A stretch of DNA of 64,000 nt from Paenibacillus pedocola (GTDB taxonomy: Bacteria; Bacillota; Bacilli; Paenibacillales; Paenibacillaceae). Within the stretch, counting starts at the first letter, position 1. Every line of letters begins with the position of its first letter. Where the stretch lies: NCBI RefSeq assembly GCF_031599675.1, contig NZ_CP134223.1, forward strand, positions 6,368,501 through 6,432,500. Reading direction: 5' to 3'. Below are positions 1 to 64,000 of this stretch, piece by piece. The notes below the pieces were generated by a model, which saw only the letters and a program-made list of their open reading frames with translations, did no database searches and was not told where the DNA came from. The position numbers were made by a program, and so were the translations under genes.

Positions 1-590
1 CTATGCAGTATATGGTGGGGAATATTGAAATGACCTCAGGTGTGAAGGGTGTCGGCGGTCTGATGCGCAATATTGTATCCAGTGCAGTCTCCGGATCCAG
101 TGCGATCAAGCCGCTTTATAAGGGGACGGGTACGATTCTTTTGGAAACCACCTACAAGTACCTGTGGTTAATTGACGTCGACAACGACCATATTGTCATA
201 GACGATGGCATGTTCCTGGCTTGCGAGACCACGCTTGAGATCGCTGTAGCTGCGCGTAAGAACCTGTCCTCTGCCGCGCTCGGCGGAGAAGGCCTGTTCA
301 ATCTAAGTGCCCGCGGCAAAGGCATCCTGGCCCTGGAAGCTCCGATCCCCACTGAAGAAGCTGTTGTGGTTGAACTGCGGAACGATGTGCTGAAGGTGGA
401 TGGTAATTTTGCGCTCATGTGGTCCAATTCACTGGACTTCACCGTCGAGAAATCCGGAAAAACCAAACTGGGCTCCGCCGCATCCGGCGAAGGACTGGTC
501 AATGTGTACCGCGGAACCGGCATGGTATGGCTGGCACCGCTGATGCAATACAAGAACAGCCCGTTCACACCTGCCGCTGCACGGCCTTAA
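1..590 (+). CDS. AIM24 family protein (5' end outside window)
   Basis: The reading frame is open from the first bases, so the start lies upstream of the window. The visible 195 residues look like the AIM24 (DUF124) fold: short beta-rich segments with repeated glycines, such as YMVGNIEMT near the start, GTGTILLE around residue 42, GEGLFNLSARGKG around residue 96 and GEGLVNVYRGTGMVWLAP near the end. Family members are usually somewhat longer, with a further N-terminal segment before the MQYMVGN-like stretch, which fits a truncation by the window edge. Function in bacteria is poorly known. A weak hairpin follows the stop. No partner gene is visible on this side. Confidence 0.8.
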   Translation, partial: MQYMVGNIEMTSGVKGVGGLMRNIVSSAVSGSSAIKPLYKGTGTILLETTYKYLWLIDVDNDHIVIDDGMFLACETTLEIAVAARKNLSSAALGGEGLFNLSARGKGILALEAPIPTEEAVVVELRNDVLKVDGNFALMWSNSLDFTVEKSGKTKLGSAASGEGLVNVYRGTGMVWLAPLMQYKNSPFTPAAARP

Positions 591-645
591 GGGCCCGGCA
601 AACAAGGCTTATCATAGTAGACATCTGCAATAAGTTAAGCCGCCA

Positions 646-690
646 AGCGCGTGCCGGTACTCCACCGGTGCGCGCTGTTTGTGCTGTCAC
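646..690 (+). terminator. Possible terminator after AIM24 gene
   Basis: A GC-rich imperfect inverted repeat (646-658 with 664-676, two mismatches) is followed by a T-rich but interrupted stretch. It is the only hairpin between the AIM24 stop and the next gene. The T-tract is poor, so this is tentative. Confidence 0.35.
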
Positions 691-699
691 TCTTGTCTC

Positions 700-741
700 T
701 TGACTTAAGTCAATGAAGCGCCATTACCCGCTGAGTACAAT
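700..741 (+). promoter_or_regulatory. Crp/Fnr-type operator and -10 box for the DUF4386 gene
   Basis: TTGACTTAAGTCAA (700-713) is a perfect palindrome with the TTGAC-N4-GTCAA geometry of Crp/Fnr-family sites. TACAAT at 736-741 is a fair -10 box, and no good -35 box is present at the proper distance. If transcription starts about 7 bases after the -10 box, the palindrome is centred close to -41.5, the class II activator position. The obvious regulator is the Crp/Fnr protein encoded convergently at 1438-2034. Binding is inferred. Confidence 0.55.
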
Positions 742-773
742 AGAATTATCTACTCAAATAGGGGGTCATATTG

Positions 774-1481
774 ATGTCTGCTGCAGTGGCACGAACCGGT
801 GGTATTTCAATTATTCTGATGGCGGTGGCCGCCGCAATTTCGTACGGAACAATTCATGGAAGTCTTATTATTGAGGGGGATGCTGCCGCTACCATCAGCC
901 ACCTGACAGCTTCTCCTCTGCTGTTCAGAGTTGAAATTCTCGGCTGGGTGCTGATTATAGCCTGTGACATCATAGCCGCCTGGGCATTGTATACGGTTCT
1001 GAAGCCGGTGGATAAGGGACTGTCCCTGCTGGGCGCATGGCTGCGTCTATCCTATACAGCGGTACTCGCCGTTGCCGTCTCCTGTCTGGTTGTCGTCTCA
1101 CTGCTTACAGGCAGCAGGGGGCAAGAGCTATCCGGCTTCACATCCGGTGAGCTGCAGGCGGAAGTGATGCTTTTTCTCGGGGCTTTTGAAGCGGTATGGT
1201 CAATCGGTCTGATTCTGTTTGGGGGCCATCTGCTGATTGTGGGGCTGCTGGCGTTACGGTCGCGGAACATTCCGAAGCTGCTTACCATTCTGTTGCTGCT
1301 GGCCGCAGCCGGTTATGCCGTTGTGCATCTGAGCCGCACCCTTGCTCCGGGGGGTGAGGATGTTATTCAAGTGGTGGAATGGATATTCATGCTGCCGATG
1401 ACTGCGGGAGAGCTGGGCCTTGGCCTATGGCTGCTCTTCAGAATTCCAGCTCCGCGAATTCCCGGTAAATCCGCTTCTTGA
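774..1481 (+). CDS. DUF4386 domain-containing membrane protein
   Basis: A 235-residue, strongly hydrophobic protein with about six membrane segments. The N-terminal RTGGISIILMAVAAAISY stretch and the pattern of helices, including GWVLIIACDIIAAWALY and GGHLLIVGLLALRS, match the DUF4386 family. The biochemical role is unknown. ATG at 774 is preferred over TTG at 771 because GGGGGT at 761-766 gives about 7 bases spacing. The 3' end overlaps the convergent Crp/Fnr gene by 44 bases. DUF4386 genes often sit beside a Crp/Fnr regulator, and a Crp/Fnr-like palindrome lies in its promoter, so the two probably form a regulator/target pair. Confidence 0.8.
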   Translation: MSAAVARTGGISIILMAVAAAISYGTIHGSLIIEGDAAATISHLTASPLLFRVEILGWVLIIACDIIAAWALYTVLKPVDKGLSLLGAWLRLSYTAVLAVAVSCLVVVSLLTGSRGQELSGFTSGELQAEVMLFLGAFEAVWSIGLILFGGHLLIVGLLALRSRNIPKLLTILLLLAAAGYAVVHLSRTLAPGGEDVIQVVEWIFMLPMTAGELGLGLWLLFRIPAPRIPGKSAS

Positions 1482-2034
1482 TCCGGCTCAGCGACTCCGG
1501 CGTCATTCCAAGATAGCTCGCCAATTGATGCTGGGGAACACGGCTGATGAGTCCCGGTCTTTGGTGAAGCAGAGCCTTCAGACGTTCTTCGGGCGTAGAA
1601 GCAATAAAAGCGGCAAACTCCTCCTGTACCTGCCCGAAGCTCTCTTCAATCATCCGGCGGGTCATCATCTCCAGCTGTGTGTGTTTGGCATACATCTCCC
1701 TCTCCGTATCCAGCGGGCCGACGACGAGTACTGAGTCCTCCAGACAGGTCAGCGTGTAATCCGACGATTTATCCGGCTTATGCGCATTAAAGATGGAGAT
1801 CGCCTGCTCCTCGGTATAGAAGTTGGAAGTCACTTCCCGGCCTGAAACGTCAACGGCATGCTGCCGCACGCATCCCTTAAGGACAAAATAACATTTTCCC
1901 GGGACCTCTCCCTGTCTCAGCAGAACCGTTCCTTTACCGTAGGTTTCCACCAGGATTTCATCCAATATGGCGTGCTGCTCTGCCTCACTCAAAGAGGTCA
2001 GCCGGGTCATATATTGTTGCAATAGCTGCTTCAT
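1438..2034 (-). CDS. Crp/Fnr family transcriptional regulator
   Basis: A 198-residue protein. The N-terminal part (about 1-115) is a cyclic-nucleotide-binding-type beta roll, with GTVLLRQGEVPGKCYFVLKG typical of the fold. A long dimer helix follows, then a C-terminal winged helix with the recognition region VPQHQLASYLGMTPESLSRIKKRI (about 166-190). The set of arginine and serine residues expected of a cAMP-binding phosphate cassette is not obvious, so the effector is unknown. No Fnr-type N-terminal cysteine cluster is present. It faces the DUF4386 gene, whose promoter holds a matching palindrome. Confidence 0.88.
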   Translation of the reverse strand: MKQLLQQYMTRLTSLSEAEQHAILDEILVETYGKGTVLLRQGEVPGKCYFVLKGCVRQHAVDVSGREVTSNFYTEEQAISIFNAHKPDKSSDYTLTCLEDSVLVVGPLDTEREMYAKHTQLEMMTRRMIEESFGQVQEEFAAFIASTPEERLKALLHQRPGLISRVPQHQLASYLGMTPESLSRIKKRIYREFAELEF

Positions 2035-2114
2035 CCTCAGACCTTCCCTCCGGCTACAAAATGAACTGTGATATGCTCCATTGTAGCAGGATTTAGCAGG
2101 TCCAAATCACACAT

Positions 2115-2660
2115 TTATGCCCTTTCGAGAATTAATTCCTTTTTTAAGCGGCCCAGCTGCAAAAGATGATGCCGGTAGTGCATCTCAACTAGCAGGAACC
2201 ATTCCTCCGCACTCAGCCCGCCGAACCGCGGATGAGGCACCGTATTTTGCCGGGACGCTTCCGCGAGCACAGGTTCAATGTCCTTCATCCTCCGGATGAC
2301 CGTGTGCAATCCTTGAATCAGCTGCTCTTTGCTCTCCGGCTGCTCCGGCGTATATTGCGGGGAAGGCGGAACCTGAACCCGGATAGGCGGAAAACTGCCT
2401 TGGGCAAAAATAGCCGCACCGGCCTCGGTTTTTTCCGCTGAAGCTCCCTGTAGTTCTTGAGCCGGCTCCAGGCATTGATCCACATTGCGAAGCTGCATAT
2501 ACAGCGCCGAATTAATGAGATGCTGAAACATCTGTCCGATAGACCACCCGTTGTCACTTGGCGTTTGCTTTAGTTGATCCAGACTGAATTTATCCAGCTC
2601 CTGCAGATAATATGCTGTTGTTTCTTCAAATCGTTGTAAGGCTTCCTTTGTTGTAACCAT
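2115..2660 (-). CDS. DinB family protein
   Basis: A 181-residue four-helix-bundle protein of the DinB/YfiT type. Visible marks are the N-terminal ALQRFEETTAYYLQELDKFSLDQL, the GWSIGQMFQHLINSALYM helix with a metal-ligand-like histidine (about 49), and the C-terminal EMHYRHHLLQLGRLKKEL helix supplying two more histidines. This is the usual three-histidine metal site. DinB proteins are thought to be metal-dependent transferases or hydrolases, many acting with bacillithiol, but the substrate here cannot be told. It lies downstream of the WYL regulator on the same strand, separated by a terminator-like hairpin. Confidence 0.82.
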   Translation of the reverse strand: MVTTKEALQRFEETTAYYLQELDKFSLDQLKQTPSDNGWSIGQMFQHLINSALYMQLRNVDQCLEPAQELQGASAEKTEAGAAIFAQGSFPPIRVQVPPSPQYTPEQPESKEQLIQGLHTVIRRMKDIEPVLAEASRQNTVPHPRFGGLSAEEWFLLVEMHYRHHLLQLGRLKKELILERA

Positions 2661-2702
2661 CGTTTTCAGCTCCCTTTGTCATCTTTCTTCCCAAGTATAC
2701 AA

Positions 2703-2737
2703 AAGCGCTACTGACAACATTATGTCAGTAGCGTTTT
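2703..2737 (-). terminator. Hairpin spanning the stop codon of the WYL regulator
   Basis: An 11-base perfect stem (2706-2716 with 2723-2733) and a 6-base loop. On the minus strand it is followed by a short T-run, and an A-run on the other side makes it bidirectional-looking. The regulator's stop codon (2725-2727) lies within the stem. It probably ends the regulator transcript before the DinB gene. Confidence 0.6.
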
Positions 2738-3672
2738 AACATATTCTCCAATTCATTTCTCATCCGCTGCCGGAAGGATTCCGGCTCCAGTACAACTACT
2801 CCGCCTCCCCAGCTGAGCACGTATTGCAGCAATTCCTCCGGCTGCCGGACCCGAAAGGTCATCAGCAGCCCTTCCGGATGATCTTCTATGGTTTCTAAAT
2901 AATAGTTATTCGATTCCTTCACCTTATCCGCCATGTCAGGCTGAACCAGAATGCGGACAAGAATATTGCGTTCATCCGGAGGCTTGTATGCCTCTAAATT
3001 GAAATCCGCCGGCAGCTTAAAGCCTGCTTCCAGTTCCATCAGCTCCGTCATCCGGGACAACCGGAAATGACGGATGTCCTGGCGCAGCTCACACCATCCC
3101 GTCAGTACCCATGCCCCCTGGTGAAGCACAAGTCCATAGGGAGCCACTGTACGCATACTTCGCCGGTTCCCGTCCGCTTCAGCGACTCTTTTGGCATAGC
3201 GGAAGCTTACTTTCCGCTCCTCTACAATCGCCCGGCGAATCGTCTCTAAGTAGGCCCTCTCTAGGAGCCGCCCCGCATCTTCAGCGGTTGCAAGCAGCCG
3301 GAAGCTTTTGCGTATCCGGGCGGCCTCACTGCTGACCGGTTCCGGCAGGATGGCTTCAATCTTCCTCCTGGAAGTCCGGGATTTGCTCCCGTAATGGGGA
3401 TCAAACCACTGCTCAATGAAATCCGTCCCGATAAGCAGGGTCACGGCTTCTTCCACCGTGAAACTGACCGGCGGCAGGAAGTACCCGTCCATTAAGGTGT
3501 ATCCCTGGCCGGGCGCCCCTACCACGGATACGCCGGCTTCACTCAGTGCCTGAATGTCCCTGTAGATGGTTCTTACGCTGGTTTCAAATATAGCGGCTAA
3601 ATCCTCCGCCCGTAACATTTTACCCCGCTGCAGTTCAAGCACTATGGCTAGCATACGGTCCGTTTTGTTCAT
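2725..3672 (-). CDS. YafY-type HTH/WYL transcriptional regulator
   Basis: A 315-residue protein. Residues 1-60 form an HTH_11 domain (NKTDRMLAIVLELQRGKMLRAEDLAAIFETSVRTIYRDIQAL). The middle holds the WYL ligand-binding domain, with APYGLVLHQGAWVLTGWCELRQDIRHFRLSRM at about 180-211. The C-terminal WCX extension ends in LLQYVLSWGGGVVVLEPESFRQRM. WYL regulators commonly sense nucleic acid or nucleotide signals, and YafY-type proteins often control a neighbouring gene. The DinB gene lies directly downstream on the same strand. Start ATG follows a GGGAAGGAGG-like ribosome-binding site. Confidence 0.88.
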   Translation of the reverse strand: MNKTDRMLAIVLELQRGKMLRAEDLAAIFETSVRTIYRDIQALSEAGVSVVGAPGQGYTLMDGYFLPPVSFTVEEAVTLLIGTDFIEQWFDPHYGSKSRTSRRKIEAILPEPVSSEAARIRKSFRLLATAEDAGRLLERAYLETIRRAIVEERKVSFRYAKRVAEADGNRRSMRTVAPYGLVLHQGAWVLTGWCELRQDIRHFRLSRMTELMELEAGFKLPADFNLEAYKPPDERNILVRILVQPDMADKVKESNNYYLETIEDHPEGLLMTFRVRQPEELLQYVLSWGGGVVVLEPESFRQRMRNELENMLKRY

Positions 3673-4070
3673 TTGGCAGCCTCCTTCCCGGGAGTTTGGT
3701 TTGATTTCATTCTGCTATCCAATAAGTATTGAGAAAGGCAGTCCTGAACCCGGCCCGTTCCATATTCGCGTGGCTGGCCGAACCGAACTCCACATCTGTA
3801 TAAACCGTTTTGTTTTGACGGGATTGAGGTACAGTAGGGGGATTTCCTCCAACTAAACTCATGTGGACGGGAGGGAGACAGACCCTAGTAGGAATTTCTC
3901 CCACTACTATCTCCCAGATGGCTAAAAATCAGCCCGATTTCTGGCGAAAATGAAACCCACTCAACACACCTGAACTTATTATAATGATTTCTGCGCTTCC
4001 ATTTCCACATTTAAACCTTGAAGCTGCCTGCAAGCGGGCTACCTTCCTTGGCCCTAAGTCTACGTGTTCA
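3673..4070. other. Gene-poor stretch
   Basis: No convincing coding region, RNA or repeat is seen between the WYL regulator and the terminator at 4071. Open frames here lack ribosome-binding sites and recognisable sequence. Confidence 0.5.
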
Positions 4071-4114
4071 AAAAAGAGCAGCGATTCTCCGGTAAACGAA
4101 AGAATCGCTGCTCT
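4071..4114 (-). terminator. Intact terminator downstream of the truncated SLH copy
   Basis: A 14-base perfect stem (4075-4088 with 4101-4114) with a 12-base loop. On the minus strand it is followed by a T-run (the A-run at 4070-4075). It lies just past the stop of the SLH fragment at 4149. At the full-length paralogue only one arm of this hairpin remains. Confidence 0.8.
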
Positions 4115-4364
4115 GCTGTCTTATCTCTTTATGGAATCCCTGTTACAGTTACAATTCTTCAATTAACGCCTTGATTGAGCTATCGGTCTCCAAAGCGCGG
4201 ATAATGAGCGACACGGCTTCGGCGCGCGTGGCATTGCTTCGCGGGGCGAAGGACGAAGCCGCTACCCCTTGAATCAGATTAGACGAGGCTGCCTGCTTAA
4301 TGACTGCGGCTGCCCAGTAATCGCTGCTCACATCCGTGAAGCTTACCGGTGTGCCCGTCTGAAG
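4100..4364. repeat. 265-bp repeat, copy 1 (SLH 3' end)
   Basis: Aligned by eye to 6217-6481 without gaps: 19 differences in 265 positions, about 93 percent identity. It covers the last 71 codons of the SLH gene and about 49 bases downstream. Thirteen of the 14 coding differences are synonymous. Confidence 0.92.
4149..4364 (-). pseudogene. Truncated SLH-domain gene fragment
   Basis: The frame encodes the last SLH domain of the protein at 6266-8833: LQTGTPVSFTDVSSDYWAA through SLIIRALETDSSIKALIEEL-stop, with one residue difference (V for A). Upstream of 4364 the sequence switches to a transposase remnant on the other strand, so the open frame that runs on to 4433 is a chimera with no SLH start. 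The mainly synonymous divergence from the other copy says this came from a paralogue that was under selection as protein before it was cut. It keeps a proper terminator. Confidence 0.85.
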
Positions 4365-4587
4365 AAGCGAATCGTGGAATTCGCAGTCACGAACAACGTG
4401 ACTGTGATCTTGGCCTATTACCCGCCGTACCACAATTGAACGTGTGTGGGGGAGACTGGAACAACACTGGAATGGCGCTCTTCTGGAAACGGAGACAACG
4501 GTCTATCGCTACGCCAAGACCATGACGTGGAAAGGACAGCACCCGCTCGTTGTGGCTCCCGATTTCCCCCTCATATCTGAAAAATAA
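4365..4587 (+). pseudogene. ISAzo13-like transposase C-terminal remnant
   Basis: Translating from about 4365 gives KKRIVEFAVTNNVTVILAYYPPYHN. After a deletion and frame change at about 4428, the next frame gives IERVWGRLEQHWNGALLETE, then MTWKGQHPLVV, ending at a stop at 4585-4587. The AYYPPYHxKYNPIERVWGxLEQHWNG pattern is the C-terminal DDE region of ISAzo13-family transposases, with the KYNP residues missing here. The 5' part is absent and the fragment joins directly to the truncated SLH gene. The IS therefore probably caused the truncation. The family assignment is from motif memory. Confidence 0.65.
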
Positions 4588-4676
4588 ATGAACCCCTCAC
4601 GGGACAAATGCTTATACACACTTTTACGTGGGTTCATATCTATGGAGGGTAAGAATGGGGAAGGGGATGTGAGAAG

Positions 4677-5759
4677 TTGAAATACAAAGTTAAAGTTCGC
4701 AGCGGCAGTAATTTCCGCAGCTTGTGCCGAAAAGTGAAACGGTGCCCGAGAAAAAGGATGGCTCCTCCAGACATCGGGTTACTGTTCGATGGTGCACTTT
4801 CCGCAGAAGTCACCGGAGGGCTCAACCAGGCTCTGGACAGCGGCATTCAGCAGCTTGTGCAAAGTGATGCCGTTACTGCCGCACAAATTGAAGCAAATAT
4901 AGAGACGGTTGACGACCTTGATATCGATGCCACAGGAATTGGCCCGGAAGAAATGCAGTTGCTTACACAAGTGCCAGGGCTTTTGCTCGAAATGCCCCCG
5001 CCAGCGTTCACTACGATCATAATAGGTAATGGTACGGCTGCTCCTCCGCAGGTGGTTAGTCCTCAACAATTTAATTTTCTGGTTTTGAATGGGGATGACG
5101 ATGATGACGCACCACCGCCTCCTCCTGCTCAGGCGGAAATTGTAACGCAACGGTTAATCATTGCTGAATTCCAAATCCCGCAATTCAAACTTGGTTTCAT
5201 ACCCTTGTCCAAACCTATAAAAATTCCTGCCCAAAGCAAAACGTTTACAATTCCTGCGATCAGCAAAACGCTTAGTATTCCTGGCGTCAGCGCGTCTGTT
5301 GGCAACCGATTCGGCAGAATAAGCCTGTCTATACCTGGTATTTCCAAGACATTTTCAATTGGCCCGTATAGAAAAAAGGTAACGATTGGACCGATTAATA
5401 AAACTATCCCCACGAATATTCCTATCCTGGAAATAGCTGAATCCACTCAAGTTCTTTATATTGATTTGAAATATCCGGCAATTTCCGGTACGAAAGATGT
5501 AAAAAAAATCGTAAATGAATGTTTTCAGAAGGCAAAAGATGCAGCAGTCCAGCAATTGTTGATTTATGTGGCTTTTGCAGCCTCCAGCGGTGGTGCGTCG
5601 CTCATTATTGCTTTCCAGCAAGCCTTTCAGGCATTCCAACAGACCTTTACGGACTGTCTTAAAGATAGTATAGAAAACTTAAGCATAGATATAGCAGGTC
5701 CCGGTCTGGCTACGAAGAATATGGGTCCATTCAAACCCTTTTATTTATTTTTTAAATAA
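4677..5759 (+). CDS. Hypothetical protein with repeated IP-x-SKT-F segments
   Basis: A 360-residue protein not recognised. The start is probably TTG 4677, behind AAGGGGATG at 4661-4669; an in-frame stop lies just upstream, and the next ATG (4758) has a ribosome-binding site that touches it. Residues 1-27 are very basic. Residues 28-110 are acidic and helix-like. At about 140-150 there is a run of five Asp then five Pro. Residues about 160-255 are a string of short beta-like repeats (IPAQSKTFTIP, ISKTLSIPG, ISKTFSIGP, INKTIPTN). The C-terminal 110 residues hold amphipathic helices rich in Ala and Gln-Phe. No signal peptide. It lies between an IS remnant and a small ORF and looks like an accessory gene. 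Confidence 0.6.
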   Translation: MKYKVKVRSGSNFRSLCRKVKRCPRKRMAPPDIGLLFDGALSAEVTGGLNQALDSGIQQLVQSDAVTAAQIEANIETVDDLDIDATGIGPEEMQLLTQVPGLLLEMPPPAFTTIIIGNGTAAPPQVVSPQQFNFLVLNGDDDDDAPPPPPAQAEIVTQRLIIAEFQIPQFKLGFIPLSKPIKIPAQSKTFTIPAISKTLSIPGVSASVGNRFGRISLSIPGISKTFSIGPYRKKVTIGPINKTIPTNIPILEIAESTQVLYIDLKYPAISGTKDVKKIVNECFQKAKDAAVQQLLIYVAFAASSGGASLIIAFQQAFQAFQQTFTDCLKDSIENLSIDIAGPGLATKNMGPFKPFYLFFK

Positions 5760-5808
5760 ATCAGCTTTCTTCAGGCCGCTTCAATAAATCTGCCGAAAAT
5801 CGAATTTT

Positions 5809-5847
5809 AAGCCACTGACCTGAAAATTCAGACAGTGGCTTATTCTA
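5809..5847 (+). terminator. Probable terminator after the repetitive protein gene
   Basis: Stem AAGCCACTG (5809-5817) with CAGTGGCTT (5833-5841), plus an inner CTGAA/TTCAG pairing, followed by TATTCT. It lies about 50 bases after the stop of the 4677 gene. Confidence 0.55.
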
Positions 5848-6024
5848 GCTACTTAAGATTTGGCGTGATCAGCAAGTGTAATGTCACTTTCTGTTAGTTA
5901 CAGAGCGGTATGGGGAAGGTACTATAATAGTTGATACAGCCAAAGGAGACCCTTATGCATGAAGTCTCAACCCTCTGACCCTATTAGAATCCCGCCACCC
6001 TAAACTTAACATAAGGATCCCTGT

Positions 6025-6195
6025 ATGATATTCGCTGACATGACGTACCGTTTGCAAGTAGGAAGGAAGCCCGAAAAATACCGAGTAAAAAGAACGTTAA
6101 CGAGCATGAATTCGACCTTAACCCAAGTCATAGCAGCTGCCTCCGGTTGGGTACCGGGAGCAGCTTATAGCCTAGCGTCTTTTTTCAGTGTCTAA
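6025..6195 (+). CDS. Small hypothetical ORF (56 aa)
   Basis: ATG 6025 follows AAGGATCC and opens a 56-codon frame with a basic N-terminal half (RLQVGRKPEKYRVKRTL) and a small-residue C-terminal half ending GWVPGAAYSLASFFSV. No family is recognised. The stop is immediately before the junction where the SLH-gene repeat and half-terminator begin, so the gene may itself be cut by that rearrangement. A very short ORF with its own ribosome-binding site (5955, 7 codons) lies just upstream. It could be a bacteriocin-like or leader peptide, but nothing proves that it is expressed. Confidence 0.3.
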   Translation: MIFADMTYRLQVGRKPEKYRVKRTLTSMNSTLTQVIAAASGWVPGAAYSLASFFSV

Positions 6196-6216
6196 AATGG
6201 GGTCAGTCCCATACGG

Positions 6217-6481
6217 AAGAATCGCTGCTCTGCTGTCTTATCGCTATATTGAATCCCTGTTACGATTACAACTCTTCAATTAACGCCTTGATGGAGCTGT
6301 CGGTCTCCAAAGCGCGGATAATGAGCGACACGGCTTCGGCGCGGGTAGCATTGCTTCGCGGCGCGAAGGACGAAGCCGCTACCCCCTGAATCAGATTAGA
6401 TGAGGCAGCCTGCTTAATGGCTGCGGCAGCCCAGTAATCGCTGCTCACATCTGTGAAGCTTACCGGTGTACCTGTCTGAAG
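6217..6481. repeat. 265-bp repeat, copy 2 (SLH 3' end)
   Basis: Partner of 4100-4364. Its left edge coincides with loss of one arm of the terminator hairpin that is complete at copy 1. Confidence 0.92.
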
Positions 6482-8833
6482 CACTCCAAGGTTCAGCATA
6501 CGGCCGATGATCGTTACCATTTCGGCACGGGAGATCGTGGCCCCCGGTTTGAAGCTGCCGTCCGCGTAGCCGGTTATGATTCCCTTCTCCGCCAAAGCGC
6601 CGATATAACCGGCAGCCCAATTCGAGCCGGCATCCCGGAATTCAGCTCCAGCCGGATTAGCCTGCAGTCCGAAGGCACGGGCGATCATCGCTGTGAATTC
6701 AGCTCTGGTGACCGGAGCATTCGGACGGAAGGAGCCATCTGCGTACCCGTCGATAATCTGCAGCTTCACAGCTGCTGCAATCGTGCTGCCGCCCCAGTGG
6801 CCTATGGTGTCGCTGAATGTTTTGTTGATGTTCTTCGTTGCGGCAATGGCATCACTCACTGTTTTCCGGACCGTTTCCCGGCTGACTACACCCGCCTGGA
6901 AAGGATTCACTTGATCCACCGGTGCTTGTGTACCCGGTTGTTCCCCTGGTACTGCAGGATTGGCAGGGGCACTTGTTGTACCGCCTGTGGTCCCGCCCGG
7001 GGAGTTGTTTGAGCCTCCTGAATTCGGGTTGCCGCTGCTGGTCGTGTCGGTAATAATGAGCCCAACCTGATGGTTCTGATAGACAATCAGGGCGCTGCGC
7101 GTGCTAGGCAGACCGTCAATCTGGACGGAAGTGAACTCGCCGTTTCGCTGACTGCCGCCATGGGTAATAAGCGGGATCAGTCCGCCGGCAGGTACATAGT
7201 TGTTCGCAAAATGCACCTTCAGCTTCCCGTTCGTATTGACTGCCCCTTTAATGTCGAGTACATCACCCGCACCGGTAAGGTTGAGCTCGAGGGTGCCCTC
7301 CGCAGTCTGCGTGAAGTCTCCTCCGATCGTCATTTTGCCGTAGACGTTCTCCACTACCGAGCCGCGGGTGTTCAGCACACTACCGCTGCCGAAGGCCGTT
7401 GCCGAATCGCCTTCGAGGGTGCCGCCGCTTACCTGGGTACCGCCGGAATACGTATTGCTACCCGTCAGCTTCAAGGTGCCGGTGCCCTCCTTAGTCAGTT
7501 TACCTGTGCCGGATATATCGTTCCGCCAGCGGTCAGCTGCATAGAAGCCGCCTTTGCCGGCATCCATCGTTACTGTAACATCTGTATTGAAAGCGCTATA
7601 TCCGTCAGCTGCGGCGAAGAGATTCAGCCTTCCCCAGCCTTCCGGATCATCCAGCAGCGGATAACCGGACTGAATTCCGGTAGTGGCCAGCACTGCCCGG
7701 CGCTGCTCAGCACTCAGATAAGGCAGCCGGGTTTCCAGTAGTACTTCTGCCCCCTTGGGAACAACCACAGGCTTGGCTGCGGAGTTGATCTGCGGGAAGC
7801 CGTAGGTCAGTCTCTGGGTGAACTGTGCCTTGTTCTTCTCATAATCGCTGAACCGGTCTTCCGCCGTCCCGGTCTCTGTCAACAGGGCTTCGTGAGCCTG
7901 ATCATAGGCAGCCTTCTTCAGCTCAGCATTATCCGGATCAGCCAGGGTCGCCGCCGCGAGCGCTGTCGCCATGACGCGTCCGCCCATCACATCGAACGGA
8001 GAATGCATGCCCGCGATAATCCGGCTGTTCCCCATCTCTGAAGCCCGGGTCAGCAGCTCCTGGAACCGTTCGGGCACCGCGTAAGCAAGTGACAATGCGG
8101 CAAGATAGGAGGCGTTGGTATGACCGCTCGGGAAGCCGCCATCTGTAGCCGGTGTTGCGCTCATTGCCGGCACCAGAGTAGGCACGATGATCGAAGGGTC
8201 CTTCCAGCGAAACGGACGCATATAGTTGTAGAAATTTTTAGCCTGGGATGTTGATGCATAGTTGCCGCGGATCTTTCCGATCAGGTCAACCATTTTACCC
8301 AGTTCGGAATCTGAATTACCACCTTTATTAGCGCCGTTGCCGTCATTGTACTTCACCGTAGTCGCGTCAGCCGGGATGCTGGTAATTGTCGTGTACGTAC
8401 CTGATTTGGCACGGTATACCTCGGACAGCGAACCAAGGCCGTCGGCAGCTCCATAAGTCTGGTTCCTGCGGTCATCGTAATACGCCATCTCTTCCTCTGC
8501 CTTGGTACGGGTGGCAGCAAGATCAGCTACATATTGAATGTTGGCATCCAGAATGCTGCTGTTCAGCTTGGTGCCGTTATCCCAGGATGTGCCGGGTGTC
8601 CAGAGCTCCAGGAATCCGGAGAGGATCCCGATGGCCGGGTTGGAGTAGACCGCCATATTAACCGGAGTGTTGTTCTTGTAGTTGTCTACGAAATGTCCCC
8701 ATTTCGGAGCAGCCGGCAGTTCGATCGAAGAATCTGCTGAAGCCGCAGCCGCAGGATGTACCGTGACAGAATTAGTGAGGAGAACCAGACCCGCAGCAAC
8801 AGATAGCAACCTTCTTTTAGACTGTGTGTTCAA
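6266..8833 (-). CDS. SLH-anchored PAP2-family acid phosphatase with an autotransporter-type beta repeat
   Basis: An 855-residue secreted protein. Residues 1-31 are a signal peptide ending in AAAAS. Residues about 190-300 carry the class A acid phosphatase/PAP2 signature: K199-x6-R206-P207, PSGH at 235-238, and SR(x5)H(x3)D at 270-281, so the three catalytic motifs are intact. A mid region holds an autotransporter-associated beta-strand repeat (GTGKLTKEGTGTLKLTGSN then TYSGGTQVSGGTL). After a Ser/Gly/Pro-rich linker come three SLH domains (about 670-845) that would anchor it to secondary cell-wall polymer. It should dephosphorylate substrates at the cell surface. A 12-base palindrome (8863-8874) lies upstream of the start. 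A 93 percent identical copy of its 3' end sits at 4100-4364. Confidence 0.88.
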   Translation of the reverse strand: MNTQSKRRLLSVAAGLVLLTNSVTVHPAAAASADSSIELPAAPKWGHFVDNYKNNTPVNMAVYSNPAIGILSGFLELWTPGTSWDNGTKLNSSILDANIQYVADLAATRTKAEEEMAYYDDRRNQTYGAADGLGSLSEVYRAKSGTYTTITSIPADATTVKYNDGNGANKGGNSDSELGKMVDLIGKIRGNYASTSQAKNFYNYMRPFRWKDPSIIVPTLVPAMSATPATDGGFPSGHTNASYLAALSLAYAVPERFQELLTRASEMGNSRIIAGMHSPFDVMGGRVMATALAAATLADPDNAELKKAAYDQAHEALLTETGTAEDRFSDYEKNKAQFTQRLTYGFPQINSAAKPVVVPKGAEVLLETRLPYLSAEQRRAVLATTGIQSGYPLLDDPEGWGRLNLFAAADGYSAFNTDVTVTMDAGKGGFYAADRWRNDISGTGKLTKEGTGTLKLTGSNTYSGGTQVSGGTLEGDSATAFGSGSVLNTRGSVVENVYGKMTIGGDFTQTAEGTLELNLTGAGDVLDIKGAVNTNGKLKVHFANNYVPAGGLIPLITHGGSQRNGEFTSVQIDGLPSTRSALIVYQNHQVGLIITDTTSSGNPNSGGSNNSPGGTTGGTTSAPANPAVPGEQPGTQAPVDQVNPFQAGVVSRETVRKTVSDAIAATKNINKTFSDTIGHWGGSTIAAAVKLQIIDGYADGSFRPNAPVTRAEFTAMIARAFGLQANPAGAEFRDAGSNWAAGYIGALAEKGIITGYADGSFKPGATISRAEMVTIIGRMLNLGVLQTGTPVSFTDVSSDYWAAAAIKQAASSNLIQGVAASSFAPRSNATRAEAVSLIIRALETDSSIKALIEEL

Positions 8834-9040
8834 TTGTGTTAGCCCCTATCCTAATTAGTATTCGATTCGAATCGGTCTCAATGTAGCATCGCAGGCCCGG
8901 GTCTTCAATATGACAATTTCGCAATTCTATCAATTTGGGAACATTTCAGCCGGATTTAGCAATTTTATATTCCTTTAACATAAATCATGAATAGTTGCAG
9001 TAGGGACTAGTGTATAATCCGCCTGGGAGGAGAATACGCC

Positions 9041-11386
9041 TTGAAAAAATGGAGTTCAGCATTCACCAGCCTGGCTATATCGTACATTTCTATTGTTCTT
9101 GTCATTGTTCTCTTGCTCTGTTCTGTTTTTTATATTTATTTCTCAAGTCACTATAAGGAAGAATTGAGAAGCCGGAATCAGCTGATCCTTAAAAATACCG
9201 CCGGAACCATTGAAGCTTCCGTGCTGCAAAGAGTCCAGCAGATCTATCTGGAGGTCTCCCTGAAGCAGACGGCAACGCTGCGTCTGCTCGCCGGTGCTTC
9301 TTTTTCATCGAATCTCAGTAAAGTAAGCAGCCTTCAGGATATGCTCCAGGCGGAGGTGGCCAGCAACTCGGACATCATACAGGCGGTGCATCTGTATTCC
9401 CCAGGGCAGCAGGTTATGCTCTCCTCGCTCTATGGGCTGAAATACAACGCTGATCAGGGGACCGGTGCAGCGTTTTGGATGGACTGGATTAACGGAATGG
9501 GCAATAACCCCCTCAACAGCCTGTGGACTGAAGCACGCTGGGTGCCCGAAGATATCAGCTCCAGCGTACCGGGCGGCAGCGGCAGTCACCTGATCACCTA
9601 TGCGCACAGTTATCCCTTTCAGTCCTCCGGCGCAGACAGTGATTTAATCATTGCAATAGACGTGAAAGAGAGCGCAATACGCGCCATAATGCAGAATATG
9701 ATGCCCCCGCAATATCAGAGCACCTTTATTTCCGGCCCTTCCGGAAGCATGATGGCAGGTTCCGATCAGGCTCCGATGGCTCAGAGGGCCGGCTATGCTT
9801 CCAGCATTGCGAAGGCATGGACCTCTCCGGATGAAGCCGGGAGCTTTAGCGAGAACATTAACGATACCTCTTACGTGATTTCGTATCAGACGCTGCCATC
9901 GGCCGGCTGGAAAATATTCAGCGCCGCTCCGGCCAGCCTGTTCTATGAGAGATGGAGTGTTGTCCAGCAGCTCATCCTGGGAATTTGTCTGTTCGCCCTT
10001 GTACTGGGCATCGGCCTGTCGGGAATTCTGGCAAAAGCAAACTATAGCCCGATCAAACGGCTGCTCGGTACAATCAGGGACTTCACCGGCCCTGCGCCTG
10101 AGCAGGCCATGAACGAGTTCAAAGTCATCGACTCCGCCTTCATCCGTCTAAATGATAAAGTCAGCAGTCTGGAAGATACCCTGCAGGCCAGCACCCCGCA
10201 TATCAAACAGAATCTGATCCTGAACCTTCTGCAGAACAGCACTGCCAGTGAACCTATGGCAATAGATCCGGAGTTCCTGGGGATCTCCCTGGAGCATACC
10301 CATTTCTGCTGTCTGCTCCTGAATACACGGGGGGCTTACACACACATGAGCTCCACTCATATTCAAACAGCAATGGCCCGGATAACCAGTCAACTGGAGG
10401 AAATCCGGTTTCCGGGAATCCGGATCATTGCCGAAGAGCTCCCGGACAAACGGATTATTGGAATTGTATGCGCACGTGAAGCATCCGGGGATCTTGTGGA
10501 GCAGATCTCGCAGCTTATGGTATCGGAGGGCAGGCAGCAGTTCCAGATGGAGGTGCAGCTCTCGCAGGGGCGCTGGGTAAGCGCAGTGGCTGATCTTCAT
10601 ATCAGCTATTCCGAGGCGCAGACGTTGATGAAATACGCCTATTTTCTACCCGAGACCGTTATTTTGAATGACCGGAGCCTCCTGGAGCGGGAGAGCAGTC
10701 TTGATGAAATTCCGCAGCCGGCCCTGCTGAAGTTCAAAGATAAGCTCCAGGCCCGCAAGCTTGACGAGATCGCTGCAGCTCTTGAGCAGTTGATTACTCC
10801 CATGCGCGAAGACCGCTTCCCTGCCGATTACTGCCACTTCATTCTGGCGAATACCGTGTTTGTCTACTCTGATTATTTGAAAAGCATCCGCTATAAGCAT
10901 CCTGTTCACGGACACATGGATCTGTATAACGAATATATTGCCCTCTCCAATATCCTTCATTTCCGGGAGTGGCTCCTCCATTCGATTACGGCCTTCATCG
11001 CCGAGACCGAGAAGCGGAACAGCGACAGGGCACTGTCTACGATTGAAGCGGCCAAGCAATATATCGAGCGCCACCTGTCCGGGGATCTGTCTCTGGATGC
11101 TGTGTCCTCCAAGGTATTCATCAGCCCGAAGTATTTGAGTAAGCTTTTTAAGGAGGAGCTCGGCGTCACCTATACAGACTACATCACCGGCAGGCGTATG
11201 GAACAGGCCAAACGGCTTCTTGCAAATAACGATATGTCCATCGATCAAATTGCGGTTACGGTCGGCTATGGGACTACGGCTTATTTCATCAAGCGGTTTA
11301 AGGAGATGTATGGCTGTACGCCGGGGAATTACCTGCGTACCGTTAATGAGGTACAGCTGCTGCAAGCAGAGACTAGTTTTGGATAA
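9041..11386 (+). CDS. Membrane-bound AraC-family regulator with extracellular sensor
   Basis: A 781-residue protein. The start is TTG 9041 behind GGGAGGAGAA. Residues about 12-34 form the first membrane helix; an extracellular sensor region follows to about 300, then a second helix (about 305-328, WSVVQQLILGICLFALVLGIGLSGILA). The cytoplasmic part ends in an AraC double HTH (about 675-770: ERHLSGDLSLDAVSSKVFISPKYLSKLFKEELGVTYTDYI, then SIDQIAVTVGYGTTAYFIKRFKEMYGCTPGNY). Paenibacillus has many such one-component transmembrane regulators next to sugar-binding lipoproteins. The next gene, 12 bases downstream, is exactly that. The signal is unknown. Confidence 0.88.
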   Translation: MKKWSSAFTSLAISYISIVLVIVLLLCSVFYIYFSSHYKEELRSRNQLILKNTAGTIEASVLQRVQQIYLEVSLKQTATLRLLAGASFSSNLSKVSSLQDMLQAEVASNSDIIQAVHLYSPGQQVMLSSLYGLKYNADQGTGAAFWMDWINGMGNNPLNSLWTEARWVPEDISSSVPGGSGSHLITYAHSYPFQSSGADSDLIIAIDVKESAIRAIMQNMMPPQYQSTFISGPSGSMMAGSDQAPMAQRAGYASSIAKAWTSPDEAGSFSENINDTSYVISYQTLPSAGWKIFSAAPASLFYERWSVVQQLILGICLFALVLGIGLSGILAKANYSPIKRLLGTIRDFTGPAPEQAMNEFKVIDSAFIRLNDKVSSLEDTLQASTPHIKQNLILNLLQNSTASEPMAIDPEFLGISLEHTHFCCLLLNTRGAYTHMSSTHIQTAMARITSQLEEIRFPGIRIIAEELPDKRIIGIVCAREASGDLVEQISQLMVSEGRQQFQMEVQLSQGRWVSAVADLHISYSEAQTLMKYAYFLPETVILNDRSLLERESSLDEIPQPALLKFKDKLQARKLDEIAAALEQLITPMREDRFPADYCHFILANTVFVYSDYLKSIRYKHPVHGHMDLYNEYIALSNILHFREWLLHSITAFIAETEKRNSDRALSTIEAAKQYIERHLSGDLSLDAVSSKVFISPKYLSKLFKEELGVTYTDYITGRRMEQAKRLLANNDMSIDQIAVTVGYGTTAYFIKRFKEMYGCTPGNYLRTVNEVQLLQAETSFG

Positions 11387-11398
11387 GGATGGTATCTC

Positions 11399-13015
11399 AT
11401 GATAAAAAACACATTCCGGCGTTATGCCGCCTTAACGGCCATGCCTTTGGTTCTGCTTGTCCTCAGTTTAAGCAGCGGCTGCACCCGACTGCAGGACTGG
11501 CGGTCGGCTGCACAGGAGCCTCCGGACGCTCCAGCTTCGGCCGCCCCCAGGTACACGATCTCCTGGACGATGCATCAGAACCTGCCGGTGCCCGAAGATG
11601 CGGAGATGGTGAGGTACGTGGAGGAGAAATTCAAGGTAAATCTGGACATCTGGAATCTGGCGAACAATAAATACGAGACGCTCCTTAATTTGAAGCTGGT
11701 CCAGGGTTCCGTCCCGGATCTGTTCCGGGTCAGACAGACTCAGGATCTGCTGAACTATCAGCAGCAGGGCCTGATCGCCGAAATCCCCAGAGAGATCCTG
11801 AACACGTATGCGCCTAATATCATGAGAGCTATCCGGAAATATGCGCCTGCTTACCAGGACTTTGGCGTGATCGACGGTAAGTATTACGGCATCCCTGTCG
11901 TCAATCCTACTAATATCTACCGGGTTCCTGTAGTCTACCGGCAGGATTGGCTGGACAAGCTTGGCCTACAGGTGCCACAGACGCTGTCTGATTTCGAGAA
12001 GATCATCTACGCCTTCGCGAATGAAGACCCCGACGGCAACAGCATCAAGGATACCTACGGCTTGTCTCTGGAAGGAATGAATGTGGTCTTCGGCGCATTC
12101 GGACAGATGGTCTTTACCGATCAGCTCTACTTCGGGAAGAAGGATGAGCAGCTGGTCATTGGCGCTTTGGAGCCGGAAATGAAGGAAGCTCTGCACTATC
12201 TCCGCAAATGGTACCGTGACGGGGTGATTGATCCGGAGTTTATCACCGGGGAGAACAAGGGCGGCTACAAGCATCTGTCCCATGCCTTTATCAATGGCCG
12301 GATCGGCATGACCTCTATGGGCAATTACTATCACTGGATTCAGGATGGTGATTACATGACCTGGAGCTATGATGGCCAGAAGAAGGCCCAAGAGGTCCCG
12401 GTGAAGGCCACTTTTAATGTGAAGGAATTAACTGCCAAGAATCCGCAGGCCCGGATTGTCTTCGGCCGGCCCTTTAGCGGACCGGAGGGCAAACGCGGCT
12501 CCAAAGCCTACGACATGCTGATGAGCTTCACGGCGGTCGGCGCGAATGCCGCTAGCGAGCCGGGCAAGCTTGCGGCCATCCTGCAGATTCTGGACTACGT
12601 CAGCGCGAATCCCGACCCGGATACAGATGCCGCGATGAAATACGGGGTTCAGGGGACGCATTGGGCCTGGGCAGGAAGCGCCAAGAAGGAGATCGTCCTG
12701 CTGCCTCCATATGAACAGACCTTCAGTTATCAGAATACGATCGGCACGAATATAGGCATGACAATGCCGGTCATGCCTGCGGACCGGAGAGAGCAGTGGG
12801 CTTCATCCCTGGGGCTGGATCAGGACGGAATCTACAACGCCCTGGGGGTTGCCACTCCCGCTCTGGTCAGGAACGGCCCTGAGCTTATTAAGCTTAGAAA
12901 CCAGGCCTACATCGCTTTTATAACAGGGGAACGGCCGCTAGAGGAGTTCGGTGAGTTCGTGAAGGAATTTATGGCAGCGGGCGGTACTGAGGTGCTGTGG
13001 GAGGCGAATGAGTAG
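11399..13015 (+). CDS. Extracellular solute-binding lipoprotein (sugar ABC type), without permeases
   Basis: A 538-residue protein with a lipoprotein signal (hydrophobic stretch, lipobox LSSGC with cysteine near residue 29). The body is like Lpl-type family 1 binding proteins: IDGKYYGIPVVNPTNIYRVPVVYRQDWLDKLGL, then PQTLSDFEKIIYAFANEDPDGNSIKDTYGL with a calcium-loop-like DPDGNSIKD. ATG 11399 has AAGGATGG upstream. Usually two permease genes accompany such proteins, but here a strong terminator and a convergent permease of another class follow. It is cotranscribed with the membrane AraC regulator and may act as its sugar sensor, or share permeases encoded elsewhere. Confidence 0.87.
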   Translation: MIKNTFRRYAALTAMPLVLLVLSLSSGCTRLQDWRSAAQEPPDAPASAAPRYTISWTMHQNLPVPEDAEMVRYVEEKFKVNLDIWNLANNKYETLLNLKLVQGSVPDLFRVRQTQDLLNYQQQGLIAEIPREILNTYAPNIMRAIRKYAPAYQDFGVIDGKYYGIPVVNPTNIYRVPVVYRQDWLDKLGLQVPQTLSDFEKIIYAFANEDPDGNSIKDTYGLSLEGMNVVFGAFGQMVFTDQLYFGKKDEQLVIGALEPEMKEALHYLRKWYRDGVIDPEFITGENKGGYKHLSHAFINGRIGMTSMGNYYHWIQDGDYMTWSYDGQKKAQEVPVKATFNVKELTAKNPQARIVFGRPFSGPEGKRGSKAYDMLMSFTAVGANAASEPGKLAAILQILDYVSANPDPDTDAAMKYGVQGTHWAWAGSAKKEIVLLPPYEQTFSYQNTIGTNIGMTMPVMPADRREQWASSLGLDQDGIYNALGVATPALVRNGPELIKLRNQAYIAFITGERPLEEFGEFVKEFMAAGGTEVLWEANE

Positions 13016-13068
13016 CCGGCAAACCGAAAGGACGGTATCATACGGATTATAATCCTGCGCCTATACAA

Positions 13069-13103
13069 AAAGACACCCGCCAGCTTGTGGCGGGTGTCCT
13101 TTA
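13069..13103. terminator. Bidirectional terminator
   Basis: Perfect 11-base stem (13072-13082 with 13088-13098), 5-base loop, A-run before and T-rich sequence after. It serves the solute-binding gene on + and the permease on -. Confidence 0.85.
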
Positions 13104-13113
13104 TATCTAATAT

Positions 13114-14487
13114 CTATTGGATATCCGTCGCTATACTGCCTTCTTTCACCCTTTTGCTTGGTCTTGGATACAGAATAAATAACAGAACAAACCATAGAGG
13201 AGTAAACAATAACGCCGGACGTGTTTCTTCAGCGATCAGCATAATAATGAGTATCGCAGCAAACAAAGCTAAAACTACATAATTAATTGCCGGCGTTAAG
13301 GGAGCTTTGAATTTGGATGCAGCCTGCAATTCCGGCCGGGTCTTCTTATATTTAATATGGCACACCAGAACGACGCCCCAAACCCATATAAAACAAATGG
13401 CACTGATCGTGGTCACAATTCCAAAAGCCTGCTCCGGAATAAGTTTGCTCAATAGAGCGCCTGCCGAAATAACAAGCGTTGAAATGAACAGCGAGTTTCC
13501 AGGTACATGATTCTTATTCAATTTGGAAAAGTGAGCGGACGCCTGCCGGTTCTTACCCAAATTATAGAGAATCCGGCTTGTCGAGAACATCCCGCTGTTG
13601 CAAGCAGAGGCGGCTGAAGTTAATACGACGAAATTAATGACCCCGGCAGCGATTGGAATTCCTACTAAGCTAAAGGTTTTCACAAAAGGGCTTTCTGACG
13701 CATTGAGCTCCGTCCATGGGTTAATGCACAGCAGGACAAAAAGCGCGCCCACATAGAAAAAGAGAATCCGCAGCGGAATTTTATTGATGGCCGACGGGAT
13801 ATTTTTCTCGGGATTGGAGGTCTCTGCTGCCGATACGCCCACCAGCTCTACACCGACATAAGCGAAGACAACCATTTGGAAGGAAAATAAGAACCCTTTA
13901 ACACCGTTCGGGAATACGCCCCCGTGTTCCCAGAGGTTGCGTACCGTCACCGATCCTGCATCCGTCTTAAATCCCATAACCAGTAAAATAACTCCGATGC
14001 CAATTAAGGCGAGAATCGTGATGACCTTAATTAGAGCAAACCAAAACTCGAGCTCGCCGAAGTTTTTGACGGTCAATAAGTTAAGCCCTAATAAAATGAC
14101 CAGGCAGGCGATAGCAGGTACCCATTGCGGGATATCAAACCAATATTGCACATACACCCCAACAGCGATGACATCGGCCATAGCCGTCATAATCCAACAG
14201 AACCAATACGTCCATCCGGTAATGAATGCGGCCCGGGGTCCGAGATAATCCCCGGCAATATCCGTAAACGATTGATATCCCGCTTTGGACAGCAGGAGTT
14301 CACCGAGTGCCCTCATCACAAAAAACACGGCAATCCCTACGATTAAATACGTAATCATAATGGATGGACCTGCCTGCTGAATCGCTTTGCCCGAGCCTAA
14401 GAATAATCCCGTACCAATTGTGCCGCCGATCGCAATCAGTTGAACATGCCGATTGGCCAGCTCTCTCTTTAATTCCGATTGTGCCAT
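13114..14487 (-). CDS. cycA: Amino acid permease, CycA-like (glycine/D-alanine/D-serine)
   Basis: A 457-residue APC-superfamily permease with twelve membrane helices. The start IAIGGTIGTGLFLGSGKAIQQAGPSI is the conserved AAT-family helix 1, and GFLFSFQMVVFAYVGVELVGVSAAETSNPEKNIPSAINKIPLRI is the conserved helix 6-7 region. Closest in pattern to CycA, which imports glycine, D-alanine and D-serine with protons. That reading is strongly supported by the glycine riboswitch and terminator in its leader (14529-14710). The gene is single, ending at a shared terminator. Confidence 0.85.
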   Translation of the reverse strand: MAQSELKRELANRHVQLIAIGGTIGTGLFLGSGKAIQQAGPSIMITYLIVGIAVFFVMRALGELLLSKAGYQSFTDIAGDYLGPRAAFITGWTYWFCWIMTAMADVIAVGVYVQYWFDIPQWVPAIACLVILLGLNLLTVKNFGELEFWFALIKVITILALIGIGVILLVMGFKTDAGSVTVRNLWEHGGVFPNGVKGFLFSFQMVVFAYVGVELVGVSAAETSNPEKNIPSAINKIPLRILFFYVGALFVLLCINPWTELNASESPFVKTFSLVGIPIAAGVINFVVLTSAASACNSGMFSTSRILYNLGKNRQASAHFSKLNKNHVPGNSLFISTLVISAGALLSKLIPEQAFGIVTTISAICFIWVWGVVLVCHIKYKKTRPELQAASKFKAPLTPAINYVVLALFAAILIIMLIAEETRPALLFTPLWFVLLFILYPRPSKRVKEGSIATDIQ

Positions 14488-14528
14488 AACCCGTTCCCCC
14501 TTAATGAATTACATTGCAATGATGCCAA

Positions 14529-14559
14529 TAAAAAAAGAGATTGGATGTCATCCAATCTC
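14529..14559 (-). terminator. Leader terminator of the riboswitch
   Basis: Stem GAGATTGGAT (14537-14546) with ATCCAATCTC (14550-14559), loop of three, followed on the minus strand by an uninterrupted T-run. It lies between the glycine aptamer and the permease start, so it is the likely regulated terminator. Confidence 0.85.
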
Positions 14560-14624
14560 CCGGTTCATAAGAATATGAAATAATACTTGCCCTGCTGACA
14601 GCTGTCAGCATAACAAATACATAT

Positions 14625-14710
14625 TCCTTACTCTTCTGTCCTTTTGCCTGAGATTGTGAACCCTTCGGCGCCGCGGTTTCCCGCAGTCTCTCCAGAAGCT
14701 GCTCCTGCTA
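14625..14710 (-). promoter_or_regulatory. Glycine riboswitch
   Basis: On the minus strand the sequence carries the glycine-aptamer landmarks in order: CTGGAGAGACTGCGGG, GCGCCGAAGGG, then CAATCTCAGGCAAAAGGACAG. One full aptamer is seen, followed by a second small hairpin (GCTGACAGCTGTCAGC, near 14593-14608) and then the terminator at 14529-14559. A single-aptamer arrangement ahead of a permease is known for this class. Whether glycine turns the permease on or off cannot be decided without folding. Confidence 0.9.
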
Positions 14711-14884
14711 TAGTGTGATCCATAGCAATCATAGCTTGCGAATTATGAAGTTAGGTCTTACTGTCTTTCTGATATTCTAACATATTACTTGTGATGTGAA
14801 TATTGAGGCAGTGATAAAAGTCTCCACTAATCCGTGGTAAATGGATCCAGTACGGCCAGGGGAGACATTCCCTAACCGACCAGC

Positions 14885-15442
14885 TTATCGGGCCACCATT
14901 CGCAGCAGCAAATCCACCGGCGGAATAGAGTAGCCCTCGCCTAAAACCATGACGCCGGAAAGGACCGTTAAATAAGCGGAAATCAGTTGCTCCGTATGCC
15001 CCTGCACAATTTCGCCTTTCTCCTGTCCCTCTGTAAAGATCGGTAGCAGCTGGTCAACATAGAGGCTCATAGGATGCTGCTCAATCAGCTTCCGGGCCGC
15101 TTCCGGAACCCCCTCGGAGTTGCGTGCCTGGTGCATCAGCATAAAGAACGGAGCCCCACTCTCATCCAGCATGGCTTCGGTCATGAGTCTTATCTTATCC
15201 AAAGGCGTACCTGGTGCTTGGTGCAAGTTCCCGAATTCGGCAAGCGAAGTTTCCACGGCTTCCTGTATCAATGTAGTGAACAAATCTTCTTTAGATTTAT
15301 AGTAATGATAAAAAAGCCCGTGGCTCACGCCGGCCTCTTGTGCAATCATACTAATTTTGGTTCCTGTAATTCCACGGCGGGAAAAAACCTTAGTCGCCGC
15401 TTTTTTAATTTGCTCTTTCCGTTCGTCGTACAATTGCTGCAA
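14885..15442 (-). CDS. TetR family regulator
   Basis: A 185-residue minimum product. The N-terminal TetR HTH is clear: IKKAATKVFSRRGITGTKISMIAQEAGVSHGLFYHYYKSKEDLF. The remainder is the helical ligand domain. TTG 15442 has no ribosome-binding site. A G7 run (15474-15480) sits 7 bases ahead of an in-frame ATT (15464-15466), which would add PRLNEHQLQ-like residues typical of TetR N-termini, so the true start may be that ATT. It is 45 bases downstream of the hydrolase gene on the same strand and probably co-transcribed. A palindrome upstream of the hydrolase is a good autoregulatory operator. Confidence 0.85.
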   Translation of the reverse strand: MQQLYDERKEQIKKAATKVFSRRGITGTKISMIAQEAGVSHGLFYHYYKSKEDLFTTLIQEAVETSLAEFGNLHQAPGTPLDKIRLMTEAMLDESGAPFFMLMHQARNSEGVPEAARKLIEQHPMSLYVDQLLPIFTEGQEKGEIVQGHTEQLISAYLTVLSGVMVLGEGYSIPPVDLLLRMVAR

Positions 15443-15487
15443 TTGATGCTCATTTAAACGTGGAATGGATGTTCCCCCCCTGCAAGG

Positions 15488-16324
15488 TTAGCTAAGAAAA
15501 TTCCTTTTTATCTGAATTGCGATTTCTGCCGGAGCGTTCTTATTATCCGGTCCGAAATGATCTAATTGGGGAAACACGACGGCCTGACTTTCAGCGATCG
15601 TATGATTCAGCGTTTGAATCATTTCTTTTATAGTGTTCGGGCTTTTCCCGCCTGCCATTAATAGTGTACCCGCACCTATTTCCCGGTATTGCGAGTACAA
15701 AGCTTGAAAACGTCTGACTTCCCGGTGCTCCTTTAAATTTTCGGGCAAGAGCCTCTGGATTTTATCCCAGCGTTCCCCGCGTACCATTATACTCAAAATA
15801 AATTTTGCATACCACATTGGCAGTCGCGTTAGCGGAGTGTGTCCGGATCCTCTTACAAAACTTGCAAATGCTGCTCTGGAATCGTTCTTATCCATTGCTC
15901 TCTCGTAATCATCCAGCCAATCCCAGTTTGTTGTCTCTATACACACGCCGGGTTCATAAACGGCCAACCTGGTAACAGAGGGTTCAAGCCTTGCAAACTG
16001 CAGTGAGACAAGACCTCCGTAGCTATGTCCGAACAAAAAGGAGGCGCCCGTTACCTGCTTTATCATTTGGAGATCCTCGATTTCCTTCTCCATGGAATAT
16101 TCCGGTCCTTGCGGACCGCTCCGTCCATGACCTCTCCGATCTATTACATGGACCGTAAATGAATCCGACAGTTCTTCGGCCAATTTTGCAAAATCACCAG
16201 AATCGCTAAGGGCCCCGTGAACGATAATCAAGCCCGGCCCTTTGCCGATGCTTTTATAACTAATTTCAGTGCCATCCTTCGAAACAATCGCGGAGGTTTT
16301 AAAAGCGGATTTAACATTTGACAT
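15488..16324 (-). CDS. Alpha/beta hydrolase
   Basis: A 278-residue alpha/beta-hydrolase fold protein. Motifs in order: oxyanion region IIVHGALSDSGDF (about 34-46), DRRGHGRSG (about 64-72), nucleophile elbow GHSYGG (serine about 102), and the C-terminal histidine in LDHFGP (about 253). The acid is likely in the segment near GAGTLLMAGGKSPN, where the usual Asp is not evident. Substrate unknown. First gene of a two-gene operon with the TetR regulator; the operator at 16349-16367 lies 25 bases upstream of its start. Confidence 0.85.
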   Translation of the reverse strand: MSNVKSAFKTSAIVSKDGTEISYKSIGKGPGLIIVHGALSDSGDFAKLAEELSDSFTVHVIDRRGHGRSGPQGPEYSMEKEIEDLQMIKQVTGASFLFGHSYGGLVSLQFARLEPSVTRLAVYEPGVCIETTNWDWLDDYERAMDKNDSRAAFASFVRGSGHTPLTRLPMWYAKFILSIMVRGERWDKIQRLLPENLKEHREVRRFQALYSQYREIGAGTLLMAGGKSPNTIKEMIQTLNHTIAESQAVVFPQLDHFGPDNKNAPAEIAIQIKRNFLS

Positions 16325-16348
16325 TCTCCAGCACCACCGTTATTTTTG

Positions 16349-16367
16349 ATTGACTCATTCAGTCAAT
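16349..16367. promoter_or_regulatory. Palindromic operator for the TetR/hydrolase operon
   Basis: ATTGACT-CATTC-AGTCAAT, a perfect 7-base inverted repeat with 5-base centre, directly upstream of the hydrolase. The minus-strand TTGACT could double as the -35 box, so a bound repressor would cover the promoter. Typical of TetR autoregulation; binding is inferred. Confidence 0.65.
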
Positions 16368-16439
16368 TAAAATAATACTGGATTGCGGCTTCGTTGTAAA
16401 TACATTTCCACTTGGAATGAGGCATGAATTGTCAAAAAG

Positions 16440-16470
16440 AATAAAAAGAGGCACCCTATGGGTGCCTTTG
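16440..16470 (-). terminator. Terminator of the amidohydrolase gene
   Basis: GGCACCC (16450-16456) with GGGTGCC (16460-16466), followed on the minus strand by TTTTTAT. Confidence 0.75.
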
Positions 16471-16526
16471 GCTTCTCCGCTATGAGGATTCAGCTAGTAA
16501 GTTCTGTAATAAAGAATAGCCTTGCT

Positions 16527-17807
16527 TTAAGCTTCTGCTATTGTCCGGATACCGCGCTGCCATACTCCGCGAATCGATAACGTGTCCGAAATATTCGCTG
16601 TCGGGTCCCCGTCAACCAACACCAAATCCGCCCGCGCTCCCTCTACGATAGTTCCGCGGTCGGTCAGGCCGAAACGGCGGGCTATTTTCGAGGTAGCTGA
16701 CTGAAGGGCTTCTACAGGGGTGAACCCCGCTTCTACTAATAGCTGCATCTCATGGTGTACACTGGCTCCATGGGCAAGTCCGCCCAGCGATGGAACCGGT
16801 ACTGAGACATCCGTACCCACCAGGATATCTACGCCAGCACGATGAAGATCCATTACATTCCGGTAGTTATCTTCCATGCTGCCTTGAGGGTAAGTATTGA
16901 AGCTGGCATTCAGCGTGTCGATCCATTCCGGACTGAGCTTGGAGCTCACACGCGGATCCCCCGCCAATTCCGATGCAGGGTTGCCGATAATCGAGGAGTT
17001 CAAGACGAGGCAGGGTGTAACAAAAGCGCCCGCCTCTGCAATCATTCTCACCAGCTCCGGAGTGTTTTCGGGCCGGTCAATAAATAAGTGAGCGAGTCCC
17101 TCAACCCCGACTTCTATGGCTTGCCGGGCAGATTCGGCAGTCAATACATGGGCAATTGCAATCTTGTGATGACGGTGCGCTTCCTCTACAGCGGCTCTCA
17201 GAATATCCTTACTTAGAACAGGCAGACCGGGCGCTGCTAATACTGTCCCTTCTTCAATCATAATCTTGATATAGTCCGCTCCTTCTCTTACTTGTTCGTT
17301 TACAAATGCCAGGGCTTCTTCCCGGTTTGTTACCGTGGGTGCCTCTCCATGGTCATGCGCATGGGCAGCCAGCATGGCATTGCGATCTTCCTCGCTCATC
17401 TTCTCCAATTCCTTCAGTACAAAATCCGGGATTTCGCCATCCCCCGGCATGAGTTCATCAGGATGACCGCCTGGAGGTGTGACCGCCATTCCGGCAGATC
17501 GTACATCGGCAATATCTCCGATTCCTTTCAATTGTGCCTCGCGGCCGCTTTTGGTGAATCCGCCCATCATTTCCAGTTCAGTTGTCACTCCGAATTTCAG
17601 TGCATCCCGCAGGCCCTCTACGGAAGTGTGAACGTGAGCATCTATCAGACCGGGCAGCAAAGTCCCTCCTTCTGCGTCGATAATGTCTGCATGCTCCGGT
17701 ATTTCCCCGCCTACCGATAGGATCTGTTCGCCTTCTATCAGAACCGTAGTAGGTCTGATCACTTTCTCTCCGTCAAATACACGCACATTGGTGATTGCAG
17801 TAATCAT
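16527..17807 (-). CDS. Amidohydrolase family protein (imidazolonepropionase-like)
   Basis: A 426-residue metal-dependent hydrolase. Start MITAITNVRVFDGEKVI and GTLLPGLIDAHVHTS (HxH metal ligands near residue 57) mark the superfamily. A long middle part carries KIMIEEGT (possible metal-bridging Lys/Glu), HKIAIAHVLTAESARQAIEVGVEGLAH (metal His), and the catalytic aspartate in DILVGTDVSVPVPSLG. It ends with the composite beta domain (GTIVEGARADLVLVDGDP). No signal peptide, so it is cytoplasmic. Substrate unknown; relatives act on prolidase- or imidazolone-like amides. Divergent from the MarR gene, with a palindrome in between. Confidence 0.87.
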   Translation of the reverse strand: MITAITNVRVFDGEKVIRPTTVLIEGEQILSVGGEIPEHADIIDAEGGTLLPGLIDAHVHTSVEGLRDALKFGVTTELEMMGGFTKSGREAQLKGIGDIADVRSAGMAVTPPGGHPDELMPGDGEIPDFVLKELEKMSEEDRNAMLAAHAHDHGEAPTVTNREEALAFVNEQVREGADYIKIMIEEGTVLAAPGLPVLSKDILRAAVEEAHRHHKIAIAHVLTAESARQAIEVGVEGLAHLFIDRPENTPELVRMIAEAGAFVTPCLVLNSSIIGNPASELAGDPRVSSKLSPEWIDTLNASFNTYPQGSMEDNYRNVMDLHRAGVDILVGTDVSVPVPSLGGLAHGASVHHEMQLLVEAGFTPVEALQSATSKIARRFGLTDRGTIVEGARADLVLVDGDPTANISDTLSIRGVWQRGIRTIAEA

Positions 17808-17852
17808 TGTTTTAGCCTCCTATAATCAAATGCAATTTATGATTGAAATATA

Positions 17853-17872
17853 ACAGTTTGAATTCTAACTGT
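17853..17872. promoter_or_regulatory. MarR-type operator in the divergent promoter
   Basis: ACAGTTTGAATTCTAACTGT is palindromic except for one mismatched pair. A further half-site, AACAGTTTG, lies near 17896-17904. It is placed between the amidohydrolase and the MarR gene, where a MarR dimer would control both. Binding is inferred. Confidence 0.6.
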
Positions 17873-17984
17873 CAATATAATTATTGATTGTTTTCTAACA
17901 GTTTGTCTTTGACATTTTGTTTACCGAAAATTAAGATATTCTTATCATTAGGTTTTAACCTATAGCAAAGGAGTCAGGCACAGG

Positions 17985-18416
17985 ATGACGAAGCAAGCTT
18001 TGCATACCCCTTACTCCGATATCATCCGGGACATCGGGATGAAGATCAGAGGCATGGCCAATACCAGATTATCAGAGCTCGGACTTAACACTCAACAAGG
18101 ACAGATGATGGGCTACATTTTTGAGAATCAGGACAAAGGCGTGATCCAGAAGGACCTGGCCGATCACTTTAACCGTACAGGAGCCACGATTACCAGTATG
18201 CTGCAAGGGTTAGAGAAAAAGGGGTACATCAAACGGGAGATTCCCAAAGAGAACGAGCGGCAAAAACGGATATACCTATTGAAAAAAGGGTCCGACCTCG
18301 TCGAAGAATTCGACGAAATCTTCATGGAAGTAGAGAACAGCATTACCCGGGGCCTTACCGAGGAAGAAAGCGAGACCTTCATGAAGTTATTGATCAAAGT
18401 TAAGGCGACTATGTAG
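17985..18416 (+). CDS. MarR family regulator
   Basis: A 143-residue winged-helix protein. LSELGLNTQQGQMMGYIFENQDKGVIQKDLADHFNRTGATITSMLQGLEKKGYIKREIPKENERQKRIYLLKKG gives the MarR HTH and wing with the DxRxK-like loop (ENERQKR). The start follows AAAGGAGTC. Divergent from the amidohydrolase, which is its likely target. Confidence 0.88.
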   Translation: MTKQALHTPYSDIIRDIGMKIRGMANTRLSELGLNTQQGQMMGYIFENQDKGVIQKDLADHFNRTGATITSMLQGLEKKGYIKREIPKENERQKRIYLLKKGSDLVEEFDEIFMEVENSITRGLTEEESETFMKLLIKVKATM

Positions 18417-18435
18417 CCTGTAGCACTCTCCCATA

Positions 18436-18464
18436 GAAGAAGACCCGCAGCGTGGCTGCGGGTC
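18436..18464. terminator. Hairpin between convergent MarR and DUF4405 genes
   Basis: GACCCGCAG (18442-18450) pairs with CTGCGGGTC (18456-18464); the T-tract is modest on the minus strand. Confidence 0.55.
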
Positions 18465-18514
18465 AACAACCGGCTCAAGCTGGCCGGTCAAAAATATCCT
18501 TATTTCTCTCCCCA

Positions 18515-19342
18515 TCAATTCGGGTTTGCAACTGTTTTCTTCTTACGATATAAGCTCCATTTCTTCAGGTAATAGGCTGCAATGACGAACACAGCCATGA
18601 TACCGGTATACGTCAAAATGACGTTGGCGACGTTCACACTGCCTCCCTTTTCCCCGCGGTTGAATCCAGACTGACCTTCACCGCCGGAAGGCCTTCCTTC
18701 TCTCATTCCGCCCCGCTCTCCGCCTCCGAAAGCCTCCTTGCCCCCGAAGCCTGTTTGCTGCGTGCCCGCGCTGAAAGCTGAAACCGAGCTTTTTAGATGA
18801 GTGACGTAAGACGTCTGGTTAATTTGGTACAGACCGAATAGCAGTATGATCAGAGTCAAGCCTTGGGCAACATACCGCATCCAGGCCCGGCTCTTCTTTA
18901 TGCTGGTTATCTTCTTACACATGTTCACGACCCATTGCCAATGAAGCCCGACATGAATCCCGATCAATGCCAGCACCAAGAAAGATAGCGAGATATGGGT
19001 CATTTTAAACCAATTCTCATTGCCTACATTTATATTTGGAAAGACCACATGGGAAATTAGGATCCCGCTCACAATGATGAACGTCATGGAAACCAGCAAC
19101 AGGAAATTCAGCGCATAACTGCCGCGTACCCTCCAGGATAAGCTGCGGTTAAACATTTTTAGAGTGACCCGCTTCACCCAACCCAGATTCAGAAGAATAT
19201 GAGTGATGTACGCACCGGCAAAAAAGAGGCCTGCTATTTCGTGAAACGCCAACCCGCCTAACACATTTTTGTTGAAGAACAAGACGAACAATATGCTCAT
19301 AACTATATCAAGCGCAAATTTAACATAATTGATTTTTTTCAT
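18515..19342 (-). CDS. DUF4405 membrane protein, cytochrome b-like
   Basis: A 275-residue membrane protein. Four N-terminal helices follow the DUF4405 pattern with paired histidines that could bind haem: HEIAGLFFAGAYITHILLN (about 34-52) and HISLSFLVLALIGIHVGLHWQW (about 116-137). After a further helix there is a Gly/Arg/Glu-rich, presumably extracytoplasmic, loop (about 195-235, GGGERGGMREGRPSGGEG) and a last helix. The gene stands alone between terminators. A membrane electron-transfer role is suggested by the histidines but not shown. Confidence 0.8.
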   Translation of the reverse strand: MKKINYVKFALDIVMSILFVLFFNKNVLGGLAFHEIAGLFFAGAYITHILLNLGWVKRVTLKMFNRSLSWRVRGSYALNFLLLVSMTFIIVSGILISHVVFPNINVGNENWFKMTHISLSFLVLALIGIHVGLHWQWVVNMCKKITSIKKSRAWMRYVAQGLTLIILLFGLYQINQTSYVTHLKSSVSAFSAGTQQTGFGGKEAFGGGERGGMREGRPSGGEGQSGFNRGEKGGSVNVANVILTYTGIMAVFVIAAYYLKKWSLYRKKKTVANPN

Positions 19343-19432
19343 TCCATTTCAACCCCCCATATCTGCTTTTTACTCAGTATGAGGCTCGAACCTTTAGTGA
19401 ATCTTAAATTAGTTTTAATGCCTGTCATCCAT

Positions 19433-19469
19433 AAAAAAAGAGTCGCCCAAACGGTCTGGGCAACTCTTT
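19433..19469 (-). terminator. Terminator of the VOC gene
   Basis: AGAGT-GCCCA pairs with TGGGC-ACTCT (19439-19449 with 19457-19467, one mismatch) followed on the minus strand by seven Ts. Confidence 0.8.
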
Positions 19470-19477
19470 GTCTGCAA

Positions 19478-19900
19478 TTAATGTTCAAGCTCAGTATAAA
19501 TTTGAAAGGTCACACCGAATTTATCCGTTACATCACCAAATCCCGGGCTGAAGGGTTCTTCTCTAAACGGCATATTGACCTGCCCCTCTTGCCGCAAGGC
19601 TTCAAAAATCTGTTTGGATTGTTCTACGTCGTTCGTGGTAATACAAATGGTTACCCGTCTCCCGCTCTCAATAGGCGAACCGCCTGGGGCATCCGAAAAC
19701 ATCAGCTCTGTCACACCGACTTTTAGCTTAGCGTGTGCTACAAGGCTGCTCAGATCATCAGTGAACGTAGTAGGCGTGTCCGGCATGTCACCGTAAGTAA
19801 CCATGGAGAGGATTTCTGCACCTATGGCTTGTTCATAAAACTGAATGGCTTCCCTTACGCGTCCCTCCAAAGTAATATACGGGGTAAGTTTTAACGTCAT
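19478..19900 (-). CDS. VOC family protein (PhnB-like)
   Basis: A 140-residue glyoxalase/bleomycin-resistance-fold protein of the PhnB/3-demethylubiquinone type: TPYITLEGRVREAIQFYEQAIGAEI at the start, ELMFSDAPGG in the middle, and WGxxTDKFG-like FGDVTDKFGVTFQIY at the end. The usual tryptophan before GD is replaced by Phe. Function unknown; such proteins often accompany ECF sigma factors. It lies 60 bases downstream of the sigma gene on the same strand. Confidence 0.85.
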   Translation of the reverse strand: MTLKLTPYITLEGRVREAIQFYEQAIGAEILSMVTYGDMPDTPTTFTDDLSSLVAHAKLKVGVTELMFSDAPGGSPIESGRRVTICITTNDVEQSKQIFEALRQEGQVNMPFREEPFSPGFGDVTDKFGVTFQIYTELEH

Positions 19901-19960
19901 AAGATTGTTCCTCCTCAGGTTTGGATTCGTGATTCATAAGTATAGACGATCCGGGACCTG

Positions 19961-20950
19961 TTAAATCATCGGTATACCTGAAAAAAATTCCTGGTTATCG
20001 TCCAAGCCTGCCGGCAATCCAAATCGGGCAAATAAATCGGGGTCAATGAAGTAATGGATATGGGCAATCTTATCCTGTTTTATCTCAAGGACCTGAATGC
20101 TCCAAGGAGACAGCAGCCCATCCCGTCCGCTGGGTACATACTGGGCAAAAGCGGGAGTATTCCCGTTAGCCCGGACCGGCAGTAACCGGGAACCCAAACA
20201 ATGGCTGCGTGTAATGTTGTAGAATGACGACAGATTTATACTGCCACGAACCCACATCGTAAATGGCGGCATCGACAAGCTGCCGTTCTCATGGAATAAG
20301 GCGATCAGCGCCTCAATATCGTACTGCTCGAAAGCCTCCATATATCGTGTAACCAATTGTTGATCTGTCTGGACATCCTCCTCATGGTATTCATCAGACC
20401 GAAGATTGGACTGCGCAATTGTCGCCCGTGCCCGCTGCAAAGCGCTATTGACGGCTGCCACGGTCATCCCCATCGCGTCCGCTACCTCCTTAGCCGACCA
20501 GCGGAAGACATCAAGCAGAATCAGTACGGCACGTTGCCGGGGCGGCAATTTTTGCATAATCGCAATAAAAGATAAGCGGATGGTTTCTCTGCTAACCAAG
20601 ATATCGACCGGGTCATTAGCGGTATCGGGTGCGGGCCATACCCAAGCACTTCGAGGCATGCTGTCCTTAGGTTCCATAATAATAGCAGCCGGTTCTGAGA
20701 GATCCATCGGAAGTGCCCGGCGTTTTGCACTCCTTAACCTGTCCAGACAAACATTGGTGGCAATCCGGTACACCCAGGCTTTACGGGAAGAATACTGCCG
20801 GATCTGGTCCCGGTTCTGCCAGACGCGGATCATGGTATCCTGCACCGCATCTTCCGCCTCAGCAATTGACCCCATCATCCGGTAACAATAACCGGTCAGT
20901 TCAGAACGCAGCTCCTCCATCAGGTCTGTTTCTCTAAGCTCTTGGCTCAT
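19961..20950 (-). CDS. ECF sigma factor with C-terminal SnoaL-like domain
   Basis: A 329-residue protein. Region 2: LTGYCYRMMGSIAEAEDAVQDTMIRVWQN and SRKAWVYRIATNVCLDRLRS. Region 4: LPPRQRAVLILLDVFRWSAKEVADAMGMTVAAVNSALQRAR. The C-terminal half (about 190-320) is a SnoaL/NTF2-like domain (VTRYMEAFEQYDIEALIALFHENGSLSMPPF...). This is the SigX5/TIGR02960-like layout where the fused domain replaces a separate anti-sigma factor. Probably co-transcribed with the VOC protein. Its target promoters cannot be read from the window. Confidence 0.87.
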   Translation of the reverse strand: MSQELRETDLMEELRSELTGYCYRMMGSIAEAEDAVQDTMIRVWQNRDQIRQYSSRKAWVYRIATNVCLDRLRSAKRRALPMDLSEPAAIIMEPKDSMPRSAWVWPAPDTANDPVDILVSRETIRLSFIAIMQKLPPRQRAVLILLDVFRWSAKEVADAMGMTVAAVNSALQRARATIAQSNLRSDEYHEEDVQTDQQLVTRYMEAFEQYDIEALIALFHENGSLSMPPFTMWVRGSINLSSFYNITRSHCLGSRLLPVRANGNTPAFAQYVPSGRDGLLSPWSIQVLEIKQDKIAHIHYFIDPDLFARFGLPAGLDDNQEFFSGIPMI

Positions 20951-21206
20951 TGGCTTCCCTCCGTTTTAGGCACTCAAAAAGCTTCATCTTATGACCATTT
21001 TATCACTCCTTATCCATGTTAACGCCATTCTTCGGTCGATGTCATATCCAATCTTTCGACAATGTTGTATACTAAGTTTTTTGCTCCCGCTGTAGAGACT
21101 AATATGGGGCTTGGAAAGTTGAAAATGGCCCATAATGGGTATTCTGACTAAGGGGTAATACTTTAAGCAGGGAATTTTGTTAACCATCAAGGGAGGAAGT
21201 AGCAGC

Positions 21207-22697
21207 ATGGCTGATTTAAACAAACAAAGAGTTGTGGAGAGTGTTCCGCAACGGGGATTTTTTGGACATCCTAAAGGGTTATTTACTCTGTTCTTCACAG
21301 AGTTTTGGGAGCGGTTTTCCTATTATGGAATGAGAGCTATCCTTGTTTATTATATGTATTACGAGCTGAGCCAAGGCGGACTCGGCATGGAGGAGAGCAC
21401 AGCTCTCGCCATTATGTCTATTTATGGTTCACTTGTTTATATGTCCGGGATTATTGGCGGCTGGTTGGCGGACCGGATATTCGGAGCGTCAAGGGCTGTA
21501 TTCTACGGCGGTATATTAATCATGCTGGGGCATATCACCTTGGCCATCCCGGGGAGTATTTCCTTATTTTTTGTTTCCATGGTTCTGATCGTGCTGGGCA
21601 CGGGCTTGCTGAAGCCTAATGTATCCAGTATTGTAGGTGAGCTTTACAGCGAACATGATGGACGCCGGGATGCAGGATTCAGTATATACTACATGGGCAT
21701 CAACCTGGGAGCCTTCATCGCACCGCTAATTGTAGGATACATCGGGGATTATAACTTCCACCTGGGCTTCAGTATTGCTGCCGTCGGTATGTTCCTGGGA
21801 TTAATCATGTTCATCTCTACCAAGAAAAAAAACCTCGGTCTAGCAGGCACTTTAGTCGCAAGTCCCTTATCACAAGCCGAACGAAAAAAAGTATTCCTTA
21901 TCTTCGGTATCAGTGCAGTACTTCTCGCTGTTATCGTGGCTGTTACGATTCCGTTAGGTCTGTTAACGTTTAAATCCTTTATAACGATCGTAGGTATTCT
22001 GGGAATTCTGATTCCCACCCTATATTTTATTGTCATGTTCCGTAGTCCGCTCACAACAAGCGTCGAACGCTCAAGACTCGTTGCTTATATTCCGCTGTTT
22101 ATTGCAGCAATTATGTTCTGGGCGATTCAGGAACAAGGGTCAACCATCCTTGCCAGTTATGCAGATAAACGTACACAACTCGATTTTGCCGGTATGCATA
22201 TTCGTCCAGCCTGGTTCCAGTCTTTAAATCCTTTGTTTGTGATCACGATGGCCCCCCTCTTCGCCTGGTTGTGGGTGAAGCTTGGGAAACGGCAGCCTTC
22301 GATTCCGAAGAAATTCGCCTTGGGTCTGTTATTTGCCGGATTATCCTTCCTTGTGATCCTGTTGCCGGCTTACTTTGGCGGTGAGGATTCCCTGGTTAAT
22401 CCTTTATGGCTCGTTCTTAGCTATTTCATCGTTGTGCTGGGGGAATTATGCTTGTCTCCTGTAGGACTATCGGCTACGACCAAACTGGCACCCTCCGCCT
22501 TCTCCGCCCAGACCATGAGCTTATGGTTCTTATCCAATGCGGCTGCTCAGGCAATTAATGCGCAGATTGTTAAATTTTATTCGGCTGACACTGAGATGGT
22601 ATACTTTGGTGTCATTGGAGGCGCAGCCATCCTCCTGAGTATTCTGCTCTACTTGTCCTCCCGCAAAATCCAGGGGTACATGAAAGGGATTCAGTAA
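21207..22697 (+). CDS. POT family proton-dependent peptide transporter (DtpT-like)
   Basis: A 496-residue permease with about 14 membrane helices. The POT signature EFWERFSYYGMRAILVYYMY (ExxERFxYY) lies near residue 31, and GTGLLKPNVSSIVGELY with GFSIYYMGINLGAFIAPLIVGYIG is the PTR2 core. ATG 21207 is chosen because GGGAGGA (21191-21197) sits 9 bases upstream; a longer frame from TTG 21177 lacks one. It imports di- and tripeptides with protons. Single gene, ended by a strong terminator; divergent from the sigma gene. Confidence 0.9.
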   Translation: MADLNKQRVVESVPQRGFFGHPKGLFTLFFTEFWERFSYYGMRAILVYYMYYELSQGGLGMEESTALAIMSIYGSLVYMSGIIGGWLADRIFGASRAVFYGGILIMLGHITLAIPGSISLFFVSMVLIVLGTGLLKPNVSSIVGELYSEHDGRRDAGFSIYYMGINLGAFIAPLIVGYIGDYNFHLGFSIAAVGMFLGLIMFISTKKKNLGLAGTLVASPLSQAERKKVFLIFGISAVLLAVIVAVTIPLGLLTFKSFITIVGILGILIPTLYFIVMFRSPLTTSVERSRLVAYIPLFIAAIMFWAIQEQGSTILASYADKRTQLDFAGMHIRPAWFQSLNPLFVITMAPLFAWLWVKLGKRQPSIPKKFALGLLFAGLSFLVILLPAYFGGEDSLVNPLWLVLSYFIVVLGELCLSPVGLSATTKLAPSAFSAQTMSLWFLSNAAAQAINAQIVKFYSADTEMVYFGVIGGAAILLSILLYLSSRKIQGYMKGIQ

Positions 22698-22724
22698 AAG
22701 AACACTGTCTAGATGAACGTAAGG

Positions 22725-22751
22725 GTACCACTTCCTGTGGTACTTTTTTTT
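22725..22751 (+). terminator. Terminator of the peptide transporter gene
   Basis: GTACCAC with GTGGTAC (22725-22731, 22737-22743) followed by eight Ts. Confidence 0.88.
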
Positions 22752-22974
22752 GTGTGATTTGACTAGTCTATAGGGAGTAAGAAGCAATAGCTTTTTCCAA
22801 ACTAGGTTCCCAATATTTAGTATATAATGATTGTTAAAATAGCTACTAAATTCATATAAAAAGCACACTCGCAAAATTCGCGAAGTGTCCCAATTCTCTG
22901 ACAGCGGATTGACATTAATTATTATTTTTCCGAAAACACATGCACCTGCCACTCCATTCTGACATGCTTTTACG
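22752..22974. other. Gene-free stretch between two terminators
   Basis: AT-rich sequence between the peptide transporter and flavin oxidoreductase terminators. No gene or repeat seen. Confidence 0.5.
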
Positions 22975-23016
22975 CAAAAAAACGGATGCACCTCCTGCTA
23001 AGGAAGTCGCATCCGT
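22975..23016 (-). terminator. Terminator of the flavin oxidoreductase operon
   Basis: ACGGATGC (22982-22989) with GCATCCGT (23009-23016); seven or more Ts follow on the minus strand. Confidence 0.85.
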
Positions 23017-23062
23017 ACAATAACTTTCAAGGTGTTGATGGTTAAGAGTTAATCGCTAATCA

Positions 23063-25012
23063 TTAGATATCAAGTGCAGCATGATATCCCTGATAAATTG
23101 CAGTCGTGATGGTAGACGCTTTAACACAATCTCCAATTTGTGCAACATAAGGTGCACAATCTATTAGCTCATCGACTACATTTCTTCTGGCCCGTTGTCC
23201 GAGTGCACAAATTACTGAAGTACCCGGAATAAGCTGCTCTTCCCCATTTGGATCAGCGCAAACGACACCTTCTTGGGTAACATACAGCCCTTTATATCCT
23301 AAATGAACGTGAATGTTGTTCTTTTCGATTTCTTTTAGCATAATCGGGCGATGTCTGATATTAGCATCTGGAGCCAGCTCCGTTCTCATCTCTACCAGAT
23401 GGACAGTCTTACCTTCCTGCGCAAGGTGAATTGCTGCTTCAGATCCTGCCAGACCGCCTCCCAATACGACTACGCTGTCGCTGACCTTGTCCTTCTCCAG
23501 ATAATAATCATTAACAACGACTACGTTATCACCACTCAGTCCAGGGATTGGGGGAACAATGGCACTGGAACCGACGGCTATAATTAAAGCGTCAACTTCT
23601 TCTTTCTCCGCATACTCTTTAGTAACCGTTGTATTTAAACGAATCTCAACACCGGCATCTTTGGCTAGTTTGCCGAGGGTAACCCCTAACTCATACATCT
23701 CATACTTAAATGGAATGGCCTGCTCTCCCCTTAAGATCCCACCGACCTCGTCAGACTTCTCACAAAGAATGACCTGATGTCCGCGTTTAGCTGCAGTAAG
23801 AGCTGCATATAATCCGCCCGGACCTCCTCCGGCTACCAGAACCTTGCGTGATTTAGGCGCAGGGTATACTTCCGTTCCATCCATTTCACGGCCAATTAAC
23901 GGGTTAACCGTACAGCGTCTTGTCGAAGTCTCAGCACGTTCGGCCATACAGGTGAAGCATCTCAGACATTTAATAATATCCTCGTCGCGGTTGCTCATCA
24001 CTTTTCTTGGAAGTTCCGGATCAGCCAGTAGTGCTCGGGCCATTTCGACAACATCCGCCTGACCGCTGGCAATGATTTCTTCCATTTGAGCGGGGTCATT
24101 TAATCCGCCAACTGTGGCAACCGGAACACTTACATGCTTCTTGATCTCTGCTGCAAGATATACATTACTGCCATGAGGCAAGAACATCGAAGGGTGTGTG
24201 ACACCAAACCCTGTCTGATACGTTCCGGCAGATACATGAAGCAAGTCGACTCTGGATTCCATTAATTTAGCAATCTCAATACCTTCCGCCAGATCATAGC
24301 CGCCTTCAAATAACTCAGAACCACTCATTCTGAACTCAATGGGGAAGCCGGGACCCACAGCTGTACGGACACTGTCCAGTACCTCTTGTGCAAAACGCAC
24401 CCTGTTCTCCAAAGATCCGCCATACATATCTGTTCTGCGATTGAAATGGGGAGAAAAGAACTGATTAATTAACCATCCATGCCCGCCATGAACCATAATC
24501 ATTTCAAAGCCTGCTCTCTTAGCAAGCCCCGCACATTTACCATAAGCTGCTACGATGTCATCAATTAGTTCTTGTGTAAGCTCCTTTACTTCTCTGCCGT
24601 CAGGGCGGACTCCAGGGCTTGGTCCCCACTGGGCAAGTCCCTGCTTCTTATTTTTATCAGTTAGATAAGTTCCTGCATACTGTCCGGAATGAGATAATTC
24701 CACACTAGCAATGGCCCCGTGACGACGAATAGCATCTGCAGTATAAGTAAAACTAGCAAGTGAATCTACTGTCTGCAGATCGAGATGGTACATATGGGAA
24801 GCTTCTGTTTCCGGGTGAACGACGACTTCACTGACCGTAACGGAGGCAGCACCGCCCTTTGCTCTTAATTCATAGAAAGCAGTAGATTTGGGACCAATCG
24901 TGCAATCCGCTGTAATATCGGTTCCCCCCATAGGAGCACCAAACATTCTATTTCGGAAAGTCACATTTCCAAGGGTGATGGGTTTACTTAGGTTTGGATA
25001 TTTTCTGTGCAT
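23063..25012 (-). CDS. NADH:flavin oxidoreductase with Fe-S and FAD domains (2-enoate/BaiCD type)
   Basis: A 649-residue three-part enzyme. Residues about 1-340 are an old-yellow-enzyme TIM barrel (FMN): LSKPITLGNVTFRNRMFGAPMG, MVHGGHGWLINQFFSPHFNRRTDMYGGSLENRVRF. A [4Fe-4S] motif C-x2-C-x2-C-x11-C follows (CLRCFTCM...RRC). The C-terminal part has two Rossmann folds (VLVAGGGPGGLYAA and VVVLGGGLAGSEAAIHLA) for FAD and NAD(P)H. This layout is that of 2,4-dienoyl-CoA reductase, 2-enoate reductase and BaiCD/BaiH enzymes that reduce activated C=C bonds. The exact substrate is unknown. Downstream of an MFS gene on the same strand; regulated probably by the divergent PadR. Confidence 0.9.
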   Translation of the reverse strand: MHRKYPNLSKPITLGNVTFRNRMFGAPMGGTDITADCTIGPKSTAFYELRAKGGAASVTVSEVVVHPETEASHMYHLDLQTVDSLASFTYTADAIRRHGAIASVELSHSGQYAGTYLTDKNKKQGLAQWGPSPGVRPDGREVKELTQELIDDIVAAYGKCAGLAKRAGFEMIMVHGGHGWLINQFFSPHFNRRTDMYGGSLENRVRFAQEVLDSVRTAVGPGFPIEFRMSGSELFEGGYDLAEGIEIAKLMESRVDLLHVSAGTYQTGFGVTHPSMFLPHGSNVYLAAEIKKHVSVPVATVGGLNDPAQMEEIIASGQADVVEMARALLADPELPRKVMSNRDEDIIKCLRCFTCMAERAETSTRRCTVNPLIGREMDGTEVYPAPKSRKVLVAGGGPGGLYAALTAAKRGHQVILCEKSDEVGGILRGEQAIPFKYEMYELGVTLGKLAKDAGVEIRLNTTVTKEYAEKEEVDALIIAVGSSAIVPPIPGLSGDNVVVVNDYYLEKDKVSDSVVVLGGGLAGSEAAIHLAQEGKTVHLVEMRTELAPDANIRHRPIMLKEIEKNNIHVHLGYKGLYVTQEGVVCADPNGEEQLIPGTSVICALGQRARRNVVDELIDCAPYVAQIGDCVKASTITTAIYQGYHAALDI

Positions 25013-25045
25013 GATTTCATACTCCTTATCTGTATCTATTTCTAT

Positions 25046-26317
25046 CTAATTAGCAACTCTCTGATTCTTCTTGTTAGCCAACTTATATACAAATGTCAGA
25101 ATAAATCCGGTGATGCCAAATACGGCTGCAATGACAAAGGCTCTCTGGTAACTGCCGTCTGTGCTGTAAACATTCTTCATAATGGACGGCCCAAAATATC
25201 CCGCTAATGCAAATCCAATAAACATGATTCCATAATTTACACTATTATTTTTTGCACCAAACTGATCGGCCGTAAATCCAGGAAATACCCCCATCAGTGA
25301 ACCAAAACTTAGCCCGATGACGGAAATACCAATGTAAAATGTCACCACAGTATTTTCTCCTGAAAAATACAGCAACGTGAGTCCTGCTACCGATAAAAGA
25401 GAAGCAGCGGCAAGGGTATTGATCCGACCGATTTTATCTGAAATATAGCCGGCAAAAATTCGTCCGCCAGTGTTAAACAGAGCCAATATGGAAACAGCGG
25501 TTGTAGCGGCTGCCGCAGACAGGCCGACCATTTTTTGAGCAATAGGTGATGCTTGTGATGTACACATTAGTCCGGCAAAAGCCCCGCTTATCAATAACAA
25601 GATCATTACGTAAAATAGTGGACTGGCCAGCATGCCTTTCCAGTCTTTGTCGTTCTTTACCGGACGGCCAACAACATTATGAGCCTTTGGTGTCCATCCT
25701 GCAGGTACAAAATCAGATGGGCATTTCTCAATGAAGAAAGAAGCGGAACATATAATAACAAGAAATGCAATGCCGATGATAATGAATGCGGATGTTACAC
25801 CAGATTTATTGATTAAACCATTGGCAATAGGAGGTATAATTACAGAGCTCAATCCATAAGCAGCCGTTGTTACACCACCAACTAATCCTCGTTTGTCAGG
25901 GAAAAACTTAATCGAGTTGCTAATTGTGCATCCATAGACCATTCCTGTTCCAAGACCAAGTACGATACCATAACTAAATACCAGGAAGCCTACAGATGTT
26001 GCAAACCCTGATAAAATCATACCTCCCCCAAATAACAAGCCTCCTACAAGGATTACTTTCTTCGGTCCGAACCTATCATTAATCCAGCCACCTGAGATCA
26101 TCGTGATAGGACCTACGGAATTTGTAATCGTAAATGCAATAGCTAAATCACCCGGTGTTAAGTTAAGTCCTGTGAGCCCGCTCAAATATTCTGCCATTGG
26201 GGCAGCAAACACACTCCACGCGTAAATTGATCCAATACACAGATTAATAAAACAGCTCGCAATCAGAATAATCCATCTCTTTTTTGTAAGTTCCACTACG
26301 TTCGTTTTCTCCTTCAC
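25046..26317 (-). CDS. MFS transporter, oxalate/formate antiporter (OFA)-like
   Basis: A 423-residue, 12-helix MFS protein. KRWIILIASCFINLCIGSIYAWSVFAAPMAEYL is the characteristic OFA-family helix 1, with GGWINDRFGPKKVILVGGLLFGGGMILSG as the MFS loop 2-3 motif and GYISDKIGRINTLAAASLL in the second half. OFA members exchange small carboxylates. First gene of a two-gene unit with the enoate-reductase-like enzyme 33 bases downstream, suggesting uptake of an unsaturated acid and export or exchange of the product. Substrate is inference. Confidence 0.87.
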   Translation of the reverse strand: MKEKTNVVELTKKRWIILIASCFINLCIGSIYAWSVFAAPMAEYLSGLTGLNLTPGDLAIAFTITNSVGPITMISGGWINDRFGPKKVILVGGLLFGGGMILSGFATSVGFLVFSYGIVLGLGTGMVYGCTISNSIKFFPDKRGLVGGVTTAAYGLSSVIIPPIANGLINKSGVTSAFIIIGIAFLVIICSASFFIEKCPSDFVPAGWTPKAHNVVGRPVKNDKDWKGMLASPLFYVMILLLISGAFAGLMCTSQASPIAQKMVGLSAAAATTAVSILALFNTGGRIFAGYISDKIGRINTLAAASLLSVAGLTLLYFSGENTVVTFYIGISVIGLSFGSLMGVFPGFTADQFGAKNNSVNYGIMFIGFALAGYFGPSIMKNVYSTDGSYQRAFVIAAVFGITGFILTFVYKLANKKNQRVAN

Positions 26318-26390
26318 GATTGTATTGTGAATTTATTCACATCATTCGATTTAAATAGTAGCACAGGTTTTTATTTATATCAATACAAAC

Positions 26391-26406
26391 ATGTATGTAT
26401 TTACAT
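26391..26406. promoter_or_regulatory. PadR operator
   Basis: ATGT-ATGTATTT-ACAT exactly matches the ATGT-N8-ACAT dyad known for PadR binding sites. It lies in the 199-base divergent region between the MFS and PadR genes. A second dyad, TGTGAA-TTTA-TTCACA (26326-26341), lies just upstream of the MFS start. Confidence 0.7.
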
Positions 26407-26516
26407 GATTAATAAAACATGTTCTTGATAATATGTACCCATTCTTATTATTGAACCGCCAAATATGTTATACTTAACCAAAATAAACGGACAAATATGT
26501 ACAGAAAGAGAGCCTT

Positions 26517-27053
26517 ATGAGAACTTTAAAATATGCCATTTTAGGATTGTTAAATAAAGAACCTATGACTGGTTATGATATAGCTAAAGAATTCAGTAAA
26601 GACTTAGGTGAATTTTGGAATGCAAAGCACAGTCAGATCTATCCGGAATTGAAAAAACTGAATACCGAGGGACTTATCACTTACGAAATTCAAATTAGCG
26701 GAGAAATACTAGAGAAAAAAATGTATTCGATTACGGAAAACGGCAAAGAAGCTTTTCTTCAATGGTTAAAAAAAGAAGAGCCTATTGAACCAACTCCCAA
26801 AGACGTGTTTAGGCTGAGAATGTATTTTTCTAATCACCTGGATGTATCCACCCGATTACATCTCTTAGAGCATCATCTGCATCAGCACCAAGACAGGCTG
26901 GAACATTTACGCAAAAATATGGAACGATATGAAAGTATACCTCCGCTTGAAAGTGAACATTTCGGTGATTATCTTGTATTAGATGGTGCAATTTTACGTG
27001 AAACTGTAACGATACAATGGCTGGAGAATTATATTTCCTATTGTAAAAAATAG
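26517..27053 (+). CDS. PadR family regulator
   Basis: A 178-residue protein. Residues 1-85 are the PadR winged helix (LKYAILGLLNKEPMTGYDIAKEFSKDLGEFWNAKHSQIYPELKKLNTEGLITYE), followed by the C-terminal Vir_act_alpha_C helical domain. PadR proteins commonly respond to phenolic acids. It is divergent from the MFS/flavin oxidoreductase unit and a consensus operator lies between, so it most likely represses that unit. Confidence 0.9.
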   Translation: MRTLKYAILGLLNKEPMTGYDIAKEFSKDLGEFWNAKHSQIYPELKKLNTEGLITYEIQISGEILEKKMYSITENGKEAFLQWLKKEEPIEPTPKDVFRLRMYFSNHLDVSTRLHLLEHHLHQHQDRLEHLRKNMERYESIPPLESEHFGDYLVLDGAILRETVTIQWLENYISYCKK

Positions 27054-27093
27054 AGCATCTATGGGAAGCTCCTTATACACTACGTTTTCAAAA

Positions 27094-27147
27094 TAAAAGC
27101 AAAAGGGTTCGAGCATCTGTAGCTCGAACCCTTTTTGCTTTTTTTAT
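27094..27147. terminator. Strong bidirectional terminator
   Basis: GCAAAAGGGTTCGAGC (27099-27114) pairs with 27122-27138, followed by TTTTTTT. It ends the PadR gene. Confidence 0.88.
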
Positions 27148-27272
27148 ACCCATGGACAGAGGTAGCGGATAAACGGGGGATTGTTGCAACTCCGGAGATT
27201 CGTTAGGATGATAGTAAAGTGTGACAGTGAATTCCGCAATACTTCAGCATTCCTCACAAATAGGAGGTTGTC

Positions 27273-27429
27273 CATGAAGCTAAACGGTTTATTCCTTCTC
27301 ATCGGTTTGATATTGTCCGTCATATCTAAGTTACTTCAATCAGCCCTTCAAGAATTGCAGCAATGCATCGTTAAATTCCTTAGGGTGGGTAGCATTGAAT
27401 CCGTGAGGGCCGCCCTCAATCACGACTAA
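27273..27429 (+). CDS. Possible small membrane peptide overlapping the hydrolase 3' end
   Basis: ATG 27273 has a textbook TAGGAGGT 7 bases upstream and begins MKLNGLFLLIGLILSVISKLLQ, a single hydrophobic segment. The 51-codon frame then runs antisense to the last 90 bases of the hydrolase, and its later residues look like a shadow. It may be the intact start of a gene whose rest was lost, or chance. Confidence 0.22.
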
Positions 27430-28176
27430 CTGACTGCCTGCGATCCGCTCATGCGCTTTTTGGCCACTGATCTCGACAGGAACGATTGCATCGGAGTTAC
27501 CGTGGAGAATAAGCGTTGGCAGATTAAATTTCTCAAGGTCCCCGCGGAAATCGGTATAGCTGAATGCCGCGATGCAATCGAGTGTGCCTTTCGGCGACGC
27601 GAAAGCTGCAATGTCACGATTGTATAAGCGGAACGCTTCGTTTACTAAGTCCGTTCTGTCTCCAGAGGCGAAGAAATTGGTTGTGAACCCATCCAGGAAC
27701 GCTAGACGGTCCGCCTTCACCCCGTCTTGAAATCCTTGAATAGTCGCATCGTCAAATCCGCCGTCTGGATTATCCGATGATTTGTACAGATATGGCGGGA
27801 TTGCACCGGCCAGCACCGCTTTGGATACCCGCTCCATTCCATAAGTACCGATGTAACGGGCCACTTCGCCTCCGCCCATGGAGAACCCGACGAGGGTCAC
27901 ATCCTGGAGATCCAGGTGTTCAATCAATGTGTGCAAATCCGCCGCGAATGTATCATACTCGTATCCGTTCCACGGCTGGGAGGACTGGCCGAATCCGCGG
28001 CGGTCATACGTGATCACCCGATAACCGGCTTCCACTAGAGCAGGTACTTGCTTCTCCCAGGATCTTCCGCTGAGCGGCCAGCCATGGATCAGTACAACCG
28101 GCTTACCGGTCCCGACATCCTCATAATGAAGCTCGATTGCAATTCCATTCTCCTGTCCAACTGTAACGTTTGCCAT
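27340..28176 (-). CDS. Alpha/beta hydrolase, non-haem chloroperoxidase-like
   Basis: A 278-residue cytoplasmic hydrolase. Motifs: VVLIHGWPLSGRSWEKQVPAL, ITYDRRGFGQSSQPWNGYEYDTFAADLHTLIEHLDL, nucleophile GFSMGG (serine about 99), acid in LILHGNSDAIVP (Asp about 229), and histidine in GGPHGFNATH (about 257). The whole is typical of the bacterial cofactor-free haloperoxidase/esterase group, but the natural substrate is unknown. Single gene, well separated on both sides. Confidence 0.9.
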   Translation of the reverse strand: MANVTVGQENGIAIELHYEDVGTGKPVVLIHGWPLSGRSWEKQVPALVEAGYRVITYDRRGFGQSSQPWNGYEYDTFAADLHTLIEHLDLQDVTLVGFSMGGGEVARYIGTYGMERVSKAVLAGAIPPYLYKSSDNPDGGFDDATIQGFQDGVKADRLAFLDGFTTNFFASGDRTDLVNEAFRLYNRDIAAFASPKGTLDCIAAFSYTDFRGDLEKFNLPTLILHGNSDAIVPVEISGQKAHERIAGSQLVVIEGGPHGFNATHPKEFNDALLQFLKG

Positions 28177-28526
28177 TGATATATCCCTCCGTTTTTTGGT
28201 TTGACGACTCCATGAGCTTCCAGCTATTTGTACGTTTCTTCGATCCCCCTCTCACTGTTAAATTTATCTAAAATTCTTAACGTCCGGAATATACCAATTA
28301 ATAGTCTAGCTGTCAACACCCAAATGAAATGGTTTATTTTGTCGAATTCATATGAAATAACTATAATCTTTATTACTCCTATGACTAAAGTTCTATTTGC
28401 TTAGTTGATATCATTTAGGGGGCTCAAATAACTAAAAGAAGACACACAGTCATCTCCAGTGAAATAGTTGATAAAATCCCAAGCGGGATCCACATGGGAT
28501 GCGCGTAAACACCTATTCATGACAAC
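28177..28526. other. Gene-free stretch
   Basis: AT-rich sequence upstream of the hydrolase; only the DegV terminator at its left... right end is recognisable. No gene seen. Confidence 0.5.
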
Positions 28527-28565
28527 AAAAACCAGCAGACCCATTCCGGGACCTGCTGGTTTTCT
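28527..28565 (-). terminator. Terminator of the DegV gene
   Basis: AAAACCAGCAG (28528-28538) with CTGCTGGTTTT (28553-28563), followed on the minus strand by TTTTGTTG. Confidence 0.82.
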
Positions 28566-28594
28566 TGTGTGTAAGCAATTTCGGCGGACGGAGC

Positions 28595-29491
28595 TCAATA
28601 CTGAAGCACAGGCTCCAGCACTTTATTCTGAACAGCGAGACTGTTCATAGGTGTATTGTTAATCCACGAAAGTGCAAGCGTTCCCTCACCCATATGAACG
28701 CCTACGACCGGGACAAAGGTCATAATTTCTGTACGCACAGAAGGCGACATTGCCTTGATCTCCGACTCCAGGCTCAGCGCCTCTTCCATATTGTTGGCAT
28801 GCATAATACAAATATCCTGAATCAGCCGGATATCCTGGCCGAGTGTCTCCAGCAGCTTTTGCTTAGTCTTCTTGAAGGTGCGGATTTTGTCCACGACGAC
28901 AACTTTGCCTTTATCGAATTTCAGCAGCAGATGAATCCGCATCAGCTGGCCCAGCAGAAGCTGGGAGCCGGAGAGCCGCCCGCTGCGGTGCAGCTGGCTC
29001 AGACTGGCAGGGATCAGATAGAAGGACATCTCTTCAATGATATTTTCGATTCTGTTCTTGATCTCCAGCGCAGAACAGCCTGCCTGCTGCCAGTGAACGC
29101 CGCGTATAATCATCTCACGGATCGGGTAAGCACCTACCTTGGAATCAATGCCAATAACAGTAACGCCAGCGATATCTGCTGCCTGCATCGAGGTATGGAA
29201 GGTCCCGCTAAGCTCGGAGGAACAATGTATCGCAATAATTTCGTCATAGTCTTCCTTCAAGCGCTCGTATAATTCCACGAACTCACCGATTGGCGGCTGG
29301 GAGCTGCCGACCTTGTCATTCTGGCGCATTTTATCATAGAACTGATCGGCCGTGATATCGATATTTTCTTTATAACATTCATTATTGATAATTAGGCGGA
29401 GAGGAACAATATAGACATGGTTATTCATGGCAAATTTAGAATCAATGGTGCTGGTGCTGTCGGTTACCCAGGCGATGGATTTCAAGGTCAC
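28595..29491 (-). CDS. DegV family fatty-acid-binding protein
   Basis: A 298-residue protein of the DegV/EDD fold. IAWVTDSTSTIDSKFAMNNHVYIVPLRLIINNECYKENIDITADQFYDKM and KVGSSQPPIGEFVELYERLKEDYDEIIAIHCSSELSGTFHTSMQAA are the conserved lipid-headgroup regions (STS and SSELSGT). These proteins (FakB group) bind fatty acids for phosphorylation by FakA, which is not in this window. Single gene. Confidence 0.88.
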   Translation of the reverse strand: MTLKSIAWVTDSTSTIDSKFAMNNHVYIVPLRLIINNECYKENIDITADQFYDKMRQNDKVGSSQPPIGEFVELYERLKEDYDEIIAIHCSSELSGTFHTSMQAADIAGVTVIGIDSKVGAYPIREMIIRGVHWQQAGCSALEIKNRIENIIEEMSFYLIPASLSQLHRSGRLSGSQLLLGQLMRIHLLLKFDKGKVVVVDKIRTFKKTKQKLLETLGQDIRLIQDICIMHANNMEEALSLESEIKAMSPSVRTEIMTFVPVVGVHMGEGTLALSWINNTPMNSLAVQNKVLEPVLQY

Positions 29492-29809
29492 AACTCTCTT
29501 TCGTGAGGGATTGGCTACGATCAGGAAGCAGCAGTTTCAACTATCTGCATATTCGTAAATTATACAGGAAGCCAAGCACCCGTATAGCGATTATGGGATA
29601 ATCCCAGCACTTTTTTTCAACTTAATTCGACATAAATTCACATTATACATGATAGATATACCTATTAAAGAATAGACTGTGTATGGTATGTACGGGCCAA
29701 TAAAAGGATGCAATCCACCCCAACTCCCATAGGTTGCCATTTCCCAAACGGGATACAGTCCTCTACTCCACGTTGTGGTTATCCATAACGAGAATGTAAC
29801 CGTAAGCAG
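29492..29809. other. Gene-free stretch
   Basis: AT-rich region between the DegV gene and the response regulator stop. No gene, repeat or clear terminator seen. Confidence 0.45.
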
Positions 29810-31429
29810 CTAATTTTTTTTACGGGCGCGGTAAAGCTGCGGTGTGACGCCGACAATCCGTTTGAACAGGTTGGAGAAGCTGCCCAGGCTGGTGTACCCC
29901 ACTTGCTCTGCAATGTCGGTAATTTTGAGTTCAGTTTCTTCTAACAAGCGTTTGGCCTTCTGCAGGCGTTCTTGAATAATTACATCGGATATGGATAAAC
30001 CGGTCTCTTTCTTGAACAGTCGGGATAAATACGCCGGGTTCAGATACACATGTGCAGCCAATTCATCCCTTGTAATCTCTTCACTCAGACGGGAACGGAT
30101 ATATTGTCTGATTTTGCTGACAACAGTGGAGGATACGTTATTGCTAGACTGCAATAATTGTAATGCAGCCCTGAGACTATCCAGAGCCCAGTTCTGCAAA
30201 GCGACCGCTTGTTTCGGATAATTCTCCTTCTCCATCAGGTATTTTAGCTTGGCGGATTCGTGTGCAGATAGACCCTTTTTGGCCAAAACGGTGTGAATAA
30301 TGAAGAGGATGCCATGGATAAGCTGACGATGCAATTCATTCGTCCAGTGGTCTGCCTCAATATTGGAGAACCATAGTTTTACACGGCGGTCCAGCTCCCC
30401 GCGTTCACCAAGCTCAAGAATGGTCGCCCACTCTCCGAACAGGTTCATTGGAGCCGCTATTGGCATTGAATCAAGAGGTTGATTGCAGGCAGGATAGTCC
30501 GGAGTGAAAACTTGGCGGGAACGGATTAAATTGCGCTGCTCTCTCTCCGTTACGTAAGTGTAGGCACTCATAATCTCAGGTAGTAACACGGCAGGACTGA
30601 TGTAGATTGACAAGGAGCAATGAAGCATCTGCTCACATGTATTCAGAAATGTCCGGCAGTTATGCTCAAGCGTAGGGCTGACGGAATTGCCGTTTCCCCT
30701 AACATAGATGATTGCCAGGTTGTGGCCTGCCTGATCCTGAAGCACTGCACCCTCCATCCCGTTCAGGAGTAATTCTTCTGCCAGATTGCGGAGTGCATAT
30801 TCCATAATTGTCTCATCCCGCGCACTTAAGTTCTCCTTCCATTGCTCAAGGCCTAACAAAGCGATGACGTAGCGGTCGTCCGGCTTTAAATCTAAATCAT
30901 AGGTATTTGCGGAGATCTGTAATGAGTCCAAGACGAGCGAAGCCCGTTGGCTAAGAATGTCCTGCCAGAACCGCTCCACCAGCAAGGGCAGCTGATGCTC
31001 CCATTTTCTCCGGTAATCTTGTATAAGTGCTTCGAACTGCTGGTGTTCTTTCTGTTTATTAATTTCGGCGATAGCTGTGCTTGCCACTCTCATCAATTCT
31101 TCATAATCTACAGGCTTCAACAAATAATGAAATGCCCCATGCTGGATAGCTTGCTGCGCATATTCAAAATCCGCATGGCAAGTAAGCATGATCGTTAGCG
31201 TGCCGGGAGAGTACTGCTTCACCCAGGCCAGTAACTCCAGTCCGCTTCTCCCGGGCATTTCGATATCGCAAATAAGTAAATCCACGGACTGTTGTTCCAG
31301 GCACGTGATGGCATGATCCACGTTCTCCGCAAGACAGACATCCGCAACGCTGAGCGTACTCCAGTTCACACCCTGCTGCAATCCAAGCAAGGCAAAATAT
31401 TGGTCATCGACGATCAAAACTCTATACAT
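29810..31429 (-). CDS. YesN-type response regulator with AraC HTH
   Basis: A 539-residue regulator. The receiver domain (about 1-120) has VLIVDDQYFAL, the phosphoacceptor aspartate in LLICDIEMPGRSGLELL (about 55) and LLKPVDYEEL. A long linker follows. The C-terminal AraC double HTH is IRSRLSEEITRDELAAHVYLNPAYLSRLFKKETGLSISDVI and KITDIAEQVGYTSLGSFSNLFKRIVGVTPQLYR. Last gene of a five-gene minus-strand operon, 7 bases after the kinase gene, its cognate partner. It probably activates the ABC transporter genes in the same operon. Confidence 0.92.
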   Translation of the reverse strand: MYRVLIVDDQYFALLGLQQGVNWSTLSVADVCLAENVDHAITCLEQQSVDLLICDIEMPGRSGLELLAWVKQYSPGTLTIMLTCHADFEYAQQAIQHGAFHYLLKPVDYEELMRVASTAIAEINKQKEHQQFEALIQDYRRKWEHQLPLLVERFWQDILSQRASLVLDSLQISANTYDLDLKPDDRYVIALLGLEQWKENLSARDETIMEYALRNLAEELLLNGMEGAVLQDQAGHNLAIIYVRGNGNSVSPTLEHNCRTFLNTCEQMLHCSLSIYISPAVLLPEIMSAYTYVTEREQRNLIRSRQVFTPDYPACNQPLDSMPIAAPMNLFGEWATILELGERGELDRRVKLWFSNIEADHWTNELHRQLIHGILFIIHTVLAKKGLSAHESAKLKYLMEKENYPKQAVALQNWALDSLRAALQLLQSSNNVSSTVVSKIRQYIRSRLSEEITRDELAAHVYLNPAYLSRLFKKETGLSISDVIIQERLQKAKRLLEETELKITDIAEQVGYTSLGSFSNLFKRIVGVTPQLYRARKKN

Positions 31430-31436
31430 ATGAATG

Positions 31437-33200
31437 TTACAGCCCCCTTTGAATAGGCAGTCTTATCTCTACAACCCCGCCCCCCTCAGGAGCATTATGA
31501 AAGGCGAGCCTTGCACGGTTGTCATAGAACATCATCATGCGTCTGTATACATTCCATATTCCCAGATGACGATCTGTAGGCTTTTTTTCGTACAGTCCAA
31601 GATTAAGCATTTCAAGTTGACGCTCGGAGAAGCCCGGCCCGGAATCTTTGATTTGAATAGCAATACACGAATCTCCATTCAATCCGGCTTCTTCTCCAAC
31701 CGTTATAACGACCTCGAAGGGCTTCGTGTTATTGATAAATCCATGTTTCATGGCATTCTCCACAAACGGCTGAATAAGCAGTGGCGGAATGGGCGTGTTC
31801 TCAAGCTCCTTCGGAAGCTGTTCCTGATAGGTTAGCTTGTCCGGATACATGACCATTTGGATCTCTATGTAGTTCCGGATATGATTCAGCTCACTGGAGA
31901 GCGTAATCCACGTATCGTTGGTGTTCATAATGAATCTGAAATAGGATACCAGATGGCCAATCATTTTCTTGATCAGGCTATACTTCTGAAGCTCTACGAG
32001 GTGAAAAACGATATTTAAGGAATTCATAAAAAAATGGGGATTAATCTGTGCCTGAAGGTGCTTCAATTCAGCTTGCTGCACTTTCATTTGCTCTTCATAC
32101 ACATCGATCTTGAGATTGCCGATTTGCTCGGCCATCTGGTTAAACTGCTGGGTAATGATCTGAAACTCCTTACTGTTGCCTTCCTTTAGACGGAAGTCCA
32201 ATTGCCCCTTCCCCAGGATACGCATTCCGCTTATAAAATGCTGGATAGGCTTGAACACAAGCCTGCTCAACATAGCCAGAAGGATGCCCAGAATGATTAT
32301 AATTGCAATGGGAATGGCATTGATGATCCGTTGGAATATCGGCAATTCGTCCAGAATTGATTTTTCGTCTAATAGGATAAAGACATTCAGATTGGAATAA
32401 AGTGAGGGTTTATCTATGAGCAAATAGTTATTGCCGTTGCTGAGACGAATAGAAGCACCCGATGGACTGAGTGGATCATTCAGGTGGTTACGGATGAGAG
32501 CAAGATCAGCGCCGGCGAATTGGCCCCATAACAGTGCGCCGTCATTAGAAATAATCCCGATCTGCTCACCGCCCCCTGTTGACTCCAAATGAGTCAAGGG
32601 CTGTGCCAATGAGTCAATGCTGACAAGAATACCTACAAGAAGCCGTCCGCTCTTATCCGGCAGCGCTTTGAATAACACCGGTTCCCCGCCGATCGTAACG
32701 GTTTCCCATTTAAGAGAAGCCGGAAGATTAGAAGCTTTGAGCCGCGAAGACAGGCCTGAGGTAATCATGTCTTTCTCCTGGTAATACTCCTTCTGGCTGC
32801 TGAGGAACAATTCATCCCGGTCCAGATGGTACACAAATACACTGCGAATGATAGTGTAATAGCTAACATCGCTATACCATTGGTCCATAAGCTTGCGTAT
32901 GGACAAGTAATAATTGACACTGTCCGGACCGCTGTCTGAATACAGCTCCAGCAGCATGTTTTCATTTGCTGTACGCAGCAAATAATGGCTGGTCTGCTCC
33001 AGCAGCTCATCTAGTGTGCCTAAATGAAGGGTAAGCGTGTCCGAAGCAGATTTTGCAACCTTCTCCCGGACGATGTTGATCGAATAGATGTTGGTATAAT
33101 ACAAGAAGAGAAACAGAGGCGTTACCAGCAGTAAGACGAGTGCGCTTACTTTAAACCGCAATGATAATTTCACAGTGCCACACTCCTTAGGTACATTCAC
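31437..33200 (-). CDS. YesM-type sensor histidine kinase
   Basis: A 587-residue membrane kinase. First helix about 12-33, extracytoplasmic sensor, second helix about 290-312 (IINAIPIAIIIILGILLAMLSRLV), then HAMP. His_kinase domain: LKHLQAQINPHFFMNSLNIVFHLVEL (phospho-His about 388), then ATPase with IPPLLIQPFVENAMKHGF (N box) and IKDSGPGFSERQ. The QINPHFFMNSL motif is specific for the LytS/YesM class. It senses an external signal, probably with the binding protein encoded upstream, and signals to the adjacent response regulator. Confidence 0.92.
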   Translation of the reverse strand: MNVPKECGTVKLSLRFKVSALVLLLVTPLFLFLYYTNIYSINIVREKVAKSASDTLTLHLGTLDELLEQTSHYLLRTANENMLLELYSDSGPDSVNYYLSIRKLMDQWYSDVSYYTIIRSVFVYHLDRDELFLSSQKEYYQEKDMITSGLSSRLKASNLPASLKWETVTIGGEPVLFKALPDKSGRLLVGILVSIDSLAQPLTHLESTGGGEQIGIISNDGALLWGQFAGADLALIRNHLNDPLSPSGASIRLSNGNNYLLIDKPSLYSNLNVFILLDEKSILDELPIFQRIINAIPIAIIIILGILLAMLSRLVFKPIQHFISGMRILGKGQLDFRLKEGNSKEFQIITQQFNQMAEQIGNLKIDVYEEQMKVQQAELKHLQAQINPHFFMNSLNIVFHLVELQKYSLIKKMIGHLVSYFRFIMNTNDTWITLSSELNHIRNYIEIQMVMYPDKLTYQEQLPKELENTPIPPLLIQPFVENAMKHGFINNTKPFEVVITVGEEAGLNGDSCIAIQIKDSGPGFSERQLEMLNLGLYEKKPTDRHLGIWNVYRRMMMFYDNRARLAFHNAPEGGGVVEIRLPIQRGL

Positions 33201-33253
33201 GCCCCAGCGGCAGGAAAGGGAAAGACTGTGTCAGTCTCCCCCCACGCCTCTGC

Positions 33254-34849
33254 TTATGGTTGCTTTGCTTTCCAGGCATCGTATTGCTTCTGAACCTCGG
33301 AACGGATAGCTTCAATGCCGTTAGCCTTCAGCTTTTGATTGTACTCTGTAAGCACTTTATCTACACCCAGACTGCCCGTTTCAAGCAACGGACGGAATTC
33401 CTTAATGATATTGCTGACAACAGATACCTGCGTTTTGACAGGGTCTGTATTAAAGTTGAAGCCGAATGATTTTACCTTATGGGCTTTCTCGTTGTAAGCT
33501 TTGAACTTCTCCCATTTGTCAGCGCTTTCGCCTTCCCATAAATAAGTAAGCGTCTGATTGCCGAACATCCACTCAATACCCGGTGCCCATCCTGTATCTG
33601 CACGGGTAGCAACCCCGTCGGGCAGTTTAATGAAATTCTCTTTGCCTTCCACTTTGACATACTGTCTGCCTTCCACGCCAAAGTCTATCAGATTAATCAG
33701 ATGCTTATCCGTATGGAGAAGATTCAACAGCATCATCGTCCGCTCGGGATCAATGGAGGTGCGTCCAATCGCCATCATGGAATTACTGACGCTCGCTGTA
33801 CTGATTTCGGGATCATTACCTTTCAGTTTCACAAGCTCGATCCCGGTAGCAATTGAGTCTTCTTTGTCGGAATCCGGTTTATCTGAACCAAATTTCATCC
33901 AGGTTTTTCCGGCTTTGAAAGCGTCTTCAGTACTTGTCTTGGTTGTTGCAGCATCCTTATTGATGTAGCCTTTGCTGAACCAGTCACTGTAGAGCTTCAT
34001 CCGGTAAATTGCAGTGTCGGATTCCATGGAGCTGATAATCATCTTGTCTGTCTTTGTATCCAGTACGATGCCAGCGGGAGCGCCTGCCACCAGCTCATAA
34101 CGGAAATTCTCTTCCATGCTCGGCTTGGTTTTGTCAAAGTAGCCAAGTGTATCCGAGCCGCTGCCGGAGAGCCAGATCGGCGCAATGGCGGGTTCTTTCT
34201 CCTTGATGGTCTGAAGCCATGGCTCCAAATCCTCGAGAGTATTGATAGAGTTAACATCGAATCCATATTTATCGATAAGATCTTTTCTGAACATAATGGT
34301 ATGGCTTTCGCCAATTTCCTTGTTGGTTGGAATGGCGTAGATTTTGCCGTCAACGGTTCCGCCGTCAAGAAAACGAGGGTCCAGCGTCTCCTTGATTCCT
34401 TGCCCGTATTTGGCTAACAAGTCGTCGAGCGGCAGAAATGCGCCTTTGGCTACGTTGTTGGCGAAATCGGCCCAGTTAGGCGCAAAGGTTAAATCGACTT
34501 GTTCTCCGGATTGGTAGGCCAGAGCCATTTTTTCAGCCCAGGATGACCAGGGAAGTCCCTGGAAGTCAATCTCGGCGTTGATCTTTTCTTTGAGATATTT
34601 ATTGATCTCCTCCACAACCGCCTTGGTGTCATTTTGAGGAAAATTCCCAACGGTATAGACGGTTAGCTTGCGGAAAGTCGAAATATCGGGATTGCCGGAA
34701 CCTGTGTCTCCGGCAGTTGTGGCGGTCGCCTCCGATTCCGTCTTGGACGAAGTAGATGCATTTGAATTGCCCCCGCCGCACCCGGTAACGGCCAGTATGA
34801 CGGCGGTCAGACAAGCAAGCACCGCGCCCGAACCTCTAGTTTTTTTCAT
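33254..34849 (-). CDS. Sugar ABC transporter substrate-binding lipoprotein (Lpl-type)
   Basis: A 531-residue lipoprotein: signal helix then lipobox VTGC with cysteine at about 24. The body shows family 1 features: YTVGNFPQNDTKAVVEEINKYLKEKINAEIDFQGLPW, TNKEIGESHTIMFRKDLIDKYGFDVNSINTLEDLEPWLQTIKEKEPAIAPIWL, and ASVSNSMMAIGRTSIDPERTMMLLNLLHTDKHLINLIDFGVEGRQY. It captures an oligosaccharide or related ligand for the two permeases encoded just upstream. The ATPase is not in the operon; such systems share an MsmX-type ATPase encoded elsewhere. Ligand unknown. Confidence 0.9.
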   Translation of the reverse strand: MKKTRGSGAVLACLTAVILAVTGCGGGNSNASTSSKTESEATATTAGDTGSGNPDISTFRKLTVYTVGNFPQNDTKAVVEEINKYLKEKINAEIDFQGLPWSSWAEKMALAYQSGEQVDLTFAPNWADFANNVAKGAFLPLDDLLAKYGQGIKETLDPRFLDGGTVDGKIYAIPTNKEIGESHTIMFRKDLIDKYGFDVNSINTLEDLEPWLQTIKEKEPAIAPIWLSGSGSDTLGYFDKTKPSMEENFRYELVAGAPAGIVLDTKTDKMIISSMESDTAIYRMKLYSDWFSKGYINKDAATTKTSTEDAFKAGKTWMKFGSDKPDSDKEDSIATGIELVKLKGNDPEISTASVSNSMMAIGRTSIDPERTMMLLNLLHTDKHLINLIDFGVEGRQYVKVEGKENFIKLPDGVATRADTGWAPGIEWMFGNQTLTYLWEGESADKWEKFKAYNEKAHKVKSFGFNFNTDPVKTQVSVVSNIIKEFRPLLETGSLGVDKVLTEYNQKLKANGIEAIRSEVQKQYDAWKAKQP

Positions 34850-34917
34850 TGTGATGAACCCTCCTCAATAGTATTATCATATATTCTAACTGGCATTTTT
34901 GCCAGAGTTAGACAGCC

Positions 34918-35832
34918 TCAACCTTTGATGGCGCCTATCGTAAGCCCCTTGGTAAAGTACTTCTGGAAGAACGGATAGATGAACAGAATAGGACCAATAG
35001 ACACAATTACCATTGCCATTCGGAGACTTTCAGTAGGAACCGACTCCTGTACAAGCAGAGCTACTCCGCTTCCAGCCAATTGATTCTTGAAAAACTCTGC
35101 CTGACGGATCATTTGAATCATGACGTACTGCAGAGAGTACAAGTCCGTATTATTGATAAAGAGCATGGAATTGAACCAATCGTTCCAATACATCAGTGTA
35201 GTAAACAGAGCAATGGTGGCGAGAACCGGCAGTGAAATGGGTAGAACGAGCTGGAAGAAAATCCGCCATTCCGACGCCCCGTCTAATTTGCCGGATTCAA
35301 TCATCTCTTCCGGTACAGTCTGCTGAAAGAAGGTACGGGCAATAAAAATATAGAATGCGTTTGAAAGTCCGGGAAGGATGAGCGCGATAAGGGAGTCTTT
35401 CAGATTCAAAAAGTTAACATACAGCAGATAGAAAGGTACAAGCCCTCCCGAGAACAGCATGGTAATCAGAAGGTAAAAATTAAAAGCTTTCTTGAAGGGA
35501 AAGTCCCTGCGGTAGAGGGGATACGCATATAACGCAATTAACAGTACCGCCAAAAGGGTTCCGGTAATCGTAACGGTCAGGCTGACCCCATAGGCTTTGG
35601 CAAGCGTTTCCGAATGGTTGAATAGATACTGGTAAGCAGACAGATCAATCTTGTCAGGCCAGAACTTATACCCCTGTAAGGTCAGTGCTTTTTCGTTGGT
35701 TAAGGAAATGGCGACGATCAGCAGCACAGGCAGGATACAGGCAAGGCTGAACGCAATGAAAAAAATATGAAGGATCATTTGGGCGCCTTTGGGGCCTTTT
35801 GAGTAAGATTTAGTGTTGGATGCAGTATTCAT
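34918..35832 (-). CDS. Carbohydrate ABC transporter permease (LplC/YtcP-like)
   Basis: A 304-residue permease with six membrane helices and the EAA loop ARTFFQQTVPEEMIESGKLDGASEWRIFFQLVLPISLPVLATI that contacts the ATPase. The C-terminal FPFFQKYFTKGLTIGAIKG-like end is the LplC-type signature. Fifteen bases downstream of its partner permease; forms a heterodimer with it. Confidence 0.92.
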   Translation of the reverse strand: MNTASNTKSYSKGPKGAQMILHIFFIAFSLACILPVLLIVAISLTNEKALTLQGYKFWPDKIDLSAYQYLFNHSETLAKAYGVSLTVTITGTLLAVLLIALYAYPLYRRDFPFKKAFNFYLLITMLFSGGLVPFYLLYVNFLNLKDSLIALILPGLSNAFYIFIARTFFQQTVPEEMIESGKLDGASEWRIFFQLVLPISLPVLATIALFTTLMYWNDWFNSMLFINNTDLYSLQYVMIQMIRQAEFFKNQLAGSGVALLVQESVPTESLRMAMVIVSIGPILFIYPFFQKYFTKGLTIGAIKG

Positions 35833-35846
35833 TAAGTTTCTCCCTT

Positions 35847-36827
35847 CTAGAAAAGTGCCGTATCCCGGTTAAGTTTACGGGCCAGGCTGTTTGCTCCGAT
35901 GACAAGGAAGAACCCGATGACCGACTGATAAAAGTTGGCCGCGGAGGACATGCCCAGATCGTTGAGCTGTATCAGCCCTCTATACACATACGTATCAATA
36001 ACATCCGTTGTAGAGCGCAGCGCACCGGAGTCGAGCGTAACATGGTAGAAGAGTCCAAAATCAGAGCGGAAAATACCGCCTAAGTTGAGAATGGTGAGAA
36101 TGACCATGATGGGCGTAAGGAGCGGCAGCGTGATCCGGGTGATCTGCTGCCACTTACTGGCTCCATCCATCACCGCAGCTTCATACAGCTCCTCGCTAAT
36201 GCCGGTTATCGCTGCCAGATAGATGACACTGCCTATGCCAATAGAGTGCCACATCTTGGTTAGCCACAAGATATAAGGCCAGGCATTGGGATGCATATAA
36301 GCATTGACTGAGGAATAGCCGAATAAGGGGAGAATGTGTTTGACCAGGAAGCCATATTCCGGGTGCAGAAAAGCATAAACAATAAAGCTGACGACAACCA
36401 TGGATAAGAAATTCGGCATAATCATCACCGTCTGATAAACGCGTGAAGCCAGCCTGCTGGTTACTTCATTGATAGCAATGGCCAGGGATACTGAGAGAAT
36501 CAAGCCTGAAATAATAAAAACAACGTTGTAGGCTACGGTGTTGACGGTCACCCGAAGGGCATCCGATGTGGCAAAGAGGAACCGGAAGTTGTCAAACCCC
36601 GCCCATGGACTGCCCATAATACCATCAACGTAGTTGATGTTTTTGAAGGCAATAAATAGTCCAAACATCGGGATATAACAGTTAATAAAGAAAACAATGG
36701 ATGTTGGCAGAAGCATGAGCAGTAGCACACGATATTTCACAATATTCCGCAACAAACGCTTAAGGCGGCTCTGTTGCTGTGGAAGGGGCTTCCGCGCCAC
36801 AGCTTCTACAGTTGATGAATTTGCCAT
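35847..36827 (-). CDS. ABC transporter permease (LplB/YteP-like)
   Basis: A 326-residue permease with six helices. LLMLLPTSIVFFINCYIPMFGLFIAFKNINYVDGIMGSPWAGFDNF is the LplB-type start, and LAAITGISEELYEAAVMDGASKWQQITRITLPLLTPIM the EAA loop. First gene of the five-gene operon (permease, permease, binding protein, kinase, response regulator). A TATAAT box lies upstream at 36865-36870 on the minus strand. Confidence 0.92.
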   Translation of the reverse strand: MANSSTVEAVARKPLPQQQSRLKRLLRNIVKYRVLLLMLLPTSIVFFINCYIPMFGLFIAFKNINYVDGIMGSPWAGFDNFRFLFATSDALRVTVNTVAYNVVFIISGLILSVSLAIAINEVTSRLASRVYQTVMIMPNFLSMVVVSFIVYAFLHPEYGFLVKHILPLFGYSSVNAYMHPNAWPYILWLTKMWHSIGIGSVIYLAAITGISEELYEAAVMDGASKWQQITRITLPLLTPIMVILTILNLGGIFRSDFGLFYHVTLDSGALRSTTDVIDTYVYRGLIQLNDLGMSSAANFYQSVIGFFLVIGANSLARKLNRDTALF

Positions 36828-36864
36828 AGGTTCTAACCTCGCTCTACATAATCTGGATGAGTTT

Positions 36865-36870
36865 ATTATA
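36865..36870 (-). promoter_or_regulatory. Possible -10 box of the sugar ABC operon
   Basis: TATAAT on the minus strand about 40 bases upstream of the first permease start. No good -35 box is seen at 17 bases, which fits a promoter needing an activator such as the AraC-type response regulator. Confidence 0.35.
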
Positions 36871-36985
36871 GTTGGCGCAAGTACATCACTTCTCTCTTAC
36901 AGATGACCTCCTTTATCCAAAAGTGACCTCATGCCCTAGCCCGATGTTGGTACTCCAGGGTTTAAGCGTATCTGTACCAAAAAAA

Positions 36986-37030
36986 GAAAAAGCCAGAACT
37001 AAACTCTTAAGAGTTCGCTTCTGACTTTTT
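36986..37030 (-). terminator. Hairpin over the stop of the VanS-like kinase gene
   Basis: AAAAGCCAGAA pairs with TTCTGACTTTT with one mismatch, with an inner GAACTC/GAGTTC pairing; T-rich on the minus strand. The kinase stop (37007) lies inside. Confidence 0.6.
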
Positions 37031-38143
37031 CAATAATGTTACGATAAAAGAGGTTGTCCCCATCGCACTTTTCGCCTCAATTTCCCCGCCATGCAATGTG
37101 ACGATACTTTTAGCGATAGCAAGTCCCAAGCCTGATCCGCCCGTATATTCTGAACGTGACTTTTCTACTCTATAAAATCTCTCGAAAATATAGGGAAGAT
37201 CCACACTTGGTATTGATTTTCCATAATTCTTCACTTCAACTTCAACGGTTTCTTTCGAGTCTCTTACTATAAGATCAATATATTCCCCTTCTTTTCCGTA
37301 TCTCATGGCGTTTTGAATAAGGTTCTCAAATACCCTGGCTATTTTGTTGCCATCTCCTACAATGACAGGATTATCACTCTTTATGAATGTCCTCATTTGC
37401 ATGTTTGCTGCTTGAATTTGAATCCTATGCTGTACCACTAATTGATTTATCATTTCTTCAATATTTATGGATTGATCGCTTACCAGGGTTTCTTTGTTTT
37501 GGACATAGGTATATTCAAACAAATCATTAATTAAATGATGTAATCGTTCGGCCTTTGCATTCACAATCTGTATATAAGCCCGAAGCTCTACTTCGTCCCT
37601 GTATTCATCTTCATTGATAAGCTTCAAGTATCCGATGATAGAGGTTAGTGGTGATCTAAGGTCATGGGCAACATTGGTCACCAGATCATTTTTTATCTGC
37701 TCTGATCTCCGCTCTTCCTCAATGGCCTTACGGGCTTGAATTACTACATTATTAATATGAGTAGCAAGCTGATTTAAACCGGCTTCTGCTCTCTCTTCTA
37801 CTTTATGATTAAAATTACCGTTAGCAATAAGCTCAACTTCACGTATCATATGATTAAATTCAATTGAAACATAGCGTTTTTTTTCAACTTGATAGAACAA
37901 GAACAGGTAGTAAAAGAAAATCAGCCCAAAAATCAAAGGTATAAGTATTGCCCGGAGAGGAGAGAGGATATTCATTATGAAGGCTACCGAACCAGACTGT
38001 TTCTGAAAATAATATGTTGAAGAAAATAAAATAGCTGCCGTTACCGCCGATGCTATTAGTGATAGCAGAACATAGAGAATTACTTTCCAAACCGGAATGG
38101 TTTTAATAATAAATAACGTATTATTTTTCAATTTTATAGCCAA
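37007..38143 (-). CDS. Sensor histidine kinase, VanS-like
   Basis: A 378-residue membrane kinase. Two N-terminal helices with a short external loop (about 17-39 and 62-84), then HAMP. The phospho-His lies in NDLVTNVAHDLRSPLTSIIGYLKLI (about 159). ATPase boxes: ENLIQNAMRYGKEG (N), LPYIFERFYRVEKSRSEYTGGSGLGLAIAKSIVTLHGG (F and G). This HisKA/HATPase form with a VAHDLRSPLTSIIGYL box is common to VanS-like kinases. Its start overlaps the response regulator gene by 23 bases, so the two are translationally coupled. Confidence 0.9.
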   Translation of the reverse strand: MAIKLKNNTLFIIKTIPVWKVILYVLLSLIASAVTAAILFSSTYYFQKQSGSVAFIMNILSPLRAILIPLIFGLIFFYYLFLFYQVEKKRYVSIEFNHMIREVELIANGNFNHKVEERAEAGLNQLATHINNVVIQARKAIEEERRSEQIKNDLVTNVAHDLRSPLTSIIGYLKLINEDEYRDEVELRAYIQIVNAKAERLHHLINDLFEYTYVQNKETLVSDQSINIEEMINQLVVQHRIQIQAANMQMRTFIKSDNPVIVGDGNKIARVFENLIQNAMRYGKEGEYIDLIVRDSKETVEVEVKNYGKSIPSVDLPYIFERFYRVEKSRSEYTGGSGLGLAIAKSIVTLHGGEIEAKSAMGTTSFIVTLLKKSEANS

Positions 38144-38819
38144 CTCCCCAAACCGTTTGAATAACCGCTTCTCCTGTTGCTGCAGAAATTTTATCTCTTA
38201 GGTTGCTAATATGAACCATAACGGTCTTATTAGATCCAGTACCGATTTCATTCCACACCTTTTCAAAAATCTCCTCTGATCCGAACACTCTTCCGCGGTT
38301 TTTGGCCAGTAAATATAAAATATCAAATTCAATCGCTGTCAACCTTATTTCTTGCCCCTGAGCATGAACCGTATGGCTTTGTTTATCAATTTTTAGGGAG
38401 TGGATATAGATACTATCCGGATCTTTAACCGTTGGCTGATAATTAGCTCTGCGTAACAATGCCTTTACTCTGGCTGTTAATTCCAAGGGATTAAAGGGCT
38501 TGATCATATAATCATCAGCACCAGTCATTAGACCAACGATTTTATCCATATCCTCCGTTTTTGCACTTAACATCAGGACTGGAATTTCATGCTCTTTTCG
38601 AATTTCTCTGCAGACATCCAGTCCATTCATCTTGGGCATCATAACATCTAATATCACGAGGTCAACAGAGTGACGCTCCATAAATTGAAGGGCTTCAAGT
38701 CCATCCTGAACTATAGAGATTTGATAGCCTTCATTGCGCAGATACACTCCAATTAACTCGGCAATCTCTTTATCATCATCTACAATAAGTATCTCTGTAC
38801 TCATAGTTTCTCCCCTCAA
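38121..38819 (-). CDS. OmpR/VanR-like response regulator
   Basis: A 232-residue protein. Receiver: ILIVDDDKEIAELIGVYLRNEGY, phosphoacceptor Asp in LVILDVMMPKMNGLDVC (about 56), MLSAKTEDMDKIVGLMTGADDYMIKPFNPLEL. C-terminal winged helix: LTAIEFDILYLLAKNRGRVFGSEEIFEKVWNE, then TVMVHISNLRDKI and IQTVWGVGYKIEK. Partner of the overlapping kinase; the VanZ-like gene is 15 bases upstream, so the three are likely one transcript. Confidence 0.92.
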   Translation of the reverse strand: MRGETMSTEILIVDDDKEIAELIGVYLRNEGYQISIVQDGLEALQFMERHSVDLVILDVMMPKMNGLDVCREIRKEHEIPVLMLSAKTEDMDKIVGLMTGADDYMIKPFNPLELTARVKALLRRANYQPTVKDPDSIYIHSLKIDKQSHTVHAQGQEIRLTAIEFDILYLLAKNRGRVFGSEEIFEKVWNEIGTGSNKTVMVHISNLRDKISAATGEAVIQTVWGVGYKIEK

Positions 38820-38833
38820 ACCCGAGCTCTATG

Positions 38834-39394
38834 TCACCCTAATCTTAACTTATTCAATATATGATTCCCATTGCTTCTCTTTAATAGTCCGTTTATTACT
38901 ATATACCCCAAGATTGCTCCAACGGTATTGGCAATAAGATCATTGATATCTGTACTTCTGCCGTTGCCACAAATAATTCTGATGATCATCTGAAGTAGCT
39001 CAATAGATAAACTTAGAAAGAAACCGGAATAGGCTACGTTTTTTAATGATTCAAACTTTTTATGGAGTAATGGCAGATACACCCCAAAAGGCATTAACAT
39101 AATGATGTTTAATATAAAAGTTTTTATGTCGATCGTTAATATTGGAATGAAATTAGTCGTTTTGTACCAAGGAGTCTGATTAGCATATTTTCCAATATTC
39201 ACTTCAATGGGGAAGAACACTAACTGAATGACACACAATAGGTAAATACTAAACGTTATTATTATAAAATATTGGCCTACACTACGTTTCCTTTTTTTCC
39301 ACAGCGCATCTGCAACCAGAAACAGAAGTACTAATAAGAATAAGGGTGCGAGAATATAGGTTGATTGAATTGTAAACATGATAGATTGTTCCAT
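38834..39394 (-). CDS. VanZ family membrane protein
   Basis: A 186-residue protein with about five membrane helices. The VanZ core is visible: LVFFPIEVNIGKYANQTPW, NIIMLMPFGVYLPLLHKKFESLKNVAYSGFFLSLSIELLQMIIRIICGNGRSTDINDLIANTVGAILGYIVINGL, with the conserved SxELxQ and RxxDxxDxxxNxxGxxxG motifs. VanZ homologues are linked to teicoplanin and lipoglycopeptide tolerance, but most chromosomal copies have no proven role. First gene of a unit with a VanRS-like pair; vanHAX genes are not in the window. Confidence 0.88.
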   Translation of the reverse strand: MEQSIMFTIQSTYILAPLFLLVLLFLVADALWKKRKRSVGQYFIIITFSIYLLCVIQLVFFPIEVNIGKYANQTPWYKTTNFIPILTIDIKTFILNIIMLMPFGVYLPLLHKKFESLKNVAYSGFFLSLSIELLQMIIRIICGNGRSTDINDLIANTVGAILGYIVINGLLKRSNGNHILNKLRLG

Positions 39395-39434
39395 GCTACT
39401 TCCTCCTCATTTAAGATGTTAACTTAATCCTGAC

Positions 39435-39462
39435 AAGAAAAATGGGACTGTTGAACAGTCCC
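39435..39462 (-). terminator. Terminator of the DUF4179-like gene
   Basis: GGGACTGT (39444-39451) with ACAGTCCC (39455-39462), loop of three, followed on the minus strand by ATTTTTCTT. Confidence 0.82.
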
Positions 39463-39482
39463 GTTCAGCCCATCCAACATGC

Positions 39483-40355
39483 TTATTTCGTAACCGGAAT
39501 GATATGTCCATCGATCGATATACTTGTAATCGTTGCTGCATCTAAGAAGACCTTTTTACCCTCTTTGTCTAAATTATAGTGCCATTCAAATCCCCGATCT
39601 GATGTACTTGTGGAGCCTAAATAAAGTTCAGTTTCCTTGCCGTCTGATGTTGATATGCTGATTTTAGGGCTATATTTCGGTAATTGATCACTGTGCCCAT
39701 CTAAGCGTTTACCTTCAATGCCAATCCCGATGGTGGAAAAATTAACCGCTTGAACGGACAGCTTCTCTTGTTGCTGTGAGAGGGTCTGATCTACTCCAAT
39801 AGTGTACGATGTACTGCTCTCTTGTGCTGTAAATGTATTCTGGAATGGACCCTTAGCAATAACAGCTCCTGTAATGCTATTCACTACGGCATCCGCCTGA
39901 ATCGTAACCTTCTTACCTTTCAGACTACTTGGTGTATCGACATCAAACATGGCGATGATCTTTTTACCATCCTCTGTCACTCTTTGCTCCACCATGTAAC
40001 TGGCATCCTTTGCCCAATTGAGTTCAAGTGCACCAATGGCTGCATCCTGCGGGAAAACCGTGCCGTCTTCGTTCTCAAAAGAAACGATAATGATCGCACT
40101 GTTTCCTGCAATAATGCTCTCTTCTACCGTTGTTTTAATTCCTGCCATTACCTTAGACTGATGAATTAAAGTCGCAGATCCCGCCGTAATTTCGGTATTC
40201 CCATTGAAAAACCCCTTGAAAACATCCCTGTCTGATGAAGCTAGCGCTGAGGTCCCCATCGCCATTAATGAGATTGTTGCCACAACCGCTGTACCTACTA
40301 CCCACTTTTTTCTTTCCTTCATCGTTGTTTTATTCACATTCTGATTGTTGTTCAT
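39483..40355 (-). CDS. Membrane-anchored DUF4179-like protein
   Basis: A 290-residue protein. A short cytoplasmic basic start is followed by one membrane helix (WVVGTAVVATISLMAMGTSALA, about 20-41), then a long external part with DUF4179-like features (SKVMAGIKTTVEESIIAGNSAIIIVSFENEDG). The GGAGGAATGT ribosome-binding site is part of the longer frame that starts at 40370, so ATG 40355 is the start. DUF4179 proteins often sit beside sigma factors or regulators as envelope-stress components; here the VanRS/VanZ unit follows after a terminator. Confidence 0.7.
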   Translation of the reverse strand: MNNNQNVNKTTMKERKKWVVGTAVVATISLMAMGTSALASSDRDVFKGFFNGNTEITAGSATLIHQSKVMAGIKTTVEESIIAGNSAIIIVSFENEDGTVFPQDAAIGALELNWAKDASYMVEQRVTEDGKKIIAMFDVDTPSSLKGKKVTIQADAVVNSITGAVIAKGPFQNTFTAQESSTSYTIGVDQTLSQQQEKLSVQAVNFSTIGIGIEGKRLDGHSDQLPKYSPKISISTSDGKETELYLGSTSTSDRGFEWHYNLDKEGKKVFLDAATITSISIDGHIIPVTK

Positions 40356-40425
40356 TGTACATTCCTCCAATTATTTATTTTGTGGTGTTCTTGGTGATGT
40401 ACTTAGTTTAATCAGCAGTTTCTAA

Positions 40426-40440
40426 GTTCTTTTAAAGAAC
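40426..40440. promoter_or_regulatory. Perfect palindrome upstream of the DUF4179-like gene
   Basis: GTTCTTTTAAAGAAC, a 15-base odd-centred perfect palindrome 71 bases ahead of the start. A regulator site is likely but the protein is unknown. Confidence 0.45.
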
Positions 40441-40613
40441 ATCTAAAGATTTACTAAATTTTCAGGGGAGCCGGGGATTAAGCATCTGATTGTGGCTGAT
40501 GAGGCTAGACTCTATGCAAAAAAGCACCGTACCCTCCACTTATGAAGAGTATGGTGCTGTTTATATTCCGCAGGCAGATTAGGCGCGGTACGATCATCTA
40601 CTTTTTTGTTTTG

Positions 40614-40739
40614 TCAAACGGTGCGGATGGTTCCTCCGTCAATAACACACTCCCAGCCCGTAGTGAGCCTCTTGAGAAACTGTTCTATTTGGTCCATGTA
40701 ACCCGGCACCGTCTTCACCCTGCTACTTATGATAGAGAT
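40614..40739 (-). pseudogene. Short-chain dehydrogenase C-terminal remnant
   Basis: A 41-codon minus-strand frame with no start ends in GWECVIDGGTIRTV-stop, the usual C-terminus of SDR enzymes (VIDGG), preceded by PGYMDQIEQFLKRLTT. Upstream the frame meets a stop at 40740 and the rest of the gene is missing. It shows an old deletion next to the PPOX gene. Confidence 0.45.
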
Positions 40740-40833
40740 TTAATAATTTATCGTAATATTCTTCACATGCACCAAAATTTTACAATGATAAGCTTAGTGA
40801 TATATGCCTTATGACACTTTAGGAGGTAATTCA

Positions 40834-41304
40834 ATGAGCAAGTATGACGAAGCCATGAAGCTGCTGGAAGAACAAGTGGGTAATAAGGACGGGCTGATTA
40901 CTTTGTCCACCATCGCGCTGGAACCGGGAGCTAATGGCAAAAGCCGTCCCGCCGCCCGCATAGTGGACGCCTATTATGAGGACGGCGCGTTCTACACCGT
41001 CACTTACGCGACCTCAGGCAAGATGCAGCAGATCGCCCAGAACCCCGAGGTCGCCGTTTGTATCATCGTCGAAAACTTTACGGCCGATGGTATCGGTGAG
41101 AACCTGGGCTGGGTATGTGACGAGAAAAACGCGGAGATGATGACAAAGCTGCGCACCATATTCGCCGACTGGTACTACGAAGCCAATAACGACGAGGACC
41201 CTAATACATGCCTGCTGCGCATTCGCCTGATAAAGGGCCTCTGGAACGACGCCCATAAAGGGATCAGAAATGAGATTGATTTTGTCAACAAGACCGTAAG
41301 TTAA
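40834..41304 (+). CDS. Pyridoxamine 5'-phosphate oxidase family protein
   Basis: A 156-residue split-beta-barrel flavin-binding protein. MSKYDEAMKLLEEQVGNKDGLITLSTIAL...GKSRPAARIVDAYYEDGAFYTVTYATSGKMQQIAQNPEVAVCI follows the PPOX pattern. ATG 40834 is the start because TTAGGAGGT lies 7 bases upstream. Function unknown; members bind FMN or F420. It stands between the SDR remnant and the leftmost rlmH-end repeat. Confidence 0.82.
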   Translation: MSKYDEAMKLLEEQVGNKDGLITLSTIALEPGANGKSRPAARIVDAYYEDGAFYTVTYATSGKMQQIAQNPEVAVCIIVENFTADGIGENLGWVCDEKNAEMMTKLRTIFADWYYEANNDEDPNTCLLRIRLIKGLWNDAHKGIRNEIDFVNKTVS

Positions 41305-41411
41305 GGGGTCTATGTGGTTTATATTTTGCATGTTAGGCTGCTGCCGGTGACATTTGATAACAGACAACATTAGCCCAAAGGGAGTGTACGCACACTCCCT
41401 TTTTTTCGCTG

Positions 41412-41429
41412 TTGCTTATGGTAGGGTTG
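41412..41429 (-). repeat. Degenerate rlmH-3'-end (att-like) repeat
   Basis: Minus strand CAACCCTACCATAAGCAA matches the rlmH end with a few changes. Its outer flank (ACTTGCCGT...GTGCGGT) is also shared with the 46176 copy. Confidence 0.5.
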
Positions 41430-41438
41430 ACCGCACTA

Positions 41439-42359
41439 TCACTCACGGCAAGTTTCACGTACAGTAATGACGACATTTCCCTTCTTATGTTTTTGTTCGA
41501 CATAACGATGGGCTTCAGGGATTTGTTCCAACGAATAGCGTCTATCGATAACTGGTTTTATGTTACCGGCTTCAAGTTGCTTTTGTAGGAAGATAAGGTC
41601 TTCAACTTTAGGCTTTTGTGACATATCCACGCTCACATATTTTCCGTTCGTACGCAGTGCTTTTTGGAATGTCGATTTTTTGATTTTCGATATCGTTTTC
41701 CCGACGGCATCAAAGATTAGATCATAGCTTTCTTCAAGCGCCATGAAATCCTGTTTCGTATAATCTATGACTTGATCGGCTCCTATAGATCTTACCATCT
41801 CAAGATTGGCAGTACTGCATACCCCTGTTACATCTGCCCCGTAATATTTGGCAAGCTGAACCGCATAAGTCCCCACACTTCCAGAGGCACCATAAATAAG
41901 GACCTTCATTCCGCTCGCGATATTCCCCTTCCTTAGAAAGTTCAACGCGGTTATTCCCCCTATGGGAACAGCGGCAGCCTCCTCATAGCTCACATTGGCC
42001 GGTTTGATGGCCACCAATCCATCTTCAGGCAAACATTTGTACTCGGCATATGCACCGAAGCCAAAACCACAAGACGCGAATACTTGATCACCGATCTTAA
42101 ATCGTGTTACACCTTTGCCTGCGGCTTCAACTTCCCCGGCTAACTCAAACCCCAATATCGTTACTTTTTTGGGCCTTAAGAGACCATTGTACAGTCGTGC
42201 AAGGAATGGGTCGGCCTTTCGCATGCGCCAGTCCCCCGCTGTTACCGTTGCCGCATATATTCTGACCAATATCTCATTATCCTTCGGTGTAGGTTTCTCT
42301 AGCTCCTTCAGATGAAGAACATCGGGCGATCCGTATTTGGCATATACAATTGCTCTCAT
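41439..42359 (-). CDS. NAD(P)-dependent zinc-free alcohol dehydrogenase/quinone oxidoreductase
   Basis: A 306-residue medium-chain dehydrogenase. [34 protein letters not shown] is the MDR start, [11 protein letters not shown] and [27 protein letters not shown] the catalytic domain without zinc-ligand cysteines, and [30 protein letters not shown] the Rossmann fold. A 21-codon leader ORF and clustered palindromes lie upstream. Its stop abuts the degenerate att-like repeat. Confidence 0.88.
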
Positions 42360-42362
42360 CCT

Positions 42363-42428
42363 CTACCCCCTATCTATTTCCCTCATTGCTCCTCTGAGTT
42401 TTCGTAAAAGAATACCTCTTCCACCCAT
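42363..42428 (-). CDS. Possible 21-residue leader peptide before the dehydrogenase
   Basis: On the minus strand ATG follows AGGAGAGGAG and encodes MGGRGILLRKLRGAMREIDRG, ending at TAG 3 bases before the dehydrogenase start. Too short for usual annotation; possible translational coupling. Confidence 0.3.
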   Translation of the reverse strand: MGGRGILLRKLRGAMREIDRG

Positions 42429-42551
42429 CTTAGACTCCTCTCCTGTAGTAATATATTCTCGAAATTGAACCGGTTATGTCTGAAAGAAATCCGAAAGGTG
42501 AACAAGCCGATGCGCTTATCCAGTTCGTCCGCGAATGTATGACATCGCCTA

Positions 42552-42598
42552 TAGTAAAGTATACTAAACATAATGTATACCAAACTATACATAAGGTC
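42552..42598. promoter_or_regulatory. Clustered TATAC palindromes upstream of the dehydrogenase
   Basis: GTATAC occurs twice (GTATAC-TAAACATAAT-GTATAC) and TATAC/GTATA half-sites recur nearby (AACTATACATAA). Looks like a multi-site operator in the dehydrogenase promoter. No regulator gene is adjacent. Confidence 0.35.
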
Positions 42599-42660
42599 AA
42601 CTTTATTATACAATTATCCGATCACATCTGACTCTTTTGGTGAACGTCCGAAAATGAATA

Positions 42661-42706
42661 AAGGCGAATTTCCATTCAACAATGAATGAGAATTCGCCTT
42701 TTTTAT
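42661..42706. terminator. Terminator near the GyrI-like gene
   Basis: AAGGCGAATT (42661-42670) with AATTCGCCTT (42691-42700), T-run on + and T-rich on -. It ends the gene at 42729-43202. Confidence 0.75.
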
Positions 42707-42728
42707 AGGTACCAGTTATTTTCGAGGC

Positions 42729-43202
42729 TTACTTTGCAATAATCGGCACGAATATATCTGATAGATGATAGCCCATTTTCTCTTTGAATATCTTAGGTGT
42801 AATGACATGGGTCATAACGTATCGCTCTGCTGGATCATTCTCGTTTGTTGATAGTTCGAAGCAACCGCTTGCCTCTACCCATGAACGAATAGATGCTTTC
42901 GTTTCCTCAATCGCTTCTTCCTCTGCGTCCGTTGTAGCCGCAACCGCATACAATCCCCCAGGAAAATCAACAACCTCGTATCCACCTGTATCCTCATGTC
43001 CTTCCGGCAGCGCAAAAAACCATTCCAAATACCGTTGCTTGACGTTATACCACATAAAGTCACGGGGTGTAATGTAATGCTTGACATTGATGGATGACCA
43101 CCATTGGTCGAACGCTTCGAAATCCTCCATAGCCGATAGGTTTCCCGAATTAACAACTTTTAGCGGTGGAATCTCGATTACACGGATTCTCTCCAATTTC
43201 AC
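42729..43202 (-). CDS. GyrI-like effector-binding domain protein
   Basis: A 157-residue stand-alone protein without an HTH. It resembles the AraC effector-binding/GyrI-like fold: MKLERIRVIEIPPLKVVNSGNLSAMEDFEAFDQWWSSI, then GGYEVVDFPGGLYAVAATTDAEEEAIEETKASIRSWVEASGCF. Such proteins bind or hydrolyse small molecules. It lies between the dehydrogenase and the recombinase remnant, in the hot-spot. Confidence 0.75.
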   Translation of the reverse strand: MKLERIRVIEIPPLKVVNSGNLSAMEDFEAFDQWWSSINVKHYITPRDFMWYNVKQRYLEWFFALPEGHEDTGGYEVVDFPGGLYAVAATTDAEEEAIEETKASIRSWVEASGCFELSTNENDPAERYVMTHVITPKIFKEKMGYHLSDIFVPIIAK

Positions 43203-43266
43203 TTACCTCCAAGGATAAATGTAGTTTCTTACCCAAGAGATTAGAGCAATTTGGATGAATTAGGAA

Positions 43267-43455
43267 ATGATATGGATCACAAGCCAACTACTTAAGAACG
43301 CGCCTCCCAAAACGCATAAGACACTCCTGCAAACCGTGATCAATCGAATCTGCATAAAGGATCGACACAATGTCTCCGGCATTGAGCCGGAACTCGACCG
43401 GACCATCCAAAAGCATCTTTTTGAGTTGGCCCCCTCCGCCTCAATAAGCCCGTAA
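43267..43455 (+). pseudogene. Possible large serine recombinase C-terminal remnant
   Basis: The frame reads PKTHKTLLQTVINRICIKDRHNVSGIEPELDRTIQKHLFEL. This LLxxVIxxIxIxD-N-V-x-x-IE-x-x-LD pattern followed by a short acidic tail resembles the C-terminus of large serine recombinases and resolvases. No catalytic domain or DNA-binding domain is nearby. The assignment is from pattern memory and could be wrong, but fits the att-like repeats. Confidence 0.35.
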
Positions 43456-43501
43456 CAGCTTGTTGAGCGGATTTTTCAAAAAAACTTGTCCCTTTGGCTA
43501 C

Positions 43502-45745
43502 CTACACAATCTCTTTATTAAAATGTCCTCTTGTGTCTGTTTCCTGATTAAAGACAGCATGATTCATTGAGCCATTTAATTTACCTGACGCCATATTAAT
43601 GACTTTTACAACCTGCTCTTTGGATTCAACTGTGAAGTTTAATCGGAGCGCCTCGATTCCTTTGATGTTTGGTAGCTCATCTAAAAGATTAAGCGTCTTC
43701 CCATTAAGAATAGTCGTTGTACAATCCTCATGGGAAATGATAGGGAAGGTTCCGTGCTCATCTTTTAACTCATAGCTCTTCGTTTTGCAGATTCTGCATT
43801 GATTCATTTTTTTCATCGGACAATATTTTGTAAACATCAACGGAGCCTTGCCATATACAATCATTTCCAGTGCAGGATAGCCGTCATTTTCTTCATAATA
43901 GGCATTCATTAAATCTTCAATTTGGCTCTTATTCAATTCATAAGATAAAGTGACTCGTTTTGCACCTAATCTATATAATTCATAGCAACTGGTAGCATTA
44001 ATAACATTTAGAGAATAGTCCGTAACAAACGGATTTGTCTCTCTGTAGTGATAAATGCCGCCATATCCTCCGATTAGCAGCTGCCCTTCTTTTTCCTTAT
44101 AATCATTCTGATTTCTTCTAACCACGTTTTCAAAATAGATTTCCTTAATTCCACAGCTCACGCAAGCATCATACTGTTCCTTAGTCGTTACAGAGGCCGT
44201 AAGGTATGGTTTTACAGGGGCAAAGCTTATTTTTTCTTTTGCTTCCAAAGCCTTGGTTCTTTTCTTCTGGCTGTTAAGCTTTAAGTCATATAAGCCCTGT
44301 ACAATATCTCTTCTTGCTGCATTTAACAGTTTAGCTGGAATAAATGCATTGCAATCCTCATAATCGACATGATTGAGTTCGAATATCGTATCATTTAATC
44401 TTGAGAATTGCTTTATAACCTGGTCTTTTGTTGTTGGATTATTAATGGCTTCGCCCAGTATTTCCTCGCTTTCATATGAATAATTAAAGCCTAAGCCATC
44501 AGCCTCTATGAAAAGCTTTGAATCTGGATATGCATATACTCTAAGATCCAGGTTAAACCGCTTAAATTCTTTTTCCAGTGATGCTTCTAATTCTTTTTGG
44601 TAGTAATAATCCTTCGTTTTATATACTAAATCTCCCGTAGACATCTTTTCTGTAACTTTGATATAGCAGACATCATCTGCTTTGTTAATTAAGCCGCCAT
44701 CTTTATCGTACAGTTTGGCAACCGTTAGATTAATATCTTCATTGTTATGACTTATTCGGATGGTATCGTTTTGATTCAAAGTACGTGTAAGTGTTATTTC
44801 ATAACGATCTTTATCGATCTTGCTGATGGTTCCAATTGGATACCCAAAGTTATTAGGTCTTGAAATGTTTGTAATATTTCTCCGATCTTCGTGAAACAAA
44901 TATCCTTTAGTAAATGTCCTGTTGAATGTTTTTTTGAGATTTTCTTTATCTTCTTCGGTTATTTTATGATCTAAGGCCATGCGATATTTTGATACAACAT
45001 TAGCAACATACGTAGGTGCTTTCATTCTGCCTTCTATTTTTAAAGAATCGATTTCTTTTAAATCATGGATGTAATCGATTGTGTTTAGGTCCTTAGTAGA
45101 TAGAATATAGCTTTTCCCTAAAGCTGTATCTGTTGTCTTATCGATTAGCTGATACTCCTTACGGCATGAACCCACACATCTTCCGCGATTTGCGCATCGA
45201 TTGCCGAGTAATCCTGACATTAGACAGTTTCCCGAATAAGATACACATAAAGCACCGTGAACGAAAATTTCTAAAGGTATGTCAGCGATTCTTTTGATCT
45301 CTTTTACTTTTTCAATCTCAACCTCACGGGACAGAACAACTCTTTTAGCACCAAGTTCTTTAAATAATAAAGTTCCGTCTACATCGTCTATTCCCATTTG
45401 AGTTGAACAATGTGCTTCCATATCAGAAAAGTTTTTAACGATATAATCGAAAGCAGTCAGGTCCTGGACGATAATGCCATCAACACCGACTTTATTTAAT
45501 TCATTTATCTGCTCTTTCATCTCTTCAACTTCGTTTTCAAAAACGATGGTATTCATTGCAACATAGATTTTAACGTCCCTCAGGTGCGCATACGTAACCG
45601 CCTCTTTTAACGATTCTAAATCAAAATTAGATGAGTATGCACGTGCACCAAATTTTTGCATTCCTAAGTATATTGCATCACAACCATTAGAAATTGCAGC
45701 TTTTAAAGCCTCCATATTTCCTGCCGGAGCTAGTAATTCAGTCAT
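43502..45745 (-). CDS. U32 family peptidase with extended C-terminus
   Basis: A 747-residue protein. The N-terminal half is the U32 fold: MTELLAPAGNMEALKAAISNGCDAIYLGMQKFGARAYSSNF, EIFVHGALCVSYSGNCLMSGLLGNRCANRGRCVGSCRKEY with the signature cysteines. A middle DUF3656-like collagenase-associated domain follows, and a second barrel-like part with a four-cysteine cluster (KYCPMKKMNQCRICKT, near 650). U32 proteins related to RlhA/TrhP hydroxylate RNA; others are reported as collagenases. AT-rich composition and Clostridium-like style differ from flanking genes, and it sits in the hot-spot, so transfer is likely. Confidence 0.88.
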   Translation of the reverse strand: MTELLAPAGNMEALKAAISNGCDAIYLGMQKFGARAYSSNFDLESLKEAVTYAHLRDVKIYVAMNTIVFENEVEEMKEQINELNKVGVDGIIVQDLTAFDYIVKNFSDMEAHCSTQMGIDDVDGTLLFKELGAKRVVLSREVEIEKVKEIKRIADIPLEIFVHGALCVSYSGNCLMSGLLGNRCANRGRCVGSCRKEYQLIDKTTDTALGKSYILSTKDLNTIDYIHDLKEIDSLKIEGRMKAPTYVANVVSKYRMALDHKITEEDKENLKKTFNRTFTKGYLFHEDRRNITNISRPNNFGYPIGTISKIDKDRYEITLTRTLNQNDTIRISHNNEDINLTVAKLYDKDGGLINKADDVCYIKVTEKMSTGDLVYKTKDYYYQKELEASLEKEFKRFNLDLRVYAYPDSKLFIEADGLGFNYSYESEEILGEAINNPTTKDQVIKQFSRLNDTIFELNHVDYEDCNAFIPAKLLNAARRDIVQGLYDLKLNSQKKRTKALEAKEKISFAPVKPYLTASVTTKEQYDACVSCGIKEIYFENVVRRNQNDYKEKEGQLLIGGYGGIYHYRETNPFVTDYSLNVINATSCYELYRLGAKRVTLSYELNKSQIEDLMNAYYEENDGYPALEMIVYGKAPLMFTKYCPMKKMNQCRICKTKSYELKDEHGTFPIISHEDCTTTILNGKTLNLLDELPNIKGIEALRLNFTVESKEQVVKVINMASGKLNGSMNHAVFNQETDTRGHFNKEIV

Positions 45746-45784
45746 TTTGTTCTCCTTATACCCATAAATTAAAAAAAATTGTAG

Positions 45785-45801
45785 TTACTTGTGATACGTT
45801 C
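45785..45801 (-). repeat. rlmH-3'-end (att-like) repeat, one base short
   Basis: Minus strand GAACGTATCACAAGTAA, equal to the rlmH end except for a missing C and a final A. Confidence 0.65.
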
Positions 45802-45813
45802 TCCGTAACATAG

Positions 45814-45957
45814 AGCTGCATCACCATAGCTATCCTTGAGTTTATCCCGATAGAGCAGCATGATGCTGTGACCCAGCGCATGGAGGATGTGACGCGGGCT
45901 TACTATGATTCAGTTGGACTAGGAGAAGCATACCGGCAGATGGAGGCCATGAATTGA
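45814..45957 (+). pseudogene. Unrecognised gene 3' fragment between two att-like repeats
   Basis: A 47-codon open frame bounded by a stop at its start, with no start codon or ribosome-binding site, encodes protein-like sequence (LEFIPIEQHDAVTQRMEDVTR, then AYYDSVGLGEAYRQMEAMN-stop). It looks like a real C-terminus of an unknown protein. The next 200 bases to the repeat at 46176 hold no clear gene. Confidence 0.35.
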
Positions 45958-46175
45958 TGGAGCATGCCAATAGACCAATACAATTTCAAAAACGGTAGTG
46001 AAGATAAGATGGAACAGATGTATGTGAGTCAGACTGAAAAGCGAATACAGAGGCGGTTGAGCCATAGTGATAACGTAGCAGCAGCTTTCAAAGAATCGAT
46101 TGATTCGCCAGGGGCTCCAGGTCAAGCTGAGGCACTTCAGTTGCTAGAATTTAACCAATTACAATTTTTTCTCCG

Positions 46176-46193
46176 TTACTTGTGGTACGGTTC
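46176..46193 (-). repeat. rlmH-3'-end (att-like) repeat
   Basis: Minus strand GAACCGTACCACAAGTAA; it differs from the rlmH end at two of 18 positions. Preceded by GCGGT, as in the other copies. Confidence 0.75.
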
Positions 46194-46265
46194 ACCGCGC
46201 TGGCTGTAACGGCAAGTCAAAAGCCGCCCAAGTACTGGACGGCTCCATTGTGTCACTTTACTAAT

Positions 46266-47129
46266 TTAGGCTGAAGGATTAGCAAGGAAAAGAGCAATGT
46301 AATGATCATTGATGCGGAAGTCATTCCCACGATTAACTAACATACAAAATTGTTCATTTCGTTGTTCAATTAGACCAACACCAGAGAACAAATAACCTTT
46401 ATGTTCACTGACTAGATCTTTTAAATCTTGGAAATAACGAGCAAAGTTAACTGGGGCATTATCAAAGAAATATTCTTCAAAATACACTCCAAAGAAATGA
46501 TTACCGTCTTGCAGTCGAAGAACTGCTCTTTTCTCGCCTACTTCAACATTTTGAATGTAACCTTCTATACTTCTAGTCAAATTCAAATCATCAACAGTTA
46601 AATTGATAAGTGATCTATTTCTGACAGAAGGCTCCCTAACATTATCCTCTCCACTTGCTAGATCAGCATTTGGACCAGTCGTGGGAACAATATTTAAAGA
46701 GGTATTCGCACCAGAGTCTGGATCAACTGTCCGTCTGGATCTCTTCTTCTTTTTTCCAGATGTAAGTTTCTCAGTTCCTGCCGCTTCCTCTTTTCTCTTT
46801 TTCCTCAAATTGTCGAGTACACTTTTCACATGCTTATCACTTAATTCCATAGTTGATGTTGCCATGGATTTTTGTTTATTGGCTGTAGCTTCTCTTTCAA
46901 AGTAATCAATACAATCCTGTATGTGATCCTCTTTTTGCCAAGTTTTGAAGTGAGCTCTTACCTTCCCTTTGGGAACGTATGACAGTCTGGCTACGCAACC
47001 TGGATAAGTGCAGTACAAATTATTTTTGACATCAGTGTAATCTTCGTGTTGCTCAATATTAAAAACTGTAACCATTTCTTCATTTTCCTCGGTTTTATAA
47101 ATTGCTTCATAGATTGGCATATACCGCAA
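46266..47129 (-). CDS. Hypothetical protein with CoiA-like zinc-finger N-terminus
   Basis: A protein of 287 residues (TTG 47129) or 284 (ATG 47120, better spaced from GGGAAGA). Residues about 35-75 hold YCTYPGCVARLSYVPKGKVRAHFKTW...HIQDC, a C-x4-C...H...H-x3-C arrangement like the zinc-binding N-terminus of competence protein CoiA and proteins from defence islands. A basic, low-complexity linker (KKRKEEAAG, GKKKKRSRRTVD) follows. The C-terminal 120 residues are a beta-rich domain (SIEGYIQNVEVGEKRAVLRLQDGNHFFGVYFEEYFF) that could bind nucleic acid. Function unknown. It stands alone in a hot-spot segment. Confidence 0.6.
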   Translation of the reverse strand: MRYMPIYEAIYKTEENEEMVTVFNIEQHEDYTDVKNNLYCTYPGCVARLSYVPKGKVRAHFKTWQKEDHIQDCIDYFEREATANKQKSMATSTMELSDKHVKSVLDNLRKKRKEEAAGTEKLTSGKKKKRSRRTVDPDSGANTSLNIVPTTGPNADLASGEDNVREPSVRNRSLINLTVDDLNLTRSIEGYIQNVEVGEKRAVLRLQDGNHFFGVYFEEYFFDNAPVNFARYFQDLKDLVSEHKGYLFSGVGLIEQRNEQFCMLVNRGNDFRINDHYIALFLANPSA

Positions 47130-47430
47130 TCTTCCCTTCCAGGTTTTTATATTTTGGGACAGGAAGAAATCTACTATGTACCCCCTAGCTTTTTGCCGAT
47201 CTTACAAAATCCGTTTCTTATATCCGAACGAAAGGCGAACATAAAATGAACATTTCATAATATCCTTGCCTAGTATGACTGAAGTCTGTTAGTATAAACT
47301 CATCGTGAATGGAAACGGGTAATTGTATTAAGTATGAAATCTCAATGTCCCCACATTGAGAGACTTACCGAACGGACAATGAAATACTTCTGTCCCATTA
47401 TCATTGTATAATTTGCTATACCTAAAGTCA
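47130..47430. other. Gene-free stretch in the hot-spot
   Basis: AT-rich, with the promoter region of the zinc-finger gene and a small hairpin (CTCAATG-TCCCCA-CATTGAG near 47341). No gene seen. Confidence 0.45.
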
Positions 47431-47470
47431 AAAAGGCTAAGGTCGCTATCAGGCGATTTTAGCCTTTTTT
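47431..47470 (+). terminator. Rho-independent terminator
   Basis: AAAAGGCTAA (47431-47440) with TTAGCCTTTT (47459-47468), inner TCGC/GCGA, T-run. No intact gene precedes it on the plus strand, so it is probably a relic or belongs to a lost gene. Confidence 0.7.
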
Positions 47471-47525
47471 CATCCAAATTTCCCCAAATACCGACACTGA
47501 GCAACTGAAATCTCTCTCTTTCTTG

Positions 47526-47552
47526 TTAGCACTCTGTTTTACTGAGTGCTAG
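47526..47552 (+). promoter_or_regulatory. CIRCE-like HrcA operator
   Basis: TTAGCACTC (47526-47534), 9-base spacer, GAGTGCTAG (47544-47552). This matches the CIRCE consensus TTAGCACTC-N9-GAGTGCTAA except for the last base. TAATAT at 47557-47562 may be the -10 box. It precedes the decayed gene at 47613. Confidence 0.8.
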
Positions 47553-47612
47553 AAAATAATATTCGACAATAGACTCTTACTACCGATTCGGGCTAATTCT
47601 GGAGGATCTCAT

Positions 47613-48052
47613 ATGTACATCATTCAAACACAAACCAACATTAGCTCTCTGATGAATAACTTCTCAACTTCTACAACTCTCATTGCTTATATCAATCAAT
47701 ACTTCCAACACCTATAATCTGAACTCCTCAGCGACAAAGACGATACCGTCACCTTCGACCAGCACAACTCCATCATTCTTCTAGAACCAGACGACGATCT
47801 TCACAATCTCAACTACGCAGGATTGCACGGTGACGATCCCTTTACACGCTCCTTCGAGTTCGTAGAAATCTACGACCTTGGAGACATTACAGAATACTTT
47901 TGATGCTGGACAACGATTTTTTGGTCACATTTTTCGTAGTGGTCGGAGTACTTGATGAGGAGGCAGAACAATGGCTGAACGAAATCGCAATAAGGTGCCC
48001 AAACAGCAGACACACTGACCCCGACACACCGTGTACGTGTTGTACTTCGTAG
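47613..48052 (+). pseudogene. Decayed hypothetical gene (internal stop and probable frameshift)
   Basis: ATG 47613 has GGAGGA 6 bases upstream. The frame MYIIQTQTNISSLMNNFSTS...QYFQHL is broken by TAA at 47715-47717, then continues in the same frame (SELLSDKDDTVTFDQHNSIILLEPDDDLHNLNYAGLHGDDPFTRSFEFVEIYDLG) to TGA 47901. Overlapping by ATGA, a second frame continues to 48052 with MLDNDFLVTFFVVVGVLDEEAEQWLNEIA, which reads like the natural continuation. I infer one ancestral protein of about 130 residues, of unknown function, with one nonsense and one frameshift change. It is under the CIRCE element. Confidence 0.5.
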
Positions 48053-48344
48053 CACAGACAATCACAACCTGAACCCTACGCTGATGGTTCAGACTTCTAC
48101 CTTGCAATTGAAGAAACAACAGCAGATTGCCGAGTTTGTTTGGGAAGAAGATGGTTTTGCTGATGCTCCACATCTCCACTGCTCCAAAGTGCTGACAGCC
48201 ATTCGCCGGGCAAGTGAGCTTTCAAACACACTTTTGTCTGTCACAATTAAAGATCCGTTTCAGATCAACGATAGTCCGCTCCCCTCAACAACCACATCTT
48301 CCAGCCTCAACGATGAATTAGAACTTGATGATCTTCCATTCTAA
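47971..48344 (+). pseudogene. Frameshifted hypothetical gene ending in an SSB-like tip
   Basis: ATG 47971 follows GAGGAGG with ideal spacing and encodes MAERNRNKVPKQQT; a stop then follows. A different frame, open from about 47994, carries HRVRVVLRSTDNHNLNPTLM and runs to 48344, ending LNDELELDDLPF. Joining the two needs one frameshift near 48010-48020. The acidic DDLPF end equals the protein-interaction tip of single-stranded DNA-binding proteins, although no OB-fold is visible. An intact alternative would be an 86-residue protein from ATG 48084, but it has no ribosome-binding site. Confidence 0.45.
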
Positions 48345-48400
48345 TCAACATTCGCATCGTCCAATACCGCTTCAATCACACGTAGAATTTTCTTCTGTTC

Positions 48401-48655
48401 CTAAACGCTTCTGTAACGTAACTTGTCTACAATTTTGCCTGACGTGGTCTCTTGCTCTTGACTGCCTTCTGGCTGTAAGTAGAAATTAGTCACTGAAACG
48501 TCTAATGCTCCTGTCACTTTAGCAAGCACATCAACCGAGCATACCTTTTCTGCACGTTCCAATTTTCCTACGTAACTTTCGTGAACCCCTAATGCATGAG
48601 CCAGCTCTTCCTGACTCATGCCTTTCTCTTTTCGAAAATGCGAAAAAACTTGCCC
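48401..48655 (-). pseudogene. XRE-family regulator truncated at an att-like repeat
   Basis: The frame GQVFSHFRKEKGMSQEELAHALGVHESYVGKLERAEKVCSVDVLAKVTGALDVSVTNFYLQP is an XRE helix-turn-helix. It is open right up to the rlmH-like repeat at 48656, and no start codon precedes the HTH; the first ATG (48619) lies inside the domain after helix 1. The gene has therefore lost its first residues at the repeat boundary. The C-terminal tail (to residue 72 from that ATG) is unstructured. Confidence 0.65.
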
Positions 48656-48673
48656 CTACTTATGATACGGTTC
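48656..48673 (-). repeat. rlmH-3'-end (att-like) repeat
   Basis: Minus strand GAACCGTATCATAAGTAG; one change in 18 from the rlmH end, and synonymous (CAC to CAT). Flanked by GGTGA upstream and GGGGCAAG downstream. Confidence 0.8.
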
Positions 48674-48782
48674 ACCATTACATCTAATAAGCGAAATCAA
48701 TGCACTCTGATTGGGGTGCCTTAATTTGACAAAATAATACAATGGTATAATACTGGTTTTAAACAAAGCTGGAGGTACATTA

Positions 48783-49820
48783 ATGAATAAAATTGGTTTT
48801 AATCAAAAACATAGTTCTAATTCTTACTATACTTTAAAGAGTAATTCTCTAATTGTATTGAAATTTATTCTGCCTATTTTTCTTACTATTATTTTATTGC
48901 TATTAATATTTTCTTTTTTCCCCCATACTGCTTGGATTTATTCTACGGGTTCCCCCTACTCCATAAAAATGAACGATTTCAGAGGGAGGATTGATAGTAA
49001 GGCACTCATTATTTCCTCAAAAGATAAACTTACTGGAACCATAGTAAATCAAAACAAATTGACAGTTAACTATAACAGCGCTAACTATAACATTGAACCG
49101 GGTGAACTCGTAATACGTTATGGACATTCTAGTTCGAGAGACTTTTGGGATACTATTAGTTCTGATTCCCTTATTCAATTGAGTATGCTCAATACGCATT
49201 TAGACAAACTAAATATAGAAAAGAAATATTTGTTACAAAAGTTTGATGATTTTCCAAAAAGCTATTTGATGTCTATGTCAGGGGATGAATTTGATATAAG
49301 TGCTGTTGTTTACGAAAAAAACTTCACATGGAATCTTCAAGGTGATTTAGAGGTGTTCATAAAAGGAAAAAGGTTTATTCAAGATACACCTGTATATGAT
49401 TTGAGTTTTTCTAATAGTGATTCACAGCATCCCACTCTTTTTCAGTTGATTGGATTTACCAACGTAGAGTTAACTATACCTGAGGAGAAGGGTGAAATTC
49501 TATTCTCCGGTCAAAGTAATGAATCAAATAGTTTTTTTGAAAATGGTAATCTAAACTTTAATCAGACAGCAACAGAAAAACAATTCAGTTTGGATGGTAA
49601 ATCACTAATAGTGACCTCACTCAAGAATGAAAATCTTAGTGTAGCTTATTCAAATAAAAAAAAATCCACTTTAGAAGTCTACGGAAATATTAGGAAAGCA
49701 TCTTTAACAGGTAACAGCCTATTTCTAAACTTCAAACAATGGGCTGTAGAGAATATTTCTACAGTGGTTGGGACATTAGTTGCAATGTTTATAGGCTTTA
49801 TTATTATCAAAAAGAATTAA
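48783..49820 (+). CDS. Hypothetical membrane-anchored protein, sole gene of a 1.2-kb repeat-bounded segment
   Basis: A 345-residue protein not recognised. One membrane helix near the start (SLIVLKFILPIFLTIILLLLIFSFF, about 24-48), a long Ser/Asn-rich beta-like outer part (about 50-320), and a second helix at the very end (ISTVVGTLVAMFIGFIIIKKN). It may expose a large domain outside, anchored at both ends. The start follows GCTGGAGG. Very AT-rich compared with rlmH next to it. It is the only gene between two rlmH-end repeats and convergent with rlmH. Confidence 0.7.
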   Translation: MNKIGFNQKHSSNSYYTLKSNSLIVLKFILPIFLTIILLLLIFSFFPHTAWIYSTGSPYSIKMNDFRGRIDSKALIISSKDKLTGTIVNQNKLTVNYNSANYNIEPGELVIRYGHSSSRDFWDTISSDSLIQLSMLNTHLDKLNIEKKYLLQKFDDFPKSYLMSMSGDEFDISAVVYEKNFTWNLQGDLEVFIKGKRFIQDTPVYDLSFSNSDSQHPTLFQLIGFTNVELTIPEEKGEILFSGQSNESNSFFENGNLNFNQTATEKQFSLDGKSLIVTSLKNENLSVAYSNKKKSTLEVYGNIRKASLTGNSLFLNFKQWAVENISTVVGTLVAMFIGFIIIKKN

Positions 49821-49855
49821 TATATTTAATCAACTTGACAAAATCAAGTTTCGCC

Positions 49856-49873
49856 CTACTTGTGATACGGTTC
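49856..49873 (-). repeat. Original rlmH-3'-end (att-like) site
   Basis: Minus strand GAACCGTATCACAAGTAG, the last five codons and stop of rlmH (EPYHK-stop). Reference copy for the four downstream repeats. Confidence 0.85.
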
Positions 49874-50335
49874 CCCCCGATTAATCTTCACCGCACGATA
49901 AATCTGCTCTACCAGCACCAGCCGCATGAGCTGATGGGGCAGCGTCATGCGGCCGAAGCTCATGCGCTGCTGGGCGCGGCGCATGACGTCATCGGAGAGG
50001 CCATGGCTGCCTCCGATGACGAAGACGACATGGCTCGTCCCGTAGGTGCCGAGCCGGTCGATTTCGGCGGCAAGCTCCTCGGAGCTCCAGAGCTTGCCGT
50101 CGATCGCGAGCGCAATGACATGCGCTTCGCTCTTGATGTGCGCGAGGATACGCTCGCCCTCGCGTACCTTCACCTGGACAACCTCAGCGTCGCTGAGATT
50201 GTCCGGGGCCTTCTCATCCGCCACCTCAATCATCTGGAACTTGAGGTAGGGGGTCAATCGCTTGGCGTACTCCGCAATGCCGCTCACCAAATATTTTTCC
50301 TTCAATTTGCCTACGCCGATGATTTGAATTAACAT
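49856..50335 (-). CDS. rlmH: 23S rRNA (pseudouridine1915-N3)-methyltransferase RlmH
   Basis: A 159-residue SPOUT methyltransferase, full length for the family. [114 protein letters not shown] carry the SAM-binding trefoil-knot motifs ([25 protein letters not shown]). It methylates pseudouridine 1915 of 23S rRNA on assembled ribosomes. The conserved C-terminus YHK is encoded by the repeated 18-base sequence, so insertions there leave the protein intact. Confidence 0.97.
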
Positions 50336-50638
50336 ATCTTCCTCCTGTGGGATAACCTTATATAAACATCGTGCCGCTGGGAGTGTCCGTAACCATGTGC
50401 ATGTCCTCTGCCCGGCCTTCGTTGTTCCTCTATAGAAACAGCAAAAGGACGTATCCGTTACGTCCTTTCCGCTTATTGATATCCTCTTATGTTTACCATA
50501 TTTCCGGGTAAAAATAAACCGGAACCCGCCTTATTTCAGCTGTCCTTGTTGACTTGTTCCCCCTGCTATTTCAGCCCTTCTAACTGTTCTTGTTCTTCCC
50601 GCTGTGCTCTAGCCCTTTCCACTCTTCCCGCGGTAAGG
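50336..50638. other. Gene-free stretch with a hairpin
   Basis: Between the ArsR stop and rlmH. Contains the hairpin at 50444-50468; no gene seen. Confidence 0.5.
50444..50468 (-). terminator. Hairpin downstream of ArsR gene
   Basis: AAAGGACGTA (50444-50453) with TACGTCCTTT (50459-50468); TTTTGCTG follows on the minus strand. Confidence 0.6.
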
Positions 50639-50989
50639 CTATTCCAGCCCCTCCTCCTGCTCCGCGAACAGCTCGGGCTGCTCTGAGGAGTCATAAGCCT
50701 GTAGGACCGAATCCAGTAACCCGGGAAAACGCTCGTTCAGGTCGTCAGTGCGCAGCGACATAATACGCTGGGTGCCTTGTGCCCGTGTATAGACTACGCC
50801 CGCTTCGCGCAGTGTCCGGGCATGATGCGACATCGTGGATTTGGCAATCGGCACCTTAAAACTATTGCAGGCCTGCTCGCCATGCTTGCGGATTTCTGAC
50901 ACCACATATAAACGGATCGGATCACTAAGCGCATACAGCACAGAGGCCAGCTGGAGGTCCTTGCGGTCCGGATGATGAAGCAGCTTCAT
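50639..50989 (-). CDS. ArsR family regulator
   Basis: A 116-residue winged-helix protein: QLASVLYALSDPIRLYVVSEIRKHGEQACNSFKVPIAKSTMSHHARTLREAGVVYTRAQGTQRIMSLR. The ELCVCDL-type metal-binding motif of classical ArsR is absent; a single cysteine (ACNSF) stands there, so a metal sensor is not evident. Divergent from a 14-helix MFS exporter, its probable target, with a palindrome between. Confidence 0.87.
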   Translation of the reverse strand: MKLLHHPDRKDLQLASVLYALSDPIRLYVVSEIRKHGEQACNSFKVPIAKSTMSHHARTLREAGVVYTRAQGTQRIMSLRTDDLNERFPGLLDSVLQAYDSSEQPELFAEQEEGLE

Positions 50990-51088
50990 AAAAAAGACTC
51001 CTTTGAAATACAGATGAGTACTTAAATTTCTTTGTATTTTTGCATCTTCCTAATTGCATTTTACATCAGTGCATGCTATATTTCAATT

Positions 51089-51106
51089 GTTCGTAAGTAA
51101 TCGAAC
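51089..51106. promoter_or_regulatory. Palindrome between ArsR and MFS genes
   Basis: GTTCG-TAAGTAAT-CGAAC, a 5-base inverted repeat with 8-base centre, 36 bases upstream of the MFS start. Candidate ArsR operator. Confidence 0.45.
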
Positions 51107-51141
51107 TATCAAACATTTAGAGTTAAAGGAGTGGCAATCAC

Positions 51142-52566
51142 ATGAGCTCATTACATACCTCTGACGATCATGCAGGCAATTCAAACGCTGCAGTGGAAGC
51201 CACTCTTCCACGCGAAGGGCTGCTGACCCTGCTGTTCAGTGTCGCTGTAGTACTTGTCATTATGAACACGGCCATGTTCAATCTGGCGCTGCCTGATGTA
51301 ACCGAGACCTTCGGGATCACAGCTGCATCCGCCTCCTGGATTGTTACCGGGTACTCCATTATGTTCTCGATCGCTTCGATCACGTACAGCCGGCTGTCAG
51401 ATTTCCTGCCGATCCGGCGGCTGCTGATCATCGGACTGCTTACACTGGGGTTTGCGGCTGTAGCCGGCTTTTTCAGCACTAACTTTATCTTCCTGCTTAT
51501 CGTGCGCATTCTGCAGGCGTCAGGTGCAGGGGCGGTCATGTCTCTGTCACTTGTCCTGTTCACCCGTTATGTCCCGCAGGCCCGCCGCGGCAAAGCGATG
51601 GCGACCATCATGTCCGCCGTCTCGCTGGGACTGGGCCTTGGCCCGGTCGCAGGCGGTTCCATTGTCGAGTATCTCGGCTGGCACTGGCTGTTCGCAGTAA
51701 CGGCAGCCATTCTGCTACTGGTGCCATTGTTCCTGATCCTGCTGCCCAGAGAAGTGCCTGCCCGCGGCTCGTTCGATGTGCTTGGCGGAGTATTCCTCGG
51801 CGTCGGCACCACAGGCCTGCTGCTGTTCCTGACCAGCGGCCTGTGGGTTGCCCTGATCGCCGGTATGGCCGCGATTGCCTTATTCGTAGGCCGCATCCGC
51901 AGCACACCGGATCCGTTCGTGATGCCTGCGCTGTTCCGCAACCGCTCGTATCTCGTACTGGCGCTGGTCGGGATCGCCTCCTACCTGTGCAGCTTCGCTA
52001 CCCTGTTCCTGCTGCCGCAGATTCTGACCCACCGCTTCGGCTTCAGCGCGAGCCATGCCGGGCTGGTGATTTTCCCCGGCTCACTGCTGGCGATCTTCGT
52101 CTCCCGCACCGTGGGACGGATCATCGACCGCTACGGCAATGCCGGAATCCTACGCTTCGCACCGCTGCTGGTGCTGGCGGCAACCGTGCTGTTCGCCTTC
52201 TTCGCCGGGCAGTCCTGGATTGCCGTCATGCTGGTCTATATGATTATGAGCCTGTCCTTTACCGTGCTGTCCAGCAGCGTATCGAATGAAATCTCGCGGA
52301 TTCTGCCTTCTTCGCAGATCGGCTCCGGCATGGGGCTGTTCCAGCTGCTGCAATTCTTCAGTGGAGCGTTCAGCGTGGCGATGGCCGCCAGCGCCCTGGA
52401 ATGGCAGCGCGGATTACCGCTCTCCACGGCCTACTCCAACATCTACTGGGGGCTGTCGATTGCCGCTCTAATTGCCATTGTCTCAGCAGTTGTCTACCGG
52501 CGCGGCAACAACCGCAGTAACCGCAGCAGCTCGCTAGCCGATATGGCGGATGCAGCAGACGCCTAA
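51142..52566 (+). CDS. MFS drug exporter, DHA2 (14-helix) type
   Basis: A 474-residue MFS transporter. Helix 1 VVLVIMNTAMFNLALPDVTETFGI, ASWIVTGYSIMFSIASITYSRLSDFLPIRRLLIIGL (motif A), and motif C-like MSAVSLGLGLGPVAGGSIVEYLGWHWLFAVTA are those of EmrB/LmrB-like exporters. Export of drugs or lipophilic compounds with protons is expected; substrate unknown. ATG follows AAAGGAG. Regulated probably by the divergent ArsR. Ended by a strong terminator. Confidence 0.88.
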   Translation: MSSLHTSDDHAGNSNAAVEATLPREGLLTLLFSVAVVLVIMNTAMFNLALPDVTETFGITAASASWIVTGYSIMFSIASITYSRLSDFLPIRRLLIIGLLTLGFAAVAGFFSTNFIFLLIVRILQASGAGAVMSLSLVLFTRYVPQARRGKAMATIMSAVSLGLGLGPVAGGSIVEYLGWHWLFAVTAAILLLVPLFLILLPREVPARGSFDVLGGVFLGVGTTGLLLFLTSGLWVALIAGMAAIALFVGRIRSTPDPFVMPALFRNRSYLVLALVGIASYLCSFATLFLLPQILTHRFGFSASHAGLVIFPGSLLAIFVSRTVGRIIDRYGNAGILRFAPLLVLAATVLFAFFAGQSWIAVMLVYMIMSLSFTVLSSSVSNEISRILPSSQIGSGMGLFQLLQFFSGAFSVAMAASALEWQRGLPLSTAYSNIYWGLSIAALIAIVSAVVYRRGNNRSNRSSSLADMADAADA

Positions 52567-52583
52567 TATATCATAAATACACC

Positions 52584-52625
52584 AAAACACCCTGCAGACC
52601 GCTCTCACGGCTGCAGGGTGTTTTT
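52584..52625 (+). terminator. Terminator of the MFS gene
   Basis: CACCCTGCAG (52588-52597) with CTGCAGGGTG (52611-52620) followed by TTTTT. Confidence 0.88.
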
Positions 52626-52641
52626 AAGTTACAGCAGTCCT

Positions 52642-52809
52642 TTAGACCACCAGATATTCCGCATTCTTCTCACATTCCGCACATTTCGCCGGCGGGTCCC
52701 AGTCCGAGAACTCGGTCTCCTTCAGATCCACAACATCCGGTGCATCCTCGTACTCGTCCACAAATTTGTCGATAGCCAGCTCTACGTGTTCCTTACACAC
52801 TACGTACAT
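52642..52809 (-). CDS. CxxH/CxxC mini-protein (BA_5709-like)
   Basis: A 55-residue protein, MYVVCKEHVELAIDKFVDEY...DWDPPAKCAECEKNAEYLVV. The CKEH near the start and CAEC near the end form the CxxH...CxxC zinc-site pattern of the TIGR04129 family, which in Bacillales is found beside rlmH. Here an ArsR/MFS pair has come between. Acidic in the middle. A weak AAAGGGATG lies upstream of the ATG. Confidence 0.85.
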   Translation of the reverse strand: MYVVCKEHVELAIDKFVDEYEDAPDVVDLKETEFSDWDPPAKCAECEKNAEYLVV

Positions 52810-52912
52810 TCAATCAAGCATCCCTTTCTGTGCCGCTGCGGTGTATACTTCTACTACTGTTCTACCACACTTCCCCGTAAAAAGGAACCTTCCGCAGCGT
52901 AAAAATCCAGCT

Positions 52913-54691
52913 TTATTCCCGTCCCGTAAACTTCGTGGTATCCCCGGCAATCAGCGTGAGCGCATCCTGCCAGAACGACAGGGAATGTACATCAATGTCC
53001 ATCAGCTTCGCGGCATCTGCGATACTCCGGGTACTGGTTGCTGAGAGGAACTGCTCATAGCGGTTTACGAAGTCAGCTCCCCGCTTCTTGTACTGTGCAA
53101 AGAGCCCCTTGGAGAACAAAAGCCCGAAGGAATACGGGAAGTTCAGGAATTCATTGCCTGACATGTAATATCCGGCCTTGCTGATCCACTGGTACGGATG
53201 AATCGAATCCTGCAGTACACTGTCGCCGTAAGCGGCATGCATAGACTCCAGCATCAGCGCATTCAGCTCCTCCACGGAGAGAGGTCCGGATTTCCTGCGG
53301 GCATACAGCCTGCTCTCAAAACAATACCGGGCATAGAAATCTACAATATAATACCCGGCATCCGACAGTCCCCGTTCCAGAATAGCTTCCGCTTCCCCGG
53401 CGGGCGCAGACTGCAGCAGTTCATAGCCTATCAGACTCTCACAAAAAATCGACGCCGTCTCCGCAATCGGCACCGGATATTCCGTGTTGACCATACTTTG
53501 CCCGGCAAGACGGCTGCTGTGGTAGGCATGTCCGATCTCATGGGCCAGCACGCTCACATCTATATAATTGCCGTTAAAGCTCGTGATCATCCGGCTCTCC
53601 CCGATCGGGAAAATATCAACACACATGCCGAAATTCCCTTTGCCGCTCCGCGGCTCAGCATCGATCCAGCGCTGTTCGAACACCTTGCGGGCGAATCCGC
53701 CAAGCTCGCTGCTAAACCTGCTGAAGCCGTTAATAATCATCGCTTGGGCTTCGGCATAAGAGATGGTAGTCGGAGACTCCCCGCCTATTGGCGCAAACAC
53801 ATCATAAAACGGCAGCTGCCCGGGATAACCCAGCAGTTCAGCTTTTTTCGCATAATACCGGTGAAATACCGGCAGACTCTCCCGGATCGCCTGCAGCATT
53901 ACTTGCAGTGTCTCCTGATCCATCCGCGAAGCGGCCAGTACTTTATGCAGCGGTGAAGCGTAGCCTCTCAATTCATACACCGCCGCTGCCTCACCGCATA
54001 CGGCATTGATACATGCTGCGCTTTGTTCCGCTACACTGCGGCATGCTTGATGCTCAGCTTCTGCCGCTGCCTTCCGTACCGCAGCATCCGGGTCATAGAC
54101 GAGATTCCGCAGCTCAGCCAGCGACAAACTCTGCATCTTCCCGTCCAGCTCCACATCTGTCCGCAGGGTGGACAGCGTCCGCATGTACAGGCGTTCCCAA
54201 GCTTTCGAGCCGGTAGCCTGCATCCGGGCAATCACCGCTTCGCCTTCCTCACTCAGCAAATGCTGCGATTTGCTCTGCAGCTCATGCAGATAGAAGCTAT
54301 GCTGCTCAAGATAGACACTGGAAGCGATACTGGTCTCCAGCATATCCGGATGGACCCTGGCCAGCCATTTGCTGAAGCTTACTAAGGCTTCTCCTGCGCC
54401 AAGGGTGACCTCCTCCAGCTCGTCCAGCAGATTCATCGCTTCCGTATTACTGCTGTCAGCGCTGAAGCTTAATTCCGCGAAGCTGAACAGGCGGAGATAG
54501 ATGCTTTTGTAAGCATTATATTGTCTAAGGAACTGCTCCATCACTCCGGCGGCATCTTGTCCATTATGTAACTGTGAGGCTGACCATGTACTCAGTTCCC
54601 CGGCAAGTGTCTCCACAAGCCTGCGGTCCTGCTGAAACGGCTCCGACTGAAAGGAAGGATAAATTGAGTCCAATTCCCATGTTAACTGCAT
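52913..54691 (-). CDS. M3 family oligoendopeptidase (PepF-like)
   Basis: A 592-residue cytoplasmic metallopeptidase. The zinc site HEIGHAYH (HExxH) lies in VDVSVLAHEIGHAYHSSRLAG (about residue 375), with the third ligand glutamate in PVPIAETASIFCE about 30 residues on. It degrades short peptides. ATG 54691 is chosen because GGAGAGG is 7 bases upstream; the longer frame to 54769 overlaps the divergent DUF2252 promoter and lacks one. Confidence 0.9.
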   Translation of the reverse strand: MQLTWELDSIYPSFQSEPFQQDRRLVETLAGELSTWSASQLHNGQDAAGVMEQFLRQYNAYKSIYLRLFSFAELSFSADSSNTEAMNLLDELEEVTLGAGEALVSFSKWLARVHPDMLETSIASSVYLEQHSFYLHELQSKSQHLLSEEGEAVIARMQATGSKAWERLYMRTLSTLRTDVELDGKMQSLSLAELRNLVYDPDAAVRKAAAEAEHQACRSVAEQSAACINAVCGEAAAVYELRGYASPLHKVLAASRMDQETLQVMLQAIRESLPVFHRYYAKKAELLGYPGQLPFYDVFAPIGGESPTTISYAEAQAMIINGFSRFSSELGGFARKVFEQRWIDAEPRSGKGNFGMCVDIFPIGESRMITSFNGNYIDVSVLAHEIGHAYHSSRLAGQSMVNTEYPVPIAETASIFCESLIGYELLQSAPAGEAEAILERGLSDAGYYIVDFYARYCFESRLYARRKSGPLSVEELNALMLESMHAAYGDSVLQDSIHPYQWISKAGYYMSGNEFLNFPYSFGLLFSKGLFAQYKKRGADFVNRYEQFLSATSTRSIADAAKLMDIDVHSLSFWQDALTLIAGDTTKFTGRE

Positions 54692-54793
54692 TTTTAACCC
54701 TCTCCTTAACTCTTCAATTATATCACGCTTGCAAATTTGGAGGTCCATGGAAATAATAGATATAATCATACTATCCGGAAAGGAGCACCGCTC

Positions 54794-56131
54794 ATGGTCA
54801 ATCAGTCCATTACTGAAGGGGTCATCCGCACACGCTCAAAGCTGCGCAGAGATCTGCTAATTTCGATTTTTGATGAGTTCGACGGCGGTATTATGGCCCT
54901 AAGCCCGGTCAACCGGTCGGAGAAATACGGCAAAATGGCGCAGAGCGCCTTTTCGTTCTACCGCGGGAGCGCTTATCTGTTCTATTTTGATACAACCAGG
55001 CAGTACTTCCCTTACCATAGCTCACCCGCCCGTCCTACCTGGATTCAAGGGGATCTGCATTTCGAGAATTTCGGTGCCTTCCGCAGTGAAGACGGGGATA
55101 TCGTCTATGATGTGAATGATTTTGACGAAGGGTATGTCGGCTCTTATCTCTACGATCTGCTGCGCATGGCGGTCAGTATTGCCCTTGTCGGCAGGCAGCT
55201 TGGCTACAGCGAAGCAGAGCAGCACAAGTTGATTGAGAGCTACGCAGCTGCCTATTCCCGGCAAATCCGCCGCTTCGCCCAAGGCAAAGACAATCCCGCT
55301 AACTTCGTCATCAATGAGGATACCGCCAAAGGGCCGGTGAAGAAGCTGCTCCGCAAGCTGGAAAAGCGCCGGCAGAGCCACTTTCTGGAGAAGGTTACCG
55401 CCCAAATGCAGAGCAGCCGGGTGTTCCTGGAGACCTCCGAGCTGCTGATCCCCGGTGCTGCCGAGCAGGCCGAGCTTGAACAAGCCTGGAGCTTCTATAC
55501 GCAGACGGTAGTCACACGCAGCCTGAATGAGGAGCATTTCCGGATCAAGGACATTGCGGTCAAACGCGGTTCAGGAACGGCATCGATTGGGCTGGACCGC
55601 TACTATATTCTAATCGAGGGCGGTTTGGAGCAGGCTGGCGAAGATGATACCGTACTGGAAGTAAAAGAGGTCCGCGCCCCGGTTCCCGCCTATTTCATGC
55701 CGTATTCGGAGTCGTTCTGGCAATCCTTTACCCATCAGGGCAAGCGGGTATCCGCTACCCAGCAGGCCATGCACCACAAAGCTGATCCCTACCTTGGCTT
55801 CCTGACGTTGGGCGGCCGGGACTTCTATGTCAGGGAACGTTCCCCGTACAAAAAAAGGCTCAAGCTAGAGGATATTACGGACTCCGGGGAAATGATCCGG
55901 GTGCTGGAGGTGATGGGCAGTCTGACCGCCAAAATGCATGCCCGCGCTGATGCCGACGTCGACAAAGGAATCCTCAACTATCATAGCGAGCAGGAGATTT
56001 CCAAAGCCATGGGCCCCGATCCTGATGCCTTTGCCCGGTACATTGCAGAGTGGGCTTACAGTTATGCCGGACAGGTAGAGAAGGACTACGCTATGTTTAA
56101 AGATTGGGTAGTGGAACGATACGGTCTATAA
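54794..56131 (+). CDS. DUF2252 domain-containing protein
   Basis: A 445-residue protein of the DUF2252 family, distantly kinase-like. Conserved motifs: FYRGSAYLFYFD, WIQGDLHFENFGAFRSEDGDIVYDVNDFDEGYVGSYLYDLLRMAVSI (catalytic-loop-like GDLHxEN and metal-loop-like DxNDFDE), and VKRGSGTASIGLDRYYILIEG. No known substrate. ATG 54794 follows AAGGAG (54780-54785). Divergent from the M3 peptidase. Confidence 0.85.
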   Translation: MVNQSITEGVIRTRSKLRRDLLISIFDEFDGGIMALSPVNRSEKYGKMAQSAFSFYRGSAYLFYFDTTRQYFPYHSSPARPTWIQGDLHFENFGAFRSEDGDIVYDVNDFDEGYVGSYLYDLLRMAVSIALVGRQLGYSEAEQHKLIESYAAAYSRQIRRFAQGKDNPANFVINEDTAKGPVKKLLRKLEKRRQSHFLEKVTAQMQSSRVFLETSELLIPGAAEQAELEQAWSFYTQTVVTRSLNEEHFRIKDIAVKRGSGTASIGLDRYYILIEGGLEQAGEDDTVLEVKEVRAPVPAYFMPYSESFWQSFTHQGKRVSATQQAMHHKADPYLGFLTLGGRDFYVRERSPYKKRLKLEDITDSGEMIRVLEVMGSLTAKMHARADADVDKGILNYHSEQEISKAMGPDPDAFARYIAEWAYSYAGQVEKDYAMFKDWVVERYGL

Positions 56132-56170
56132 CAGGAAGAAACGTAAAGCACGTAGATTCTTATATTTTCA

Positions 56171-56212
56171 AAAAAGCTCTCTCTGTCCACAACCGGACAG
56201 AAAGAGCTTTTT
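56171..56212. terminator. Bidirectional terminator between DUF2252 and cydC
   Basis: AAAAAGCTCT (56171-56180) with AGAGCTTTTT (56203-56212), inner CTGTCC/GGACAG. Confidence 0.85.
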
Positions 56213-56224
56213 AGTGTGCTATGT

Positions 56225-58024
56225 TCATTCGCCGGGGGCTTTACTCATAAACGCGCTTGGCCGGTCCAGCTCATACAGCTTGCGGTAGCGCGGTTCCCTG
56301 TCCATTAGCTCGGCATGGGTGCCGCGCATTTCCACCTGGCCGTTCTCCATAAAAATCACTTCATCCATTCGTTCTGCGCCTACCAGATGATGTGTGACCC
56401 AGATCAGCGTCTTGCCTTCCATCGCCTCGAACATGGTGGCCAGGAGCTCGCGCTCCGTGCGCGGGTCAAGGCCTACCGTCGGCTCATCGAGCACAACCAC
56501 CGGCGTATTCTGCAGCAGAATACGGGCCAGGGCTATCCGCTGGCGTTCGCCGCCGGAGAAGCGCTGCCCGGCCTCGCGTACCGGGGTGTTGTAGCCTTCG
56601 GGCAGCGAAGTGATCAGCGTATCCAGCTTCGCCAGGGCTGCCGCCTGCTTGACCGCTTCCTCCGAGGCTTCCGGGTCACCGAGCCTGATGTTGTTCGCCA
56701 CCGTAGTGTCGAACAGATGCGGGCTCTGGTTCAGCACGGCAATGAGCTGCGGAATCCGCTCACCGTAAGCGGCTGCGTCAACTCCGTTAATCGTTGCCGA
56801 GCCGACGGTTGGCGTGATCACGCCCTGCACGACCTTCAGCAGCGTGGATTTGCCGGCTCCGCTGCGGCCGATGACCGCAATCTTCCGGCCCTGCGGAATG
56901 TCGAGGGTCAGATTCTGGATTGACCAGTCATCTCCCGCTGCATAGCGGTATCCTGCAGACTTCAGTTCGATATGAGTCTGACCGGATGCCTGAATGGTCT
57001 GCACGGCAGCGGCGGCCAAAGCTGCAGCCTCTGCACTCTTGGCTTCTGCCGCTGCATGGGGCACCGCATCCTTCGCCGCTTCCACACCGTTCAAGCGTTC
57101 CAGGGAATTGCGGTACTGCGGAATTTTCTCGACGGCCTCGGAGACCGGCAGGAAAGCATCCGCAACAGGGAAAACTACCAGCACGAACGCTGCAATCAGC
57201 GTCCCGGCAATTGCGCCATCCGCAAATTGTCCTGCCGCCCAGTAGAGCATCGACAGCACGCCAAGTCCGACAATGGCCTGGCCGATGAACATACGCAGGC
57301 GCGACCAGCTGCGCAGCGCCCCGTCGGTGCGGGCGACTTTTGCCTCGTCCGCCTCATAGGTTGCCACGAACTGCGCCTGCCGGCCGCTAATCATCCAGTC
57401 GCCCATCCCGAGAACGGCATCGGTCAGCTTCTGGTAGAGCCGGTTGCGCTCCTGCTTCACCTGCCGCTGGCGGCTTTGCGTCAGCAGCAGCGAGATCAGC
57501 GGCAGCACGACTACCAGCACCAGCATATATAGCGCCATTAAGAGGGCAAAAACCAAATCGAACGTACCCAGTGATATCACCGCTGCCGCATAAATCAGCA
57601 GGGCGATGATACTTGGAAATACAGTACGCAGATATACATTTTGCAGATACTCGATGTCGTCGGCCAGCATCCCGAGAATATCTCCGGTGCGGAAGCGCGA
57701 AGACAGGAAGAGCGCCTGCGGCTCCAGAATGTTGTACAGCCGGATACGCATCTTCGAGAGAATCCGCAGAATCGTATCATGGCCAACCAGCCGCTCCACA
57801 TAGTGAATGACTGCGCGGCTTGTCCCGAAGGTGCGCACGCCGACAATCGGCACATAGATCATTAGAATATTTTCCGGCGGTATGGAGGCTTTGGAGATCA
57901 GGAAGCCCGAGGTGTACATCAGGGACGAAGCCGAGAAGATCGTCAGCGCCCCCAGGGCAATGATCAGCAGAAACCGCCAGAAGTAAGCAGAAGCATAGGG
58001 AGCAAACCATCCTTCACGTTTCAA
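56225..58024 (-). CDS. cydC: Thiol reductant ABC exporter subunit CydC
   Basis: A 599-residue ABC half-transporter: six membrane helices (1-310), then the ATPase with Walker A GRSGAGKSTLLKVV, signature RFSGGERQRIALARILL, Walker B VVVLDEPTVGL and a switch histidine (WVTHH). With CydD it exports glutathione/cysteine-type thiols needed to assemble cytochrome bd. An Ala-rich linker (about 318-345) sits between domains. Start overlaps the CydD stop (ATGA). Last gene of cydABDC. Confidence 0.93.
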   Translation of the reverse strand: MKREGWFAPYASAYFWRFLLIIALGALTIFSASSLMYTSGFLISKASIPPENILMIYVPIVGVRTFGTSRAVIHYVERLVGHDTILRILSKMRIRLYNILEPQALFLSSRFRTGDILGMLADDIEYLQNVYLRTVFPSIIALLIYAAAVISLGTFDLVFALLMALYMLVLVVVLPLISLLLTQSRQRQVKQERNRLYQKLTDAVLGMGDWMISGRQAQFVATYEADEAKVARTDGALRSWSRLRMFIGQAIVGLGVLSMLYWAAGQFADGAIAGTLIAAFVLVVFPVADAFLPVSEAVEKIPQYRNSLERLNGVEAAKDAVPHAAAEAKSAEAAALAAAAVQTIQASGQTHIELKSAGYRYAAGDDWSIQNLTLDIPQGRKIAVIGRSGAGKSTLLKVVQGVITPTVGSATINGVDAAAYGERIPQLIAVLNQSPHLFDTTVANNIRLGDPEASEEAVKQAAALAKLDTLITSLPEGYNTPVREAGQRFSGGERQRIALARILLQNTPVVVLDEPTVGLDPRTERELLATMFEAMEGKTLIWVTHHLVGAERMDEVIFMENGQVEMRGTHAELMDREPRYRKLYELDRPSAFMSKAPGE

Positions 58025-59778
58025 TGGATTCCCTCCAGTTGACTTTGAATAAGCTCATAATAGGCACCCTTGCGCTTGATCAGCTCGTGGTGCGTACCGG
58101 TCTCGGCCACCTGACCCTGTTGCATTACGACGATCAGATCCATGTCGATCATCCAGTGCAGCCGGTGGGTCGCCAGAAATACCAGTTTCCCCTCAAACAG
58201 CGGAAGCATCGTTTCCTTAAGCTCATATTCAGTCTCAATATCAAGATGGGCCGTCGGCTCATCCAGCAGCATCACCGGACGACTGCTCAGCAGTGCCCGG
58301 GCCAGCGCAACACGCTGTTCCTGTCCGCCGCTGAGTGAGCGTCCGCCGCCGCCAATCATTTCATCGAGTCCGTTCGGAAGGGCGGAGACCAGCTTCGATA
58401 AACCGGCCGCCTCCACTACCGCAGCAACGTCTTCCATAGATGCCTCCGGATAATAGAACCGTACATTATCGGCCAGCGTTCCGCTGAAAATATACGGCTG
58501 CTGCGGAATATACGCAGTCTGTCTGCGCCATTCCTCATCGGTCAGCGCACTGACCCGGTTCCCGTTAATGACGATGCTGCCGGAGGTAGGGTGCAGGAAG
58601 CCGCCCAGAATATCGACCAGCGTCGATTTGCCGGCCCCGCTCTCTCCAATAATCCCAATCTTCACGGCGCCTGTCACTTCCAGGCTCACTTCTGCCAGCG
58701 AAGATATGCCGTCCGCTTCATATTGGACACCTACCTGCTCAAGCTTCAGCACACTGTCCGTCTTCCAGCTGAACGCCCCTGACTGAAGCGGCTGATCAGC
58801 CTTATTACCGTCAGCCTCAAGGGCCACGGCCTTGACGGTTTCCCGGTCGATGATATCCTTCATTGCTTCTCCGGCTTCTTTGCCGTCCAGGGTTGCATGG
58901 AAGTCAGCGCCAACCAGCCGGACCGGCAGGAAATATTCAGGCGCCAGAATCAGAATCGTCAGACCGGTGACCAGGGTCATCTCCTCATTAACCAGCCGCA
59001 GGCCGAGGCTTACGGCGACGGACGCAACAGACAGCATCGTGAAGAAGTCCATTGCGAAGGAAGACAGAAAAGCTACGCGCAGCGTACGCATCGTAGCCGA
59101 GCGGTATCGGTCGCTGACAGCAGCAATACTCTCGCTATGACTGCGGCTGCGTCCGAGAAACTTCAGCGTCTCCAGCCCCCGCAGCGAATCCACAAAGTGG
59201 TTGGAGAGCGTCCGGTACGATTTCAGCTGGCGGTCCATCTGCTTGCGGGCCGTCATCCCGATCAGAATCATAAAGACAATGATGATCGGCATCGTTAAGG
59301 TCAGAATGACCCCGCTTGATGTATCCAGCGTATAGATATACACGAGCAGCAGCCACGGCGTAACGCCCATGCCCACCATCCGCGGAATGATCAGTTCAAG
59401 GTACGTACGGAACTTGGTTACACCTTCAAGTACAATGGTAACCAGTGTCCCCGTTCCCCGGTCACCTGCCAGCCTTGGCCCCAGCTCGAACAGCTTGTCC
59501 ATCATTTGTCTCCGCATACTGCTGCCGGTATTCTCCGCAAAACGGTAAGAAACCCGGCTCATCAGCATTGCGCAGGCATGGCGCACAAGAAACGCAAGAA
59601 GGAACAAGAGCATAGTCGCCCCTTGTTCCTTCAGCGGTTCTCCCGCAAACAGCGCAGAGACTACCTCTGCCAGCGATTTCGCCAGCAGCAGTATGGACAG
59701 GCTTTGCACCAGGGTAAGGAAGCCTACGATCAGAAAGACCGGCTTAACTCCTTTGTACCCAAGCAAATTTTTATCCAT
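58021..59778 (-). CDS. cydD: Thiol reductant ABC exporter subunit CydD
   Basis: A 585-residue ABC half-transporter with six helices and an ATPase: Walker A GESGAGKSTLVDIL, signature SLSGGQEQRVALARALL, Walker B VMLLDEPTAHL, ATHRL switch. The YIPQQPYIFSGTLADNVRFY Q-loop is CydD-like. Start overlaps the CydB stop by one base (TAATG). Partner of CydC. Confidence 0.93.
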   Translation of the reverse strand: MDKNLLGYKGVKPVFLIVGFLTLVQSLSILLLAKSLAEVVSALFAGEPLKEQGATMLLFLLAFLVRHACAMLMSRVSYRFAENTGSSMRRQMMDKLFELGPRLAGDRGTGTLVTIVLEGVTKFRTYLELIIPRMVGMGVTPWLLLVYIYTLDTSSGVILTLTMPIIIVFMILIGMTARKQMDRQLKSYRTLSNHFVDSLRGLETLKFLGRSRSHSESIAAVSDRYRSATMRTLRVAFLSSFAMDFFTMLSVASVAVSLGLRLVNEEMTLVTGLTILILAPEYFLPVRLVGADFHATLDGKEAGEAMKDIIDRETVKAVALEADGNKADQPLQSGAFSWKTDSVLKLEQVGVQYEADGISSLAEVSLEVTGAVKIGIIGESGAGKSTLVDILGGFLHPTSGSIVINGNRVSALTDEEWRRQTAYIPQQPYIFSGTLADNVRFYYPEASMEDVAAVVEAAGLSKLVSALPNGLDEMIGGGGRSLSGGQEQRVALARALLSSRPVMLLDEPTAHLDIETEYELKETMLPLFEGKLVFLATHRLHWMIDMDLIVVMQQGQVAETGTHHELIKRKGAYYELIQSQLEGIH

Positions 59779-60794
59779 TAGTATTCAAGATGCTCCTTCT
59801 CGTGAACCCGTTTGTGGAAGATGAAATAACTCCAGATCTGATAGCCGAGCACGAACGGCAGCAGTGACAGCGCCACAATGGTCATAACCTTCAGTGAATA
59901 ATGTCCGGATGCAGCATTCGTAATCGTCAAGTTGAACGCCGAATCAATCGAGCTGATCATGACCCGCGGGAACAATCCGACGAAGACCGAAAGAACCGAC
60001 AGAGCCATTACCGCTCCCGTCATGCCGAACGCCCATCCGTCTTTCTTAATGCTCATGAAATAACCGGACAGTACATAAGCGGCAATCCCCAGAACTACCA
60101 GCACCATCAGCAGGGCTCCGCGTTGTTCAAATACATCTGTCATGAAGTAAGTCATGATTACAAAAGCAAGGAGCAATGCGGCCAGCGGAAGCAGCAGCTT
60201 CTGGGCCAGCTTGCGTGCCCGTACCTGCAGATCGCCAACGGTGCGCAGCGTAGTGAACATGAGCCCATGGACCAGGCAGAGCATGACTACCGTGAGTCCG
60301 GCTACTACTGTATAACCATTTACGATATCGAAGAATCCGGCATACATCTGCATATCCCCGTCAATCGGCAGCCCTTTGATGAAGCTGGCGAATACAACGG
60401 CAAGCAGGAAAGGCGGCAGGAAGCTTCCGAAGAAAATGCAGGCGTCCCAGGTTCTTTTCCAGGCCAGCGAATCACGTTTGCCTCTGAATTCAAAGGCAAC
60501 ACCGCGGGCAATTAGCGCCAGCAAGGCGAAGACGAACGGAATATAGAATCCGCTGAACAGCGTGGCATACCAGTTCGGGAAGGCGGCGAACATTGCCCCT
60601 GCCCCTGTCAGCAGCCATACCTCGTTGGCATCCCAGAAAGGTCCGATCGAGTTGATCAGCACCCGGCGCTCCGTATCATTCTTGGCCAGGATCTGTGTTT
60701 CCATTCCTACACCGAAGTCAAAGCCTTCCAGAAAGAAGAATCCGATAAATAAGACCGCAATCAGCACAAACCATAATTCATTAAGAGAAAGCAT
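59778..60794 (-). CDS. cydB: Cytochrome d ubiquinol oxidase subunit II
   Basis: A 338-residue membrane protein. MLSLNELWFVLIAVLFIGFFFLEGFDFGVGMETQ is the CydB start, followed by GPFWDANEVWLLTGAGAMFAAFPNWYATLFSGFYIPF. The start ATG 60794 has AGGAGGG upstream and overlaps the CydA stop by 14 bases. Forms the quinol oxidase with CydA. Confidence 0.94.
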   Translation of the reverse strand: MLSLNELWFVLIAVLFIGFFFLEGFDFGVGMETQILAKNDTERRVLINSIGPFWDANEVWLLTGAGAMFAAFPNWYATLFSGFYIPFVFALLALIARGVAFEFRGKRDSLAWKRTWDACIFFGSFLPPFLLAVVFASFIKGLPIDGDMQMYAGFFDIVNGYTVVAGLTVVMLCLVHGLMFTTLRTVGDLQVRARKLAQKLLLPLAALLLAFVIMTYFMTDVFEQRGALLMVLVVLGIAAYVLSGYFMSIKKDGWAFGMTGAVMALSVLSVFVGLFPRVMISSIDSAFNLTITNAASGHYSLKVMTIVALSLLPFVLGYQIWSYFIFHKRVHEKEHLEY

Positions 60795-62187
60795 GCGTCG
60801 TTCCCTCCTTGCTATACGGATCATGTGATTCACCATGATCGTGATCCATGTGATAAGGGCCTTTTTTGATAACTTTCACAAACAAACCGATCAATACAAT
60901 ACCCAATATTGCATAAATGGCGTTAAAAGTAATTACTGAGAACAGGATCGAACCCGCCGAAACGTTAGGTGATACACTGTCTTCTGTCGTCATTAGGCCA
61001 AATACAGTCCAAGGCTGACGTCCGATTTCGGTCATAATCCAGCCCGCAGTATTAGCGATTGGCGGAAGCAACAGCCCCCAGAACATGAACCGCATAAACC
61101 AGGTATTCGGACGTTCCATCTTTTTACGCCACATCAGATACATCGCATACAGGCCGAGTACGACCATGAGCGAGCCTGCAACAACCATGATCCGGAAGCT
61201 CCAGAACGTAGTGCGCACAGGCGGGATATAATTCCCGGGACCATACTGTTGTTCATATTCAGCCTGCAGGGTATTCATCCCTTTGACGCTGCCTGAGAAT
61301 TCACTATAGGAGAGGAAACTCAGCAGGTAAGGAATCTTGATTTCCCCGGAATTGACTTTATTTACAGGATCGATAAAAGCAGTGACCGTCCATGCCCCCG
61401 GGTCTCCACTGTCTTCCCAGAGTCCTTCAGAAGCGGCCATTTTCATCGGCTGTGTTTCGACCAGGTACTGTGCCTGAGCATGTCCGGCAACGGCCACACC
61501 CACCGAAGAGACGATACCGACAATCGCCGCAATTTCAAACGATCTTCTGAAGAAAGGCACATCCTGCTTCTTCAGCATTTTATATGCACTGATACCGGTC
61601 ACCAGGAACGCGCCCGTTGCATAGGCGGCGAGCAGGGTATGCGGTAATTCAACCAGCAATTGTCCATTTGTAATCAGCGCCAGGAAATCATTCATCTCAG
61701 CCCGGCCATTATTCATTGCAAAGCCGACAGGGTGCTGCATAAAAGAGTTCGCTGTGAGAATCCAGAACGCCGACAGGGTAGTTCCCAGTGCAACCATCCA
61801 GATCGCCAGCAGGTGAATCTTCTTGGAAACCTTGTCCCAGCCAAAAATCCATAATCCGATAAACGTGGATTCCAGGAAGAAGGCGAGCAGCGCTTCAATC
61901 GCCAGCGGTGCTCCGAACACATCACCTACAAAGCGTGAATAGTCAGACCAGTTCATTCCGAACTGGAACTCCTGCAGAATTCCTGTTACTACACCCACTG
62001 CGAAGTTAATTAGGAAAAGCTTCCCCCAGAACTGCGCCATTCTTTTGTACTCTTCATTGCCTTTTCTGACGTACATCGTTTCCATAATCGCAATCAGCAG
62101 TGCCAGACCAATCGACACCGGTACAAAGAAATAATGAAAGATCGTCGTCGACGCAAATTGTATACGCGACAGCATTACTGTATCCAT
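60781..62187 (-). CDS. cydA: Cytochrome d ubiquinol oxidase subunit I
   Basis: A 468-residue membrane protein. LSRIQFASTTIFHYFFVPVSIGLALLIAIMETMYVRKGNEEYKRMAQFWGKLFLINFAVGVVTGILQEFQFGMNWSDYSRFVGDVFGAPLAIEALLAFFLEST carries the haem b595/d histidine and quinol-site residues (EFQFGMNW, GDxFGAPLAxE). The Q-loop is of the short Gram-positive type. ATG 62187 has GGAAGGGGAG upstream. High-affinity oxygen reduction. First of cydABDC, with two Rex-like boxes in front. Confidence 0.95.
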   Translation of the reverse strand: MDTVMLSRIQFASTTIFHYFFVPVSIGLALLIAIMETMYVRKGNEEYKRMAQFWGKLFLINFAVGVVTGILQEFQFGMNWSDYSRFVGDVFGAPLAIEALLAFFLESTFIGLWIFGWDKVSKKIHLLAIWMVALGTTLSAFWILTANSFMQHPVGFAMNNGRAEMNDFLALITNGQLLVELPHTLLAAYATGAFLVTGISAYKMLKKQDVPFFRRSFEIAAIVGIVSSVGVAVAGHAQAQYLVETQPMKMAASEGLWEDSGDPGAWTVTAFIDPVNKVNSGEIKIPYLLSFLSYSEFSGSVKGMNTLQAEYEQQYGPGNYIPPVRTTFWSFRIMVVAGSLMVVLGLYAMYLMWRKKMERPNTWFMRFMFWGLLLPPIANTAGWIMTEIGRQPWTVFGLMTTEDSVSPNVSAGSILFSVITFNAIYAILGIVLIGLFVKVIKKGPYHMDHDHGESHDPYSKEGTTHAFS

Positions 62188-62248
62188 ATTTCTCCCCTTC
62201 CTTCTCCCCATTCATTACATCTATTCTGTCAAAAATTTAAGGATCACA

Positions 62249-62266
62249 GTGTGACAATAATCACAT
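62249..62266. promoter_or_regulatory. Rex-like operator 1 before cydA
   Basis: GTGTGACAATAATCACAT, close to the Rex consensus TTGTGA-N6-TCACAA. Confidence 0.65.
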
Positions 62267-62300
62267 TATACACCCCGTTTGGCGCTAAAATTCAATAAAT

Positions 62301-62318
62301 TTGTGACAAATATCACAA
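62301..62318. promoter_or_regulatory. Rex operator 2 before cydA
   Basis: TTGTGACAAATATCACAA, a full match to TTGTGA-N6-TCACAA. In Bacillus, Rex represses cydABCD when NADH is low. Two sites suggest tight redox control; no rex gene is in the window. Confidence 0.8.
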
Positions 62319-62335
62319 TATTATACCCAGAAAGC

Positions 62336-62363
62336 AAAAAAAATAAGACGGTTTCACCGTCTT
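62336..62363 (-). terminator. Terminator of the YdjO-like gene
   Basis: AAGACGG (62345-62351) with CCGTCTT (62357-62363) followed on the minus strand by ATTTTTTTT. It separates the cold-shock gene from the cyd promoter. Confidence 0.8.
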
Positions 62364-62410
62364 GGATTTGTTCATCGCTCTATATTAAGCTTGACTCATA
62401 AAGGCATTGG

Positions 62411-62641
62411 TCAGGTAATGGAAATACCCTTCTTCAATGATTTAAGATCGCCATTGGAATTAAGCAGTTGCGACAGCATCTTCATGCTGCGGACCATTGG
62501 GGCATGACAGAGACGGCAAGAAGGCGCATGTTCAAATGCGAAATTGTCCCTCATCCATCCATTGCAACCATCATTGGTACAAGCCCAAATTGCGGTATTT
62601 TCTTCCGGTACTTCCTCCATAGGCTTTTTCCGGTAGTTCAT
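62411..62641 (-). CDS. YdjO-like cold-inducible protein
   Basis: A 76-residue protein with two CxxC-type zinc pairs, WACTNDGCNGWMRDNFAF (CTNDGC) and CRLCHAPM. This matches the YdjO family (PF14169), often next to csp genes. MNYRKKPMEEVPEENTAIWAC is the conserved start. Lies 205 bases downstream of the cold-shock gene, separated by its terminator. Role unknown. Confidence 0.85.
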   Translation of the reverse strand: MNYRKKPMEEVPEENTAIWACTNDGCNGWMRDNFAFEHAPSCRLCHAPMVRSMKMLSQLLNSNGDLKSLKKGISIT

Positions 62642-62799
62642 TGCCGTTCCTCCCTTCCTTTATGTCACATGCCTGAGAAACAAGTAAAAAAGCATCTAAC
62701 GATGCTCTTACAGGGTGCTGACAAATCCTTCGTTAGCGTTATTCTTCTGCTAAGATCAGGCTGTATTTGCGATGGTGAAGTTCGGTCTGATCTTTATAA

Positions 62800-62838
62800 A
62801 AAAAGACCGTCCCAACTTACAAAAGCGGGGACGGTGCT
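62800..62838 (-). terminator. Terminator of the cold-shock gene
   Basis: ACCGTCCC (62806-62813) with GGGACGGT (62828-62835), then CTTTTTTTATA on the minus strand. Confidence 0.85.
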
Positions 62839-62845
62839 TCTATTA

Positions 62846-63046
62846 TTACAGTTTTACAACGTTTTCGGCTTGTGGTCCACGGTTGCCTTGAACAACGTTG
62901 AATTCAACGCGTTGGCCTTCGTCCAAAGTTTTGAATCCTTCGCCAGTGATAGCGGAGAAGTGTACGAATACGTCGCTTCCGCCTTCAACTTCGATGAATC
63001 CGAATCCTTTTTCTGCGTTGAACCATTTAACTGTACCTGTTTGCAT
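62846..63046 (-). CDS. Cold-shock protein (CspA family)
   Basis: A 66-residue OB-fold protein, [69 protein letters not shown]1 KGFGFIEV and RNP2 VFVHFSAI are intact. It binds single-stranded RNA and DNA and acts as an RNA chaperone. ATG 63046 has GTGGAGGT in front. A long leader with a stable hairpin (63111-63157) precedes it. Confidence 0.96.
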
Positions 63047-63110
63047 GTGTGTTACCTCCACAAATTTAAATTAATATGTTCTTTTTATCTTCAAACAAAG
63101 AAAAAATTCA

Positions 63111-63157
63111 CACATTGAAAAAGGTTGTTACTCCAAATGACAGCCCTTTTCAATGTG
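63111..63157 (-). promoter_or_regulatory. Stable leader hairpin of the cold-shock mRNA
   Basis: CACATTGAAAAAGG (63111-63124) pairs with CCCTTTTCAATGTG (63144-63157), one bulge, loop of about 19. It lies about 65 bases upstream of the start. A thermosensor-like or cold-box role is possible, though the placement in the 5' leader depends on the unmapped transcription start. Confidence 0.5.
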
Positions 63158-63432
63158 AAAATTAGGTATCAATTGTATGATTATTCTCATGTTACCACAC
63201 CCGCGGAACAAAGGCAAGCTGGCTTATCCGAAATTCTCCGTTTTTTCCCTTATAAGGAGTACTTTCCAATGTAAGGGCTGCCAGTCTACATATAAAGGAA
63301 AATTCCGCCTTGTATTATCCATTACCCAGTTCAATTTAGGCTGAAACGGTGCCGTCCCAAAAAATTATCAGGACGGCCAAGCCGCTTCCTTTTTCATGAC
63401 TGCCTCTTCATTATATGCAGCTGATCCAGCTT
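63158..63432. other. Intergenic region between csp and htrA
   Basis: Holds the csp promoter region and a hairpin GCCGTCC (63350-63356) with GGACGGC (63371-63377) whose T/A-run is inside the loop, so it is not a clear terminator. No gene seen. Confidence 0.45.
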
Positions 63433-64000
63433 TTATTCCTCCGGTTTCTCCAGAAGTTTCACCGTAACCTGATTCACTTCACCATTCCGGTAATAGGTGA
63501 TTTTCAGCTCGTCACCGATCTTGGTCTGCTCATAAAGATATTTACGCAGCGAAAGAGTCGATGTAATCGGCTGATCATTAAACTTCGTAATCACATCGTT
63601 GAACTGAAGGCCTGCAGCCTGTGCCGGTCCCACAGCATCGAGTACGACTACGCCGTCTTTTACAGATGTCGGAAGATTCAGTTCCTTAACCTGATCCTCT
63701 GCAAGCGGTACATAGGGATTATTGAGATCTACCGAATAGACGCCCAAGTAAGAACGGGATATTTTGCCGTTAGCCGCCAGCTCATCAGCCGTCTCCATCA
63801 CATGGTTAGCCGGAATGGCAAATCCGAGTCCTTCCACGCCGGTATCAGAGATTTTCATCGTATTGATCCCGATCACCTTGCCGTCCAGATCAACAAGAGC
63901 GCCGCCGCTGTTGCCTTCGTTAATCGCTGCATCCGTCTGGATTACTTCCTGTTCCCAATCATAGACGCCGTCCTGATTCAGCGATACCGGAATCGTCCGC
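63433..64000 (-). CDS. htrA: HtrA/DegP-type serine protease with PDZ domain (5' part beyond window)
   Basis: The minus-strand frame is open to the window end. It shows the end of the trypsin-like domain with the catalytic serine motif [19 protein letters not shown] (serine encoded near 63,907), a conserved QTDAAIN before it, then linker [11 protein letters not shown] and a C-terminal PDZ domain ([18 protein letters not shown]...[32 protein letters not shown]). A membrane anchor expected at the N-terminus is outside. Envelope-quality protease; htrA-rlmH proximity is typical of Bacillales. Confidence 0.92.

Follow-up and report, generated by a model that had tools for sequence, protein, structure and literature searches.

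Why should an operator for the heat-shock repressor HrcA stand in a mobile region, beside genes that are not chaperones? It is mainly chaperone genes that make up HrcA regulons, and where a mobile element reads host stress the case usually cited is the SOS response. We have studied such a site, a CIRCE, in a stretch of 64,000 nucleotides of the Paenibacillus pedocola chromosome (the window). A first-pass annotation had placed it 60 bases before a decayed small gene in a mobile region, and suggested either heat-shock control of a cassette function or capture of a promoter.

The site reads TTAGCACTC-TGTTTTACT-GAGTGCTAG. Compared with the CIRCE pattern TTAGCACTC-N9-GAGTGCTAA it matches at 17 of the 18 fixed positions and has the exact 9-base spacer, so that the match originally claimed is confirmed.

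47526 to 47552, unstranded: CIRCE (HrcA operator), 17/18 match, 9-base spacer; kept in 7/7 close copies of the unit

Only 0.01 sites with three or fewer mismatches are expected by chance in the window, and this is one of just four at that threshold in the whole 6.47-Mb, single-contig genome, in which a reversed CIRCE control pattern gave no sites. The other three precede groES-groEL, hrcA (then grpE) and htpG, and each stands shortly after a −10 sequence that is recognizable by eye. The groES operator also carries one mismatch, equalling the window site at 17/18. The host HrcA is encoded by a 343-aa frame under its own CIRCE, with grpE next. The CIRCE before htpG (locus L002, genome positions 3799603-3802629) is perfect, so that in this host htpG, too, appears to belong to the class I (HrcA) regulon.

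In what kind of region does the operator lie? The window contains three copies of a repeat of the rlmH 3′ end, GAACCGTATCATAAGTA, all in the same orientation, where none would be expected by chance. Two tandem cassettes are present.

46177 to 46193 (−): att-like repeat of the rlmH 3′ end, at the far cassette end
46266 to 47120 (−): g287, intact, 284 aa from ATG; four invariant N-terminal Cys/His; C-terminal OB-like domain
48657 to 48673 (−): att-like repeat of the rlmH 3′ end, between the two tandem cassettes
49857 to 49873 (−): end of rlmH itself, identical to the att-like repeats
49856 to 50335 (−): rlmH, 159 aa, the insertion target

These features mark the locus as what is left of an SCC-like (cassette-chromosome) element at rlmH, and support the earlier assignment to a mobile region. 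Several Bacillota have already been reported to possess SCC-like islands at rlmH, which in P. pinistramenti occur as tandem copies (PMC10061031), and the window resembles these islands and the SCCmec family in its rlmH-3′-end repeats and tandem cassettes. It is unlike the known islands in possessing the CIRCE and the g287 control unit, and the window copy is without a recombinase: no Ccr-type recombinase was found near it, the sole PF07508 match of the genome being 2.1 Mb away, and there was no primase-helicase among the window cassette genes. Att-like repeats are also found beside most relatives. In Paenibacillus sp. N3.4 the CIRCE-g287 unit is held in a 12-kb element, from the att at 4022 to that at 16038 of locus L150. 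As in the SCCmec family, this element encodes a CcrB-like large serine recombinase (CcrB model E = 2e-124, below the equivalog cut-off) and a P4-type primase-helicase (TIGR01613, E = 3e-69), together with RadC. The second tandem cassette of the window holds one 345-aa frame (48783-49820, + strand), which has hydrophobic ends and no Pfam family.

To the right of the operator, the remains of an operon (gene1-gene2-gene3 in N3.4) and of a regulator are found.

47613 to 47989 (+): gene1 pseudogene; stop at codon 35, frame change
48009 to 48344 (+): gene2 remnant, N-terminal part gone; 40% identity to residues 62-146 of the intact N3.4 gene2
48401 to 48673 (−): remnant of a Cro/CI-type regulator, HTH_3, truncated at the att-like repeat; 47% to that of N3.4

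The gene1 frame begins at 47613, in agreement with the 60-base distance given before, and the decay of this gene is equally clear: there is a TAA at codon 35, the reading frame shifts at about 47890 and again at about 48000, and the start of gene2 is absent. Gene1 (about 130 aa) and gene2 (about 180 aa) are fused in two genomes. Of 400 Paenibacillaceae genomes, 73 have matches to the gene1/gene2 family model, and many of these matches are weak or partial. No Pfam, PADLOC or NCBIfam family was found for gene1, gene2 or gene3, nor any PHROG match for gene1 or gene2; the gene1 family was not found in plasmid and phage collections, and a fold model of gene1 (pLDDT 85.5) gave no convincing PDB match. 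Sensor-kinase matches in the gene1 search (L012 and similar) were taken as chance.

Does a CIRCE accompany intact versions of this gene elsewhere, a check that the annotation had proposed? It does so once. In N3.4 (L062/L150) gene1 is intact, with a perfect CIRCE 86 bases upstream. N3.4 is the sole exception, since about 40 other distinct gene1 loci have no CIRCE even at four or fewer mismatches. Gene1 copies without a CIRCE have a different common leader (noted in L056-L060, L066, L067, L075 and L077-L079), with the motif ATATATCAT about 100 bases upstream, then a GACCCC...GGGGTC-type hairpin and a ribosome site.

What, then, does the operator accompany? The window and N3.4 are similar at the DNA level from g287 up to the final bases of the CIRCE, and no farther. 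A search with g287 gave close copies in G142, G241, G319 and G020, and in each of these a CIRCE stands about 0.4 kb upstream; a DNA search of the order added a copy in G527, which belongs to a different family. The CIRCE is present in all seven close copies, which span two GTDB families; it is perfect in five and has a single mismatch in two. Gene1 lies beside three of the seven, intact in N3.4, decayed in the window and as a remnant (by eye) in G020. We looked for it beside the other four and found none, and in all of these the CIRCE is perfect. The two copies with a decayed gene1 are the two with a CIRCE mismatch. In G031 and G012 g287 has been lost and the CIRCE is decaying; that of G031 stands before a pPIWI-RE-associated gene. 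More distant g287 relatives had neither CIRCE nor leader, and nearly all were without att-like sites. Between the copies of G319 and G527, genomes of different families, the CIRCE spacer is the same and the control region is 83% alike, which is what a mobile unit should show. G020, G142, G241, G319, G507 and G527 contain four CIRCEs each (at two or fewer mismatches), one being that of the cassette.

Across the seven copies 16 of the 18 arm positions are invariant, compared with 15 of 66 neighboring columns (Fisher p = 4.5e-7, which serves only as a guide because related sequences are not independent). The dyad continues beyond the consensus to 13 pairs, with some paired changes. By this measure the operator arms are under purifying selection. 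Judged by its sequence and conservation, the site is a genuine HrcA operator in the control region of the SCC-like cassette, of which it is an ancestral and selected part. The CIRCE is fixed in the g287 control unit, also where gene1 is absent, and accompanies the leftward unit in 7/7 close copies; a heat-shock promoter captured by the decayed gene is thus not the reading that we prefer. What stands of the first-pass interpretation is a genuine CIRCE, within a mobile region, ahead of a decayed accessory gene, with one intact homologue that has a perfect CIRCE; the operator is not a feature of the gene1 family.

The region between the CIRCE and g287 has an organization of its own. Scanning the alignment for sigma-A-type promoters revealed two that are present in 7/7 copies, one directed toward g287 (TTGACT-17/18-TACAAT or close) and one opposed to it inside the leader (TTGYCT-17/18-TANTAT).

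47403 to 47431 (−): predicted sigma-A promoter of g287, TTGACT-17-TACAAT; in 7/7 aligned copies
47121 to 47396 (−): conserved leader of g287 with the invariant hairpin CTCAATGT-GGGG-ACATTGAG; start deduced from the promoter
47266 to 47295 (+): predicted antisense promoter, TTGCCT-18-TAGTAT; in 7/7 aligned copies
47302 to 47470 (+): putative antisense RNA of about 170 nt, ending at the terminator
47430 to 47470, unstranded: terminator-like hairpin between the CIRCE and the g287 promoter; T6 on the + strand

The antisense RNA region of the window folds better than all of 200 shuffled sequences (z = −4.3), and no Rfam match was found. RNAalifold covariation is approximately zero for the leader, and so we claim no conserved RNA structure beyond the CIRCE dyad, the terminator and the invariant hairpin. 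The predicted RNA and the g287 leader would overlap over roughly the first 95 nt of the leader, in a plasmid-type antisense layout. Opposed conserved promoters together with a structured RNA suggest that g287 may be under antisense-RNA control. Such control is known for plasmid replication genes of the pIP501 and pT181 types, and the predicted arrangement resembles these in its opposed sense promoter and in a structured RNA of about 170 nt that reaches a terminator and overlaps the 5′ leader. It is unlike them in that g287 does not belong to the known Rep proteins. About 95 bases, the terminator among them, separate the CIRCE from the g287 promoter, and directly beside the CIRCE there is no sigma-A promoter, in either direction, that all copies have in common.

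The g287 protein has no Pfam, PADLOC or NCBIfam family and no Rep family match. In a structure model (pLDDT 73) its OB-like C-terminal domain matches Stn1 and tRNA-synthetase anticodon-binding domains, and from this model it is probably a nucleic-acid-binding protein. It was not found in viral contigs, and the only relative in plasmids was a 25%-identical gene on an 8.6-kb Priestia plasmid.

What might the operator do in the cassette? In unstressed cells HrcA is bound to CIRCE, and it depends on GroE for its activity (PMC3842655). We think it rather likely, on the strength of the conserved operator, that the host HrcA ties a cassette transcript to proteotoxic stress. In unstressed cells GroEL-activated HrcA would occupy the CIRCE, keeping low a transcript that starts from or passes through it. 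Misfolded protein would titrate GroEL and HrcA would leave the operator, whereupon the cassette transcript would rise together with those of groESL, dnaK and htpG. Where it is present, as in N3.4, the rightward gene1-gene2-gene3 operon would be the natural readout, because it starts 60-90 bases past the CIRCE and behind the terminator. It cannot be the sole reason for the operator, because four cassettes keep a perfect CIRCE without gene1. Some features speak against HrcA control of a cassette transcript: the cassette site, unlike the three chaperone CIRCEs, has no conserved promoter next to it, the g287 promoter is remote and past a terminator, and in four of the seven copies there is no gene1 to be controlled. 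Control on the g287 side, or a block of read-through from rlmH into the cassette, might also operate. In the window the rightward operon is dead, and only g287 and the control region are intact.

Could the dyad be something other than an HrcA operator, namely a chance match, an RNA hairpin or the site of another protein that resembles CIRCE? The dyad can form an RNA stem of 13 pairs with paired changes. Nevertheless we consider this very improbable, given the chance expectation for the window, the retention of arms, 9-base spacer and sequence in seven copies while the flanks vary, and the fact that a bare hairpin would not require the exact CIRCE letters. A narrower function, in line with the first-pass annotation, is also conceivable, in which the CIRCE specifically represses gene1-gene2-gene3, and cassettes without gene1 have lost it too recently for the operator to have decayed. 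The order of terminator, CIRCE and gene1 with its ribosome site is common to the window and N3.4, where gene1 is intact; a gene1 remnant also lies past the CIRCE in G020, and the mismatch occurs exactly in the two copies with decayed gene1. Set against this are the perfect CIRCEs of the four cassettes without gene1, in two host families, and the roughly 40 gene1 loci that lack a CIRCE and have their own leader, and we regard such exclusive control as unlikely.

The opposite assignment puts HrcA to work on the g287 side, through a leftward transcript from the CIRCE or by blocking read-through from rlmH or neighboring cassettes. The 7/7 association with g287 and the decay of the CIRCE where g287 is lost speak for it, as does the frequent position of the CIRCE at the rlmH-proximal cassette edge, 25-300 bases from an att-like repeat. 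However, there is no conserved leftward promoter at the CIRCE, and a terminator separates it from the conserved g287 promoter; this assignment seems doubtful to us. Finally, the window CIRCE could be a relic without effect in a stranded, decaying cassette, as the loss of gene1 and gene2, the one changed arm position and the distant PF07508 match would allow. But g287 and its control region are intact and the 17/18 match equals that of the groES operator of the same genome, and we hold a relic to be improbable. The reading that we favor remains that of a cassette transcript tied by host HrcA to protein-folding stress.

HrcA operators and SCC-like islands are each already known; among the papers searched, none was found that links HrcA and CIRCE with cassette chromosomes. 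The site is like those of the CIRCE/HrcA class I regulon (groESL, hrcA-grpE-dnaK) in operator sequence, spacer and the presence of HrcA in the same genome, and unlike them in standing beside SCC-like cassette genes instead of chaperones, with no −10 box directly before it. In Lactobacillus plantarum HrcA or CtsR sites have been predicted at prophage genes (PMC3842655), a further case of a heat-shock repressor motif predicted at mobile-element genes. Unlike the cassette CIRCE, those sites come from a single genome with weaker motif scores, and the accessible text of that study shows no conservation. More tentatively, and with rather less confidence than in HrcA control itself, we suggest that a family of SCC-like cassettes may have adopted HrcA/CIRCE as a stress sensor, such that folding stress and not DNA damage would switch a cassette function, beside a nucleic-acid-binding gene controlled by antisense RNA. 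If true, selection for a CIRCE in the SCC-like cassettes of several genera would mean a mobile element wired to protein-folding stress, and a possible heat response of cassette functions would have an explanation that can be tested. How SCCmec is excised at 42°C differs between its types in staphylococci (PMC13296057).

Defence-type genes were also observed near the unit and its relatives. ParA and SIR2-like genes precede the CIRCE-g287 unit in G527, the pPIWI-RE-associated gene lies past the decaying CIRCE in G031, and a NACHT gene adjoins the distant g287 relative on the Priestia plasmid (positions of defence-type genes: L152, 6888-8814; L153, 7854-9240; L154, 483-3764).
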